From Hyaloperonospora brassicae (lineage: Eukaryota; Oomycota; Peronosporomycetes; Peronosporales; Peronosporaceae), in contig CANTFL010001387.1 of assembly GCA_947650285.1 (NCBI GenBank), positions 267,936-331,935 of the forward strand: a stretch of 64,000 bases of DNA, read 5' to 3'. Positions 1 to 64,000 of this stretch are shown here, in pieces (the stretch's first letter is position 1; each line of letters starts with the position of its first letter). A program made the position numbers and the translations under genes. Under the pieces are notes generated by a model. That model did not search any database. It was not told the DNA's origin and saw only the letters and a program-made list of their open reading frames with translations.

Positions 1-1152
1 AGTGCTCAATTTGGCCACCAAAACGAATTTGGTTGCAGCTCATGCGTCCATTGGGTATACTACAGGAACGCTGAAAACTCTGTTGGACATGACGCAAGGT
101 AGACCCATATCGTGGACAGAACCACGTGCATTATAGACTGACTAATCATCTCGCTAGATCCGTTTGTCGGAGGAAACGTGATTCGACTCGTGGGTGAGAT
201 CTCGGCTACAGCAGCGAGGGTCAACATCAAGACGTGGACTTGGGGCGATGCCACTCTTTCAGACGCTTTTTTGGAAACGGTGGAGAGCAAAATGCAGAGC
301 TCGGATTCACTGCAGCAGATTGCAGCGATGGACGCGCTCGCTGCATTCGGCTCTACGTCGGACAAAGGTGAGCAAGTCACGTTGTATTGCCCTAACTCGT
401 CAATCAAAGTCTTTCTTGACCAAATGTGCTGCGCTGGTGTGTGCGCAGAGATGCACGTTTTGCTTCAGCATCGAAGCATTTGTCAAAAGTGGATGAGCTT
501 CAGTACGAGTACAAAGCTGCCCGTGAAAAGCAACTGCTTTCACTCCATCGCGCGTGTTCTCGGGGCACATACGCGACTCGTGAGGCAGCTCGACGACGTG
601 CCAAATGAGACACAAGAAGTCTGGAGCCTGTGCGAGCGCTTGTTCAACAGCCTCGGGCCCGAGGGCGCGCAGCAGTCCACGATGGTGTTGCTGATGAACA
701 CGCTGAAGCAGCCATTCGAGGAGTTACGAACGTCCGTGTTCCACGTGCTGCGCTCCGTGGCGGCGCAAAACAATCCATGGGGTATGCGCGTGCTGCGATC
801 GTACGGCGGCTTTTTCGAGTTCCTCTTGGACCGCACGACCGAAGCGACCAAAGACGCGCGCGAGTGGAAATTTGCCGTGCTCGACGCCGTACTCGCCTCG
901 CCGTTCCAGTCGCAATTGGGTGAGCTGCATACGTCATGCAATACGCGACTCTGTGTATGTATGTGGCCGCTGACTAACTGACACTCTGCCCGTCACCGCC
1001 TGTTGTACGCCATGTGTGTGGGGGGTCTCAACGTGTTTGTTGGCCATCGAATCGCAGACGACTCGCTGCACGAAAAGCTAAGAGCGAATTTGGCTCAAGG
1101 CCCATACGCTCGAGCGCCGGCGTTGGCCGAAATGGTCCTCGAGTCGGCGTAG
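1..1152 (+). CDS. PSMD5: PSMD5-like 26S proteasome assembly chaperone, 5' truncated by window edge
   Basis: C-terminal part of a HEAT/ARM-type protein resembling PSMD5 (S5b), the chaperone that helps assemble the 19S regulatory particle base in cytosol and nucleus. Readable exons are 2-98, 158-367, 449-919 and 1058-1152; the introns have GT...AG ends and the joined frame stays open for 290 codons. Recognisable stretches are the block around FEELRTSVFHVLRS followed by GGFFEFLLDRTTEATKDA, and the C-terminal LRANLAQGPY, which resembles the end of animal PSMD5. The junction at 367/449 is the least certain because the residues after it (about 449-540) are weakly conserved. The start codon and N-terminal repeats lie upstream of base 1. 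Family assignment rests on remembered motif similarity. Confidence 0.72.
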
Positions 1153-1196
1153 CTCTCGAAAGAACTGCACGCGCTCTGCCCGACTAAAAAAAGACC

Positions 1197-1212
1197 CACT
1201 CACTCACTCACT
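1197..1212. repeat. (CACT)n tetranucleotide tract
   Basis: Four tandem CACT units in the short gap between the proteasome gene and the FHA gene. Similar CACT/GACT-type tracts recur beside several genes in this window. Confidence 0.7.
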
Positions 1213-1280
1213 GGCAATCGAGCAGCTGGTTTTCGCTCAATCGCCACTCGTCGCGTCCGTTTTTCGTGTAATATCTACCA

Positions 1281-4200
1281 ATGAAACGCAGCAGCGACAC
1301 GGCTGTTGACGCGCTGGCCTAAGCCGGCGGCGAACGCGCACTGTCAGGAGCTCTCGAACAAAGTGAGCGCGCGCGGCTGCGGTGTGATGGACACCCCGAG
1401 ACGCGCTGCGTTCCTGTGCACGAGCACAGCTGCCTTCCACCCGCCCGACTGGTGCACTTGCGTTCCAGCTGCTGCTTCGCGCCGTTTCGATCGTCTCTTG
1501 AAGTCGCTCATTGTGTGGTCTTTTTGTGCCCATTGTATGCACTATTGTGACAGGGCGTGTATGCCGCTCGAAGCTAATGCTCATGCGCGACTCGAGGCGT
1601 TTCGCGACAATCGACACTGTGCTACGTACATGGTGGCGACGCAGCTGGTGAATCTCTTCGGACGCGACCAAGAGAGCTGCGACCACGTGCTGGGCAATCC
1701 GTCGGTCTCGAGGAAGCACGCGGCAGTGATCCACGACCACGAAGGCGGCATTTACGTGCGTCCAAGCTGCTGCTGTAGAGAACGGGGACAGGATTGTTGT
1801 GGTTGCAGTTTGGATGGAAGTACTGACGGCTTGGTTGCGCTTGTGCGACGGTGTTGTATTGGCTCGTTTGCTTGGTTGTGTTTTGCAGATGGTGGACCTC
1901 ATGTCGCGGCATGGAACGTACGTGAGCCGCAAAAAGATTCCGCCTCATGATCCGTATCTTTTGCACGGTAAGTGCTTCTTGCTTTGTGGATCGCACTTTC
2001 TTCGACTTTTGGCAATGGGAATATCAGTGCTGAGTAGAGACGGACATCTATCTGGTGTTGCTGTTAGATGGAGACGTGATTCGGTTTGGACAGAGCGTCC
2101 GTGTATACATTCTCAAGGGTGCTGACTCGAGCGGCCACAGCGCCCCTGTGAAGAAATCGTGGGGACGCAAGTTGCGTGTTCCACGTGTGCGTCTCAGCGC
2201 CATGGTTTCGAAGAAAAGCCATAGCAAGCCGAAGGCCTCGTCAGCGGCGACAAAGCTAGTGAATGCAGTATGCTACGGCACGCTCAAGGACGAGAAGGTG
2301 CTTGCGTTCATATCTGGTGTATTGGAGCTCGGCGATGAAGACCGAAAGGTGCGATGATTGAAATGCAGACGCTGAATCAAGACGCATGCTAAAAGGCAAT
2401 TGTATTGGTTGTCTCGACTTCTAGGGTGTGGCGGACACGCTGGTGGAGAGGCTGCAGGCCAAATTTGAGTTTTATGCCAGTCATGTACGTCACAGCCGGC
2501 GACGTAAGAGCAAGATTGTCGAAGTGTCTGACTTGTAGTGATGGCTTTTTCGAGTACAGGTCCACCGTAACGCATTTATCGCGACTATGGCGCTTTTAAA
2601 GCAAAATTTGTGCGTAGCGGAGCTTGAAGAAAACCTCGACGTTTTCACGCACATTTCCCAGCAGCGTAACGACAACATTTATCGCGCCGATGCTCGGAAG
2701 TTTTTGCAAGCGATCGCTGCTGTCCGGCTGGACCCATCTAACCCGCAGATTGATGACATGGACTCTACTGAAGAAGACGTTTGCTCTGCATGCCCAGTCA
2801 CGGCTAACAACCGCGATGGCAGGGAGCGATCTATCAGTGATGAAGGAAAGAAAATGGACTCAGTTAGTCATGGCATCCAGAATGCCGACCGTACCGATTC
2901 CGTGGGTGCACTTGGCGAACTTGGCATGAGTTCCAGGGAGACTATGAGCGACAACGTTTCTCAGACGTCGCATCATCTATCCAGCAATGGTCGAGAGTCC
3001 GAGTCAAGGTCTACAGGTGATGAGTATGCGCCTCCAATCAGCTTAGTGGCTCGAAACGACACAGCACAATTAGCTGTGAACAGCAGGAACGGGTCCGGCT
3101 TTAACTTCATCGAGCAACAAGCGCCAGAGTCCGATAAACCTAGCGGATCTGCGTTCGGATTCATCGGGGGCTCTGATGTTGTGGGAAACGCTGCTTCGAG
3201 AAGTAGCTCAACTGGTCGACTTCCTAGCCAGTCTGCCTCTGAATCCATGCACAAACATCCCTCCGTGTCGGCGAATGACTTTTTGGTTGAGTACCCAACG
3301 GTGGATGGCAGTGATCTGGGCGAAATGTGGGAAGCAGCAAATGATGAATCGTACGTTGCGTTCATGACACATGTTGTTGGCATCATGCTACGTGACTAAT
3401 TGTGGGCATTTGTAGCGAGGAATGGTCGGTGGATCTTGGCTCAATGGATGCTCACGAGCTGGACCCGAGCGACTTGCAAGCCTTTTTGCAGTCCTATCGA
3501 TTGTTGTGTGTATCTAGCAAGAAGGTTGCTGGACAGCAACACTGCTTCTTTGTCGCAGAGCAGGTAATGTGCTGCCCGGTTGAAGTCGCTGCTGTGCAGA
3601 CTTACAGTGACCACTATGTAGTGGCACTACTTACTATATGTCTGATGTGTGTGAGAAGGCTGTCGAAGGAACGATCTTTTTGGTGGACATTTCGATCATG
3701 CCGGGTTTGGCCGACATGTCAGTGACGCTGAAGTGGATTGTCAACTCGCTTCTCTACAGAAACGGGCATGTTATTTTCAAGGAAATTCTTGTGCACGCAC
3801 TTCACCAGTTTGCAGCGCGAGCGCAGGCAGGGACACCCCTGCCGCCGCAACACTTACACAATGATGGACAAGTGCATGAATCAGGTCAGAACACTGTGCG
3901 ACAGGTGCAACTCAGCGAACGGAATGCTGGACCCGTCAAGACGCACCTAGCTTCGTGCACCGTGTCATATTCAGCGTCTCGAACAGCATCACACGCAACA
4001 TCTCAGGAAGATGAAGATGATGTCGGGGATGCTGAGGCGGGCGTAATGTCAGCCCGCGATTATTTGTGCGAGAGTCCTGTCATTGATGCTGTGAGATTTG
4101 AACAGGTTTGGGCAACGGCTATCGAAATGTAAGTGTTGCTGGCTGAGTACCCGTTTGTGCGTGGTGCGACGACTAATGTTGTTACTCTGTGAATTGCTTT

Positions 4201-4599
4201 TCGTAGTGCGTCGCTCTCGTCTACACTCAACGAGCTGCCTGAAGTGGATGAAGTTATTGAGCTTTTTCGCGACAACCGCATGAGCTGTTTGGCGAGCGGC
4301 TGCGTGGATAAGCTGGTCAAGTTCTTCTTCTTCGGTGAAATGGTACGCTTGGCTGTATGTTTTTCGCGAAATGCAAGCTGACCCGATCTGATGATGTCTA
4401 TCTAATCACGTGCTCATTTTTCTTGCCGCAGACCGAGTTTCAGTGCGTGTTTTGCGTAGAAATGTCGATCGGTTTGAACACTGGTATTCTGGAAGGTACC
4501 GTGAAGCGGTTAGCTGTCAGAGAGCACAGTGAGGAGGAAGAGGAGCACATTGATTCGAGTTTTATTTGTTTCATCGAAGAGGTCATAGAAGAGCTTTAG
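1281..4599 (+). CDS. FHA-domain protein with two beta-adaptin-appendage-like modules; in-frame stop in exon 1
   Basis: Eleven-exon model: 1281-1362, 1430-1451, 1554-1755, 1889-1967, 2068-2348, 2425-2484, 2560-3350, 3416-3563, 3659-4128, 4207-4342, 4432-4599 (813 codons, all phases consistent). Residues about 40-135 form a forkhead-associated domain: PPDWA, FGRD, NPSVSRKHAAVIHD, SRHGTYV and GDVIRFGQSVRVYIL, closest in style to NIPP1-type FHA domains that bind phosphothreonine. A serine-rich low-complexity linker follows. Residues about 484-605 and 690-812 look like two copies of the beta-adaptin appendage platform subdomain (first copy: VAGQQHCFFVAEQ then GTIFLVDISI; second: GCVDKLVKFFFFGEM). 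The second assignment is inference from pattern. An in-frame TAA at 1320-1322 interrupts exon 1 although the same frame joins correctly to the FHA exons. The gene ends 92 bp from the convergent tyrosinase gene. Confidence 0.8.
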
Positions 4600-4691
4600 T
4601 GTGTGTCGTCATCAAGTTAATTCACCGCGTATAAGTGAAGGTCGCTCTGGTATTACATCTTCTTCGCATGGTTGTCGTAACAGGGTACACA

Positions 4692-6416
4692 TCACGAAGT
4701 TCCGCGATCACACTTCATGTGACGGAAAAAGATGGAGCGCCAGTTAGGCGTCCGAATGTGATCACGACCACTCTTGATGTCGGCGAGAATGGTGGTGCAC
4801 GGCGACGAGCCGCTCGCATGGAAGCTGTGACGGAAGTTGTCACTAAAGTCGTGCACACCGTCACGGCACTCATCGTAAAACACGCAAGTCATCTTTTCGA
4901 CATCTCGGATCGCCTCAAGTGAGTCTTGCGAAGCCTCCGTCATCACAGTCTCAATCGACGAACGGTTTGATGCTGCAGCTAGCGCCTCGCTGTACCAGTT
5001 GTCCACCGTCTTGTTGCTGGGAACAATAACTGCTTCGACAAACTTTGGCTTGTCCTCTGTGGCGTTGGCAGAACTTGCCAGGTTACGGAATGGCGAGCGA
5101 GCGACATTCGGTGCGGCATCCGCACCGGGGCACGAAGTAAACATTTCGGCAAGCAGCCCCGTCATCTCGTAATTGTAGCTGAAAACACCAATGTCGCGAA
5201 TGTCCGAGAAACTCAGGTACTCCGACGGGAGAGAGGAGAAAAACGGGGCCAGCATGTTGTTCCGCGAGAACACTGACATTGGGTTCACTCCTTCTTCGCC
5301 CGTCCGTAGCAAGGCACTTGATTGCGGAGACAAAATGTTTTGATCCCTCGCGTTCACCGGAAGTGGCTGACGTCGCGGACATTCGGTAAACACCCGAGGG
5401 TCTCTTAGCTTCTGCTCCAGCGGAATCGAAACTGTGTTGCCAACTACGCACTTGTAGTAGATTGAATGAAGCAGGTCGATCGTCGAATGGTGCGAGAAAA
5501 AAATCGGATCGGCTGGGGCTTCCAAAACGCCCATCGCTCCTGAGAGAGCGCTGTGGATAGTATCTGTACAAAAGCAAAAGGACACACACGCACATGACGT
5601 TAGCCACGTTTGACAGAGCACCATTCCGTTCAGCTTTTTCGGTCACGTACTATGAATGCCCAGCTCCAAATTGGCCACGACACCAGCAATGGTTGGCGTC
5701 GCGAAAAGCTGGCGCGCAAGTGAGCTCACTGTCGTGGTTGGTGGGAAGGGAGAGCCTAGCCAGTCGCCTCGGGGTACACAGTGTGCGCAATCCTCGCTGC
5801 TGAGGTGCGTCGCTTCGCAAAAGTGATTCAAAGGCGGCGTCACGACGCACGTGCCACTGATAGGGGATCCGTTGATGTTGATCGACCCATCGGTGCCTCG
5901 GCGCGATCCGCCAAACTCGCGCAAGAGCGGCGAACACTCCTCCATGCTTCGACACGCGCCCATCATGTAGCGCTGGTTGTCGTCCACGTAGTTCCAGTAC
6001 GGCACTGTGATGCACGCAAACTCGCCACCGTAGCTCCGCAGCATGTTTTCAAAACCCAAGAGCAACAAGCGGTGCCAGTAGACAAACATGCACGTGTTGT
6101 GCGCCTCTGCCGTCGTCATTTGCTCCGTGTGGATCTCGACAAACTTGATGTAGTAGCCGTCGTCCATGGACTTTTCAATCGCACGCAGGTACACCTCTTT
6201 CTCAACGGGGCGCAGCATGTCCCACGACTTGCGCAGACGGGGACCACAAGTCCCGACTGCGATCTGCTCCGAAGCTTCCGTGACAGGAGCCACCCGACGA
6301 CTCGAGGGGACAATAGCAGCAGTTCCAGATGATACCGAGGCATCTTGACCAGTAGAAACAGCGGAAAGCGACGCCAGCAGCACGGCGACAGCCCACCACG
6401 TCCACACACACTGCAT
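4692..6416 (-). CDS. Secreted tyrosinase (type-3 copper oxidase)
   Basis: Two exons, 6416-5651 and 5563-4692, give 545 residues. The protein starts with a signal peptide (hydrophobic stretch VAVLLASLSA, likely cut near STGQ). The copper-A site is visible as HNTCMFVYWHR with an upstream histidine in IHTEQM; the copper-B site is formed by HNTIHSALSG, created exactly at the splice junction, plus DPIFFSHHSTIDLLH. Enzymes of this family oxidise monophenols and o-diphenols to quinones, with roles in pigment and cell-wall cross-linking; the substrate here is unknown. Several N-x-S/T sites fit secretion. The 87-nt intron has a GTACGT donor. It is convergent with the FHA gene. Confidence 0.9.
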
Positions 6417-7018
6417 TTTCCAGGCGAAAATGCTTCAACAGTATCTCAAAATCTCTGCACAACGTGTCACGCTGGTCGATAATTCAAGTGTGAGCTCAGC
6501 CTCAAGCGGCAGATTTGCCGGACGCCGCCGGTGGCTTCTCAAGTCGCTCTCCCTTCATCTCGACGCACGTGGAGGCGGTCAACGCCGCGCTGAAGGACCT
6601 GACTCGACCTCGTCGATGCTGGACGACTCGTTTTGAGCGGGTCAGGAAGAGCCCGTGACCGACGACAGGTTCATCGATGCAATTTGATGGTGTGGGTGCA
6701 GTGGGTCGATTTAATGTGGCGCACGTCAAATACGGTCGCATCCAGCACGACAACCGCCTGCGCCGGATGGGGTCGACCCCTCGTCGCAGATCTTTCGCTG
6801 ACGACGCACAATCTGATTCGCTCACTCACTCACTCACTCAGTCACTTACTCACTTACTCACTCAGTCACTTACTCACTTACTCACTCAGTCACTTACTCA
6901 CTTACTCACTCAGTCACAAACAGATCGATCGATCGATCGATCGATTGATTGATTTGACTTCACATCTGTGTGTTTGTGTGTGTGTGTGTAGCCACTTGAC
7001 AGACCGCTGGAGACGACA
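6417..7018. repeat. Spacer with stacked simple repeats upstream of TPS
   Basis: This 600-bp divergent spacer between tyrosinase and trehalose-phosphate synthase has no convincing gene. Its right half is a stack of repeats: a 24-bp minisatellite built of CACT/CAGT/TACT tetramers repeated about 3.5 times (about 6821-6918), a GATC/GATT tetramer tract (about 6923-6953) and a GT run (about 6968-6990). The stack lies within 30-200 bp of the TPS start codon, so it is part of the promoter or 5' UTR. Confidence 0.8.
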
Positions 7019-8821
7019 ATGAGGGGAAACGACACGTCCGCTGCTTTCGAGACGACGACGGCGACCGTCGTCACCGAAGAGCAGCGGTCCTTGCGCCAAG
7101 TTCCGGCCACGGAGCTGCCCCCGTCGCTGGACCACGAGGCCGCAGCAGCAGTGCAGCGTCCCGACACGGCGAACGTGGACGTCAACGTGGCGCTTGGGGA
7201 CGTTGCAGCGGACGAGGAAGAGGACGTGATGGAAATGAACGCTCGAGAACAAGAGCTGCTGGTGAACATTCAAGAGCTGCAGCGCCAGTTGTCGATGGTG
7301 CAGATCCAAACGGATAAACCGCAGGAAGAGATTGTGCCACCGCTGATGGACGCACGACACCGGTTGATTATGGTGTCGAATCGACTGCCGATTTCGTTTC
7401 AACGCAATGAAGCGACGGGGGAGTGGAGCTTTACCATGAGCTCGGGCGGACTCGTGACGGCGTTGAATGGGATTCGCGACCAAGTGCCGTTTATCTGGAT
7501 TGGATGGCTGGGCGAAGAGATTCCCCATGACGAACAGAGCAAAGTGCGGGAGAAGCTGGCCAAGGAGTTCAACTGCGTGCCGGTGTTTTTGTCAAAGGAA
7601 ATTGCTGCGCGCTACTACAACGGCTTTAGCAATGACATTCTGTGGCCCATCTTCCACTACGTTCCACTCCCGCTCTTCCGACCAGGGAGCGAGAAGAAGT
7701 TTGATTTTCGACAGTGGGATGCCTACAAGCTGGCCAACAAGCGGTTTGCGCAGGCTGTGAACCAAGTGTATCGGGAGGGGGACTTTGTGTGGGTACATGA
7801 TTACCATTTGATGATGCTGCCGTCGCTGCTACGGTCGCGGCACCCGCTCTGTAAAGTTGGCTGGTTTCTTCACACTCCTTTTCCCACGGATGAAATGTAT
7901 CGAACGCTGCCCGTGGGCGACGAGATTCTAGAAGGTCTACTTGGCGCAGACTTGCTCGGGTTTCACACGTACGATAATGCCCGCCATTTCATTGCCGCCT
8001 GCGAACGTCTGCCAGGTGCATCGACTTCTCCAAAAGGTGTGGAGCTTAGCAACCACTTTACGGCGATTGGCGTGTTTCCTATCGGGATTGACCCGGAACA
8101 CTTTGAGGATACGTTGAACTCGGAGGCCACGCAAACACGCATTCAAGAGCTGAAAGCCAAGTTCGCGGGATGCAAAGTCATCATCGGAGTTGACCGGATG
8201 GACTACATCAAGGGCATACCGCACAAACTACTCGCAATGGAGCGATTTCTGTCGTTGTATCCAGAACGGTGCAAGAACGTCGTGCTTATCCAGATCGGCG
8301 TGCCGTCTCGCACGGGTGTACAAGAGTACCAGCATCTCGCAGCAAGCGTGAACGAGATGGTCGGTCGTATCAATGGCAGATTTGGGACGCTGACGCATTG
8401 TCCAGTGCACTACATTCACCAGCCAGTGGCCCCCAGTGAACTGGTTGCGCTCTACAATCTCGCTGATGCGTGCCTCGTGACGTCCATCCGTGACGGCATG
8501 AATCTCGTGAGCCACGAATACGTGATCTGTCAGTGTCAGCCGTGCGAGCCGCATCGTGAAGGGCCAGGCGTGCTCATCTTGAGCGAATTTGCGGGCAGTG
8601 CCCAGTCGTTATCAGGTGCGATCCGTGTGAATCCCTGGAATACGACGGACGTGGCAAACGCGCTCGAGTTTGCACTGGAGTTGCCGCCCATGGAACGCGA
8701 ATACCGTCAGACGAACCTGCATCGCTACGTGAAGACGCACACTGCGAGTTTTTGGGGTCGGAGCTTTTTGTCCGATTTGGAGGACGTGGTGTCGCGACCG
8801 CGGGCTACGGCGAAGAATTAG
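7019..8821 (+). CDS. TPS1: Trehalose-6-phosphate synthase (GT20)
   Basis: Single-exon 600-residue protein. It transfers glucose from UDP-glucose to glucose-6-phosphate to make trehalose-6-phosphate in the cytosol. The first 110 residues are low-complexity with a short coiled-coil-like stretch near 73-95. The catalytic GT20 domain starts at LIMVSNRLP (about 117) and shows SSGGLVTAL, WIGWLG, WPIFHY, WVHDYHLMMLP, GWFLHTPFP, LLGFHTYDNARHF, GVDRMDYIKGIPHK, IGVPSRT and the nucleotide-sugar binding RDGMNLVSHEY plus SEFAGSAQSL. It ends soon after the GT20 domain, with no C-terminal trehalose-phosphatase domain, so it resembles fungal or bacterial stand-alone synthases rather than the fused plant form. 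The start is the first ATG after the repeat stack; an alternative start inside the variable N-terminus cannot be excluded. Confidence 0.95.
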   Translation: MRGNDTSAAFETTTATVVTEEQRSLRQVPATELPPSLDHEAAAAVQRPDTANVDVNVALGDVAADEEEDVMEMNAREQELLVNIQELQRQLSMVQIQTDKPQEEIVPPLMDARHRLIMVSNRLPISFQRNEATGEWSFTMSSGGLVTALNGIRDQVPFIWIGWLGEEIPHDEQSKVREKLAKEFNCVPVFLSKEIAARYYNGFSNDILWPIFHYVPLPLFRPGSEKKFDFRQWDAYKLANKRFAQAVNQVYREGDFVWVHDYHLMMLPSLLRSRHPLCKVGWFLHTPFPTDEMYRTLPVGDEILEGLLGADLLGFHTYDNARHFIAACERLPGASTSPKGVELSNHFTAIGVFPIGIDPEHFEDTLNSEATQTRIQELKAKFAGCKVIIGVDRMDYIKGIPHKLLAMERFLSLYPERCKNVVLIQIGVPSRTGVQEYQHLAASVNEMVGRINGRFGTLTHCPVHYIHQPVAPSELVALYNLADACLVTSIRDGMNLVSHEYVICQCQPCEPHREGPGVLILSEFAGSAQSLSGAIRVNPWNTTDVANALEFALELPPMEREYRQTNLHRYVKTHTASFWGRSFLSDLEDVVSRPRATAKN

Positions 8822-9158
8822 TGCGTGTGCCCATTTCTAACCACTGAGACCCTTTTTCGTAGCCCATTTCTACCTACAATCGACATTGTCTTGAATCGGT
8901 CCGAGAGTAGAAAGTGTTTACTCTGAGGTGGAGCCATGAGAGCTACTAACTCTGTCTGTCATCAAGCAGGACTCGTTTGCCGCTCCATCGACCACCCGTT
9001 GGCTGAAACTCGCTGCGAAATACTGCCAATCGTATTGGTTCATTTCATCCGTACCAGCCAATGAGATGCAGCGCTGGCCTGGCTGGCCAGCAATCACTGA
9101 CAGCCCGGCGCCGTACCCCCCCACGGACAGTTGGCAAACATCGGCAGTCAGGGCGAAC
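8822..9158. other. Intergenic spacer TPS1-NOP56
   Basis: No gene seen. It contains the TPS1 3' UTR and the NOP56 promoter and 5' UTR. An in-frame ATG at 9066 would extend NOP56 by 31 residues but the family does not start that way. Confidence 0.6.
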
Positions 9159-10855
9159 ATGGTGAGTGAACGGCCAGGCGTGACGTGTGCATACCTGCGG
9201 CTACAGACTCTTGTTGACCGTGCACTTTGCACGACGAGTTCGATGGGGTCTCTGTGGATACACTGTACTAATTGGTTTTCTCTTTTCCAACGCATGCCAT
9301 TCAGGGAGCCAACACCTTTGTGCTGTTCGAGTCGGCTTCTGGCTATGCACTCTTTGAAGTCGTCGAAAGCGAAGAGATTGGCGGTCTCGTGGCCGAGGTG
9401 CAGGCTGCGATCGCAGACGTGTCTTCGTTTGGACGCATTGTGAAGCTCAAAGCGTTTCAGCCCTTTACGTCGGCCGAGAATGCGCTCGAGAACATCAACA
9501 ACATCTCGGAAGGACTGCTCGGCGACGATCTCAAGAACTTTCTCGAGATTAATCTCCCCAAGGTCAAGAGCGGCAAGAAGGGCAAATTTGCCCTCGGCGT
9601 GCAGGACAAGGGACTCGCGCAGGCCATCTCGGATGAGCTGCACGCGCCATGCAACACGAGCGAGACGACGCTCGAGATTGTTCGCGGCGTGCGCATGCAC
9701 TTTAGCACGTTTGTCAAGGAGCTGGCCCAAGGCAACCTTGCCAAGGCGCAGCTCGGTCTCGGTCACTCGTACTCGCGCGCCAAGGTCAAATTCAATGTGA
9801 ACCGTGCCGACAACATGATTATCCAGGCGATTGCTCTGCTCGACCAAATGGACAAGGACATTAACACGTTTGCGATGCGTGTGCGTGAGTGGTACTCGTG
9901 GCACTTTCCGGAGCTGGTCAAGATTGTCAACGACAACTACGTGTATGCGCGCTGTGCTTCGTTTATCAAGAATCGCAACACGCTGAGTGAAGACTCGCTC
10001 GAGGAGCTGGCGCGGATTGTTCTCGACGAAGACAAGGCCCAGCAGATCTTGCATGCCGCTCGCTCTTCAATGGGCATGGACATGTCGGAAATCGACATGA
10101 TTAATGTCGACAACTTTACCACTCGTCTCATTAAGCTAGCCGAATACCGTCGCCAGCTGCACGAGTACTTGGTTTCTAAGATGGCATCGGTTGCCCCGAA
10201 CCTTGCTTCGCTTATTGGCGAGTCCGTTGGCGCTCGTCTCATCTCGCATGCTGGTTCGCTGACCAACTTGGCCAAATGTCCAGCCTCCACTGTGCAGATT
10301 TTGGGTGCAGAGAAGGCTCTGTTTCGTGCATTGAAGACCCGCGGCAATACTCCCAAGTATGGCTTGCTGTTTCACTCGACCTTTATTGGTCGTGCCGCTT
10401 CCAAGAACAAGGGCCGCATCTCACGTTACCTGGCGAACAAGTGCGCTATCGCCTCGCGCATCGATTCGTTTATTGACGAGCCCACTACAAAGTATGGTGA
10501 AAAAATGCGTGAGCAGGTTGAAGAACGCCTTGCGTTCTACGAGAGTGGTGCTGCTCCTCGTAAGAATGCCGACGTGATGCAGGAGGTGTCGGAAGAGCTC
10601 CAGCTGGCAGCCGCAAGCGGAGGCAAGAAGCAAAAGAAGGACAAGAAGTCGAAGAAGCGTCCTGCCGTCGAGGAGGATGTCGAAGTGGAGCAGGGCAAGG
10701 ACGACACAGTCGGAGAAAAGCCAAAGAAGGCCAAGAAAGACAAGAAGCTCAAGAGTGTGGACGAGGAGGTGGCGGCTGTGGCGGCTCCTGCTGCTGATGC
10801 TGACAAGAAGAAGAAGAAGAAAAAGCACAAGAAGAAGGCCAAGACTGCGGAGTAG
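9159..10855 (+). CDS. NOP56: NOP56, box C/D snoRNP core protein
   Basis: Core protein of box C/D snoRNPs, which guide 2'-O-methylation of rRNA in the nucleolus. The first exon is only the start codon (9159-9161); a 143-nt intron (9162-9304, GTGAGT donor, TACTAAT branch-like motif) follows directly, then exon 2 (9305-10855), total 517 residues. Conserved blocks are the N-terminal [13 protein letters not shown], the coiled-coil region with [17 protein letters not shown], and the NOP domain with [39 protein letters not shown] and [14 protein letters not shown]. The tail is Lys/Glu-rich KKX repeats, typical of NOP56 and distinct from the KKE/D tail of NOP58. The GANTF start in exon 2 aligns with family N-termini when preceded by this single Met, which decides the start. 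Confidence 0.95.
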
Positions 10856-13081
10856 AGTGCCGCTCAGCGGCGCTTGTAGTGGGTAGTCGTACACTTATTC
10901 TTTTTAGGTCCTTTGAATTGCGTGAGCGTTTTTCCTGCTGCCTCTATAAGTATGTTGTAGATTTCGATGACACTGGCAATGCGCTTGGAATTCAATCTAT
11001 TTGCAATACCATTTTCAACGTATCTTGTCGAGTAGGCCCAAGGAATCCTATGAACGACTACGGAAGTCGGGTTCACAGCAATGTGTCGTAGCGCTTCCGA
11101 TACGGACCCGCAATTGCTGCGTCCGAAATCATTTACACGTTCATTAGTTGGAAACGCTCGGGCTTCCAACGGTAGTAAGCAATGTCGATACTGAAGCCAG
11201 TCTGCCACTATTGTCTGAGCCGGATGGTGTCCAACTGCCGGAAAAGCCCTAGTGCTCTGCTTCGTGTGAGCGCTGCTGTAAAAGGACTCTCATGTCGTGC
11301 GATTTCCCAAAGCATGAAAGGCTATAGTTTGACGGTACGTTAACGCCGGATCCACGCGTGGGGGCACAGTGTTCACGCGAATGTCTCAGTGTGCATACGA
11401 CCTAAACTTTGAGAGAGCCGTTGAGCTTTGTACACGCCATCAAGCGAATGTTCGTTTCTTAGGTCAGCGTAGTGGGGTCTCTAACTAAGCTTTGGAATCG
11501 AAGTCTCACCGAGTCGTGAACGTGTGGCAGCTCAATCAGGTCATGCCCTTCTTCATGAAACCAGGAAAGACATGGCGTGCGATCCAACGCGAAGGCCGTA
11601 GTCGAGCTGCTCGGACTGACTTTACACGACAAACACATTCGTAAAGTCAAGACAGCGCAGGTCTCATGGACGAGATAAGGTCTAGCTTCAATGACAACAT
11701 CTATGGCTGTGCAGTCACCTTGTCACTACGAGCCACTCCCGCATGCACGCGTCGTATCTAATTCGTCGATGGGACAGAGAGAGAGAGAGAGGAAGCGTTT
11801 GTCGGATTGGCGCTGTCATTGTTTGCAAGATGTCTGTACTTTCCGAGGCCACGTTTGCGACGCCGGTCTGTTTGCCCTCAACCACCAACCAATTCCGCTA
11901 TATGCATGAGGGTTGTGATGCAAACCGACCGGAGCGCTCATCGTCTTTGATCCAATCCATTTTTGCACGCACTTGTATCGTTCCAAGCCATCGGTGTAGC
12001 CGTTTGGTGACTGTTGCTGACAGTTGTGGTGGTGCGCTGGCCAGACTATGTTTCGCATGGTCCGACATGAAGGTGGAGTTTGCATGTTGGTCGATTATAT
12101 GCTGATACCAAAGCCCGTGTGCAGCCCCGCGTACATTGCGTGCCCGTGCCATATGAATGCAAGTCTCCTTTTGGTCCACGTGTATCTAAGTTTCTGCAAC
12201 CGGGAGTGCTCCTTGCTGCCAACAAGCACGAGGGCTACACAAACCCTTTCCTAGCTCCACGTCGCTCGTTGAAATCAGTGCGGTTTATGCTGTGGAGCAC
12301 ATGTTCGTCCGAGATCGTGCCCGGGCTGCTCCAGAGTAAGCCATAGCTACACTTGGATGACCCATTGGCAGCACCTGCTTGTTTTCTTTTCGTTCTTGTC
12401 AAAGCACTGCAACATCTAAAGCTGCGTTACTGTATAGCATTTCTTGGAAAATCATTACTGGCGGCGTTTTCTTTGTCGCGCCAAGTTGCCATCACATGCC
12501 GTTTTCTTCTTGTCGGAAGCCAACTGCGTGGAAAGCAGACCCGGTGTCTCCTCGGCAAAGTCTCCGCAAACCGGCGCCAGTTATGCTATGTACCACAAGT
12601 AGGAATGTCGTAAAGCTGTAGATGCCTTGGAGCCAGCATGTATGTGTCTACCTACCTACCTGTCATGAATTGCCGACTATAGCCAAGACTACGCTCACAT
12701 CAAATGATTGCAAACTGAATCGATACAATCAAATTGACAACAGTGCGTGTTACCACCGTATGTAGCCAATCGCTTCGGGTGGCTAGAGCTGGAGCAGCTG
12801 GAAGCAGCGGCTCGTCGTACGTGTACTCTTATTATTGTTCGTGAATCTCTCGTCGTCGTGGCTTCCAGTCAAAAGACACCTGCATTAGTGCACAACCAAT
12901 CTTTACACATTGGCTCTACCCAGGGAATTGAGTTGCAAAACAGTAGCAAACAAGACATTCAACAGAGCAGGTGAGATAATCGACAAAGCACGCCCATGAC
13001 GTGGACTACAGTTTGAGTGCCGCAAAACTCGCTATATTAAGGTTCGACTTACACGCTGTGAGCTTGCGCATCACGAGAGCT
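10856..13081. other. Gene-poor spacer
   Basis: A 2.2-kb interval without a gene I can recognise on either strand. Short open frames exist (for example plus 12080-12346) but show no family motif or clear splice structure. A short GA run lies at about 11775-11793. Parts may be decayed coding or transposon sequence, which I cannot identify. Confidence 0.5.
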
Positions 13082-15171
13082 CTAGATCGTGCTGAGACCT
13101 TTAAGCTTCTGTTGAATAAACTGCGTATACTCGTTCGCAACAATGTGTGCGATTTCGCGATCATCTGGCGTTCTACCTACGGAGATAGCCTGTCGTCGAA
13201 CATCGCCGGGATCGACTTTGTTGATGAACCAATAAGCGAACTGCCCTTTCTCAATCTCCGCCGCATACTGTCGGTTGAACTCAGACTCGTCGTCCCTATA
13301 CTTGTACATAGTACGTTGAGTGGCGACATTGCCGTTGTATGTCAGGTGTCGCGAATAGTCTTCAATATTCTTCTTCAGATCTCTTTTGAGCTCATCGCAC
13401 ACACGCTTGTGACCGTCGTCTCCAAAAGGCACGAAAACAGGAGGCATGTCGCCTCCCGCAGCAAGAGGAAGGTGACGCCCACGAATTTTTACCAGCTGCT
13501 TGTCAATAAACATTCTGTACTTGAGCATGACATTCTCTGCATCCTCATTATTTTTTGCTGACGAAGACACACTCAATGCGTGTAGTCGAGCACGTTGAGG
13601 ATCAATTCTCATGATGAACCAATGGGCGAACTGCCCTCCCTCCATCCCCGAGTACAGTGTTGCGCCATCCCGAGTAACCTCGAAACCCTGAATCGCTTGT
13701 TGAGTAGCGACGTTGCCCAGCAAGCTCAGACGGTTCTTGTACATGAAGATATCATCGTGCAGTCCACGTTCAAGCTCACTACACAAAATCTTGTGATCGC
13801 CAGCATCGAAAGACGCAGAACCTAGACGCACTTCAAACTTTTCGCTGTCCGTAGGAAGAGGAAGGTGAAGTCCACGACAATATTTGAGCGTCCGAATAAC
13901 AAACTTCTCGTAGTCGTCCATAACTACCGGTGCAATATCGCGATGTTCAACCAACTCATCGGCGTCCTGAGCTTTCCTTGAAGCAGGCACAGGAGCGGCT
14001 TTATCCATCATGAACCAAGACGCAAACTGTCCGTTCTCGAGCACCAGCCTTTCATCTCGTTTATCCTCACTGGCCTTGCGAGCGTGAATTATCCGTTGAA
14101 GTTCTTCTTCACCATGCTCATTTAGTGTCATCTTATATAAATCAATCTCTTGGCGCAGCCTTTCTTTAAGCTTCTCGCACGCAATCTTGTAATCGCCTTC
14201 TCCAAACAATGCAGCAGGTGAGGACTTCCGAAGCACCTCGGTGATCGCATGATCATACTGAGTTATCTCATTGTCGTTGTTCAGCTTCGCGTACATGAGC
14301 TCCAGATCGATCCCCATAGCGTCCTCTGCGACTTCGAAGTGTACTACCGGTTTAGCCCCTCTTAAATCTTGTTCTCGAGCACGTTCAGAATTAAGTTTGT
14401 TCGTGGACGAAGAAACAGACTGCGGATGCTCGAGCAGCTGCGAGCTTGTCGCGTCGATGGAATCTTTCTTCGTTTGTTGGATGGTTGGTCGAGTCAACGA
14501 GTTGTCATGTTTCCATGGGAATTTGTCGTTTTCCTTGGAAGTCAACCCCTGCGTCTTGTCGAGCCAAACAATCGGTAGCACAAACCGTTTGAGGATTGGC
14601 GAAAGCTACGGGCGTGTGCTGGACACCTTCTGCTTCTCGTCACCTCGTGCACCCCATCGCTCGACATCGTTCTTTCGTTGAAGTGCCTCAGTGTGAGCTG
14701 GGCGCCATGCTCGGCTTTGACTGTCACGTAGCCGCAGAGTGCCCACGTTGTGCACAAGCTTATGTTTCCCCCCTTGAACCGAGGGTCGACTGGCCCTTCA
14801 TGTTGCACGTTAATACCGCCAGAAGGTTTGGCTAATGGGGCCATGTGCGGCTCGCGAATCAGCGATTCGAGTTCGTACCCCAGCTTGCGAAACGCGGTCC
14901 TGCTTGACCCAGACGATCGAGTGAGAGCGGCTTCAACGACGGGAACATAAGACTTGAGTCTGTCGACCTTGTCAGCACCGAAAAAGGGGGCCCGCTCTTC
15001 CAGCTCTTGCTCGACGAGGAAAGGAGCCCGTGGATCTGTCTTGACGGTCTTGAAACCATTCACATGAGCGACAGGACGGAGGCCATCGCGGTCTCCAAGG
15101 GCCGAGGCCAGGCCAGCAATGATCAGCGGCACGACACACGCGGACAGCTCGACAATGGAGGAAAACTGCAT
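13082..15171 (-). CDS. Candidate secreted RxLR/EER-like protein with three internal repeats
   Basis: Model: 15171-14644 joined to 14605-13082 (683 residues). From the Met at 15171 the N-terminus has a signal-peptide-like segment (VVPLIIAGLASAL), then at residues 48-60 RAPF followed by LEER; this is the arrangement of an oomycete RxLR-EER leader with a degenerate RxLR. An in-frame upstream Met at 15303 exists but would bury the signal peptide. The C-terminal half contains three related modules (about residues 292-379, 407-512, 539-642; spacing about 130) sharing an FG..DHK.LC.EL block, a DI..Y block and GQFA.WF; a fourth starts and is cut by the stop codon. The joining intron would be only 38 nt, unusually short, though donor, acceptor and frame fit, so two genes or a longer intron remain possible. 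Function unknown; effector status is inference. Confidence 0.55.
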
Positions 15172-15765
15172 GCCTGAACTTGCAGATGGCGTGGCCAAGG
15201 CACTGGGCTGAAGTGCGCACAACGGCAGGCGAACGAACCACTTGAGAAGTCCAGCGACAATGAACCAGTGCTCGGCGTGGCGAATGTAGGAATGAGTGGC
15301 CATTGTGCGACAATGGCCGCGTCCGTACTATGTAGTGTACGTATCATCATACCCTGATCGAAAGACTGTAACCAGCTGCATTGGATGTCCAAGGACACAC
15401 GGTGACCCGCTGAATGTCCACATCCACGACCTCCTCCACCCATACGGGAGTAGAGCCCAAACCACGACCTATGTCAATGATAACGGTCCACTTATCGATG
15501 ACTCCGCCAACTGGTCTGGACGTCGTCTGCTTTTTTATCTGATGCAGAGCACGCTTTTATGCAAATGCGACAAAGACGAGCTACAGTACCTGCTTCATCT
15601 GCGCGATCCAAAGGCTGGGAATGGACCACCGGCAAAGACGGGTGCAGGAAGCTCTTCTGTCCATATCGCACGGTATCGGACGCAACTCGCATCTTTTCGC
15701 TGACCCATTCTGCGAGCCTACGACGGCAAATGTGAAGTATCCGCATGATCTCAAGGTCGCCTTCT
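15172..15765. other. Spacer
   Basis: Between the effector candidate and the pseudouridine synthase. It includes the in-frame upstream Met (15303) of the effector candidate; otherwise no feature seen. Confidence 0.4.
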
Positions 15766-17909
15766 TCAAGCGAGTCCAGCGCATGCACAAGACGACGATA
15801 GCGAGTAATGGTCTAGACCGTACCCAGAGGAGCAGCCCAGCTCAGGTGCGCGGCCGGGTTCAGGTGCGGTAAACACGCGACCATCGAGCTGCGACAAAGT
15901 GCACGCAACAGCACGTGAGTTACACTCGCACTATAGCCAGCATGATTTCTGCTAGATGTACCTGATACTGCAGAGCGTGTAGCCAAATCTTTGAGCAATG
16001 CAGCTATGCCTCATTGAAAGCTTCGGCTTCGCCAACGTAGCAGCAAGGACATGTCCGTCTCATAAACTCCTCTTCGCTCTCGTTCTCCTTCCGCGGCGTC
16101 GAGTAGTCCACAGAGTCTTTCGGCGGAAGATCAGCTTTGCTGCGCTTGGCAGCTGCAATCTCGTCGACGCGCTCTGCACTTTCACCAAAATGCAGCTCTC
16201 CGCCATAGCAAGGGTCGTTGGCAATGGGGAATCCAATGAGTTGTAAGTGCAGACGGATCTGGTGCGTTCTTCCTGTGACCGACTTGCACTTTACAAGGCT
16301 CGTTGACTTATCTGCGCGGACGAGACGCACTATGGTCTCCGACGCTTTGCCATTCGCATGGCACTCCCACACACCATCACGAGCTGAAAGACAGCGGAGT
16401 GGGCAGCTAATAACGATAGCGTCCTCCTCTGGGAAGGTAAGCACACTAGCAGGACAAGTGGCTCTGGCTTTGCTCACTAGCATCTCTTGGGCCGCCTGGT
16501 CGAGCATACCCGGAAACAGACCGCGCACACGCGCAAGATACGTCTTGGTCGCCTGACGGTTAGCTGCTCCACAAAAGTGAATCCGAAGGTTTATTAGAAG
16601 ACGCATACGCTTGCACGAGGCAGGAAACTGATTGCACAAGAGTCGTTGCAACTTCAGATCATAACGTACCAATGGTCAACGACAGAGACTTCGCCGTGGC
16701 CGCATTCTTTGCTAGAAGCACAACACCTGATGCAGCCGAGTGAGTCAGAACGAATGACTTGTGGCTTACATCCGATCAGTCTTTTCATCGTACCAGATGT
16801 GAGTCGATCAAGCCGATGAACGACGTGAAGCTGCGGAAGGTCTGACCGGGTGGCTTGCAGGATCGAATGCAGCGCGTTGTGGCGGTACGCACCACACGGG
16901 TGAGTTGGCATGGAAGGTGGCTTCGACACGACAATCTGGCAGGCACAGGACGGTCAATACAAGGTGCCGCAACGCACAGTACTTACTCATGCACGTACCA
17001 GCTCGTCGTCCTCGTGCACTACTGCCACCTCATCTCCGGATACTGGAGGCTCGTGTCGATGCGCCTACAATGTTGACACATACCTCGCTATCAGCACTCG
17101 GGCAAGATCAACAATAAAGTGACGACCGCAAGCTCCGCAAACGGTACCGTATGAATGATCAAATCTCCGTTCTTGAGGATAGTATCGGCCGGCACGATCT
17201 TGCGATTCACCGAGATGCGTCCCGACGCAATGGCAAATCTCTACACACAATATCACGCTCATCCAGCAATCAGTCAGCCATAGTCCCACAGTCTCTTTCG
17301 TCAAACACTCACGTAATACTCTGGCGCATTGGCACCGAATTCCTTGGTAAAAACCTCCAACAGCTCGCGGCCGTACCACCTCTCTTTGGCAAATGTGCGG
17401 AACTCGTACACGTATGGATCGACCATTCGATACCCTGCAGCGACCACCCGAGTCCACTCAGGTTAGTTTGTTTGTCTCTGTTGCACACTGGTTTTCGTTC
17501 CACCAAATGGATACACAATAACTCCTTCGCCGCCCTTACCATCGGCAAATGAGTACTTGGGCGTCGCACACTGGAAGCGGTTAGCGCTCTTGGCTTCTCG
17601 CTTGGACTTGTGCTTCTTCGCTTGACACTCTGCTGGATCCCTCTGCGCACGACGCATCTTCTTCAGTTGTCTCTTGCTGACAGCTCTGCCTCCTTCGTCT
17701 CCAGTGTTCGTCACTAGTGCGATGGCACAGTGTGTACCGCTGAGCTCCATGTCACTCACAGAATTATTGTTGTCCTCATTTGTCCTCAAACGAAAAGCTG
17801 TCAATGGTAGACGTTTTTTAACCGATTCCAAAACTTGCCAAGTAGCACGAAAGAAAGCAGCACCGTTGGCATTTGATGATTGTGTCTCGATTGGCATCAC
17901 TTGAGTCAC
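15766..17909 (-). CDS. RluA-family RNA pseudouridine synthase; in-frame TAG before the conserved C-terminus
   Basis: Eight-exon model: 17909-17504, 17434-17313, 17240-17148, 17064-16999, 16935-16794, 16726-16670, 16563-15962, 15888-15766. The protein isomerises uridine to pseudouridine in RNA; it resembles eukaryotic RPUSD2/Pus9/Rib2-type enzymes. Visible are YVYEFRTFAKERW, the S4-like segment AIASGRISVN, HRHEPPV, the catalytic-Asp motif VHRLDRLTSG, and GRTHQIRLHLQLIGFPIANDPCYGG. An in-frame TAG at 16004-16006 would end the protein at 481 residues, yet the next codons encode CSKIWLHALQYQ and, after a consistent splice, RVFTAPEP, the usual family C-terminus; the full frame is 537 codons including the TAG. 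This suggests a recent nonsense change, readthrough, or a sequence error. A decayed copy of exon 1 lies at 59395. Confidence 0.85.
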
Positions 17910-18264
17910 CCAGCAAACAAGCGTGTACGCCGCTCAGAAGACCGTAAACAAGCGATGCGTTGGAGCTATGGATACAAGAATAACATGCTCAGCGTCCAAT
18001 TCTTACCGCCTCATATGCATCGACGTGGAACGGACGTGTAGCATACATCTGGAGGGGTTTGGCATAAATACCACGATCAGAATTTGCCACGAGACACCTG
18101 GAAGGATCGTTGATGCCAAGCTGTGTTCAGTCAACGCGATAGTATGGATACACATTTTACAAGAACAGCTTGGACAGTGATATATAGCATCACTTTATGA
18201 CTGAACTGTCTCTTGACTTTTAAACTGCACGACATTGCCACAGGCGACAGCTATAGGAGGATCC
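17910..18264. promoter_or_regulatory. Divergent intergenic region
   Basis: A 355-bp spacer between the pseudouridine synthase (leftward) and the small disrupted gene (rightward); presumably holds both promoters. No specific motif identified. Confidence 0.35.
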
Positions 18265-18403
18265 ATGGCGGGCCAGATGAAACTGGAAGAAACGATAAAG
18301 GGTAGGTGAGAAATGATCGAAGGTGACTGCACCAGCTACCTTGTATCATCACAATATCCAGCCTTGAAGACGAAGGGTGAACACGACATTGCGCAACTGT
18401 TCG

Positions 18404-18408
18404 CGAAG
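18404..18408. repeat. Target-site duplication, left copy (CGAAG)
   Basis: Five bases directly before the left LTR, identical to 26319-26323 directly after the right LTR; 5 bp is the usual Ty3/gypsy duplication length. Confidence 0.95.
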
Positions 18409-18983
18409 TGTAGCGGGGCACTGTTGACTACGTACTAGTTGACCAGTACGGAGTATACTTCCACTGACGACAGTGGTCGACAGTGCCCTGCTAGGTGTTT
18501 TAGGGAAAACACAGAGGAAGGAAAGGAGACTAAGTAGTCAGACTAGTCTCTTGGTAAAAGTAAAACTGTATTAATACAATTAAGTCTTATTGTAACGGGG
18601 CACACCCTTGCGTGAACTTAACGCAAGGGTTTCGGGTGCCCCGACAGACGTACACGAGGCGAACGAGGAGCCGTAGGGAGGGAAAAAGTAAAACTGTTGT
18701 ATTAATATAATTAAGTCTTTTTGCTACTGTCTCTCTGTTTAACCTGACTTAATTATGTTAATATAACTGAGTGTATGGTGACGTCTCGTCACCACTCATT
18801 GCGCGCGTCCTGCTGCGATTGGTGGGTTGATATCATCACGATATCAACCAATGAGCAGACCCTTTGGTCGCTTCACCAATACCACCATTATCGGTGATAT
18901 TGTTCAAAGAATATTCAACTTAATATTCTTTATTGTCACTTTCTTTAAAGTGACAATTCCATTTAACGGGCTGCCCCGTTACA
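18409..18983 (-). repeat. Left LTR (3' LTR of the minus-strand element), 575 bp
   Basis: Begins TGTAGCGGGGCAC and ends CTGCCCCGTTACA. The first 180 bp match the right LTR with a handful of differences. It is about 130 bp longer because of an insertion at 18591-18720 that itself begins with the LTR terminus TGTAACGGGGCAC and ends with a second copy of the AT-rich TAAAACTG...AATTAAGTCT block. Confidence 0.95.
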
Positions 18984-18996
18984 TCACCCCCCCCTT
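18984..18996 (-). promoter_or_regulatory. Polypurine tract
   Basis: On the minus strand reads AAGGGGGGGGTGA directly abutting the LTR start; it primes plus-strand DNA synthesis in LTR elements and confirms minus orientation. Confidence 0.85.
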
Positions 18997-19115
18997 AACT
19001 GATAATCACTGTGTGACTATCGAAAACTTGGCGGCCACCCGTTGGGCGCCATTGGGACAGGGAGCACTTGTTGGGTCAGTTCCATTCACTTTCCGCTTGA
19101 CCTCGCATAGTTAAC

Positions 19116-20324
19116 ATGTCTATGCGGGGTGACTCAAGGCACACAGAGTCTGTGCCTGTGCCAGCTTCTGCGGCAGACGATTCGTCGTCTGCTGCTCGTT
19201 CTTCGCCTGCAGCAAGAGGTGCTGCAGGTGCACGCGGTACAACACCGCGTGCGCATGATGATTCCGACATTGAGGTCATCCACTCTGGCGAGTCAGACGT
19301 GTCTGACTCGGGCAATGCTGCAGAGGCGTCTCGCTCACCGGCGACGCCTCAGTGTTCGCCAAGGCCACTGCCGAACGAACGGACTCGTGAGTTGCAACAC
19401 AGTCTGTTCGGCAGTGATGACGAATCTGATGATGAGTATGTTTGCTCATCACCGAAATCAGCTCGTGCTCCTTCGCACGAGCGACCTGACGATGGTGCAA
19501 CCCATCGTCATACTGACAACCGTGGTACCAACAAAGGTACCACCGTGAAGCGTGATGAGCTGAAGCCGTGGCGTTTGCCCGAACGGCTTATCAATGGCTT
19601 GTCTCACGAGACAAGCCAACACCATCGAATGCCCTTATTCGATGCGACTGAGCTTCACGGCTTAAGTTCCAGCGCGAGCAACTTTCGCGCTGAAGAATAC
19701 TTCTATCTCGATGCCTTCCTTAGACATCGATGGTACAACAGCAACAGAAAGCGTGACAAAGCCTCGCTTTTGGCAGCGTGGAATGCGTTCGTCCAAAACG
19801 TAAAGAATTTTGGACGAGAAGGGTGGCTCAAGAAACTTGAAGCGGTACGCCTCAGGTTTGAAAAGCGAACGCCAACCGGTGCCAGGTACCGGTTGCACTG
19901 TTTGTCGAGTGAGGCAGACATTCCTTGCCTCACATGGGGAGACCCTTGTGCGAGTTGTGTTGACAACTCGCAGCGTGCACATAGGAACGTGTATTCCCTA
20001 AGTTCACCCTGGGGAAGGGCACACATCTCGTCTGAGATGCGGGACGCGATTGCAAACTTGCAATCCGTCTACAAGCGCCTAGGGCGCGTGTTTACCGATG
20101 GTCCCTCGGACCAATCGGATGAGTCTCGTCATATTGGTGAACGAGACCGGGCACATCCATCATCAGCTGGGAGCGGGGCTCCCAGCTGTTCCACGCGGGT
20201 GAATACCGCCTCCACTCGACGAGGTAACTCGTCCTTGATCCTGAATAGTCACGGTGGTTCAAGATACGCTCCACTAGAAAGCGTTGACCACCGTGTGAGT
20301 CCACCAAATGATGTGGCGGAGTAA
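19116..20324 (+). CDS. Antisense ORF A of the chromovirus (402 aa)
   Basis: Long plus-strand open frame in the stretch between the end of pol and the left LTR, opposite to gag-pol, overlapping the chromodomain-coding end (20092-20324). Met at 19116. Residues 1-150 are Ser/Asp/Glu-rich and probably disordered (for example DDSDIEVIHSGESD). Residues about 150-290 look folded, with aromatic and charged blocks such as EYFYLDAFLRHRWYNSN and AAWNAFVQNVKNFGREGWL. I do not recognise the family. Extra antisense frames at this position are known in some plant Ty3/gypsy elements, but no function can be assigned. No minus frame longer than about 110 codons runs through 19116-20090, so the plus frame is the coding candidate here. 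Confidence 0.6.
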   Translation: MSMRGDSRHTESVPVPASAADDSSSAARSSPAARGAAGARGTTPRAHDDSDIEVIHSGESDVSDSGNAAEASRSPATPQCSPRPLPNERTRELQHSLFGSDDESDDEYVCSSPKSARAPSHERPDDGATHRHTDNRGTNKGTTVKRDELKPWRLPERLINGLSHETSQHHRMPLFDATELHGLSSSASNFRAEEYFYLDAFLRHRWYNSNRKRDKASLLAAWNAFVQNVKNFGREGWLKKLEAVRLRFEKRTPTGARYRLHCLSSEADIPCLTWGDPCASCVDNSQRAHRNVYSLSSPWGRAHISSEMRDAIANLQSVYKRLGRVFTDGPSDQSDESRHIGERDRAHPSSAGSGAPSCSTRVNTASTRRGNSSLILNSHGGSRYAPLESVDHRVSPPNDVAE

Positions 20325-22198
20325 AAAAAGACCTCCTCCAGATCGTTCTGCTCACCATCTCGATCCTTACGAGATGGATCGCGCAATCAATGAATTGCGC
20401 GATGACTTGAAGCACGAGCGCGACCGGCGCTACGCTTCGACTGATACCGTGCGGAAGAACCGCAAAGAGCACGATGCTGATCGGGCGAGGGATCGCGCCG
20501 GATTATGCCACAGCGCAGCTTCAGGTCGAGCACGACGTCCGCTCCCTATACAGGGAGCGGGCGACAGCTCGCGGGGAGACATCTCGGTTGAGTTCCGAGG
20601 TATCATATCTGCGCGACCAGACGGATCGTCTGGAGCGCGAACGCAAGAACTTGATGGATGTTCTTGAACGTGGGGGCTATCGTCATCGGAAGAAGAAGGC
20701 TCGTACTGACAGTACGGCCTAAGCCTCCCCACGTAAAACGTAGGATGTGTGCGCATCTTACGTGACAATTCGATCGTGTATGCATTGTCCTTGCGATGCA
20801 ACACTCGAAATGGCCCAATGTACTTCGGAAGTAGTTTACTACTGCCGACACTAGTGACTGCATGTCCAGGTAAGTTTACCGTAGACAGTAGTACTAGGTC
20901 GTTAACCTTAAATGAAAGAGCATTTGCTCTTCCATTCTTGTCTGCGTTCCGTTTCTGACGGTCCACCGCATTTGCGATGGCGTCCTGAACGAAACGGACT
21001 ACCGCTTCTCGAGTCAGCAGGAAGTTCTCTGCTGACTCTTTGTTTTGTCTTTCAGTGCGCTTCGTGCGCACTGCTAAGAGATTGATCTCTTCTTCAGCGA
21101 GGTTGTCTTCTTCCTCGCTGGCATAATCGTTGACGATGCTGAATATACCAGCATCGTCATCATCATCCGAGTCAGTAATAGCGTCGCCGCTATTACTGAG
21201 GTGATCTTCTTCATCGATGTCGACTTGATCGACATCGGCATCATACGTGACGACGTTAGCGTCGACACGTGATGAGCAAGAGCCAAAACAGTTTTTGCTT
21301 AAGCGAGTCCCTCCCCCCTTATCCAAGCGTCACACTTTAGAAGGGTGGGCACACGTGGATGGCGTAGGCCATTCACATAGAACGGTGTATGCGTTGTGGA
21401 CGTAATAACGGAATTGTTGATGGCAAACTCAACCATCGGCAAGAACTCACTCCAATGTGAAAAGGAGTGGACGTATCCACGAAGGATCTCTTCGAGGACA
21501 CGGTTCGCACGTTCAGTCTGACCATCTGTTTCGGGATGATCAGAGGTTGACATCTTCAATCGTGTTCCAAGAGAACGGAACACGGTTTGCCAAAATGACG
21601 CCGTGAACCGAGGGTCAGGGTCGGATACGAGTTCACGGGGTAACCCGTGGAGTCTAAAGACCGTCTCTAGAAAGATACGAGCACAAACTTGAGCCTTGAT
21701 CGACTCAGGGACAGCAAAAAGATGCACGATCTTGCTGAATCGGTCAACAAACACAAGAATACCATTATTCTTGTGAGCGTCTTCGGTAAAACCGAAGACG
21801 AAGTCCATTAAAACGGACTGCCATCACTCTGTCGGAACAGGCAGAAGCTGCAATGGCACACGGGATGAAGGACTAGGCTTCACCCGTTGACAAACTTCGC
21901 AAGCACGTATGTACTTGCGGACAAACTGATACTGGCGTGGCCAGTAAAAGTCACGACTTACCGTGAGGTAAGTCTTTTCTCTACCACGATGGCCGCTTGT
22001 TGGGGCATCGTGATACTCATACATGATGCGTAAACGAAATTCATCATGGTCGGGAACGACGACACGAGGCGTGTCGTCGGCAACAGCTGTATAGTACAGC
22101 AATCCGTTGCGTGTACTATACCGATCCGATGAGGATCGGTACAACGCTGGTAAATCCCTCATGGATTTGCTGGATGGATTCGCCAGATGATCCATCAA
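20092..22198 (-). CDS. pol: integrase with GPY/F module and chromodomain
   Basis: Reading leftward: HHCC zinc-binding region (H in SGHRGR, then CEVCQRVKP), in-frame TGA at 21824-21826, the integrase core with VDRFSK (D), DPDPRF (D) and DHPETDGQTERANR (E) of the D,D-35-E triad, a frame change near 21300, an unusual acidic insertion (many D/E, about 21090-21250), the GPF-type module LPKYIGPFRVLHR...HPTFYVGRLRPY, and finally a chromodomain FLVERILNHRDY...YLVEWRRY...NSWEP (about 20150-20290). The integrase inserts the cDNA; the chromodomain is thought to target histone marks. Broken into at least three frames in this copy. Confidence 0.9.
20308..20722 (+). CDS. Antisense ORF B of the chromovirus, coiled coil, frameshifted
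   Basis: Starts with ATG overlapping the stop of ORF A (20308 versus stop 20322-20324), then shifts frame near 20470 into a second frame ending at 20722. Both halves are rich in charged heptads (INELRDDLKHERDRR; LSSEVSYLRDQTDRLERERK) and the C-terminus is basic (RHRKKKAR), so it reads as one coiled-coil protein with a frameshift. A run of seven A at the A/B overlap could also allow slippage that fuses A to B. Function unknown. Confidence 0.45.
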
Positions 22199-22297
22199 TC
22201 GCAGAAGATCCTTATCTTCCGCGTATGCCTTTCGTACGTCGTCAAGTAAACTTGATGACGGGACACTGACTGCCAGTGTCGCAACAGTGGGCTTATC

Positions 22298-24098
22298 CTA
22301 ACTGTTTGGTTGTGCGACCGGCTCGAAATCGGGCCGGCGCGAGAGCTCATCCGCGACGACAATTAGTCGTCCTGGTTTATACTCCACGGAAAAGTTATAC
22401 TCCGCGAAGAAAGAAATCCACCTTGACATCCTTTGCGAGAGGTGTGGGCTGTTTACGGCCGTGCGTAGTGACGCATGGTCCGTATAGACGATGAACGGTC
22501 TATCTCCCAAGAGATAGACCCAGAACTTGGCCAGTGCATACTTCATGGCAAGGAGTTCCTTGTCATGCACTGGGTAATTACGATCAGCTGCTTGCAGCTG
22601 ACGCGACTGATAACAGATGACGCGCTCCGCGCCATCTGCATCGGACTGCATTAACGCACAGCCGATTGCAAAATCGCTGGCGTCACAGACCACATGAAAT
22701 GGTCTATCCTGATCCGCAATCGCCAAGATCGGCGATTGCATCAATCTTTGCTTGATACCTTTAAAGGAACGCTGGCACTCAGCGTTCCATGACCACTTGA
22801 CATTTTTCTTGAGCAAGCAAGAAAGATGAACAGTCATCTCGGCGTAGTTGCGCGAGTACTTGTGCAAGTGCGCCGCTAAGCCAAGGAACTTCCTTAGTCC
22901 CTTGACATCGACTGGCACTGGCCAGTCGGTGATCGCCTTGATCTTTTCGGGATCAGGGCGGACCCCGTGTTTGCCGACGATGCACCCAAGAAGTGGTATT
23001 TCGCTAGCCGCGAATATACACTTCTTGAGGTTGGCGTACAACTTGTGCTTGCGCATAAGTTGAAGAACCTTACGGACGTGAGTTCGGTGAACTTCAACGT
23101 CCGTCTTTCCGTCCATATTCCGGCTATGGACGAACACATCGTCGAAGTAACTCGGTGCGAAATCGCGCACCGGTCTCAACAGATTTGTGACACATCTGTT
23201 GAATGTTGCAAGGGCATTGCTCAGCCCTATGTGACATAACTAGCCACTCCCACAGCATCCCGCTGGAGGTACTCACTGCTGTGAACGGGATGTACCGTTC
23301 ACGCATAATGATCTGATGGAATCCGTCCATCAGATCCATGGACGAAAAGATGGTACTCTTTGACATACCATCTATGATTACGTCCTTCCTCGGTATCGGC
23401 GTCTGAGCCGGTACCGTTGCAGCATTCAATTTGTTGAATGCGTGCACTATCCGCCACCCTCCTGTGGCCTTTCGCACACAGAAGGTCGGAGAGATGTGAA
23501 GGGATGTTGATTCCCTCACATGGCCCGCTGCTAAGAGATCGGCAAAGAACTTGTCGATCGCTAGTACTTGTTCACGAGGCAGTGGCCACTGCTTCATGAC
23601 ACAATACTTCGAGACCGGTTTGAGCTCGATCTCGTGTCGAGTGCCTTTGTCCTTAGGCAACTCGCAAGGTACGGATTCAGGGAACACATCCCTGAATTCG
23701 ATCAAATACTTATAAAAAGAATTTGCCTGAAGTGACTCCCAGGATTGGGACGCGTATCGCTTAATCCGAGTCTTCTCATCGATGACACTTTCGTTCATCG
23801 ATGAGCTGCTGAGAACCCTCTCGGTATCAGTAAACACCGTTGCCGATCGAATATCGGTAACGTACTCGTCCTCCGCGACGAGTACACAGATCTTCTTGAA
23901 TTTGCCACTACGCAGATCACGCAAGAACCGTTTCGGTTCTAGCGTTGGCAACTGAGTGATCTCCGAAGTTAACTTCGGAGGCACAATCAGATCAAGCGTA
24001 TAAGCGCCTACGCTTGATCCATCATTAACCAAGACATTCAGTGTCTCGATTACCTCCTGGGAAATCACTTCCACAGTATCTGGGTTAGCTTTCTCCAC
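22298..24098 (-). CDS. pol: reverse transcriptase and RNase H
   Basis: Reverse transcriptase blocks: KQWPLPREQVLAID, SPTFCVRKATGGWRIVHAF, IFSSMDLMDGFHQI, then after a one-base frameshift near 23235 GLSNALATFN and the catalytic YFDD box. RNase H follows with VVCDASDFAIGCAL, DKELLAMKYAL and FIVYTDHASL. It copies element RNA into cDNA and removes the template RNA. The frame 24098-23240 and the frame 23250-22298 would be a single protein without the shift. Confidence 0.93.
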
Positions 24099-24266
24099 AA
24101 TGTAGTGATCATCTACATTGTGTTCTTGTACAGTCGTGCTAACGACCGTACCACAAGTGAGGCCATCGCACTCGCTCGTAGTACACCCACGTGAGTGTGG
24201 GCGTTCTAAAATATTCGTCAGGTGATTATCTAAGGAACAAGTAGCAGGTGTCGTAACCTATCGATA

Positions 24267-24895
24267 CTACCAACTCACTCTTGGCTCGTATTTACTGAGC
24301 CAAGGCAATCCAAAGATGACGTCGAACTTGTCATCTAGGTCAAGCACGATGAAATCATCATCGTACTGTTCGCTTTTTAACGTGTTGTAGATTCCGACTA
24401 CACTTTTCTTCACAGTGATCGATGCGCCTGTCGCTAGGCGCACCTTCATCTTCGTTGGTGGGATCTCCCGCTCCACGAAGTTAAAACTTCCTGCCTCTAG
24501 CGACTGGTGACGAACAAAATTGTTCGACGCCCCACAGTCAACTAGGGCACGAAGTGACAAGTCTTTTGTCACTTCCAACTTCAAGGTGATGAGTGACACC
24601 TCATCACCAGGTGCAGAGACACACAGAAATTGTGTGTCGGGAGCAATCTTCTTCAGGAGATTTGCAAATTCTCTTGATGTTGCTGGATCAGTAGGGTGCT
24701 CCGCCCCTACTGACCCCGACCATTTTTTGATGGTCCACCTCGCTGTTGCGACTTCGCAACATCAACGGACCCTCGTCCTCCAGTTCTTCTTGCTGGTGGG
24801 TGAATACTGCGCTCAGCACCGCGAGGTTCTGAGCGGGGGATACTGCATTCATATGCATAGTGTCCCAGTTTATGACAGCGATGGCATCTCACCAT
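24267..24895 (-). CDS. CCHC zinc knuckle and retropepsin-like protease region
   Basis: The nucleocapsid knuckle CHRCHKLGHYAYEC (CX2CX4HX4C) lies at about 24880-24840 and the aspartic protease with DCGASNNF as active site at about 24540, followed by LATGAS and IFGLPWL. The knuckle frame differs by one base from gag upstream and from the protease downstream, so two frameshifts separate parts that are normally continuous. Confidence 0.85.
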
Positions 24896-25827
24896 TCGCT
24901 TTCATTTGCAGGGCGAGGTTTCTCGCCCTTGATATTACAGAGATCCATTGGGACTGGGCCTTTGACTGCTAATAGTCTTTGTGGACGATGCGGGGTCAAC
25001 GTAGCGTGAGACTGTCTCACGCTATAATCTTCTTGCTCCGCTGCGAAGATTTCCTCTGAGATCGTCTTTAGCTCTCCGCGGAACAGGTGGTCCCTAACGG
25101 GACCTTCTGAAAGCTTTTGAATAAAGATTGTGATCATCACAAACTCACTCACAGGGTTCACTACCATGCAGCTTGCAAGGTAGCGTACGTGCTGAGCGTA
25201 AGCGTGAACCTTACGCTTACCCTGTTTGATTCCAAGGAGTTCATATAGTGTTCTGAACTCTGCTCTGGGCGGCTCGAACGTCTCACTGAGCAGGGTCTTG
25301 AAGACATCTAACGACCCAAACACATTTGTGTCGTGCAACTTACGGTTCAGGGCTCAAGCTCTGGCTTGTCCTGTCAGGTTATACTGAGAGAATGATACTT
25401 GCATTCGCTCATCGTTGATGCGACGAGAATCGATGCCATCGTCCAGCTCAACGAACCATCTCAACAGGGATTCTTCCTCGACTCCCCGATACTTGGAGAC
25501 CTCTAGTTTTAGAGACTCCCGTCGACGCTCACGCGTCGGCTCTGCGGACTGAGACTTTTGTTGTCTCAGTGCTTCATTCCGCTGGTGATCTTGTTGTTAA
25601 AACAAGGTCACCTGAGCTCGCGACTAATCAAGTTCTCGTTGCAAGAACTTGCTGATGACGTCATGTTGCTGGCCCCTATCCCTTGAGGATAGCATGGCCC
25701 AGATGGCTTCCTCGCCAACGGTCGAACTCATTCGTTTGATCGCACTCCATTCGATGTCGCTCAAATGAAAGTAGCTTTTGCGGGATCCGTGACAGCTGTC
25801 GCCGTCTACATCGTCCAACATGTTCAT
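24889..25827 (-). CDS. gag of the chromovirus, interrupted
   Basis: Capsid-like region with LGSLDVFKTLLSETF-type and YELLGIKQGKRKVHAYAQHVRYL segments typical of Ty3/gypsy gag. The N-terminal part (25827-25624) and the middle are separated by stops, including a TGA at about 25354 where the frame otherwise continues (ARA-stop-ALNRKLHDTNVFGSL). Gag forms the particle that packages element RNA. Confidence 0.75.
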
Positions 25828-25861
25828 GTTGGGCGATGGGGTTGTGGTCCTTGGACGGACT

Positions 25862-25875
25862 ACAAAGTGCTACCA
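25862..25875 (-). promoter_or_regulatory. Primer-binding site
   Basis: Two bases inside the right LTR the minus strand reads TGGTAGCACTTTG; the first eight bases fit the 3' end of an initiator-Met-like tRNA (…TGCTACCA). Its position proves that the right LTR is the 5' LTR. Confidence 0.75.
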
Positions 25876-25877
25876 GG

Positions 25878-26318
25878 TGTAACGGGGCACTGTTGACTAC
25901 GTACTGGTTGACCAGTACGGAGTATACTTCCACTGACGACAGTGGTCGACAGTGCCCTGCTAGGTGTTTTAGGGAAAACACAGAGGAAGGAAAGGAGACT
26001 AAGTAGTCAGACTAGTCTCTTGGTAAAAGTAAAACTGTATTAATATAATTAAGTCCTATAACTCCTTGTATTTCTGTTGTCCTGACTTAACTATACTAAT
26101 GTAACCATATGTATGATGACATCTACTCACCACCCATTGCGCGCGTCTAGCAGCGATTAATGGGTTGATATAATCACGATATCAACCAATGAGTAGACCC
26201 TTCGGTCATCCCAACAATATCACCATGTCTTGTGATATTGTTAATAGAATATTCGACGTAATATTCTTTCATGTCAAATTTTTTAATGACAATTCATGTA
26301 TCGGGCTACCCCGTTACA
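25878..26318 (-). repeat. Right LTR (5' LTR of the minus-strand element), 441 bp
   Basis: Starts TGTAACGGGGCAC and ends CTACCCCGTTACA; nearly identical to the left LTR in the first 180 bp, more diverged in the remainder, and lacks the 130-bp insertion. Confidence 0.95.
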
Positions 26319-26323
26319 CGAAG
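26319..26323. repeat. Target-site duplication, right copy (CGAAG)
   Basis: Matches the left copy at 18404-18408; host reading frame resumes at 26324. Confidence 0.95.
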
Positions 26324-26631
26324 CGTCAACGGTTATATCTTCTCTTAGAGCATATGATGCTGTCGACGAAAGAAGACGCAAACTTGTGTGTACAAGCAAG
26401 TACCACGGGAAACACAAAGAGATGCGTGTCGATCTTGATAGATGTTGACCATTCGCCTGTTCGTAAGATATTCGTTCGCATCGTATGCGTTCTTGGGTCG
26501 GCTATTGTTTTACAAAAATTGGCACACTTCTCACAGCACTTATTGATTCTAGTAGTGTCTTGATTTGACTTGACCGAGATCCCCCGGTCGGTTATGTACT
26601 CCACCATATTAATGGCTTGTAGATATTCTGA

Positions 26632-27338
26632 CTCGATGCCTCCCTCCTCCATTTAAGCGTCCGTGCTCGATGCCTCCCTCCTCCATTCAAGCGCCCGTGA
26701 GGCTATAGATCACGTATATACACTATTAGCACTTTGCTTTTCCAAAGAGCTACAACTATATTCTTTAGATTTAATCGTTTATACAGTTGCATCACGTGAA
26801 TGTTCTGTCTTGGTGTAGCGGAGCTACACAGCTTTTTAAGTCAGAGGAAGACTTAACGCTCAATGAGAAACTTTGGTTTAACGAACCCGACTCAAAGATT
26901 CAACAGCTCTACGAGCAACTTTGGTTCTACAAACCCGACTCAGAGAGTCAACAAGCTCAGAGAGCTTACGGTCCCTGTTCCAGGGGGACCAAACGATTCA
27001 AGAGAATCACAGCACAGAGTGCCCAAGAGCAGCTACCTTTACAGGCGTTGCTAGCTCTTCCGATCAAGACGCCTCGCAAGGCACGTGTCTTATGTTGATC
27101 AAAATGGGAACTGAATTTTATTTCTTCTTTTAACCTAAAAGAACACCGTAGAACAAAGTAAATAACCTACTCACTTATGTACTAAATAAACCTATTAAAA
27201 GATCTCGTAATCAATTGTTGACAGACATCAGTCTTCAACAATTGATACTTGTGTTCTAATATTACTTTAAAGGGGATCCCATCCCTTGTGTGTACCATAC
27301 CTATTGTCGACTACCAGTCGACGTGTAACCCCGTTACA
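26632..27338. repeat. Remnant of a second, related LTR
   Basis: Ends in the same LTR terminus (CCCCGTTACA at 27329-27338) followed by CCTGGTCTGCG, which looks like a primer-binding site in plus orientation. A 34-bp tandem duplication sits at 26632-26665/26666-26699. The interval is also rich in short perfect stems, for example 27211-27244 and 27314-27326. The left boundary is not determined. Confidence 0.55.
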
Positions 27339-27390
27339 CCTGGTCTGCGATCCCTAGAACTGTCATTTGTATAAACTTCGCTGGACGTCT

Positions 27391-28603
27391 TCAAAATAAT
27401 TGCAAGAATATGTATTCTAGGACCTCTTCACGTTTTACGCGAGTAAACAAGAGATATGCACGACCATCTAGGCGTAGTGTGTGAGTGCTTGTGTAAGTGA
27501 ACCGCTGGATCAACAAACTTTCGAACCCTCTTGACGTCGAATGGCACAGTTTATCGGTGATCTCCTTGATATTTTGATAGATTGAATCGTACGCCATGTT
27601 TTACCTCAATACAGCCAAGAAGTTTTGATTCGGTTACCGCGAACATACACTTCTTGCGGCTGAAGTACACCTTATACTCACGCATAAGTGTAAGCACTTT
27701 CCGGACATAAATTATGAGTGCCCCCACTTTTGGACTTCTGTCCGTAGTCTGGTTGCGGACGACAAATCGTCTCGATAACTCGGCTACAGTTTGCACCGGC
27801 TCAATCGATAAGCATCACACTTGATTCGGCTGAGGTATTGGTCAGCTCTTGCGGTATGAATAGCCATTTCCAGAGCTTACTACCGAGAGTGCTCACTGCT
27901 ATACACGGGATGTACTGTTCGAGCACTGCTTCTGATCGAATGAGTCCATCAACTCTATGGCAAAATTATAATACTCTTAGACTTATCATCTATATCCTTC
28001 TTCGGTACTGGCGTCGGAGCCGCTACCACTGCAACATTCAACTCATTTAATATATGCACTATCTGCCATACCCCTGTTGATTCACGCACACAGAATGTCG
28101 GTAATATACGTGTGGACTTCTTATTCCTCACATCACTCGCTGCTAAGATACTGAAAAATGACGTGTCGATCTCAATAAATGGCCCACGGGGCAGTGATCA
28201 CTGCCCCATTACAAAATATGCCGATCCTTGTTTCAGATCGATCTCGTGACAAGTGCTATTATTCTTAAACATCTCACACGTCACAAAGTTAAAGAGCTCA
28301 TCCTTGTATCCGATCGATGTCTCATAGAAAGTGTTTGAAGTAAGCGGCTCCCAGGTTGACTTATCCATACGAGTCGTCTCGTCGTTGAAACGTTGTCTCA
28401 TCATCGAGCATCTAAGAAACATTTAGCTTAGTGCGTACCACTTCCGATCGAATATCGTTGACATTATCGTCTTTCTCGACGAGTACGCCGATCAGCTTGA
28501 CTTTGCCACTATCCAGGTATCTCAAGATCCGGTTAGGTTTCAGCGTTGTAGCGGTTGAAATTGGGTGGTCCCCGAAGACAAATCGGAGGCGCACTCGAAT
28601 CAA
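27391..28603 (-). pseudogene. Decayed pol fragment of a related Ty3/gypsy element
   Basis: The minus strand encodes broken pieces homologous to the main element: REYKVYFSRKKCMFAVTESKLLGC (like 23050-22970) at 27700-27600 and the region before RT (like 23990-23600) at 28603-28198, with a nucleotide-level match around 28000-28090 to 23390-23470. Many stops and gaps. It is in minus orientation although the adjacent LTR end reads plus, so this is a rearranged remnant. Confidence 0.8.
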
Positions 28604-28895
28604 TCTATTTCGTGAAGTGGTTTTTCTAAAACAGAAATGACAAACGAATCACCCAAAATAGGGCTCTCTGGCCTTAGCTGCGGATTTATTATACGCGTGT
28701 GTGTGTGTGCAAACCATGTGCGGACTTGTAATTAACCACGATACAGACCTTCGCGGCCCTGTAATTGAAAACGGTAAAGATGCTGCTGTTTAGAAATGTA
28801 TAGAAATCGAATTTATAACAAGTCCCTTAATCAGCGTGAAGTGGGACAAACCGTTGCACGGTTTCTTGATTGGGATCAGTAAGCGGTTGGTCGGT
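28604..28895. other. Spacer before the RbfA-like gene
   Basis: No gene seen; a short GT run at about 28697-28708. An in-frame ATG at 28836 would extend the next protein by 20 residues. Confidence 0.4.
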
Positions 28896-30295
28896 ATGCT
28901 TCCGACCACACGACTCTTTCGACTTGCACGAAGACACGCTGGTCTTGGCGTCAGGAACCCACAGTCACGAGGTATCCATGCGTCGATAGCAACCCCCGCT
29001 CGTCGAAATCGAAGGAGTTCACCACACTCGTCATCATCACTTAAGGCATCGGCCGTCCTTCCCGACAATGAGGTGCTGTAAATTACAGCAAATGAGCATA
29101 CGTGGATTCATGTGTGGCAGGCGTTGACACTGACGTTCGTTTGGGCTCTGACAGGTCGAAGACAACGACTTTGTCAAGTGGTTTGAAGAGGTGCAGCAGC
29201 AGTATCCAAAGGAGAAGACCCAGTCTGAGGACGAGGATGACACGTTGAGTTCGATGGAGATGTACGAAGACGAGGAAGACGGGCACGACGAGGGCGAAGA
29301 TCCTGATGAGGAAACGGAGAAGTTCCTGGATGAAGCAGAAGATTTGTTTCGTCTGAGCCCGGCCGAGTTTCAGAAACGTATGGCCACGTTTGACCAACGG
29401 GACGCCCACGAAAGTGACTTTGACGAGGACGACGACGACGACGAGGACGACGACGAGGACGACGACGAGGACGACGACGACACGGACGGAATCGACCGTG
29501 CCACGGAACGAATTCCGAAGAAGCGGTTGCTGAAATTGCTGGAAGAGCTCAACCCAAGCCGTGACTCCTCAGGCAAGAACAAGGAGCGGATGCCGAACGC
29601 TAGCTTGAGTACGTTCACGTAAAGTGGGACGAAGCAACTCTTGAGCTGCTTCGGTGATGACTTGTTCGTATTCACGACACGTTTTGCTCTATGCTGCTTA
29701 ATTAGAGATCAAGAACGCGTCTCCTCTTCAGAAAAAGCCAAAAGCACCCAAGGCGGACCGTGTGACGTATCGTCAGGAGAGCGTGGGCATCGCCGTGCTG
29801 GAATTCGTGCAGAACCTGCTCGTTGAGGATGCCGATGTTTCTGGTGTCGACATCGTGCCGACTATTGTCGAGGTGAGCTGCAGGATATTGGTCTCTGCTA
29901 ATTGAGCGCATGCAATGCGACGGACTGATCGGATGACAATCTATTTGCTGTGCACTTCCAGGCAAGCGTATCGCCTGACCTCCGCCGGGTGGTGCTTTTC
30001 TGGGAGCCCGTACGCTGGAACTCGGAGAATCAAACGATTGGCAAACGGAAAGTCGAGGCGGTAAAGAATCGCCTTCAGCGCCTGGAGCGCTGGGTTCGCC
30101 GCAGCGTCACTCAGCACCTGAATCTGAAGGTATACCGAGAACGTGCATCGTTTTCAATGTGGCTGCTGTACTAATTTGCACTTGTTGCTTCGAAAGTACT
30201 CACCTGTCGTCCAGTTCAAGCAGCAGAAGGAGGCAAAGGATGAACAAGCTCAAACGCTGTTTGAGGACGAAATGAAATGGCTGGACAGGGTGTAA
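28896..30295 (+). CDS. Mitochondrial ribosome-binding factor A-like protein
   Basis: Five exons: 28896-29072, 29155-29608, 29706-29872, 29962-30129, 30197-30295 (354 residues). The N-terminus from the Met at 28896 is Arg-rich without acids (MLPTTRLFRLARRHAG), as in mitochondrial presequences. The middle is very acidic, with a GAC/GAG-encoded run of Asp/Glu at about 29424-29481. The C-terminal third is an RbfA-type KH-like domain: RVTYRQESVGIAVLEFVQNLL, then VSPDLRRVVLFWEP, RLQRLERWVRRSVTQHLNLK and YSPVVQF. RbfA binds the small ribosomal subunit and helps mature the 3' end of its rRNA; here this would be the mitochondrial small subunit. The long acidic insertion before the domain is unusual for the family. 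Confidence 0.75.
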
Positions 30296-30407
30296 ACGTC
30301 ACCAGTAGAGGAACTCGTCACAAACCTGAACGCTGTGTTTTGTCATAAGTACCACTCGTCACGTGAACTCCACGTAGACTACACAGATCGGTGGAGTTGT
30401 TGCAGCC

Positions 30408-31280
30408 TTATTTCAGCACCAGTTCGTAAATGTCCGAGCGCGACTGGTTCGAGGTCGGAATATTGCGACGCATCTCCTCGACATTCTCCAAATCCACGTC
30501 AGCATACACGATGGCCTCCTCGTGGCCGCAAGTGGCCACGACTTCACCCCATGGAGAAACGACCGTGGAGTGGCCCCACGCCTGGTAGCCGCCTTCTGGA
30601 CCCCGCGCAGGCGATGTCGACGCCACATACAGCTGGTTGTCCACAGCACGAGCGCGCTGCAAGAGCTCCCAATGTGCTGGGCCTGTGGTGAGGTTGAAAG
30701 CACCTGGGAAGAGCAGCACTTTCGCGCCATGTTTCTTCATCAGCATCGAGAGTTCTGGGAAGCGAATGTCGTAGCAGATCCCCACGCCCATCTTGCCGTA
30801 GGGCGTGTCAAAGAGCGTCAACGTGTTGCCAGGCGCGAGCGTGTCGGACTCCTTGAACGTGATCTTTCCCGGCACATCAATGTCAAACAGGTGCACTTTG
30901 CGGTGCTTCCCCACGATCTCTCCCTCAGGTGAAAAGACGACACTCGTGTTGTACACCTGCTGCCTCGCGTCCTTCTCGGGGATCGAGCCACCGACGAGAT
31001 AGATCCCGAGCTTGGCCGCGAGGTGCGACAAAGCGAACGTCGACGGATGGTCCGTCTCGTTCAGCAGCGTCTTCGTCGACGGAATCTCCTCCGCGTACTG
31101 CGGAAACGACGTGGTCGCGTACGGCGAGTTCCAACACTCGGGCAGCGAGACCACCTGCGCGGCGTTCTCGGCGGCCTCCGTCACGGCCGCCACAGCCTTT
31201 GCAATGTTCTGGCGCTTGTCGTCGCCCACGGCGATCTGACAGAGCGCGAGCTTAAACGTGGGCGCTGCTGTCGTGCTCAT
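30408..31280 (-). CDS. NIT2: Omega-amidase (NIT2-type carbon-nitrogen hydrolase)
   Basis: Single exon, 290 residues from the Met at 31280 (MSTTAAPTFKLALCQ). The nitrilase-family triad is visible: Glu in SLPECWNSPY, Lys in KHRKVHLFDID and Cys in GVGICYDIRFPE. It fits NIT2/omega-amidase, which hydrolyses alpha-ketoglutaramate and alpha-ketosuccinamate to 2-oxoglutarate or oxaloacetate plus ammonia. The open frame extends upstream to 31541, but that part is a low-complexity duplication and unlike the family; it could still serve as an alternative N-terminus. Divergent from the small mitochondrial gene. Confidence 0.9.
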   Translation of the reverse strand: MSTTAAPTFKLALCQIAVGDDKRQNIAKAVAAVTEAAENAAQVVSLPECWNSPYATTSFPQYAEEIPSTKTLLNETDHPSTFALSHLAAKLGIYLVGGSIPEKDARQQVYNTSVVFSPEGEIVGKHRKVHLFDIDVPGKITFKESDTLAPGNTLTLFDTPYGKMGVGICYDIRFPELSMLMKKHGAKVLLFPGAFNLTTGPAHWELLQRARAVDNQLYVASTSPARGPEGGYQAWGHSTVVSPWGEVVATCGHEEAIVYADVDLENVEEMRRNIPTSNQSRSDIYELVLK

Positions 31281-31375
31281 GAGGCCGAACGGACGCGACG
31301 CAGAGGGCAGCGGCCACGGACGGCCGACTCGCAATTGAATGGTGCGGGGAAGATGCATATATGCGTTGTGAGGGT

Positions 31376-31489
31376 GCGGCAGCCGATATGCGCGATGAGA
31401 GTTTAACGTTGCATTATGTGTTGTGGGGGTGCGCGGCAGCCGATATGCGCGATGAGAGTTCAACGCCGCATTATGTGTTGTGGGGGTGC
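31376..31489. repeat. 57-bp tandem repeat, two copies
   Basis: Units 31376-31432 and 31433-31489 differ at three or four bases. They lie about 100-200 bp upstream of the NIT2 start, in its promoter; 57 is a multiple of three, so the upstream frame stays open through both copies. Confidence 0.85.
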
Positions 31490-31624
31490 GAGTTGTTGCA
31501 ACGGGACTTGGGCGGTCACGCGGATCCTGGATTAGGACCACAAATTGCCTTGTCTAGGACACCTTTTTGTCTCGATTCGGACTGTGTGCGCGACTTGAAC
31601 CGCGTCAGAGCTTCGCCCCGACAC

Positions 31625-32618
31625 ATGCGGGTGGGTACTCCTACTGTCTGCTTCCTGCACCATTGCCTGACAAATGAGTGCTGTGCAATACCGTGTGTGT
31701 GTACCCGCAGGTGGCTCGCCTGCTGTCTCGAAGTGCTATGCAGCGCACGCTGCGCCAGCACCGGTGCTACCGAGGCCCGGCTTCGCCTGTAGGCGACCAG
31801 GACAAGTCGAGCTTTGTTACGTTGCTGGGACTGGCTGGAGTCAGTGGGTCTGTGTGCTATAATGTTGTTGGCTGGTGGATCCATTTCTGCTGTGCAGCAG
31901 AGGCAATGGATAGCGATTCTGATGGCTGTGCTTGTTGCTGTTCTTGTTGTTGTTGCTGTTGTTATTGTTGCTGTTGTTGTTGTTGCTGTTGTTGTTGTGG
32001 ACAGAGGTGTCGCGTACGCATACTATGACCCGGATGTGCTGCCGGAGAGGGTGAAGAAGTGGCTGCTGATCCAGGAGCCTGAGGGTCGTGGCATGAGTCC
32101 CGAAGAGTACGAGCGCTGGCGGGCCAAGCAGTCGGGGTTCCCGATAGCCGGCACGCTGATCGAAACGAAGAAAGAAGGGGCCGAGCCGGCGCACTCCAAG
32201 GACGAGGAGAACGTCGAGCCACCCGGCATGGATGGTCCGTTCGACGGCTGTACAGCTAACAAATTTCGATGATGCACGGCCGAATTTGGAGGATGCATGC
32301 ATGTCTAATTGATGTGTAAATTGTGCTCGATCAGTCGGTCTTCCTGTTCCGCACCGAGACGTATCTCCGGATGAGATGAAGGCATCGCTTGGGAAGCTAC
32401 TGGCTGAAGCAAGAATGAACGAGGCCGCGTTTCTCGCCGACATTCAATCAAATAGGATCCCGATGTCCGCGGAAGATCGCCAAATGGTAAGCTGCGATTC
32501 AGTGGAATATGTGTGAACGATGGTGCATCTGATTGTACGTTCAACGCAGCTGCAAGCATTCAAGGATGAAAAAGCACGACTCAAGAAGCAGCTGAAATTC
32601 CTGAAGTCCGCCAAGTAA
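31625..32618 (+). CDS. Small single-pass membrane protein, probably mitochondrial
   Basis: Five exons: 31625-31630, 31711-31847, 32005-32249, 32335-32486, 32550-32618 (202 residues). The first exon holds just two codons (ATG CGG). The N-terminus MRVARLLSRSAMQRTLRQ is a basic amphipathic presequence; one hydrophobic segment SFVTLLGLAGVSGGVAYAYY crosses exon 2/3; the rest is soluble with YDPDVLPERVKKWLL, MSPEEYERWRAKQSG and a C-terminal coiled coil (LQAFKDEKARLKKQLKFLK). Splice sites and phases all fit. No family recognised; architecture suggests an inner-membrane accessory protein. The intron 31848-32004 carries a GTT/GCT repeat where a pyrimidine tract is expected. Confidence 0.7.
31933..31999. 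repeat. (GTT)n/(GCT)n repeat inside an intron
   Basis: Imperfect trinucleotide tract filling the 3' half of the intron up to the acceptor of the small mitochondrial gene. Confidence 0.85.
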
Positions 32619-32731
32619 GACAAGCAGGTTGTTCATACGTTTCCGGGATGCAGTACGTCTTTGACGGCAGGAATGAGGGACTTGGACAAGAAAGACAGTC
32701 GTTTTTGAATCACATCCAGTCTACTGAACAG

Positions 32732-34775
32732 CTACTCTATCTTAGCCTTGCTGCTCTGCGTTCCAAAAGATTCGGTAGTCCACTGCCAGTACGTCAAATA
32801 CGCATGTATCAGCAGGAAATGACCACAGGAATAGGCAGCAAAAACGTAGTCGTGGATGTGCGGGTATGTAGCCGGTGGATCGATGCACACTTGCGCAGCG
32901 TGGATAGCTACAATTCCGAGCAGCGAAACCTACGTCATGCAAGCGCAGTTAGGCACATCGACTACGCAAACGCAATAACAACACAAGGCTCTGTACCGTG
33001 ACGTAAGCCCGGAACAACGGATGAACTGTGCCATCCGGGCGATTGCCTGGTGCGAGCTCGGTTTGGTGCACGCTTAGGGACTGGACAGCACCCGATGTAA
33101 GGAACGGCGCAACCGCTGTACCCGCGTAAGCCAGCATTAGCACGATGTATGGAAGTACTAAGCCATCTTTCTTCAGCAGAAAATACATGCTGCCCCATAA
33201 ATCAACAAGAACCATTAGTACACGTCAATATACCCACACCTTGCCTCCTATCGCACATACCTGAAAGTCGACAATACGCTAAACCACCCAGAGAGTAGTG
33301 CGTTGTAAGCAAAAAGAAATGAGATTGGCAGCAGCGGCAGCAAAATCGTCTTTTCGTGGACTACACAAGCAGCACACGACAAAGCGGGATCAGTGTACAC
33401 GCAACGAAGAGCACGCATACGATGCACCAGCATACCTTGGAACGAAAACAAGAAGAACGAGAGCGAGCAGACAGCGAGTGACAGAATGAACCGCAGATTC
33501 GTTGGCTTTCGTCGAAGCAGGTCAATCACTGACGGAAGAAACCCAACTATTGTCATGATCGTGCTGCTCGTGGACATTCGAGCTTCGTCAGTGGTCTGAA
33601 CTTCGACACGGATACCATAGCACGCAGCTTACCATAATCGCATCTGAAGTAGAGGGGCCACACGTCGTCGAATCTTGAAAACAAAGTCAGCAATGCACCA
33701 AAAATTGGCGACTTTGTCTTCGAAAAGGCCTCGCCCGAACGGGAATATGCGATGGACAACTGTGTGGCCGCCAATTTGTTGTTAGTTCCAACGGTACCGT
33801 ACGACCAACACGTCACACCCGAACCATGCATACCTTGTGCCATTGAGGACATGCACGTCTCCTTCTCCGATGGGTAAGCGCAAAACGGAAACCAAATCAG
33901 CGCAAACGTTGCAATAACTGCAAGCGCGAGCTTGCCAAGATGGAGGATGCACATCTTCCGATATAGGCAGCGAGACAGCAAGAACACGCCAAACGCAGGG
34001 GCGTAGTAAAGCGCCATTTGCTTGAAGTTGAGCGCCAGACAGTAGCAAATACTACCGAGCACTTCATGTCCTTGCAGAACAAGCGCAACGCCCAAGGCCG
34101 TAAAGCCCAGGCACACATTGTTGTACTGTACTTGCATCAAAAGACGAAACAACAGTAGCATTAGGTACGGACGTATCGAGCATCTCACACACCCGTTCGT
34201 GGTGACTGTGCGTATACCTGAAAATGGCCGTGATCAATGAGCAGCACTGCCGGCTGCAGCAAAACCATCAGACAAAACGTTGTGCGCAGTGTCCATTTGC
34301 CGCTACCATACACCACTCGTGCCATGCAGTAGATGGCTGGCATGAAGAGAACAACGTCGCAGAGCAGCACAGACGTGCGCATAAACACTTTACTGGTCGG
34401 CGACTCGTACCCCCTCGAGCGCGTTAGCGTCACCATTGACGGCTCAATGATGGTGGCCACGTAGCCAAACCCGTACGAGACGTAGGCCGTCAACGGCGGA
34501 TAGTCCAGTCCCCAGTACAGCAGATCGTTCGAGGTGGTGTGACAGTACCAATCGGAAATGGGTACATTGGTCGTGATCTCCATCCAGTGACGTTGCGCCT
34601 CGTAGTCGCCAAACATGGGCGCTACGTGCTCGCCTGAGTACGAGTGCAGCCCCACTAGCCATCGCACGAGCACCAGAGAGAGCCACACGAGCCACGAGCC
34701 AGCCCTCGTCTCGTTATTCTGCTCGAGATACTGCACGCTTCGCTGAAGCAGTGGCGCTTGTTTGGTTGCGACCAT
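32732..34775 (-). CDS. ALG6: Dolichyl-P-Glc:Man9GlcNAc2-PP-dolichol glucosyltransferase ALG6
   Basis: Six exons: 34775-34218, 34125-33633, 33582-33436, 33360-33261, 33189-32997, 32929-32732 (562 residues). ER multi-pass GT-C glycosyltransferase that adds the first glucose to the lipid-linked N-glycan precursor. The luminal catalytic-Asp loop GDYEAQRHWMEIT and WGLDYPPLTAY identify ALG6 rather than ALG8; also seen are NFKQMALYYAPAF, VWPLYFRCDYA and VHEKTILLPLLP followed, across a junction, by LSTFSMYFLLKKDGL. The last exon supplies two more hydrophobic segments and the stop at 32732. The gene is tail-to-tail with the small mitochondrial gene. An open extension upstream of the Met at 34775 is not family-like. 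Confidence 0.93.
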
Positions 34776-35341
34776 GAAAACTAAATGTGTATACCTGCAG
34801 AGGATACGTATAGTAACTGGATGCGTGCGACGGCGTCGATTTTCGTACAAGGGCTCCAAGTGATGACGAGGCGATCGCGCGACTTCAGTCACGTGAGGAG
34901 TGTGGTCGATTTTCTAGGCATTCCAGATCATGGATGTTTTAGATCATGGACGTTCCTTTGCTGATCACATCTCGCTCGATCGTCATTTCGCTCAAGAGCG
35001 ATCCACGTCTATGGCGATCAAATCCGCGTCATAACGAGGACTCGATGTTTGTGAACTAATTGTCATAAGAGTGCCGAGCAAAAAAGAGGTGCGGCTCTGA
35101 TACTGAAGTCGTGCGATTTTCGGTGCGCGGCGGGTCTCTCATATGATAACCTATCGAAACTGCAGCCGATCGATACAGAAAACACGCACCTGCTCTTCTC
35201 AAGCCACTTGACCTTCCAAGCCATCACCATTCGATCTCTCGACGTTGCTTGCTTCGCGTCGAGAGGCGTGGACTGCATCGCAGAGATGAACGCCAGCGAT
35301 GAACCCGAACAGCATCTTCAGCAAATAAATGACCGAGGCAC
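34776..35341. other. Spacer ALG6 to polX-like gene
   Basis: 566 bp without a recognisable gene; contains short GATCA-type repeats around 34926-34990. Confidence 0.5.
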
Positions 35342-37108
35342 TTATATCCGGTCTGCTGGTTGTAAATAATGTCGATTCGTCAAATCGAAGACATCTTTCT
35401 CGGACGCGATGGCAAGAAGTGTTTTGTGGTCGATTGCCTCCATCACGCTCGAATAAATGCTCTCAAAGCAAGTGTTGTGAAGGTCACGCAGTGATCTCTT
35501 CAGCAGGTCCGCAAAAAACGCTACCACAAACTCTTCGGATCCTGTGAAATACAGCAGCGCAAACCAGCTTTTCGGCGGGCAGTACACTTTCAAGTCCAGT
35601 AGAATCAAGCTGCTCTTAAATGAAAGGATGCAGGCCGCACGAGTGCTTGTAAGCTGGTGGATCGTCCCTGCTTGGATCACACGTGCTGTTGTCAAAGCTG
35701 CAACTACAGCCGCAAGCATCCGTCCATCATTGTGCGTACTTGGATCCGGCGAATCGTTGCTTGGAGATGGCATGGCAACTAGCACATCGAGAACGGACAC
35801 AAACGCGGCGCCGCGAGAAAAGGATCCACACGGAAACACCTGTACATTTTCGTTCCACTTTTTCAGGTGAATCAGGATGGCACGAAACGCCGTTTTTGCG
35901 TCTTGCTGATCGATCACGGGTCGTCGAACTGTTGGCGCAGAACCAAGCGAAGGTGTAGCATCCGTGCATTGTAAATACCGTATACCAACGCGCAAGTGTT
36001 CAATGCACGAAAGATCGTGCGCGGCTGCTTGGAGCTGGCTGTCCGAAATGCTAGAAAGATCGGCACGAACGCCATCACGTTGATCCACTAGTCGTAGTGC
36101 CTGATTGGGTTTCATCCCAAAGATGTGCAGCGCAGCACGCACGCGGTCCCACGTGGAAGCTGCGTGCGAAACTTCACGCTCGCGCGCATCGCTCAAGCAC
36201 AGCTGTGGTTCATGAAGATACATGTGCTTGTACCTGCCCCAGTAACGAGCGATTATACACCAGACGTCGTGCGCAACTCCAGGTATAGCCATCTTTTTCG
36301 CGACACAGTCTTCCACAACCACATCTCTAGCCGATAGCGCCACGTCCAGTACGCCTTCTTCCCACGTCGCAGCCAAAACTCTCCGAGCTAGTTTACACGC
36401 TTGTACCCGCCAGCGCTGTTGGTCTTGCCAAGCATTATAAGCAACAAACTCATCTAGTGCTTGTAGACAGAACAGTAGCATTGGTCGACGAATCTCTTTT
36501 GCATGAACCTCGCAGCTTTTCGTACCGCCTCGCAGCCAGCACGGTGTAAGCTCACACATTCGGTCAGCATCATAGTAATCCACGAGCTCCAGACGCTTCC
36601 TAGCTGAAGGTTTGTCTGACCCGAGTCGTACGTTGGCCAGAATCGTCACTGGTAACACTTCCTCTTGTGTTCCATCGTGACCAGAACCTCTGCACTTGTT
36701 TTCCAGCGGTAGTTCGGGACGCAAGCGCTGCTCCAACAATTTTTCACTGCTTCCAGTACTGTTGTTCCCGGGCAAGAAGAGCGAGCTGTCCGCCATAGTG
36801 TCATGACGCGGCCACTGTTCACTCGCTCCACAACTACTGATCGCACTGGGGTTCGTACACGGCGCACCGAATTGAACAGACTCAAACGAGTCGCTGGTGA
36901 GCGCGTGAGGCGGAACAACGTGCGCTGGCGTCGCTTCTGAGCGAGAACACGCACTGTGGTTCACGCGGTCTTCAGTAGGCAGCTCGGGACCAAAGAAAGC
37001 CGAACGCAGTGGCCGAATAGCTGGCGGTGTCTCGTCCAGCAGTCGCGCTAGATCCGTAAAGAACCTGCGCTTCCGTTGAGGGTGCATTGCCTGTCGCGTC
37101 GCTTCCAT
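35342..37108 (-). CDS. Family X DNA polymerase-like protein, one catalytic Asp missing
   Basis: Single exon, 588 residues. The C-terminal half has the order of a polX core: helix-hairpin-helix IFGMKPNQALRLVDQ, EHLRVGIRYLQ (cf. GLKYY), the palm start CGSFSRGAAFVSVLDVLVAMP, the second palm strand LLDLKVY, the fingers/thumb signature YFTGSEEF, and the terminal SEKDVFDLTNRHYLQPADR. Relative to pol beta GSFRRGAESSGDMDVL, the first metal-binding Asp is replaced by Val while the second (LDVL) and third (LDLK) remain. No BRCT domain; the N-terminal 250 residues are variable. Family X enzymes fill gaps in repair; this one may be catalytically dead or altered. The assignment is by motif and moderately firm. 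Confidence 0.75.
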   Translation of the reverse strand: MEATRQAMHPQRKRRFFTDLARLLDETPPAIRPLRSAFFGPELPTEDRVNHSACSRSEATPAHVVPPHALTSDSFESVQFGAPCTNPSAISSCGASEQWPRHDTMADSSLFLPGNNSTGSSEKLLEQRLRPELPLENKCRGSGHDGTQEEVLPVTILANVRLGSDKPSARKRLELVDYYDADRMCELTPCWLRGGTKSCEVHAKEIRRPMLLFCLQALDEFVAYNAWQDQQRWRVQACKLARRVLAATWEEGVLDVALSARDVVVEDCVAKKMAIPGVAHDVWCIIARYWGRYKHMYLHEPQLCLSDAREREVSHAASTWDRVRAALHIFGMKPNQALRLVDQRDGVRADLSSISDSQLQAAAHDLSCIEHLRVGIRYLQCTDATPSLGSAPTVRRPVIDQQDAKTAFRAILIHLKKWNENVQVFPCGSFSRGAAFVSVLDVLVAMPSPSNDSPDPSTHNDGRMLAAVVAALTTARVIQAGTIHQLTSTRAACILSFKSSLILLDLKVYCPPKSWFALLYFTGSEEFVVAFFADLLKRSLRDLHNTCFESIYSSVMEAIDHKTLLAIASEKDVFDLTNRHYLQPADRI

Positions 37109-38832
37109 AGACGACAGACAGCGTGAGTGAATGACGGCGTGACTTGTTCATGAGCTGCTTTTGTCCAGACTTATCCGAAATGTCGATATGATCATAATCG
37201 TTTATGCTTCAGGCCGTAAAGGTCCGGCAACCTACTTGCTTTACTCAGGACTCTATGACCAGTCCGAGCTCGCGGCTACCGGCTGATTATTTTATGCGCA
37301 CATAACTGTCATATGTCCCCCTGCTGTGCTACTTGCATATTGTCGGCATCAGGGCATAGCTCGCACACGTACCAGAACCCGCCTTTGGCCCCCGGTGAAA
37401 AGATATGACCGGTGACCAGCCGAACTCGTGCAAAGTTATGAGAAAAAGGGGGTGGCCGGATCATTGTGGCTTTGGGTGTAATAAAGTTATATTGCTGTCG
37501 ACTGGCTTCGCTCGGTAGAAGCTGCATCAGAAACAATGGGCTCGGCTTGAAACGACCACACGTTACCAAATGACCTGTTGATACCAGCGATCCATGCAAC
37601 CAGTAGACAGTACAGAATGCAAAGACGAGCAAATTGGCTGTCCTTTATGTACTCTGATTGACCCATCGATGCAATGTCTGCGAGTTGCACAGTCGATCGT
37701 GTCAACGTGCAATGAGAACAGTTGACTCATATTGTGCTGTTCCACAGCTGTCGTTCGTTTTGGACGTACAAGTCCTGCTGTCCGACCATACAGCCCTTGT
37801 AGAAATTCTGGCTGAATGCCGTCCGTATAAGTACAATCCGGAACTCTGAGCGTGTGCACGACAATTATCTCACATTATCAGCTGTATCTGGAACCTCCGC
37901 TCGTGAGGCCGACTGACTGTCACCATCAACATTTACACACTTTGCCTTCCAATATGCCAACAGCCAGAGCTGTTGAGTTTAGTGGTGGTCAGTTCTACTG
38001 CCACGACGGTGAGAGTCTTCTCGTTCCCGCCACGGCTAATGCGACCACCCAAACTAAGTTTTCTTGTTTCCGTGTCACGTCAAGCTGCGAATTCTTACTT
38101 CCACCATACTCGTCAAGACCTGTGCTAGGCGAAGAGTTTCTTTTCTTCTTGGCAATATACCCTTCTCGTGTTAGTGTTATCGTTTTAGTCGACCGACAAA
38201 GCACCAGCCGAATGGAAGCAAAAGTACACGTGCTTTTGTGTGCCGCCATTCAGCTAGTGCTTTGAGGTCATGTAGTGCACGCAGAAAGCTACTGCGTATC
38301 CTATGTATGCATACCATGCGATTCCTCGTTCACAGCGTCACATTCTTCGAATACAAAGAACGGACTTGATGTCCAAAGGGCTATCTGTTTTGCACGGACC
38401 CCTTCACCAGCTCATGTATCGGTACATATAACCTTTGGGATTGACGTCGCTATACATGCCACTTTCGGCGCTGTCACCATTCGTGACAACTGTATCAACT
38501 TCAGTTTTATGTCGGCATGTGTAGCCCCGTGTATAACGACTGTGGACTGCCCATTGTCAATCGAGCGGGTTATCACAGGGGTACGGCGCGACACGAGCCG
38601 GAGCTGAGACCGATCCGAGTGGAACGACGCTACGGGCCGCCACGCACTCGACATCAAGTTCTTTTAAATATGATGTAGGCACAGAAGAGGATCGCCGGGC
38701 CGTGTGTCACCTATTCAACCTTTTGGTCGATTTCCCTGTCATTCGTTCCCCCACCCCTTGTAGGATTGCGCTCGTGTGAAACGCAACTACACAATCTGAG
38801 ACCTGTGGTAGTTTATGGCACCCAGGCTGTTA
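37109..38832. other. Gene-poor spacer
   Basis: No convincing gene on either strand; only short, motif-free frames. Confidence 0.5.
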
Positions 38833-39317
38833 TGTAATGGGATGAGCGTTACACATGTCATTGACACCAAAAACAGGGTCGACGAGAATATTACCGTAGT
38901 CGACAATGTTCACCAATAGTTATCTTGCTTAGTAGATACGGATGGAATATTACTCCCGTCGAACGCCATATTCGGTACTGCTCCACTTATTGGTAGATAT
39001 CGGCCATTCTATCACTCAACTGAACCACCAACCAATCGCTGCTGCAGTAGATGCGCGCATTGGGTGGCGAGGACGTAGCTAGCTATCTCAGGAACATGTG
39101 CTTTGAAGCGGTAAAGTGAGTCCAAGATATGCTGTTAGGTAATCTGAACTAACGATCAAACACAGCTTTACTTTCTCTCCTACTTAGCGTTTACGTTTAG
39201 TAGACTTACCTTCCTCAGCACGCACAGTGTACATGAAGTTTTGGGGGCAGCTGCCTGCACTGTGGTCGGTGTAGGTAGCTTGCACTGTATCAATACAATC
39301 ATCAGGGCTCCGTTACA
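38833..39317 (+). repeat. Solo LTR, inverted relative to the chromovirus LTRs
   Basis: Starts TGTAATGGGA and ends GGCTCCGTTACA, and contains a stretch (about 39030-39075) that is the reverse complement of the LTR segment CCCATTGCGCGCGTC...AGCGATT. Length 485 bp is within the range of the two intact LTRs. No clear target duplication (TGTTA versus CGAGG), so either old or the ends are slightly off. Confidence 0.75.
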
Positions 39318-41910
39318 CGAGGGTGAAAGCGTGTGAGCCATTATGTACCAATTGAGTCTACAAGCGTAGTGCAAACACTCAATCGGGTGCGAGGCGGCCC
39401 ATACGTGTTCTAAAGCCGGCTATTACATGATCATACGTCATGGAAGCGTACAAGTCGTGAAGCTTGAGCTATAAAGCCTAGGATCGATTGATCGAGTACA
39501 GTGAAAGCTTTCAACACGAGTTCTTCTTTTACGGCTTCCATCGTATAAGTTATCTACTTTCAAGTAATCTGACTCGATGCAGACGCGCCGACGTGGCAAA
39601 CGCATCATCATTCTGCTTTCCTCGATACAAATATGCCGAGACCCTTGCTGCCTTTACAAAATTGACTCCTGGGCACTTATAAGGCTGAGACCCGGCTGCC
39701 TTCATAAATTCGACTGTTTGGCACTGGTCTCGCTTCGCAGCTTAGCAACTGAAACCTCAGTCTGACCATAAGCCTTTCTTTTTGACTAAATCGTCAAGTT
39801 GAAGTTGTAAGATCTTGACAATAGTTGCATGGAGCTCATCTCCCGAAACAGTCTACCCATGGCTTCGACGGTGGTATTGGCGATGGATTCGGTTACTTCC
39901 TGAAGTGCGTGTCATTCGAGGCAATGCAAACGTCAGTAGTCTTATCGCGTGGCGTGACCACGCTTCGAATCCGCCAGCTTGACGGCCGATGTATTTACGT
40001 CGATCAAATAACCACGACACATATCGGGTGTAACGTATCACGTTCCACTCACACCGCCTGCAGTGAAAACAGCCTGCCTGCAACAACGTTGACAGGTGTG
40101 CCAGTTACCTCACGTCCCTATATCTTCGGGTAGAAAGGAATTCATCCGAATTAACCACACTTTATTTTTACGGGAAAAAGGACTATGTTGAGCGTTGTAA
40201 ATGTCTTGTACGAGTCACTTCTATCCCTCCTGCAAACGCATGTACGTACAAACACATGTCATGCTTGCAGTGCGCTCATCTTGCGCACCGCCTCTTGAAT
40301 AATGAGTGCATATCAATGCCAAGTCGGGCTCATGAGTCGAGTGTCGTAAGTTGCGTGATTACTATCAACACCTAAGAAGTACGCACATTGACATGATACG
40401 AATACCGACGTCACGTAGTGAGCTCACCCGGCAAAATATTAGCAGACAGAAGAAAGGAACACAGCAATGCATTCTTGACGTATTCCAAGTTAATTTGTGA
40501 AAACCTTCAGTGCTAGCGAATCGGAGCAAGAAAAACAGGATGCCCTCCCTTGACATCTGTTCACGTTCGTCAGCACCGAACTCTATGGTTCAGTGGCTCA
40601 TAGTGCTGGATGGTTCCACTCCAGTGCAAAATCACGACGCAATAGTGCCAATTGTGCCCCAGGTATAAGCCGACTGACACGGAAGCGACGGCCTCTGCAC
40701 GATCATCATCCACTACAATGCATAGACAATGGAGCTTATCATTTGTTCATTTGCCGTTGTTTTCGAAACTGCACCGCGTCTGAATCGAGAGTAACAATGT
40801 CTTTGTATCCATTGCCTTATGCCACCGTCATTTACAGAGGTCACTCGGCTGTAATCCTGGGTGTACCTATGGCATGGAGCGTTGAGCTGGAATGTTATGG
40901 GTGGTAGTGCTCGCTGGGCGTGAATCCGATCGAAACATTGCCTCATCAACGGCTCCTGTTCACATTCAACGAGAGAACCTTTTCGTTCAGTGAAGAAAGA
41001 TGGTGTCTCGGTCTGTGGACTAGTTCCAAGTAGCAACAACACGATCTGTAATCCTTCTTCACATTTCCGCAATACTACTAACATCATCGGCCACGACAAC
41101 GCGACTACGCATGACACCGCTCACGTTTACGTGTACGACAATATTCCACGCGTAAAGAAAACGTATAGTCACACTCTTCTATTAGATGTAGTCAGACTCT
41201 TCCATATCGTTGCTGGCGGAGTAGTTTTCAGCATAAAAGGGTGATCAAAGCCTGAGCTGTCGCCTTCCCGACCCCTTGCTTGTAAACTCACCGCTTGCTC
41301 ACACGCCATGCTTCTTCGGATTCGGTAACATGAGCAAGTAAGTAAGTATGCGAGTCTGCGCTTCGAAGGGAATGTCGTGGATGAGCTGGTGCGTGCGGCT
41401 CCAAATGGCTGCCACACGAAGTCCATGTAGAGCACATAGCGTCGAACAGTTGACCCTCTAGCCGAAATATGCGAAACTCAATCAATCTCTCTCTCATCTC
41501 TGCCTACTTTTTTGTGAGTTAAATGAAGTCGAAGTGTCGCAAACCATTATGCGCTGAGATTAACAGCTCACATTTGCACGATCTGGAACACCATCGAGCA
41601 CATTGCATCACTAGCGACCAACGGCTCCTCCGTAAGCCTACAGAACCGTCGCTAAAAGTCGTCGACAAACTTGCCAGGCCCGGAACGCACAACCACAGGA
41701 GAAAGTGGCTGTTGTAAGCCAGTGGATTCTGACTAGCATGCTGTAACTATTTCAGCCAATCAACGAGTGGGTTTCTCGTGCGACAAGGCTGTCCGTGCGT
41801 TTACACTATCGACGGAGAAATGCTTGTGTTCTTTTTTTAGTGCTGCTCTAAGTATACCGTGTGCTGAGCTAATAAATAATTGCAGACGAAGCCATCGACA
41901 ATCGTGAGTC
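39318..41910. other. Gene-poor spacer
   Basis: 2.6 kb with no recognisable coding sequence; several short direct repeats near 39650-39720 (GACCCGGCTGCCTT-like). Presumably decayed repeats. Confidence 0.45.
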
Positions 41911-42150
41911 ATGTCCACAAAAGTGCGACAATCGCTGTGGTCGCCCCAGACGGCGCGAGATGACCGGTTGGCTTCCGGACACGCACTGTACGAGGCACAG
42001 CGAGTGGAGGCGGCGCGAGGGGTTGGCCTTGCTGAGCTTGAAGCAAAGGTATCTGAGTCACCCCTAGCCGCAGACGGCTCTGCCGTTTTGTTGTCCGCCT
42101 TGGCAGCAGCTGTAAAGGCTGATGGCCGTGAGCATAGTGAGTGCAAGTGA
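41911..42150 (+). CDS. Small hypothetical protein, exon structure unclear
   Basis: An alanine- and leucine-rich 79-codon frame (starts MSTKVRQSLWSPQTARDDRL; helix-forming LAELEAKV, LLSALAAAVKA). A GTGAGG or GTGAGT donor-like site near its end suggests splicing to a downstream exon in 42170-42330, but no join is convincing: one candidate intron is only 28 nt, others about 50. The composition looks coding; no family recognised. Confidence 0.4.
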   Translation: MSTKVRQSLWSPQTARDDRLASGHALYEAQRVEAARGVGLAELEAKVSESPLAADGSAVLLSALAAAVKADGREHSECK

Positions 42151-42544
42151 GGGGGCGGGAAGAGACGCTGACAACTTGACTGCGTTGTCGCGCGAGTGGC
42201 TGTTCTGCAAGTCTGAGTCGCACGACGACTATTACAAACGATGCGGCGGCCTGGCCCCTGTGAAAGTCGATTCGCCTTGGGCCCGCGACCGGACGCTCGA
42301 CAGTCAAGAGCCGCGCGGGCACGGGCCGTAGACATGTCAAATCTCGTGTCCCTGTCATAGTGCATACTCGAGAACGTCGCAAAGATATCGTACGTCGCAA
42401 GTCCGACGGAAGGGGTGGGGCAGGGCAAATCTGTCCGGTCAGCAGGGCGTGTCTTGCGCTGGGAGAATTCTTGGGCAGTCCAAGTCTATCACTCACTTGT
42501 CACGCGTAAAGGCCGAGGAGGTACACTCCCACTCCCACTCCCAC

Positions 42545-42720
42545 ACAGACAGACAGACCAACAGACAGACCAACAGACAGACAGACAGACAGACAGACAG
42601 ACCACTAAACAAACAAACAGTCAGTCAGTCAGTCAAACAGACAAACAAACAAACAGACAGACAGTCAAACAGTCAAACCGACAGTCAAACAGACAGTCAA
42701 ACAGACAGATAGACAGACAT
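42545..42720. repeat. (CAGA)n/(CAAA)n/(CAGT)n tetranucleotide array
   Basis: A 175-bp imperfect array of CAGA, CAAA and CAGT tetramers ending 250 bp before the homeodomain gene start codon. Confidence 0.95.
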
Positions 42721-42973
42721 CTGCATTGACGCCGGCAGTGCCTACGCAGTGTTCACGGCCCAAGCGCGCGCCCTCCCCACAAGTTGAAGCGCCAAGTTGG
42801 AGGACGAGACGAAGAGAAGGAAGAAACGAGTGCGTGAGTCTCGCAGCAGCAGCAGTGGCAACAGTGGCAGCAGTGGCAGTGGCAGTGGCAGTGTACGACG
42901 CACGCACACGAGGACCGCTTTCCGGCCACACAGGAGGACGTCGTTCGTTCCCTCGCGCGCTCTCCCCACCAAC

Positions 42974-44861
42974 ATGATGACGACCCAGCAGCAGAGCGCC
43001 GATCAAGTCAAGTCGTACGCGTATCCGCTCGGACCACCTTCGGTCGACATTCCCCACACGGCCGCCTCTGTCGCTCCCTGTAAGTCCGAGCCGACTGCTG
43101 TCTTATCGGACGCACGCGCAGGCGCGACGGGTGGCAGCAGTACGGACAGTAGCAGCAGCACAACGGCGCTACCAGACCGGAAGCGCAAAGAGCCGGCGAG
43201 TCCCAGCGATCGGTTTGACGCCGATGGACGCGCAGAAGCGGTGGACAAGCAGCAGCAGCTGCAGCCGTCCAAGAAGTCGCGTCGGGAGCTGCCGCCGCAC
43301 ACTGTTGCGATCCTCAAGGGCTGGATGCTCTCTCGCGAGCACGTGAAGCACCCGTACCCGACGGACGAGGTACTGCAGGCAGACTGCTCGTGGCGTTGTG
43401 CTGACGTGACGGAGACGTGGTCTGATGCTGACTTGATTGGTTGTGCTCGTTCGTTTTTGCGTGCTTTGGTGTTGCTAGGACAAGCAAGTGCTGCTGAAAA
43501 AGACGGGCATCAGCATGAAGCAGCTCACGAACTGGTTTACGAACGCACGGAAACGCATTTGGAAGCCTATGATGCGGCGTGAACATTCCCGCCAGATGCA
43601 GTCGGCGATCGACTTTGACCACACGGCAGTGCGCGAGTTCCCTGGCTCGGGACTTTGTCAGCAGTACGCACAGAGCAGCTATGCTCCTCGCTCGGCGGTG
43701 CGGCACTCGTTTGACGTGGGAAGCTTGGGTGCACCTCCTCACATGGCAGCTGCAGCTGCATTTGACCGGTGCGCGCGACCGCAAGCTATCCCGGTGGATG
43801 CACCCATGTACCCGATACGCGCAATGCGTTCTATGTCGGAGGCGCCAACAAGGACCGAGGTTGATGGCTATGTCGAGCCTGAACGGATCCGAGAGCGAGA
43901 ATTGGAGCGCGGCCGTGTTGGCTGTGCACCTCGCAATAGTCTGTCACCGCGCGGGCACAAGATTTTGCAAGAGTGGGTGACTGCAAACGCACAGCGTGAG
44001 TACTCGTATCCGAACGACGCGGAGCGATTGCAGCTTGCACGAGATACGGGGCTTGACGTGTTGCAAGTGGACGAGTGGGTGACGAGTCTTCGTGAGCAAA
44101 TGGGTATTCGAGGTGCTTCTATTCGGTCTGCTGGACACGCGTTGTTTCCGCTCAAACCTGCCGTGTACGGTGAGCGGCGATCGATTCCGACCAGCGGAAA
44201 CTCCATGTTTCCGCCACGGCAGACCATTTCCGGCTCGTTGCGATCATCGGTTCCGTCTGTGGGCAACCCGCAGTTCCCTCCGCCTCCAGTGCGTCGAGAG
44301 GTTTGCGACAGCCAATTCGCGGCGTTTCCGTCAGCTGCGTCGAATTGTCCAGGCCACGAGACATCGCGAGTGCGTTCCATGACAATCAGCACGAGCCCCT
44401 ACTTGCTTCCTCCCTCATCGTCCGGCTCTGCGGGCGTCGACACTCAAGGTCAGACTGCCGAAAGCGCTTTGCCTTCGCTTGCCAGTCGGAGTTTGATGGG
44501 TCGGCCACCACCTATTGTCACGTGCAATGGCCCCACTATGGGCCAGCCGCGCGACAGCAGATCGCGCACACTCGACATGGGTCAGTTTGCCAATGCGCGC
44601 AGGCGAAAGATGACCTTCCAGGACATTTTGGCGTCGTCGAGCGGGCCTGCCGCTGGTGCCGTGCCGGCGGCTGCCACGTCTAGTGCTTTACCGCAGACGA
44701 CCAGTGTTGTTGTTGCGAGCATCCACAATATGGCAAACGTCTACCCGAACAACGGTGTGCCGTCGATCACAGCGTACCCAGGCGCCGCATCCAGTGGGTT
44801 CCAGCCGAAGCATCCGTCGTCGTCGTCGAGCGAGCAGCAGTCTGGTCGTCGTATAGTATGA
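42974..44861 (+). CDS. TALE-class homeodomain protein with a degenerate second homeodomain
   Basis: Exons 42974-43369 and 43479-44861 (592 residues). The first homeodomain spans the splice junction: LPPHTVAILKGWMLSREHVKHPYP, joined in phase to DKQVLLKKTGISMKQLTNWFTNARKR. The PYP insertion between helices 1 and 2 and WFTNARKR define TALE/KN-type DNA-binding domains. About 150 residues downstream a second unit, LSPRGHKILQEWVTANAQ with YSYPNDAERLQLARDTGL, keeps the TALE spacing but its recognition helix reads VDEWVTSLREQ instead of NWFxNxR, so it probably does not bind DNA the same way. The remainder is Ser/Pro/Gly-rich. A nuclear transcription factor by inference. An open upstream frame lacks an ATG. 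Confidence 0.9.
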
Positions 44862-44940
44862 TGCTGCACTGATTGTGTGAGTCCGAGCGTGCGTTCTCTT
44901 TGCCCATTTCGTGGTTGTTGCGTTCTCAACTTTAAGCACC

Positions 44941-46191
44941 TCAGTCAATAGAACTCTGTTTGTCTACGCTCAGTCCTTCCAAATCCGCCCACAAGTCAGA
45001 GGCGCACTCTTCCTGCAAAGCCTCCAGCAACTTGTGCTTGATCCGGAAGTAGACTTGGTACCGGATGTCCGGCGAGAAGTTGAGACCCCCTCGATGGGCG
45101 AGATCGGGGTGGGCCAGCACCAAATCACCCCGTGCAGCAAGGAGTTGTACTGGTGTGCCCAAATCGGGCAGCGTGCCGTCTCCCCACACATTGTCTGCTT
45201 TGTAGCACGCACCGTCATGATCATCGAGCTTGCCGTTGCCAGCAAGACGGTCGTGGAGGAGCGCGTGCGATCCCGAAAAGACAGTAAAGTTCCCACAGAG
45301 CGGCTCTGCAACGTTGGACAATGCAACACCCGCCAGTAAACTGAACGGGTGGCGCCGGCCCTGCCGCAAGCCATCCGTATGCCACTCTGTGCCCAGCGGT
45401 TCTCGCGGCTCGCCGAGGTCGGGAAACCGCAACGCAATCTGTGCTCCTTGAGGAGCCACCACTTGGCCAGCGCCCACAAGAGCTTCCACGTACTTGCAGA
45501 CATCCGAGAGGTAGTAGAGATCCAGAATCGCCCCGCTGTTGGACGTGTTCCCAGCCAGCTTGACGCTACCTTCGACCCCACCGTCAATGAGCCGTCGAGG
45601 GAGACCAAGATCATGGTTTATGCGCTGCAATGCTGCGTTGACCAAAGGCAGTGCAACAGCGCCCCGGATCTGGAGGTACCCATTTTCCATGAACGAGCGT
45701 CGCTGGGATTCGCGCAGTATCGACACGTGCGTCGACGAGAATGCGACCAACGAGCGCGTAGTGTCCATGACAAAAGCTGCGCGAGTGGATACGACTGTGA
45801 CGTGGAACACACTGTCGCGTCCTCTACCTGCGTCTCCGATCAGTCCCATCTTTGTCGCCCCCAAGTACCACCCCATCGACTGCGAGGAGGAGCGACTGAC
45901 TTTCTTCTGATGCGCGAGCGCTTTGAAATGAACGACAACGACGTCGTTAGCGCGTCCGTTTGAGTCTCGATCGGCTTCAAGTTCCACTTGGAACATAGCG
46001 AACTTGGCAGCCGCTGGCGACCAGCTCACCTGACCAGTCAGAGCCACTTTCAGCTTCTCGTACGGCCTCTCCGTGCTGCATAGACACAGTATTAGCGATT
46101 GAGAGGACTTGTCGCGGTCCACGAGCGCTCGGAACGAGTAGCCACTTGACACGTGCGTACTCTGAATGACCGCTCCGGTCTCGATCGCCAT
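44941..46191 (-). CDS. Phytanoyl-CoA dioxygenase-like protein with N-terminal extension
   Basis: Single exon, 416 residues from the Met at 46191 (MAIETGAVIQ). The C-terminal 240 residues form a PhyH-type Fe(II)/2-oxoglutarate oxygenase: start YLQIRGAVALP, iron ligands in EWHTDG (HxD) and the distal His in AHRGGLNFSPD, followed by the 2-oxoglutarate-binding Arg in IRYQVYFR. The first 170 residues are an unrelated domain with beta-strand-like composition that I cannot name; part of it (ANDVVVVHFKALA) looks like a lipid or ligand-binding beta sandwich. Substrate unknown. It lies tail-to-tail, 79 bp from the homeodomain gene. Confidence 0.82.
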   Translation of the reverse strand: MAIETGAVIQSTHVSSGYSFRALVDRDKSSQSLILCLCSTERPYEKLKVALTGQVSWSPAAAKFAMFQVELEADRDSNGRANDVVVVHFKALAHQKKVSRSSSQSMGWYLGATKMGLIGDAGRGRDSVFHVTVVSTRAAFVMDTTRSLVAFSSTHVSILRESQRRSFMENGYLQIRGAVALPLVNAALQRINHDLGLPRRLIDGGVEGSVKLAGNTSNSGAILDLYYLSDVCKYVEALVGAGQVVAPQGAQIALRFPDLGEPREPLGTEWHTDGLRQGRRHPFSLLAGVALSNVAEPLCGNFTVFSGSHALLHDRLAGNGKLDDHDGACYKADNVWGDGTLPDLGTPVQLLAARGDLVLAHPDLAHRGGLNFSPDIRYQVYFRIKHKLLEALQEECASDLWADLEGLSVDKQSSID

Positions 46192-46882
46192 CGACAGTGT
46201 GTGTGTGTGTGCGTGTGAGGAGCTCAGGAAGAGACGCAGCGGGTGCGTGTGGACTGGTGAAGCGGTGCTGTCCCCACAATATGTGAAATTGCACAGAAGA
46301 TTGACAAGTGATACATTTGCTACAAGATGGACCGATAAAAATGTACGGCTACCACGAGACCAGGCGTAAAAATGTACGGAGAGTCGATATTGCACGCACG
46401 AATCGACTCAGACGTTACTGATGACGCCTCACGGAGAAATGCTGATTCTGTCGTTGATGTCCAAACAAGTACGTCGCCACGTCGCTATGAAGTGTAAAAG
46501 CTGAGGCATTACGTGTTCGCTCTACACGGGACCACTGCAGTGCGTAGCAAATCTGCGTCCGGCTGCGACGTGACGGCACAGCATCACAATCAATTTATCG
46601 ATACTCAGTGGCTGTTTTGGTTCGTACAAAGGCGCCGCATTTACATTTGCAAACCCACACTGGAGTTTCGTACAGTCGACTCCTGACGCCAAATGAACGA
46701 AGGAATCCCCTAAACAAACGCACGTTGTACGCACACCGTTTTACATTAGCGGTACACGTCCAAAGGATATTCTCCTTTGCCTCTCGTCGTGCAATACCGC
46801 CATTGCAAACATTCCAGCTCGGTGATTGGCACAAAAAGTGGGCCATCGTACCTCCTCACGCAAAGACGACCACTTCAAGATA
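46192..46882. promoter_or_regulatory. Divergent promoter region
   Basis: About 690 bp between the PhyH-like gene (leftward) and the membrane-protein gene (rightward); a GT run at about 46198-46218 lies just upstream of the PhyH start. No gene seen. Confidence 0.4.
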
Positions 46883-48502
46883 ATGACACTAAGCCGCACC
46901 GACGATGCGACTCTGCAGCCGCTTCTTGACCGCTCGGACACCCCTGACGTCCCTCCGCATGACGATACGCTGCACACGACTCGAACGCGAGTCACAGTGA
47001 GCTGGAAAGTCGTGCTCGGCGTCGTCGCTGGTTCAATACTGATCGTCCACATTGTGTTTGTCGCACTGCTGCGAAAGACAACAGTGACACTGCACCAGTT
47101 GACGCTTCCAGACTTGTGCCATCGTGAATCAGTTGGAGAGCTTGTCATGGCGTTCCAGAATCCGTCGTACTGCTCGCCGATCGTGGGACCACTGGACATG
47201 GAATTCGCAACGAAGGACACGGCGTTCTTGCGCGTGCACGTTGCTGCCTTTGAGCTCCAGTCAGGTGTGACAACGGTGGTCTCGCCAGTCCATTTTACGT
47301 TATTGACGTCCCCTCAGGTGCTGTATCAACTCGTGCTGGCCAGCAATGGCCACAATGTCCACGTCGAAGGTCGAATTCCCGTCTCGATTTCGTGCATGTT
47401 GGTCCCTTTCACGATTCATTTCGACGTGTCAGACCTGCTGCGAGCAAGTTCACAGCCACCTGCTACTGCACTGCTCTTGCCAAAACAGCGACACACTTTG
47501 GGTTCACATGTGTACCGCGCTGACACAGCTGCATCGCGCATCGTGAACGAGATCATGGCAGAGCTCCAGCGTGTCGTCAAGCAGGTGGTCCAAACCATTG
47601 CTCTCTCCCATTTCCACACGGAGGAAGACGCGCAAGAGATATTCGCGTACACGGACGTGTCGATTGAGTACGCGTCAAGAGTGCTCTGGAATCTCCCGTC
47701 GCTATCCATTGAAGTCCAATCGGTCAATGAACAAACCATTCTCGTCGCAGGGTTCAAGCGTTTCCTCTTGGGCAGCGGCCAGACGTTCATTTCTGCCTTC
47801 ACGGAGGTCTTTAAGAATCAGTCCGAGCCCCTTTTGTCAATGCTGCAGTCCTACTTGTCTGGAAACGACGTCGTGCTTCACGTGCGCGGAGGCAATATCC
47901 CTACTCAGTGCTACTCACTGCAAGTGCTCGATCTGGTCAATGTCGAGGTGGACGTTCCCGCCAAGATCGACAGCGAGCCCGCCTTCCTTCGTGCGTACTC
48001 GATCACGCCAATGGTCAAGAACATCGATTCCAAGAGCCACATATGTGATCTCGAGTTGACCGTGTCGATCCGGATCAACAACCCGCTGCCCATTCACTTG
48101 GCTCTTTACGGCATCGAGCTGGATCTGCTGTACGAGCGAAACGCAACCAGCCACAGCCCCAGCTCCAAGTTCCTGTTGCACGTCAACAACACCACCATGC
48201 ACGTCGCGTGGCACGCCCACGAAGCCCACACGATTGGCCTGACAACAGCTGTGCACGATTTCGATGCCTGCATTGACGTCGTGACGTTCTATCTCCAGAA
48301 CCAGCTGACGTTTGACATCCAGCACGGGTCCGCCTCTCTGGGTTCCGACCTCGGAACCTTCAGTATTCCATTCTCGGTCCAAGGCATTCACATTACGCCC
48401 AGTGCGCGATCGCCCCAACCACTACCACCATCACTACCATCACCATCACCATCACCATCACCTATTGTCAGTAGTAATCCATCCCAAAGGGTCAAAAAGT
48501 AG
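46883..48502 (+). CDS. LEA-2/Tag1-like type II membrane protein
   Basis: Single exon, 539 residues. A 55-residue cytosolic N-terminus is followed by one membrane anchor (VVLGVVAGSILIVHIVFVALL) and a large lumenal or extracellular part made of repeated beta-rich modules (for example FLRVHVAAFELQSGVTTV...HFTLLTSPQVLYQ; ELTVSIRINNPLPIHLALYGIELDLLYE), the pattern of LEA-type-2/DUF3712 domains as in fungal Tag1. Potential N-glycosylation sites occur in the C-terminal half. It ends in a Pro/Ser repeat (PSPSPSPSP) encoded by a CCATCA repeat. The Met at 46883 was chosen because it directly precedes the acidic N-terminus; an upstream TTG-type extension is unlikely. Function in membrane or vacuole biology is inference. 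Confidence 0.65.
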   Translation: MTLSRTDDATLQPLLDRSDTPDVPPHDDTLHTTRTRVTVSWKVVLGVVAGSILIVHIVFVALLRKTTVTLHQLTLPDLCHRESVGELVMAFQNPSYCSPIVGPLDMEFATKDTAFLRVHVAAFELQSGVTTVVSPVHFTLLTSPQVLYQLVLASNGHNVHVEGRIPVSISCMLVPFTIHFDVSDLLRASSQPPATALLLPKQRHTLGSHVYRADTAASRIVNEIMAELQRVVKQVVQTIALSHFHTEEDAQEIFAYTDVSIEYASRVLWNLPSLSIEVQSVNEQTILVAGFKRFLLGSGQTFISAFTEVFKNQSEPLLSMLQSYLSGNDVVLHVRGGNIPTQCYSLQVLDLVNVEVDVPAKIDSEPAFLRAYSITPMVKNIDSKSHICDLELTVSIRINNPLPIHLALYGIELDLLYERNATSHSPSSKFLLHVNNTTMHVAWHAHEAHTIGLTTAVHDFDACIDVVTFYLQNQLTFDIQHGSASLGSDLGTFSIPFSVQGIHITPSARSPQPLPPSLPSPSPSPSPIVSSNPSQRVKK

Positions 48503-48588
48503 ACGCGTTTTGGCAGCTTGCGGTCGTCCTTTGCCCGACTCCCTTCGTGCAACATCCCACGCCCACCACCACCGGAGACGCAGACACA

Positions 48589-49003
48589 ATGGGCACCTCG
48601 TGCTCGCGCGGCGTGTGCCTCGCCGTGGGCGTCGCGTACCCCGCGTACGCGAGTTTCAAAGCGCTCGAGCGACCTGCGTCCGGCCACGACGCCAAGCAGT
48701 GGCTCACGTACTGGATCGTCTATGGCGCCACGACGTCCGTCGAAGCCGTCGCGTCGCCGCTCGTGGGTCTCGTGCCCGGCTACAGTGCGACGAAGACGCT
48801 GTTCCTCGTTTGGCTCATGGCCCGGCCGACTCATGTGCGTTCAGCGCCTGTCACGAGCAACGAGTGACTGTACCAGTGTATAGACTGATGAAGGAATTGG
48901 CTGATTGGGGGCATGGGCCACTTTAAGGGTTGCGATAGAGTGTGGAGTCAGGAGCTAACTGCGTTGTGGGAATGCTGTGGAATTGTTGTGCGTGTGTGTA
49001 TGC

Positions 49004-49036
<33 letters not shown>

Positions 49037-49378
49037 GCTGTGGTCGTTGTGCTGTGGTCGTTGTGCTGTGGTTGGTAGGGCGCGACAATTGTGTACGACA
49101 AGTTTCTGTGTCCTTTTCTGAAGCAGAAAGAGCCGTTCGTGGACGACAAGCTGCAAGAAGCTCAGGAAGCGGCAGAAGGCGCGCTGTCTTCCTTTGTGCG
49201 AGCGTGGGGCCAGACGATTACTGATCAAGTCGTCGCGATTCAGAAGAGCGACGAGTTCAAGCAGCTGTGCGCGGCGATCAAAGCGCTGGCGTCGCCGGAT
49301 TCGACGAAAGAGCGAAGACGGAGAAAGAGTATTGATGAGAGCACACAGTCGACAAACCCAGACGGAGGAAGTGAGTGA
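48589..49378 (+). CDS. TB2/DP1/HVA22 (REEP) family protein
   Basis: Exons 48589-48834 and 49079-49378 (181 residues). ER membrane-shaping family with hairpin membrane segments: VAYPAYASFKALE, QWLTYWIVYGATTS, PLVGLVPGYSATKTLFLVWLM, joined in phase to GATIVYDKFLCPFLKQKE, the usual end of the domain. The C-terminal 90 residues are a charged amphipathic helix region. The 244-nt intron carries a (TTG)n run near its acceptor. The Met at 48589 directly precedes the first conserved segment; a Met 14 codons upstream is possible. Confidence 0.9.
49001..49036. repeat. (TTG)n repeat inside the HVA22-like intron
   Basis: About eleven TTG units close to the 3' splice site, followed by repeated GTGCTGTGGTC units. 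Confidence 0.9.
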
Positions 49379-49411
49379 GTGAGTGAGTGAATGAATCGAT
49401 CGATCGTACAC
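49372..49411. repeat. (GAGT)n/(GAAT)/(CGAT) tetranucleotide tract
   Basis: Starts at the stop codon of the HVA22-like gene, so part of its 3' UTR. Confidence 0.85.
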
Positions 49412-49545
49412 GACAAGAGGGTGTGTGTTTGCATGAGTATGCCATTGTGCGTTGGCGGCCTGTTTGACCCCTTACTGGCCCGAAACGGGAGACGCCCCGC
49501 AGTCGACGTCTCTTGCAATACCTATTCTACTCGCTCACGTCCAGG

Positions 49546-50942
49546 TTAATAGTGGTGCACGTACTTGAAGTCCTCCCGCGAGTTGACCTTGTCAATGTAC
49601 GAGTGTGCCTTGAAGTGCTCGGCTTGGATCAATTCCGCGAGCATGGGGGCAACCGATAGGCGCTTGAGTTTGTTCGTGTGAAACGCCTTCGGGTCGGCAG
49701 GAATCGTGTCCATGACGACCACTTGGGACACATTCGAGTCCTCGATCAACCGCTCGGCGTCGCCATTAAGCAGCGGATGCGACGCAAAGCAGTACACCTT
49801 TCGAGCGCCTTTACTCAGCGCAAGGTTTGTGAGCTTGGACAGCGTCTCGCTCGTGTCGATCAAGTCGTCTACGACAATCACGTCGGCGCCCTTGACATCG
49901 CCGACAATGTCAGCAGGCGACTGCTGCCCCGACTCTTCTTTGCCCGTGCCGTGGAAAAACACGGCAAACTGCGCTGGCGAGTCCGGCAGCCACTTGTTGA
50001 GCCCCGTCTGGAAAATACGGGCCCGACGCAGACACTCGGGGTTCGGTGCCATCACCACGAGCGGGCGACGAATGTACACTTGCGTGGCAAAGTACTCGAC
50101 GCCCGCCATGATTGTTTCAATCGTCTCGACCGGGATGTCCGAGCTGAAGAAACACGCTTCGTGGCCTTCAACGCGCATCTGCATGTCGACCGCAATCACG
50201 CGGTCGACCCCCATGACCTCGAGCATCTTGGCAATGTCAGCAGCCGGACTCTGGATAAACTTGGAATTCAAGCTAGTAGCAGCTGGATTTGCTCGACGAT
50301 GGTGCTTGTACGCATAGTACCTGAACCACCGCCACCACCACCACCAACAAGACCACAAGAGAGCAAGTACACACAGCAGAGACACTGTCACTCGTCTGCC
50401 TCCCTCTCCAATCCATTTGTCGAGCGTCAGCTCAGTACGTACGGCAGGACGACCGTCACCTTCTTGGCACTCGCTCGCCGCATGGTACTGACCATCAGCA
50501 GGAGCTCAATGATATTGTCGTTCACGGGACTCGCGAGACTCTGCACCAGGTACACGTCTTTGCCGCGCACGCTCTCGCCCACTTGCACCTGCACTTCGCC
50601 GTCGGCAAAGCGCCCGAGCGTGATCTTCCCCACGCGCGTGCCCAGGCGCCGCGCAATGTCGTCGGCCAGTTCAAAGTGCGACGAGCCCGAGAAGATCTTG
50701 AGCTCGTGGCAGCCGGGAATGAACATGCCGGCGTGCGTACACGGGTGTTTGTCCGAGGGGAAGAACGGCGAGAAGGGGTCCACGCGCTTGCGGTCGGACG
50801 GCACGCCGAACTCGAGGTCGCGCAGGTCGCGCTTCTCTTCGGCCCGTGCCGCGGCGTGCGTCAGGCCGAGCGTCGCGCCGGTAGCGAACACGGCGAGCCG
50901 CGGCGTCACGCGCGCGACGGCGGCGCGAAAGCCAAAGCCCAT
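49546..50942 (-). CDS. PRS: Ribose-phosphate pyrophosphokinase (PRPP synthetase)
   Basis: Exons 50942-50443 and 50320-49546 (424 residues). It makes PRPP from ribose-5-phosphate and ATP for nucleotide, His and Trp synthesis. Conserved elements are the N-terminal fold LKIFSGSSHFELADDIARRLG and FADGEVQVQVGESVRGKDVYLVQS, the binding region around PYYAYKHHRR created at the splice junction, and the PRPP/ribose-phosphate loop VIVVDDLIDTSETL. There is an N-terminal extension of about 75 residues with Arg/Ala-rich start (FRAAVARVTPRLAV), probably an organelle-targeting sequence. The flexible loop differs from the usual YARQDKK form, so it belongs to a divergent PRS class. Confidence 0.9.
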
Positions 50943-50961
50943 GACGACAGGTGCGAGGGAC

Positions 50962-50990
50962 AGAGTGAGTGACTGACTGACTGACTGACT
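50962..50990. repeat. (GACT)n tract upstream of PRS
   Basis: Six or seven GACT/GAGT units about 25 bp before the PRS start codon, in its 5' UTR or promoter. Confidence 0.85.
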
Positions 50991-51229
50991 GGACGAGAGG
51001 TGGCGGCCAAAAGGTCGAGTCGATGGCAGGTTTTGTAGGATGGGCTGGATTGGGTCTAGGTGGGGGGTTTATAGGTGGAGCCACTGCGCTCGAGGGTTCT
51101 GACCAGCGTTTCAAGGTTCGAATGGGCATACGTACAAGTGAGGTAGGGAGGGTGTCCAGGTCTCGACTGGACTTCAGATCGTTGTTCTTTTGCTGCACCT
51201 CGAGTGCTACTTGTCTAAACAATCTGAGC

Positions 51230-53809
51230 CTACTCGTTCTTCTTGGGCAGACTCTGCTCCAGGAGCTCGGCGAGGATCTCGTTCAAGCCGCCAAGGATGC
51301 TGCGACCGTCGTCGACAAGACCAGCAGCCACGGTGGCGTTCGTGTAGATCTGGAGCGTTCGTAAACAGAGCGGCACGAGCAGGTTAGTAAAACGATCGGT
51401 TTCGAGCAATTTGTTGCAGCGAAACGCACCTGGCAGGCCACCTTCTTGGCCAGCGTATCATTCACTTCACGAAGCGAGTTCAAGTTCACGATGATGCTGT
51501 GGTTCGGATTGATCTCCATCACGTTTTTTGACAATCCTCCCACACCCTGTCCCGCGCGGTCATTCACCATCTGCATCATCCTGTAACGACAAATATGATG
51601 AGCGTGAACATTGATACATTGTTCATCTTCATCACATCATGACGTACTTGCGAATAGAGGCCGACTCGTGGTCGACGATGATAGCAGGCGAGTTGATGAG
51701 ACGAGAAGTGAACTGCAATTCACACATACCACGACTTCAGCAATTTGCCAGCCACTGCGTCATACAAAGCGGCAACATACCTTGACTTCCTTCACGCTGT
51801 CCTCCAGTGTCAGCTTCAGCCATGCCCCGAAAAGTTGTTGCTCGTCTTCTGACAGCTTCTTTTCGGTGGCATCGTCAGCGTCGCTGCCAACGTCGATCTT
51901 TGCATGCTCGGCAGATATAACCTTGCGGCCGTTGAACTCGGCGACGTTCGTCATCACAAAATCGTCCATGGGGCTGTAGACGAACAGCACCTCTTTGTTC
52001 ATTTTCCTACAAAAGCAGAAACAAGCAGATCAGTCAATACTTGTCACAACAATGGCAGCGGCGGAACAGCCCAAGAAGTGCACACATACTTGAAGGCCTC
52101 GAAGTACGGGGACGACTCCGCGATTGCTCGGGTAGGCGCGCATAAGTAGTACATCTCGTTCTGGTCTGGGGGACAGCGTGACACGTACTCATCGAGACTC
52201 GTCAACTTACCTGCATCTACTTGACTCGATTCATAACGTAGGAGCTTTGCCAATGCATCTTTGTTTGCAAAGTCGGTACAGATGCCCTCTTTGATAAACT
52301 GGCCAAACTCGCTGAAGAACTTTTCAAACTTGTCTGGCTCCTTCGTGGACTGTATTGCACAACATAGTACACCACCAAACGCATATTAGTGCAACTCGGC
52401 CAGCAAACGGCTGTTCAGACAATCGCTCAGCTTCATCTTACCTCACGCTCCAAGAAACGAACGATTCGTCGCGTCAGGACATCGCGAATCTTATGGATCA
52501 AGCGGCTGTCCTGCATCTTCTCACGCGAAAGGCTGAGCGGAAGGTCCTCGCTATCAACGACACCACGTACGAAGCGCATCCAGTCTGGCAGAATGTCAGG
52601 CGAGTTGCGCTCGATGAGAACCTTTCGTGAGTACAGGCTTACGCCCGGCTCCAGACGAGCAAAGCCAAACTTCTCCGTGTGGGAAGAACCAATAAAGAAG
52701 AGAGTCTTCAGCTCAATGGGAGCATCCGCCTTGAAAATGAGGCGGTAGGCAGGCTCATCAAACGCATTGGCGATGAACTTGTAGAATTCAGTGTACTCCT
52801 CGTCTGTCACATCGCTCTCACTTTTAGTCCAGAGCGCCTGAACGGTGTTGACCGTGTCGCCGTCAAGGACAATCGGGAACGAGACAAAGTTCGAGTAGCG
52901 ACGAATGATGGACTCCACCTTTGCCTTGGTGCCAAAGTCTTTGCAGGAATCCTTCAGGTAGACCACGATCTTACTGCCACGCGTTACGTCAGTTGCGTCA
53001 GCGATCTCGTACGATCCACTGCCATCCGACCGCCACAAGGTTCCCGAACGACCGGGCACTGCCGATTGCGAAAAGACCTCTACCTTCTCGGCAACCATAA
53101 ACGCCGAGTAGAAACCGACACCAAACTTACCAATGATGCCGCCAAGCGCATCGCCTGATTCGCCGGTCGAGCTCTCTTTCAACTGTTCTAGAAACGCCTT
53201 GGACCCCGAGCGTGCAATCGTGCCCAAATTCTCAATCAGCTCTTCCTTTGACATGCCCACACCTGTGTCTGCAATAGTGAGCGTGCCGGCCTTTTCGTCC
53301 GTCGTGATCTCAATCTTTGGCTCCAGCTCTGCATCCTGGAGGTCTGCTCCCGTAGACTGCAAGTGACGGAGTTTCTCGAGCGCGTCCGAGGCATTCGAGA
53401 TCAGTTCGCGGATAAACACGTCCTTGTCCGTGTAAATCGAGTGCGTCACGATATCCAGCAGCTGACGCGTCTCGGCTTGGAACTCGTGCCGATTCGCTTC
53501 GCAATCGATACAAACACACAGCATAAAACGCACACACTCATCAGTAGACTGTTGGTCGTCAGTTAGGGCACCCTACAGCAGTCGCATACAGTGCAATAGC
53601 GCCCACTCACTTTTAACGTCCGACGCACTCGTACTAAAGCCGGCGCCCACGTGCGGCATCGCTGCTACGATCGGACATCGGCGCGGAACGAGGCGCGCAC
53701 TCGATACTGCTGAGCGCTGCAAGGCACGACGTGGACGCGCTGCAGACGAGGACCACGTGCGGCCCGCGACGCGCTGGACGGCCGCGCGCATCGTCGTCAT
53801 CCTCATCAT
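51230..53809 (-). CDS. TRAP1: Mitochondrial HSP90 chaperone (TRAP1)
   Basis: Seven exons: 53809-53611, 53496-52442, 52349-52090, 52006-51781, 51712-51648, 51580-51430, 51349-51230 (691 residues). The Arg-rich N-terminus without acids (MRAAVQRVAGRTW...) is a mitochondrial presequence. The GHKL ATPase domain shows HEFQAETRQLLDIV, ELISNASDALEKL, DTGVGM, GTIARSGSKAF and GKFGVGFYSAFMVA; the middle domain shows SLSREKMQDS and the loop LYSRKVLIE; the C-terminal dimer domain ends LPKKNE without an MEEVD or KDEL tail, as expected for TRAP1. It folds clients in the mitochondrial matrix. A GTAAGT at 52210 inside exon 3 is read through, not a splice site, because the coding frame continues across it. Confidence 0.95.
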
Positions 53810-54250
53810 CCGGTCGGTCGGTCGTTCGTAGCCACGAGCTTTGTGTCGATTCTAGAACCGCTTGATTGGCATGAGGGAATGAGGTGCACCACACAAAGCT
53901 GGTCGCACGTGCTGTGGACGACGAAACACATGCCGGCGAAAACTTATACGCTGTGGCCGCGTGTCGTTTCGGTTACGTGTTTTCGTTAGAAATGGAACGG
54001 AGCTCGCAGAAGCGAACCTAAGCAGCTCGCGAGGAAGAGAGAGAGAGATAAAACGGTGCCTCCTCGTTAACTATATAAACGGTAGAAGACAGTATGTCGC
54101 CACAGTAGATCCGTTTTACCTGCAGCTACAGTTGCTGGCAGTCGCTTATGTTGCCGAGACCTTTCGTGTCGCACGCGGCATCAAGAACAGCTCCAGCTTC
54201 AACGACCCCATCGTCGCCCCACTCATTCACTCGCCAGCTCGAGTCCAGTA
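53810..54250. promoter_or_regulatory. Divergent promoter region TRAP1/D-LDH
   Basis: 441 bp between two divergently transcribed mitochondrial-protein genes; a GA run at about 54033-54048 is the only visible low-complexity feature. Shared regulation is possible but not shown. Confidence 0.4.
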
Positions 54251-55887
54251 ATGTGGAGCCGCGCCGTCGCTCCGTCTGCGCGTCGATGCGCTCTACGCTC
54301 GTCCCCCACCGTAGTCGTTCAGCTTCGCCATCACGTCATTGGACGTCGCGTGCCGTCAGAAGAGACGCTTGCAGCGCTCAAAGAGCTCTTGGGCGACCGC
54401 CTCTCGACTGCAGCGTCTGTATTAGAGGTACGTGCAGATCGATCTGACTTCCGCAACATAGCAACAGAAGGCTAGAAACCGTTGGTGGGCTTGAGTTGCT
54501 CCAGTGGTAGTCCCACTCTCAAACGGGGCTGACGTCATGTACCCATTTTCGATCACTAAACTGTATCCATATGGTATAGCAACACGGCACGGACGAGTCG
54601 TACCACGCCGTTGCGCCGCCTGATGCCGTCGCGTTTGTCCAGTCGACTGAAGAGGTGTCCGAAGTGGTCAAGATCTGTGCTGCTGGCGATACGCCCGTGA
54701 TTCCATTCGGTGCCGGCTCGTCGCTTGAAGGACACATCTCGGCTGTCCAAGGTGGGGTCTCAGTTGACCTCACGGGCATGAACGCCGTCTTGAACGTGGA
54801 GTTTGAGAACATGAGCTGCAAGGTGCAAGCAGGAGTCACTCGTGAACAGCTGAATGTCGACCTACGCGCAACGGGCCTCATGTTCCCAGTCGACCCGGGC
54901 GCCAACGCTTCGATTGGAGGGATGATCGCTACCAATGCATCCGGTACAACTACCGTGCGGTATGGCAACATGAAGACGAACGTTATGGCGCTGACGACTG
55001 TTCTGGCGGATGGACGGATCGTCAAGACGGGCGCTCGAACCCGCAAGTCGTCCGCTGGGTACGACCTCACGCGTCTGTTCATTGGCTCCGAGGGAACGCT
55101 GGGCATCGTCACGGAGGCTGAGCTCCGTCTGTTTGGTATTCCCGAAGCAGAGAAGACAATGATTTGTCAGTTTGACTCGATCCGGAACGCTGTCGACATG
55201 TGTGCGACTGTGATGCAGATGGGCATTCCGGTGGCGCGAATGGAGTTGATGGACGAGAACGCTGTCGAGGCGATCAATAAGTACTCGAAGCTCACAACCC
55301 CCGTGCGGCCGTCGCTCATCGTGGAGCACCATGGTTCACCCGGTGAGGTGAAAGAGCAGAGTGCTATTGTAGTGGACATTGCCAATGACTTTGACGCGAA
55401 GGATATTGAGCTGGCGAATAGCATTGAAGAGCGTAAGAAGCTGTGGAGTGGTCGCCATGCTGCTTGGTACGCCACGATAAGCCAAATGCCTGGCAGCCGT
55501 GGTTTATCTACCGATGTCGCTGTTCCGTTTGGTAAATTAACGGATGTGATCGTCGAGACACAAGCGGACTTGAAAGAGTCTGGATTGTTTGGCGCGATTG
55601 TTGGACACGTTGGTGATGGCAACTTCCACGTCATGTTGCCTATTTTGCAAGATGATGCAGAGCTGATGCGAAGGGTGCACGAGTTCTCTGATCGCCTAGT
55701 CAACCGAGCTATCAAGTATGAGGGCACGTGCACGGGCGAACACGGCATTGGCATTGGCAAGCTGGACTATCTGTTGAAGGAACATGGCGATACGGTGGAA
55801 GTGATGCGCACGATTAAGAAGGCGCTGGACCCTAAGAACATCATGAACCCGGGCAAGATTTTTGCAGCGACGAGTGCCACTTGGTGA
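54251..55887 (+). CDS. DLD: Mitochondrial D-lactate dehydrogenase (FAD-linked, GlcD type)
   Basis: Exons 54251-54427 and 54580-55887 (494 residues). It oxidises D-lactate to pyruvate, passing electrons to cytochrome c or quinone. The N-terminus (MWSRAVAPSARRCALRSS) is a mitochondrial presequence. The PCMH FAD-binding fold shows TPVIPFGAGSSLEGH, VQAGVTREQLN, VDPGANASIGGMIATNASG and GSEGTLGIVTEAELRL; the C-terminal cap has FGAIVGHVGDGNFHVML and the FAD-linked oxidase end GEHGIGIGKLDYL, NPGKIF. D-2-hydroxyglutarate dehydrogenase is a relative, but the length and motifs favour D-lactate dehydrogenase. Confidence 0.93.
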
Positions 55888-56774
55888 TGCAGTGGGCGAT
55901 GAGCTCGAACTGCGTATGAAGCAGCATGCGCTGGCTCGTGGGGCGATATTGCTAATGTTTTATATAGTGTCACATTACATATAGTGTTGCTTCCGCCAAT
56001 GATCTTTTTGTCTAGGATGCAGACAACGCTCGACAATCTATCAACTTACAGCGGCGCAACTTGTTGCTGCTTCTGTATATCGATATCACTCGCGGCTTCT
56101 TTGCTAAGAAAGTAGACGTCACGTGACAGCTCGGGCTTGATGATATCCATGCTGCAAACCCCTTGTTAGTTATCATAAGTGCTGTTGGCAAATGCTTCAG
56201 GAACTGCAACGGTCAAGCAATTGGCTCCAAGCCATACTACGTCTACAGGTGCCATGTCGATCATTATTGTTGACATACACATTCATTTTTCGTCGGCATG
56301 GCCCCAAAGATGATGTACCAGTTGAGACAGCCGAGATGACAAGAGATCGAAAACTCGTCTGTGTTGTAACAGTTACATGTTGTTCACTAGCCACCCGTAG
56401 TCGATAATTAGACAGGACGCTCTGCATCATCACCGACCTTGAAGTGCATTGCACAAACGGCACTCCTAAGCTCAAAGTAGGTAGATGGCCTAGTTGAAGG
56501 ATCCCGGCAAAGATGTGAAGGTTTGGGTCCGGCTTCACACTATTGACGGTTGTGATTGACGTCACAAAACTGCTGGGAGAGTTGGGCGATGAGATGACAT
56601 GAGCTTCCCAGACGCGTTTCCAGGCTTTGTCGATGGTGTGATCATGAGCCCTAGAAATGCTAAACAAAAGGCTGTCGAGTTTAAAGTATGCAATCTACAC
56701 AAAGACACAGTCGGTATCATCATTTCACGACCATTCTCTGTCCACAATACAGTATCGAGTACAACATTCCGACG
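55888..56774. other. Spacer with a possible terminal exon
   Basis: Mostly uncharacterised. On the minus strand 56150-56046 there is a 34-residue frame (DIIKPELSRDVYFLSKEAASD) that looks coding and is preceded by an AG acceptor, so it could be the last exon of a minus-strand gene. An upstream frame at 56667-56197 (minus) might contain further exons, but I could not build a model. Confidence 0.3.
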
Positions 56775-57204
56775 ATGGAAGGGGGAGCGTCTGCAGCCGC
56801 GTCCCGCGTCCCCATAAAGCTTCCAGGCAATGTGTTGGAGTTGCTGGAAGCTTCTGCGCACTTGAATCTGCCGCTCGAGCTTCGATTGTTGATGACGCTG
56901 GTGGCACTCTTGCTCTTCCTACTGCTTCTCATTATGGTGCTGTGGGACCGCTACGGCAAAGAGATCGGAGAGCTTTACACATCGCCCGTGGGCACGAAAG
57001 CTCAGGAACAAAACGCCAGTGGTACAACACGCAGTATTCGTTGAACCTGCAGCTATATTCTGTAGCAGCTTCTCATGGCTCCTTTGTTCTATATGTGACC
57101 CAGTAGACACCAAGGTGCACGACGTCGCGGACGAGTTCACGATGTACCAGAAACTCCCGACTTTCTTCTACGAGTACGTGCCGAGACAGAAGAAAAGCAG
57201 CTAA
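56775..57204 (+). CDS. Small single-pass membrane protein, unknown
   Basis: Exons 56775-57021 and 57107-57204 (114 residues). One strong membrane segment (LLMTLVALLLFLLLLIMVLW) flanked by an amphipathic N-terminal helix and a soluble C-terminus ending VPRQKKSS. Donor, acceptor and phase fit. No family recognised; it sits tail-to-tail, 56 bp from the sugar transporter gene. Confidence 0.6.
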
Positions 57205-57260
57205 AGGAGACGAAAAAGAAGTGAAGATGTTGCAACGAGCGTCGGTAGATTCTTCTTCTG

Positions 57261-58394
57261 CTACGCAAGCTTCTCATTCGAAAACGCAGGCTGCACCTCC
57301 TTCCTGATAGCAACTGCATTGGCATCGTCGATCGTTTCTCCGTCATGACCACATGACGCCGCTTCAGTGTACTGGGGTAGTCCGATCATAGCTGTTGCTT
57401 CGACTGGCAGCGAGTACATGTAGACGCCAAAGCTGACGAAACTCACGGCAGCTGCAGTGTACAAAGTGACTGCTTGACCGAAAAACACAGCACTGAGCAG
57501 CGGTAGGAACACTAGTTCTAGTGCACTGGCAATCGCCTTGCGGATGGAATCCAAATGTTTGAGGAAGAGACTTGTGACCACACCAATGCACGACATGATG
57601 AGCACCATCGGCAGCACATGGCGTGAAAACAGCACGCGAACGTTGGCCATTGTCAGAGCTTCTTGAGCCGTCTGCCCCGTAAGTCCCAGAGCGAGCATTG
57701 CTAGCGTGCAGACGATCGAGTCAATGTACATGAAGACGTTTTGCAGATTTACGGGAATCGATGCTTGTTTCTTGAGAAGAACTTCATTGTAGACACCAGC
57801 GAACGTGCTACTGAGTAGCTGTACCATCAAGAGTCCATAGGCCACGAGAGGTGGACTGGTGGCGTCATTGCTCTGGTCGGGAGACCCACTGAGGAGGTCA
57901 GGCGAGCCCAATGTCTTGATGGCACAACCCACGGTGGTCACACCCAATGAGACCCACTGGTTTCGGTTCAGTCGCTTCTTGAACATCATCTGGTGCAAGA
58001 TGCCCGTCACCACCAGTCGAAACTGAAGCAGCAGAAAGTACGTCGCAGCATCGAACGCACGCAAGTTCACGTACGACAACACGTCGTAGACGACGTAGAG
58101 CGCCGACGGTATCAAGTACAGGAGCAGGAGGTTGCAATGCTCACGTACTTGTGCCATCATCGACCAGAAGCGAGTGGCCAGTGGCTCTGTTACACGAGTG
58201 TCGGACGTCATGTACATGCACGTGGCCAGCAACAACTTGAGCAGCGACTGGAGCACGACGGCAGAGGCGGAATTAAAGCGCACGCTTTGACGCTTCGCCA
58301 TTTCATTGAGCAGCCCGTAGGCCACCCAGAGGCCCATGTACGTGACGAAGATACCACGTTGGGCTTTGGTCTCGAGTCCCAGCGGTGCTGCCAT
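57261..58394 (-). CDS. Nucleotide-sugar transporter (SLC35A-like)
   Basis: Single exon, 377 residues with about ten hydrophobic segments. Family signatures include YDVLSYVNLRAFDAATYFLLLQFRLVVTGIL, GVYNEVLLKK and QNVFMYIDSIVC, which match the UDP-galactose/CMP-sialic acid transporter group (drug/metabolite transporter superfamily). It would exchange nucleotide sugars for nucleotide monophosphate across the Golgi or ER membrane. The C-terminal 50 residues are soluble and variable. Substrate cannot be told from sequence. Confidence 0.9.
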   Translation of the reverse strand: MAAPLGLETKAQRGIFVTYMGLWVAYGLLNEMAKRQSVRFNSASAVVLQSLLKLLLATCMYMTSDTRVTEPLATRFWSMMAQVREHCNLLLLYLIPSALYVVYDVLSYVNLRAFDAATYFLLLQFRLVVTGILHQMMFKKRLNRNQWVSLGVTTVGCAIKTLGSPDLLSGSPDQSNDATSPPLVAYGLLMVQLLSSTFAGVYNEVLLKKQASIPVNLQNVFMYIDSIVCTLAMLALGLTGQTAQEALTMANVRVLFSRHVLPMVLIMSCIGVVTSLFLKHLDSIRKAIASALELVFLPLLSAVFFGQAVTLYTAAAVSFVSFGVYMYSLPVEATAMIGLPQYTEAASCGHDGETIDDANAVAIRKEVQPAFSNEKLA

Positions 58395-59394
58395 AAGATG
58401 AAGCGGAGGACGACAGCGATGTAGAAAAGAGCAAATGGCAATGCGTCCGATGGCGCGACGGACGAGCGTTTGTGACTTACTCGGCGTTACAATGACGACG
58501 GCGTTTTACTATGAGTGTAAGCCCGATACAGTATCGAGTTTGATCAGACGCACGTCATTATCGACAAATCCATCGATTTTCTATCGGTCTGTCGTTGTCG
58601 TTCCGTGTGTACGAGGCGCTATCGCTCTATTACCTGGATATGCGGATGGAATAAGGCGGGAGATAGTAGTCTACTGCGCAAAAGAGGTTCGACTTGAGCT
58701 CCATATCACGGAAGTGACGCGTGCGTTCTTACCCAGACGATGAAATCGAAAGCTGCGAAACGGTCGAATGGAAGGCTTCTGCGCTGGCACAAGTAGGATC
58801 GCCACGTTGGCCAGAAGCTTCGATTGATCTAAGCGACTGTCGTACGTCGCATCGTCTTCCAAGAAAGAGTAGACGAGCGAGAAACGACATCCCGAGCTTT
58901 GTGCGTCGTCGACACATTCCACAATGCTGACGTGTGACATCTGCGCCATCACACGCTGACGGGTTCATCGTGTCGGTAGCAAAACTTTAGGTTGCGATGA
59001 GCTAGTGGCGCGTACACGCAAGATCATTGCTTCGTTACTTCTTTACGTCTTGCTCATGCCATGGCTGCCGCTAGATCTTCACATGACGACTTCAGTCATC
59101 CATGTGACCAAGCATCAACATGTGTTGTGCTTCGCTTGGCGATTGTTGATTTGTGACCTCGTCGTCATGGACAACGCCACAACCTAGATCACTTCCGCAT
59201 AAAAGTGACGAGTGCTGCTTGTATGCGATACAGCGACGGTGAGCAATGCTCTCTGTCTCAGTGATGGATCAGTGACGCCAACCTATGCCCACCGACCCGT
59301 TGCACATTCGGTCCTCATATAATCGCTCTTGACTCACCATTGCATACCAAAAGTTGCATGGACTTGTGCTTCTTAGCTACACTTTTTGGTACCA
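58395..59394. other. Spacer
   Basis: No convincing gene. A 93-codon minus frame (58952-58671) without family resemblance is present. Confidence 0.4.
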
Positions 59395-59556
59395 AGGTAT
59401 AGCGAGGAAGCACAAGTTCAAGCGAGGGGCCAAGATCATAAGCCGTTTCCAGACTAAAACATCCACGTGCTCGTTTGCCAAAGGTAGTGGCGAAGGCGTT
59501 ATTGTGTATCTAATTTCACTGTTGCAAAAACAATATGCAATTGAGACAAACTAATT
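59395..59556 (+). pseudogene. Decayed copy of part of the RluA-type gene
   Basis: Encodes RKHKFKRGAKIISRFQ...SFAKGSGEGVIVY, clearly related to KKHKSKREAKSANRFQ...SFADGKGGEGVIVY of the pseudouridine synthase exon 1 at 17600-17510. Similarity continues past the exon end into the parent's intron (shared GAGACAAAC), so this is a DNA-level duplication, not a processed copy. No start codon or downstream exons. Confidence 0.85.
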
Positions 59557-60629
59557 GTGAGTCCCGGGATGCGATACCGTTGGCAAGTGAGTGTGCGTAA
59601 ACGGATTGCCAAACTCTACGGCAGCTACTTTCTGTATGCGTAAAGACACGTAGTCACACAGGCTGTACCGCACAACTGCTGGTGGGATCTACTCACACGG
59701 AGAGATACATAGTAGGTGTCATTCTCTAGTCAAAGACGAATCTCACCAGAGATCTCGATCCCACTTAGAGATCACGAGGTTACCTAGAGATCATGAGATC
59801 ACCCAGAGATCGCGAGATCACCCAGTCGTGTTGATGCGAAATAAGACTCTTTCGCAATCAGCTAGTCACTCGCATGGGCGTGATTGAACAAAAAGACAAT
59901 AGGGCGATGACGATTTTTCCAAGCCACAATGAAAAGTTTTGGTCAAAGTCAGCATCGATAAGGCACTAAAAGACGCTGTGGAACAGTATCGTTCGAAATG
60001 TCACTCGACATAGACTTGCTACTCCCGCCATATTGACCATGACAGAGTGGCGTACTACCATTCCCACGCATAGTAATTTCTTTTTTCATGGTATCATAGA
60101 AACGAAAACGCAATGAGTCGAGTGTCGGCCTCTTCGCTTGGCGATCGATGAAGCCCCTAACAACGAGGTGGGACTAATGACGCTGACGTAGTTTGGTACG
60201 CCTTTTCATTAATCATTACATGCCTTCATCATAAGCCCCACTTCGCTGTTGTTGTAGCAGTTGTTGTTGATTTGCTGTTGTTGGATTTGCACGGACGAGG
60301 TCGATGAATCTGTTACTTCTTCTTATCCTTCCCTTCATCACATCCACAGCTCCAAAGACTTGCTGTATCACACGATAACTACGACACCAATGTAGTCGCC
60401 ATATCTTACAACGAACAAGCCGTCTCCAGCCGCCGATCCCAGTCATTTTACATCGTACGGAATTATTGATACCTTGCTCGATTTGTTCTTTGGACTGATC
60501 AACTACTTATATGAGCGGGCTCCAAACCTTGCTTGTAGCAGAGCTGTTAGATCCCCTTTGCCAGTGGAAGGCTTCTAGCTCACGAGCTGTTTTGTTCATT
60601 ACAAGAACACGACTTAGCAAGTCTGCTTT
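59557..60629. other. Gene-poor spacer
   Basis: No gene seen. Short direct repeats of AGAGATCNCGAGATCACC type occur at about 59735-59825, and a GTTGTTGCT-like trinucleotide stretch at about 60245-60280. Confidence 0.45.
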
Positions 60630-60900
60630 GCTCACTGAGCTTCCAGTCCTGCTTCAAAGAAACTAATACGATTCAGGAAATGAACAGCACCAAGTGCTAA
60701 AGAGTATATGTCGTAAAAAGACTTCTTACTCTTGAGACCAAACACGCCTCAACAAGGCACGTGTCTTATTCAGATCGAAAGATGAACAGGTTGTTTATTT
60801 AGCGTTTTAAGACAGGATAAAATCCTGCGTATTTCATAAAATGTAAGGTTTCACCCTCTAATAGAGTAAAATCTGAAACCCACCATGGGCGGCAGAAGCA
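60630..60900. repeat. LTR-like remnant related to 26.8-27.1 kb
   Basis: Shares ACGCCTC...AAGGCACGTGTCTTA and nearby blocks with 27068-27093. Short, decayed, ends unknown. Confidence 0.4.
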
Positions 60901-63900
60901 ACATTGATTTGAATTAGTGAGACATCACAGGGTACGCGTACCTCGCCCATGGATGCACCACTCACAGTGTACCACCGTTACAGCTTCGATACAAAGATCG
61001 GCTTGCTGATTACTCTGGGCATTCGCTCGTCTATTGATCTGTTTGACCAGCGAAACAGGTATAGCAAGACGCAAGTGTTGAGATGTGTGCACAGGTCGAC
61101 TGAACCTTTGAGTGCAGGCACGACGCCTGATGATTTGAGCTGCATGGGCGACGCCGGCACCTTGTGCGAGTCGGCGCTTTGTACGGTCTTGTTACCGTGA
61201 ATGACGGCTCTTCAGACTGCCTGGCGACTGTGATTTGGCACATCAGTAGACGTGATCCTTGTCTCGGCGTGCCGGCCTGCCATATCCCCACTTTGCTGTC
61301 GCTTGGAGCATCCGCATGACAGTTTCCGGGGCTTCCTTGATGCAGTCTTCGGTGGTGATGTCCACACGTAGGAACGTTACCCTATCTCGCTAGATCACAA
61401 TCCATTCGTTCGCGTGCTGCTCAATCAATATATGACCGCAGTTGCTTCCAGACGGGGCGTGTACGCTCATCTCATCAACCGAATCGCTCCGAAGACAATC
61501 CTTGACTACCGCCGATAGCTCCTACGCCTGTCCGCGTGCATCAGGTACGACCAAGCAAAGCAGACGTCGTAGCTCTCAGCGGTTACCCGTCCCATGACGT
61601 ATCAGGGTTGACCAGCAGATTATGCGCACGGGCAAGCAAGCTCAGAAAACGCGTCCATACCCTGCTCCGCTTCAAGGCATCACCATAGCATACGACCACG
61701 TGGGTCCGTTCCTGCCCCATGAAACGAAGGTCCAGCTGCCTCACCGACACACGCAAGATGAACCAGAGCTGGTACTCCTTGCGCTTATGCTTGGGAGCCC
61801 GTATCGTTGTTGGCGCCTCGTGTCATGCTGCAGCCTGTTAAGCACTCTCCCGCACTGCCTGCCAGAGCTTCTCAACAAGTAAGAGCTATACTCGATCCTT
61901 TCACTCCACGATACAGTTGCCGCTTGCAGCCAAAAGAACGTAAGGATTCGCTTGTGGAGTTAGGCACGCGCCGCGATAACCATGGATCAGCGGGTAGGTC
62001 AGCGGTTCAGATCGAATACGATACCGCGACCCGACTCCGCCTATATGAATCCTCTGATGCTGCCCGTTGCAATGGCATTCAGGAGTAGCATTGATCGGGT
62101 GCGAAGGTAGCGCTGGAGTAGACTCTGTCAACAGCTGGACTCTGCCGCCAATGCCTGACCCCGGCGCAGTGATCAAATTGCTCGTCCCTAGCCGCGCACC
62201 TCGGCTTGTTGATGGGTGGCTGTACATTTTTCAATAGTGCCAAGCCAGATCTTTAGCAGACTTCTGCGCGGTCAAAGTGTTGCACTCGTGATCCAGAATC
62301 TAGATGTTGTTTGTTTGCCCAAGAGCACGTGAGCCAAGACACTTTCTTTTCTGCTGTTGCCGCATGAAAGTGCCGAGGAAGTGGCTACCCGAGTCCAATC
62401 ATATATTCTACTATAGTAAGCCAGCCGGTGCCGTTGAGGTCAGGCTCTCGAGATCCACCATGTGCGAGCCACAGTTCTCGTCCGAATTCAGTAGAGTCGG
62501 TAACGACAGCCACAGATGACTGAGTGCAGAACGCGACAGTGCTATCGACGAGAGGGCGAACGACCAACGTGTTGCGGTACTGTTGCTGGTCGTGTGTTGC
62601 CATCGGTGCATAGAATATCAGAGCTGCCGGTGAGCGACAAGCAGAGCGCGACACTCGATCAGTTACTTTTTAGACTACAGTGGACACCTGTGACATGCAA
62701 TCGTTTGGCATGACCTCTGCGCTGTGATGCAGCCTGCATGTGGCCAGTTGTAGCCGGAATTGGCTATCAGTATGGCGTATACCCGAGAGGGTTGCACATA
62801 GTCCCGATGTGCAGCCTTGTCCCAGCCACCTCCTCGTACGTTGATCTAGCGCAAAGGAAGCCCCGACACAACATGATGTACCCCGAAAGGTGCTGTCTGC
62901 TTCGATCAGATCGAGTCCATACAGCAGAGGTGATCGCGCCGTTGTCAGTCCGACACTTCTGTAACGGTGTCGGTAGGTATTTGACGCGATGGTGCTGACA
63001 CCTTGCGATCTCTTAATCTTGACTGAAGAGCGAGTATGCATTTCAGCTCCAACGTTGGTGTGTATCAGTCGCTCGTTCTACTTGTTGCTGCGAAATAATG
63101 TATATAGGGCAGATGCTCACGCACCCGTGCAAAGAGTGCGGTCAAACCCTGTTTTTGCACAATCAGCCCATCTGGTCTCGATGTCACATGGAGTGGTGTA
63201 TCCATTTACTGTATAAGCGGTGGGTTGCGCCCGGTCCTAACGTTTGGTCGTTGCCCACTTACCACCTCGTATGCGGTACGCGATCGAAAAACGCGAAAGG
63301 CGACACATCGTCATGCGGACTCGAATGGTGCGGCGCCCCTCGATTTTCGATAAGCGTGCACAACAGTGGTTTGAACCCTTCCGCATACAGATGATCGATC
63401 TTTGCGGTCACTTGACGCACTGGGAACAACCTCTTCGTGTATTTCGTCTTCCTCCTAATGAATTCGAGCGCTATAGTGATCCATTGTTCAGTAGTAGCAC
63501 CTTCGAGGTCCAGTTGCGTCAGACGACACTAGCGTGTGCCGATGGAGCTCTATCCAATCGAGACAATGATCGTAGCGGAGTCGTTGTTGTGTTGCGTTCT
63601 TGTCGCGAGTCAGGTGCACAAACAGAATATACTATATGCGAAGTGAAAAACAAGTCGTAACGCAAAACATTCGCGGGCTCACTCGAACTCGAGTTTGCAT
63701 AGCCAATTGGTTGCCGATACAAAGCCTTGAGCTTGTTTATGTGATGCAACTACGATGTCTACGCGACGATGCATATTCGCTTTGTGTCATGCAACGTGTA
63801 CAGAAGTCTCATCCTATCGCTAGATCTACGCTTTCGAACGGCTGTTCAGGCTGTTGAGGGTTACTGTTGATGAGAGCCGGATCGAATGCACGCCCGCGGT

Positions 63901-64000
63901 ATCAAAGGGTCACAACCCATAGTTCTGGATTTGTTTGCGCAACGCTGAATCAATATTCATGCACTCGTACTCGTCCTTCTCACTGTATAGCTCGCTCTTC
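60901..64000. other. Unassigned 3.1 kb at window end
   Basis: Several 80-140 codon frames (for example plus 63244-63660, with RRPSIFDKRAQQWFEPFRIQ) but no recognisable domain, start context or splice pattern. Could be decayed transposon or a diverged gene continuing outside the window. No tRNA or rRNA gene recognised. Confidence 0.35.

Follow-up and report, generated by a model that had tools for sequence, protein, structure and literature searches.

Results

Anatomy of the element

Why would a retrotransposon be packed from end to end with short perfect inverted repeats? The question was raised by the first-pass annotation of a 64,000-nucleotide stretch of the Hyaloperonospora brassicae genome (contig CANTFL010001387.1, positions 267,936 to 331,935; referred to here as the window). 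On the minus strand of the window, positions 18409-26318 hold an old, decayed copy of a Ty3/gypsy LTR retrotransposon with the following features (no strand is given for target-site duplications and hairpins).

18404..18408: left target-site duplication, 5 bp, CGAAG, read from the sequence
18409..26318, minus: Ty3/gypsy LTR retrotransposon, old copy; 73 perfect stems, background level beyond its edges
18409..18983, minus: 3' LTR, TG...CA ends, 5 stems
18932..18957: hairpin in the 3' LTR, 11-bp arms, loop of 4
19116..20324, plus: antisense ORF, 402 aa in this copy
20164..20188: hairpin, 11-bp arms, loop of 3
20430..21326, minus: integrase C-terminal part (Tf2-1-like SH3)
21172..21199: hairpin, 12-bp arms, loop of 4, the longest in the element
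21299..21808, minus: integrase core (rve)
21824..22198, minus: integrase zinc-binding domain (H2C2)
22298..23179, minus: end of reverse transcriptase and RNase H (RT_RNaseH_2, RT_RNaseH)
23124..24098, minus: first part of reverse transcriptase (RVT_1, slightly under cut-off in the broken piece)
23310..23336: hairpin within reverse transcriptase, 11-bp arms, loop of 5
23775..23805: hairpin, 11-bp arms, loop of 9
23990..24019: hairpin, 11-bp arms, loop of 8
24267..24599, minus: aspartic protease piece (RVP_2)
24889..25338, minus: Gag piece (Retrotrans_gag, weak match, E = 0.006, below the curated cut-off)
25002..25024: hairpin, 11-bp arms, loop of 1
25866..25877, minus: putative primer-binding site, CCTGGTAGCACT in sense, adjoining the 5' LTR; role inferred from sequence
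25878..26318, minus: 5' LTR, TG...CA ends, 4 stems
26213..26242: hairpin in the 5' LTR, 11-bp arms, loop of 8
26319..26323: right target-site duplication, 5 bp, CGAAG, read from the sequence

The LTRs of this copy are 98% identical to each other over ∼183 bp and 80% identical over ∼303 bp. Protease, reverse transcriptase (RT), RNase H, and integrase follow in that order, in pieces in the window copy and in one open frame in a young copy, where a 384-aa ORF lies upstream of pol at the gag position. The TG...CA LTRs, the 5-bp target-site duplication, the PR-RT-RNase H-IN order, and the SH3-like integrase end are shared with oomycete Ty3/gypsy elements (Metaviridae), and RT/RNase H is 51 to 83% identical to matches named Peronospora or Phytophthora among the 120 matches listed of 1560. 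The element differs in its saturating, length-tuned perfect hairpins, which extend over its whole length. No relative was found in the viral contigs searched.

The antisense ORF sits between pol and the 3' LTR, reaches 534 aa in the young copy C364, and has relatives in public contigs and in Peronospora. A Pfam profile search with this ORF returned weak matches only, all below cut-off, including one of Mis12 type (E = 0.026). Plant Retand LTR retrotransposons carry an antisense ORF in the same position, with a Mis12-type match (PMC11963269); Retand has a TRP28 domain, whereas the antisense ORF of the window family gave no TRP28 match. The main text of the Retand paper contains neither "hairpin" nor "secondary structure."

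Stem density and its controls

Stems were counted as perfect inverted repeats with arms of at least 8 bp and a loop of at most 20 nt. The 73 stems of the element, 41 with arms of at least 9 bp, 26 of at least 10 bp, 10 of at least 11 bp, and 1 of 12 bp, confirm the saturation described in the first-pass annotation, whose 22 listed stem-loops all have perfect 8-11 bp arms at their exact coordinates. Its estimate of about two stems by chance agrees with 30 dinucleotide shuffles (mean 2.3, maximum 5), and the other 56 kb of the window hold 25 (11 in 18.4 kb on the left and 14 in 37.7 kb on the right). The codon-preserving control was run on a young copy, L022, rather than on the broken window copy; its coding piece (3999 nt) contains 57 stems, whereas 100 synonymous-codon permutations averaged 1.83 and reached 6 at most. 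The stems of L022 end at the LTR edges, with 7 in each LTR and 0 and 1 in flanks of 591 and 825 bp. The two younger copies that were read over their full length carry 12 to 15 perfect stems per kb from LTR to LTR, with arms mostly of 8-11 bp and with 10 to 18 per kb in every part versus 0 to 1.3 in the flanks. They are denser in stems than the decayed window copy and, because the old copy has fewer, formation of the stems after insertion was ruled out. All 54 family loci, with one place present twice (L058 = L003), exceeded background at 37 to 57 stems per 4 kb or 22 to 49 per 3.3 kb; the two locus sets, comprising the best 30 of 40 scored DNA matches (L001-L030; 2253 first-look candidates) and the best 30 by RNase H profile of 150 scored (L031-L060), are both biased toward well-preserved copies.

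Such density was absent from the host genes tested, as the first-pass annotation had also observed, and eight host ORFs were at expectation, as were three flanking stretches of 12 kb, which rules out a host-wide mutational habit. The dinucleotide and synonymous-codon controls, the host genes, the other transposons described below, and the 54 family loci together leave practically no room for an origin in chance, base composition, codon usage, or assembly error, and nothing was found in favor of such an origin. The relation of GC content to arm length, expected if stability were fixed, was weak (rho -0.38 to 0.05; p < 0.05 in 1 of 12 runs), and gaps between stems, inspected for regular spacing, appeared random or slightly clustered.

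A second gypsy family with shorter hairpins

A related gypsy family in the same genome is saturated with hairpins of 5-bp arms and 3-6-nt loops and shows no excess beyond 6 bp. The second family has its own, shorter hairpin size, and the trait is not confined to the window family. These 5-bp hairpins gain little stability over those of 5 bp that arise by chance (-4.89 versus -4.60 kcal/mol), and the family's antisense frame has no detectable similarity to the antisense ORF of the window family. The first loop base is A at a frequency of 0.38 in the window family and T at 0.38 in the second family, in which a pyrimidine stands 5' of the loop (C 0.44, T 0.31). In a coding-only count for the window family, A stood at 0.30 and T at 0.34, which makes the A bias of its loops non-specific there. 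No comparable hairpin excess was present in four Copia, two MULE, and eight other reverse-transcriptase loci (the four Copia were at background), which rules out a property of all transposons; among the transposon loci sampled, only related gypsy loci had the trait in its strong form.

Arm conservation and covariation

Third codon positions on the branch of the young lineage had changed at 4 of 178 sites in arms versus 100 of 688 outside (p = 5e-7), and another three-copy comparison gave 1 of 118 versus 100 of 744 (p = 4e-6). For the dead window copy, the terminal branch showed no such difference (14/241 versus 45/658, p = 0.65). Across eight three-copy comparisons, which overlap and, like the double-change comparisons below, are not independent, third-codon sites in arms were slower in five and without significant arm constraint in three; these three, and the absence of significant constraint in four of seven comparisons for the second family, count against the selective explanation that we favor. 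Stems of 4 bp, mostly arising by chance, lacked such depletion (14/180 versus 52/643; 24/190 versus 77/668). Third-position variants common to at least 4 of 29 copies fell at 11 of 366 arm sites, 8 of 103 loop sites, and 54 of 864 sites outside. LTR sites differing between two subfamilies numbered 9/118 in arms, 9/27 in loops, and 33/155 outside, where unpolarised LTR rows carry an ascertainment bias favoring conserved arms; with an outgroup, arm constraint was significant in only one of seven LTR rows, which also counts against selection. This subfamily comparison included no compensated pair; in L035, one clear case lies in the other LTR.

Compensatory change in the arms, proposed as a check in the first-pass annotation, was borne out for double changes, with 149 compensatory (67%) versus 73 non-compensatory cases, against 26-42 versus 95-118 in slid controls; it was not the usual course of change, since one-sided changes (669) were the commonest kind. 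The apparent counterparts of the 25002..25024 hairpin in L061 and L064 differ by two compensated pairs. The arms are conserved and covarying between subfamilies, and the hairpin constraint is lost in the dead window copy.

The same observations bear on an artefact of copying, in which the growing strand folds onto itself or jumps from one imperfect arm to the other during reverse transcription, so that quasi-palindromes are homogenised and grow to a tract length set by the family's enzyme. Correction of quasi-palindromes by template switching perfects short inverted repeats in coding DNA (PMC8604942; PMC3820800), and in yeast such arm homogenisation has been documented for DNA polymerase (PMC8604942). 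Homogenisation is expected to leave perfect Watson-Crick arms, strand symmetry, and compensated pairs, of which the last are expected under selection as well; further support for the artefact comes from the restriction of the strong trait to related gypsy loci and from stem places that are not common to different families (homologous within 3 nt at 1 of 12, 1 of 7, and 1 of 5 places in the relatives L065, L072, and L076, with ∼10% expected). Against it, none of 218 differing loops of equal length showed a clear spacer inversion (207 identical loops and 95 of unequal length were left out of the scoring); six loop rows had an inverted match above the direct match, the best being 0.6 over a 5-nt loop. 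As many as 14 of 29 copies carry a one-sided variant in common, which has probably survived several cycles, and unbiased homogenisation should not slow non-coding LTR arms, yet these differ at 9 of 118 sites versus 42 of 182 elsewhere, with arm constraint significant in one of seven polarised rows. Despite its 5-bp peak, the second family is not enriched in 5-6-bp helices that contain a single internal mismatch, and its arms reach no further than 5-6 bp. The template-switching reverse transcriptase suggested in the first-pass annotation does not by itself account for the apparently slower LTR arms, the lack of clear spacer inversions, or an arm length that is sharp and specific to each family. 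On its own, template switching is a poorer fit than selected strand-symmetric self-pairing, and we regard the copying artefact as unlikely.

Strand symmetry of predicted folding

The predicted RNA folding energy per 120-nt piece gave mean z values of -3.20 and -3.42 on the two strands of the window copy and of -4.98 and -5.28 on those of L022, compared with -0.18 to 0.04 for two window flanks; z was below -2 in 33 of 33 sense pieces and 97% of antisense pieces of L022. Mismatched helices held G-U in sense and in antisense in 57 versus 55 cases in one copy and 48 versus 64 in another. Variants common to at least four copies produced G-U in sense 6 times and in antisense 9 times (51 copies, with the L003/L058 place present twice and L001, L035, and L056 excluded). 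The sense minus antisense difference in predicted hairpin energy was -0.07 ± 0.09 and 0.06 ± 0.07 kcal/mol in the two families. No strand preference was found in folding energy, G-U tolerance, or hairpin energy. The loops are mildly biased between strands, with the sign reversed from one family to the other, which counts against the explanation that we prefer.

These results weigh on a role of the folded sense RNA in packaging (through dispersed Gag-binding stems), protection, or translation control, with the arm length set by Gag. The very low predicted folding energies in every L022 piece, the family-specific stem size and first loop base, and the pyrimidine 5' of the second family's loop are consistent with such a role. 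Selection on sense RNA only should tolerate G-U over A-C, and the two were equal; the antisense strand is predicted to fold as well as the sense, and the A bias at the loop start was not specific in the coding-only count. The packaging or translation control considered in the first-pass annotation lacks its predicted sense-only G-U tolerance, and we judge a structured genomic RNA distinctly improbable. Strict Watson-Crick pairing in the arms and symmetry between strands are as compatible with DNA as with paired RNA strands, and the stems might instead fold in single-stranded cDNA or as small cruciforms that affect integration, recombination between copies, or chromatin. A use in DNA offers no evident reason why 5 bp should suffice in one family and 8-11 bp be needed in another; moreover, extrusion is not expected of cruciforms whose arms span 5 bp, and this option appears quite unlikely.

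Discussion

Selection for strand-symmetric hairpins is highly probable. It likely keeps the 8-11 bp hairpins from LTR to LTR in the family of the window element, where they would make the sense and antisense strands each fold on themselves and so withstand pairing, whether mutual or with small RNAs. The position of the antisense ORF between pol and the 3' LTR leads us to expect convergent transcripts, a natural source of double-stranded RNA, and host RNA silencing, escape from which was among the uses suggested in the first-pass annotation, would be the pressure favoring the hairpins. Given such selection, silencing or duplex avoidance as its reason has somewhat less than an even chance; the full account, in which selection keeps both strands self-folded against mutual or small-RNA pairing, is offered tentatively. 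We infer selection rather than biased copying, a benefit in RNA rather than in single-stranded cDNA, and host RNA silencing as the pressure. Three Piwi-domain matches reveal Argonaute-like genes in the host genome, and in Phytophthora 25-nt small RNAs derive mainly from transposable elements (PMC3804510). The fraction of 25-nt pieces that self-fold to -3 kcal/mol or lower is 0.59 in the window family and 0.63 in the second family, versus 0.41 and 0.37 in codon permutations and 0.56 in one host gene; self-folding at this guide-RNA length exceeds that of the families' own codon permutations and hardly exceeds that of the one host gene. Against our preferred explanation, one-sided changes at paired positions are more numerous than compensated ones, the second family's hairpins barely surpass chance ones in stability, self-folding of 25-nt pieces is close to that of a host gene, the other sampled transposon loci manage without hairpins, the sharp upper limit on arm length is given no account, and the L035 copy has an antisense frame, alike at its start, that is open for 132 aa only.

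A literature search found no description of saturating, length-tuned hairpins over a whole Ty3/gypsy element, and we know of none. RNA viruses with genome-scale ordered RNA structure (GORS) have folding energies far under those of shuffled sequence along the coding genome. The window family resembles them in predicted folding energy well under shuffles along its coding sequence and differs in that its stems are short, perfect, and strand-symmetric, have no G-U preference and a family-specific arm length, and occur in the LTRs of a DNA-integrated element. In RNA phages (leviviruses) both strands fold strongly and locally, as in the window family, and this is thought to keep plus and minus RNA apart; unlike the window family, leviviruses replicate through RNA only, do not integrate, and have stems of mixed length with G-U. 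Quasi-palindrome correction differs from the situation here, where there is no clear spacer inversion, arm divergence appears slowed, and arm length is sharp. Inverted repeats in retrotransposon LTRs are shared with maize Sireviruses, whose palindromic cis-regions are linked to small RNAs (Bousios 2016, via PMC10760457); Sireviruses are Copia elements with palindromes in an LTR cis-region, whereas the window element has a Ty3-type pol and stems everywhere.

A perfect hairpin about every 70 letters across protein-coding, antisense, and LTR sequence is a constraint outside standard models of retrotransposon evolution and a caution against treating synonymous sites in transposons as neutral clocks in every case. 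The family-specific stem length (5 bp versus 8-11 bp) implies that an identifiable enzyme, coat protein, or silencing factor must set it, and the system offers a way to test if structure by itself is able to protect a transposon from silencing by small RNAs. In the boldest reading, which we hold to be somewhat unlikely, one Ty3/gypsy clade evolved a hairpin code by which each strand, LTRs and genes included, would pair with itself within ∼25 nt at a family-fixed stem length (5 bp or 8-11 bp), so that neither strand would serve homology-based silencing. If this is true, the code would act as a shield across the whole genome, compatible with the encoded proteins and of a type not previously described, and the stem length would report the enzyme or sensor evaded.

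Hairpin density in the element, its young copies, and controls

A single minus-strand Ty3/gypsy LTR retrotransposon occupies 18409-26318, with a 5-bp duplication, CGAAG, on either side. The Gag (a weak match), protease, reverse transcriptase (RT), RNase H, integrase, and SH3-like end domains each lie in a separate broken frame. Of 1560 public RT/RNase H relatives, 120 were listed; where these carried a species name, it was mostly Phytophthora or Peronospora, with a few from Globisporangium and Aphanomyces, which suggests that the host is probably a peronosporalean oomycete. The LTRs are 98% identical across ∼183 bp and 80% identical across ∼303 bp, despite the matching target-site duplication; gene conversion or recombination possibly accounts for this unevenness.

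18409-18983 and 25878-26318: LTRs
19116-20324, plus strand: antisense ORF, 402 aa, between pol and the 3′ LTR

Stems were counted as perfect inverted repeats with arms of at least 8 bp and loops of at most 20 nt, unless stated otherwise. All 22 stem-loops listed in the first-pass annotation exist, and the excess that it claimed over a chance level of about two was confirmed: the element contains 73 stems, whereas 30 dinucleotide shuffles averaged 2.3. The other 56 kb of the window contain 25 stems, four of these being overlapping palindromes scored within one short GATC microsatellite in the host flank (6923-6945). Outside the element, at 27210-27246, two 12-bp arms separated by a 13-nt loop form a lone inverted repeat, and a piece of another gypsy element at 27415-28603, 67.6% identical to the RT region of the main one, has background hairpin density.

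Over the same 4-kb region, 46 to 57 stems were found in each of 29 other copies versus 37 in the window copy. In C364, a young copy with two identical LTRs, stem densities per kb were 17.8 in the 5′ LTR, 14.4 on the gag side, 14.3 in pol, 15.4 in the 3′ region, and 17.8 in the 3′ LTR, with 0 and 1.2 in the flanks. L035, representing a second subfamily (∼90% identical in pol, LTRs 99.1% alike), had 10.3 to 18.1 by part and 0 and 1.3 in the flanks; the whole-copy densities were ∼15 and ∼12 per kb, respectively. The excess withstood the codon-preserving control proposed in the first-pass annotation, with 57 stems in L022, a 3999-nt coding piece of the young copy, versus 1.83 in 100 synonymous-codon permutations. 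Its stems favor the two registers in which the wobble position faces first or second codon positions (27 and 21, versus 9 in the third register), as expected if they arise through synonymous changes under protein constraint; chance stems show the same lean more weakly. The folding energy of L022 has a z of about −5 on both strands, and all 33 sense pieces have z < −2. A segment of the young copy that is absent from L035 (L022 ∼400-720) is equally dense in hairpins.

Conservation and covariation of the arms

The stems frequently keep their positions and covary between copies, with individual examples from gag, the LTR, and the antisense ORF region. Three or four copies at a time were compared in 24 overlapping sets, in which double changes at paired positions were compensatory in 149 cases and not in 73, versus 26 to 42 and 95 to 118, respectively, when partners were slid by 1 to 3 positions; the remaining pairs comprised 5513 unchanged, 669 with one-sided changes, and 683 on gaps. 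The compensation that was to be looked for in other copies is thus evident in the double changes, but the one-sided changes run against it.

Third-codon sites were slower in arms than elsewhere in five of eight three-copy comparisons of the first family. On the branch leading to the young copy, changes in L035 stems numbered 4/178 in arms and 100/688 in other sites (p = 5e-7), and for stems of another copy, L056, the counts were 1/118 and 100/744 (p = 4e-6). When L056 served as outgroup, L022 stems showed no depletion in arms on the L035 branch (20/234 versus 46/589), and that for L035 stems on the L056 branch was not significant (p = 0.16). Neither was depletion seen on the window copy's own branch (14/241 versus 45/658), where neutrality is expected, or in the arms of 4-bp stems, a near-chance control. 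In the LTRs, which have no known protein, differences between the two subfamilies fell at 9/118 arm, 9/27 loop, and 33/155 remaining positions (p = 0.0005 for arms versus both), but only one of seven rows was significant when this test was polarized. Third-position variants common to at least 4 of 29 copies occurred at 11/366 arm, 8/103 loop, and 54/864 outside sites; singletons avoided arms less (24/366, 15/103, and 82/864, respectively). Template switching during copying, suggested in the first-pass annotation as one possible source of the stems, accounts for their perfect arms, but it fits worse with the slowed LTR divergence of arms, the persistence of one-sided variants, and the absence of clear spacer inversions in 218 differing loops.

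Short hairpins in a second gypsy family and survey of other loci

Six of the 30 loci recovered by RNase H profile (L039, L046, and L052-L055) belong to a second gypsy family of the same genome, with 53 to 59% protein identity to the first across most of pol. This family has no excess of long stems. With loops of 3 to 12 nt, perfect stems in L052 number 75 at exactly 5 bp (22.7 in codon permutations) and 10 at 6 bp (5.6 in permutations); none has 7 to 10 bp, and one has 11 bp. The 5-bp excess is limited to loops of 3 to 6 nt. By the same loop range, L022 of the first family has 16, 15, and 18 stems with arms of 8, 9, and 10 bp and 2 and 2 at the next lengths. The 5-bp excess was present in all nine successive 400-bp pieces of L083, which adjoins L052 (5-10 versus 1.1-1.6), and three 12-kb host stretches had 41, 40, and 41 such hairpins versus 41.0, 45.0, and 49.0 expected.

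L052 (C12:46658-49957), L083, L046, L039, L054, and L071: second-family loci with 5-bp hairpins
L083:2495-3814, plus strand: antisense open frame of the second family, 440 aa up to the locus end, where it is still open

These hairpins are not unusually stable. A pyrimidine precedes the loop in 75% of them (79% versus 46% of chance hairpins in a coding-only control), which suggests that real hairpins fold. Arm constraint was significant in three of seven second-family comparisons.

Three other gypsy loci (L065, L072, and L076) showed a lower-grade, 12- to 17-fold excess of stems of at least 8 bp (12, 7, and 5 versus 1.0, 0.5, and 0.3), with arms of 8 to 10 bp at places differing from those of the first family. 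No comparable excess was detected in eight other reverse-transcriptase loci (L066-L070 and L073-L075), four Copia loci, two MULE loci, or eight host ORFs, the last in agreement with the first-pass annotation's impression of host genes. L066 folds somewhat better than its shuffles (mean z −1.22/−1.03).

Strand symmetry and the antisense ORF

An A-C mismatch in the sense strand is a G-U pair on the opposite strand. Counts of helices carrying one or more sense G-U pairs versus one or more A-C mismatches were 57 versus 55 in the young copy and 48 versus 64 in L035, and one-sided G-U and A-C states numbered 6 and 9 among variants in at least four copies, 13 and 23 in two or three, and 45 and 52 among singletons. 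In the second family, 5- to 6-bp helices with one internal G-U were at expectation (42 versus 42.0), whereas perfect ones were threefold enriched (85 versus 28). With loops of 3 to 6 nt, end mismatches included, and a total length of 5, G-U, A-C, A-G, and C-T numbered 34, 15, 25, and 32 versus 19.5, 17.9, 17.8, and 18.7 expected, respectively, which we interpret as 4-bp stems whose end pair can be of any kind rather than as tolerance of G-U. Hairpin energies did not differ between sense and antisense strands. Packaging of the sense RNA, a use raised in the first-pass annotation, is disfavored by this symmetry. The loops depart from full symmetry, however: in sense, those of the first family contain more A (0.32) than T (0.24), and those of the second more T (0.32) than A (0.24).

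L062:83-1684, minus strand: antisense ORF of the young copy, 534 aa

This ORF has 12 related database proteins (32-87% identity), and its relatives occur in Peronospora matthiolae and in ENA contigs; matches to Pfam were weak and below cut-off. From the same start, L035 is open for 132 aa. The placement of an antisense ORF between pol and the 3′ LTR parallels plant Retand elements. The second-family antisense frame has no detectable similarity to that of the first.

These observations are consistent with selection favoring perfect local self-complementarity within a single strand, regardless of which of the two is present. Strict Watson-Crick arms would be demanded alike by two RNA strands or by one DNA strand, and the hairpins may act at a DNA stage. 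This proposal does not account for the limits on arm length. Among the titles and abstract openings listed, mostly outside subscription journals, none described an LTR retrotransposon saturated with hairpins, a scope that does not establish the absence of such an account in print.

We favor RNA over DNA as the level of benefit on several grounds: the antisense ORF, since opposing transcripts would meet; the slowing of RNA strand annealing by strong local folding, known from work on RNA phages; and three Piwi-domain matches in the host genome. A further ground is that, according to one study, 25-nt small RNAs of Phytophthora come mainly from transposons (PMC3804510). Hairpins of the young copy span 24.4 nt on average, near that size, which may be coincidence because the second-family 5-bp hairpins span 13 to 16 nt. 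Strong local folding of the element's transcripts would hinder both strand annealing and small-RNA access.
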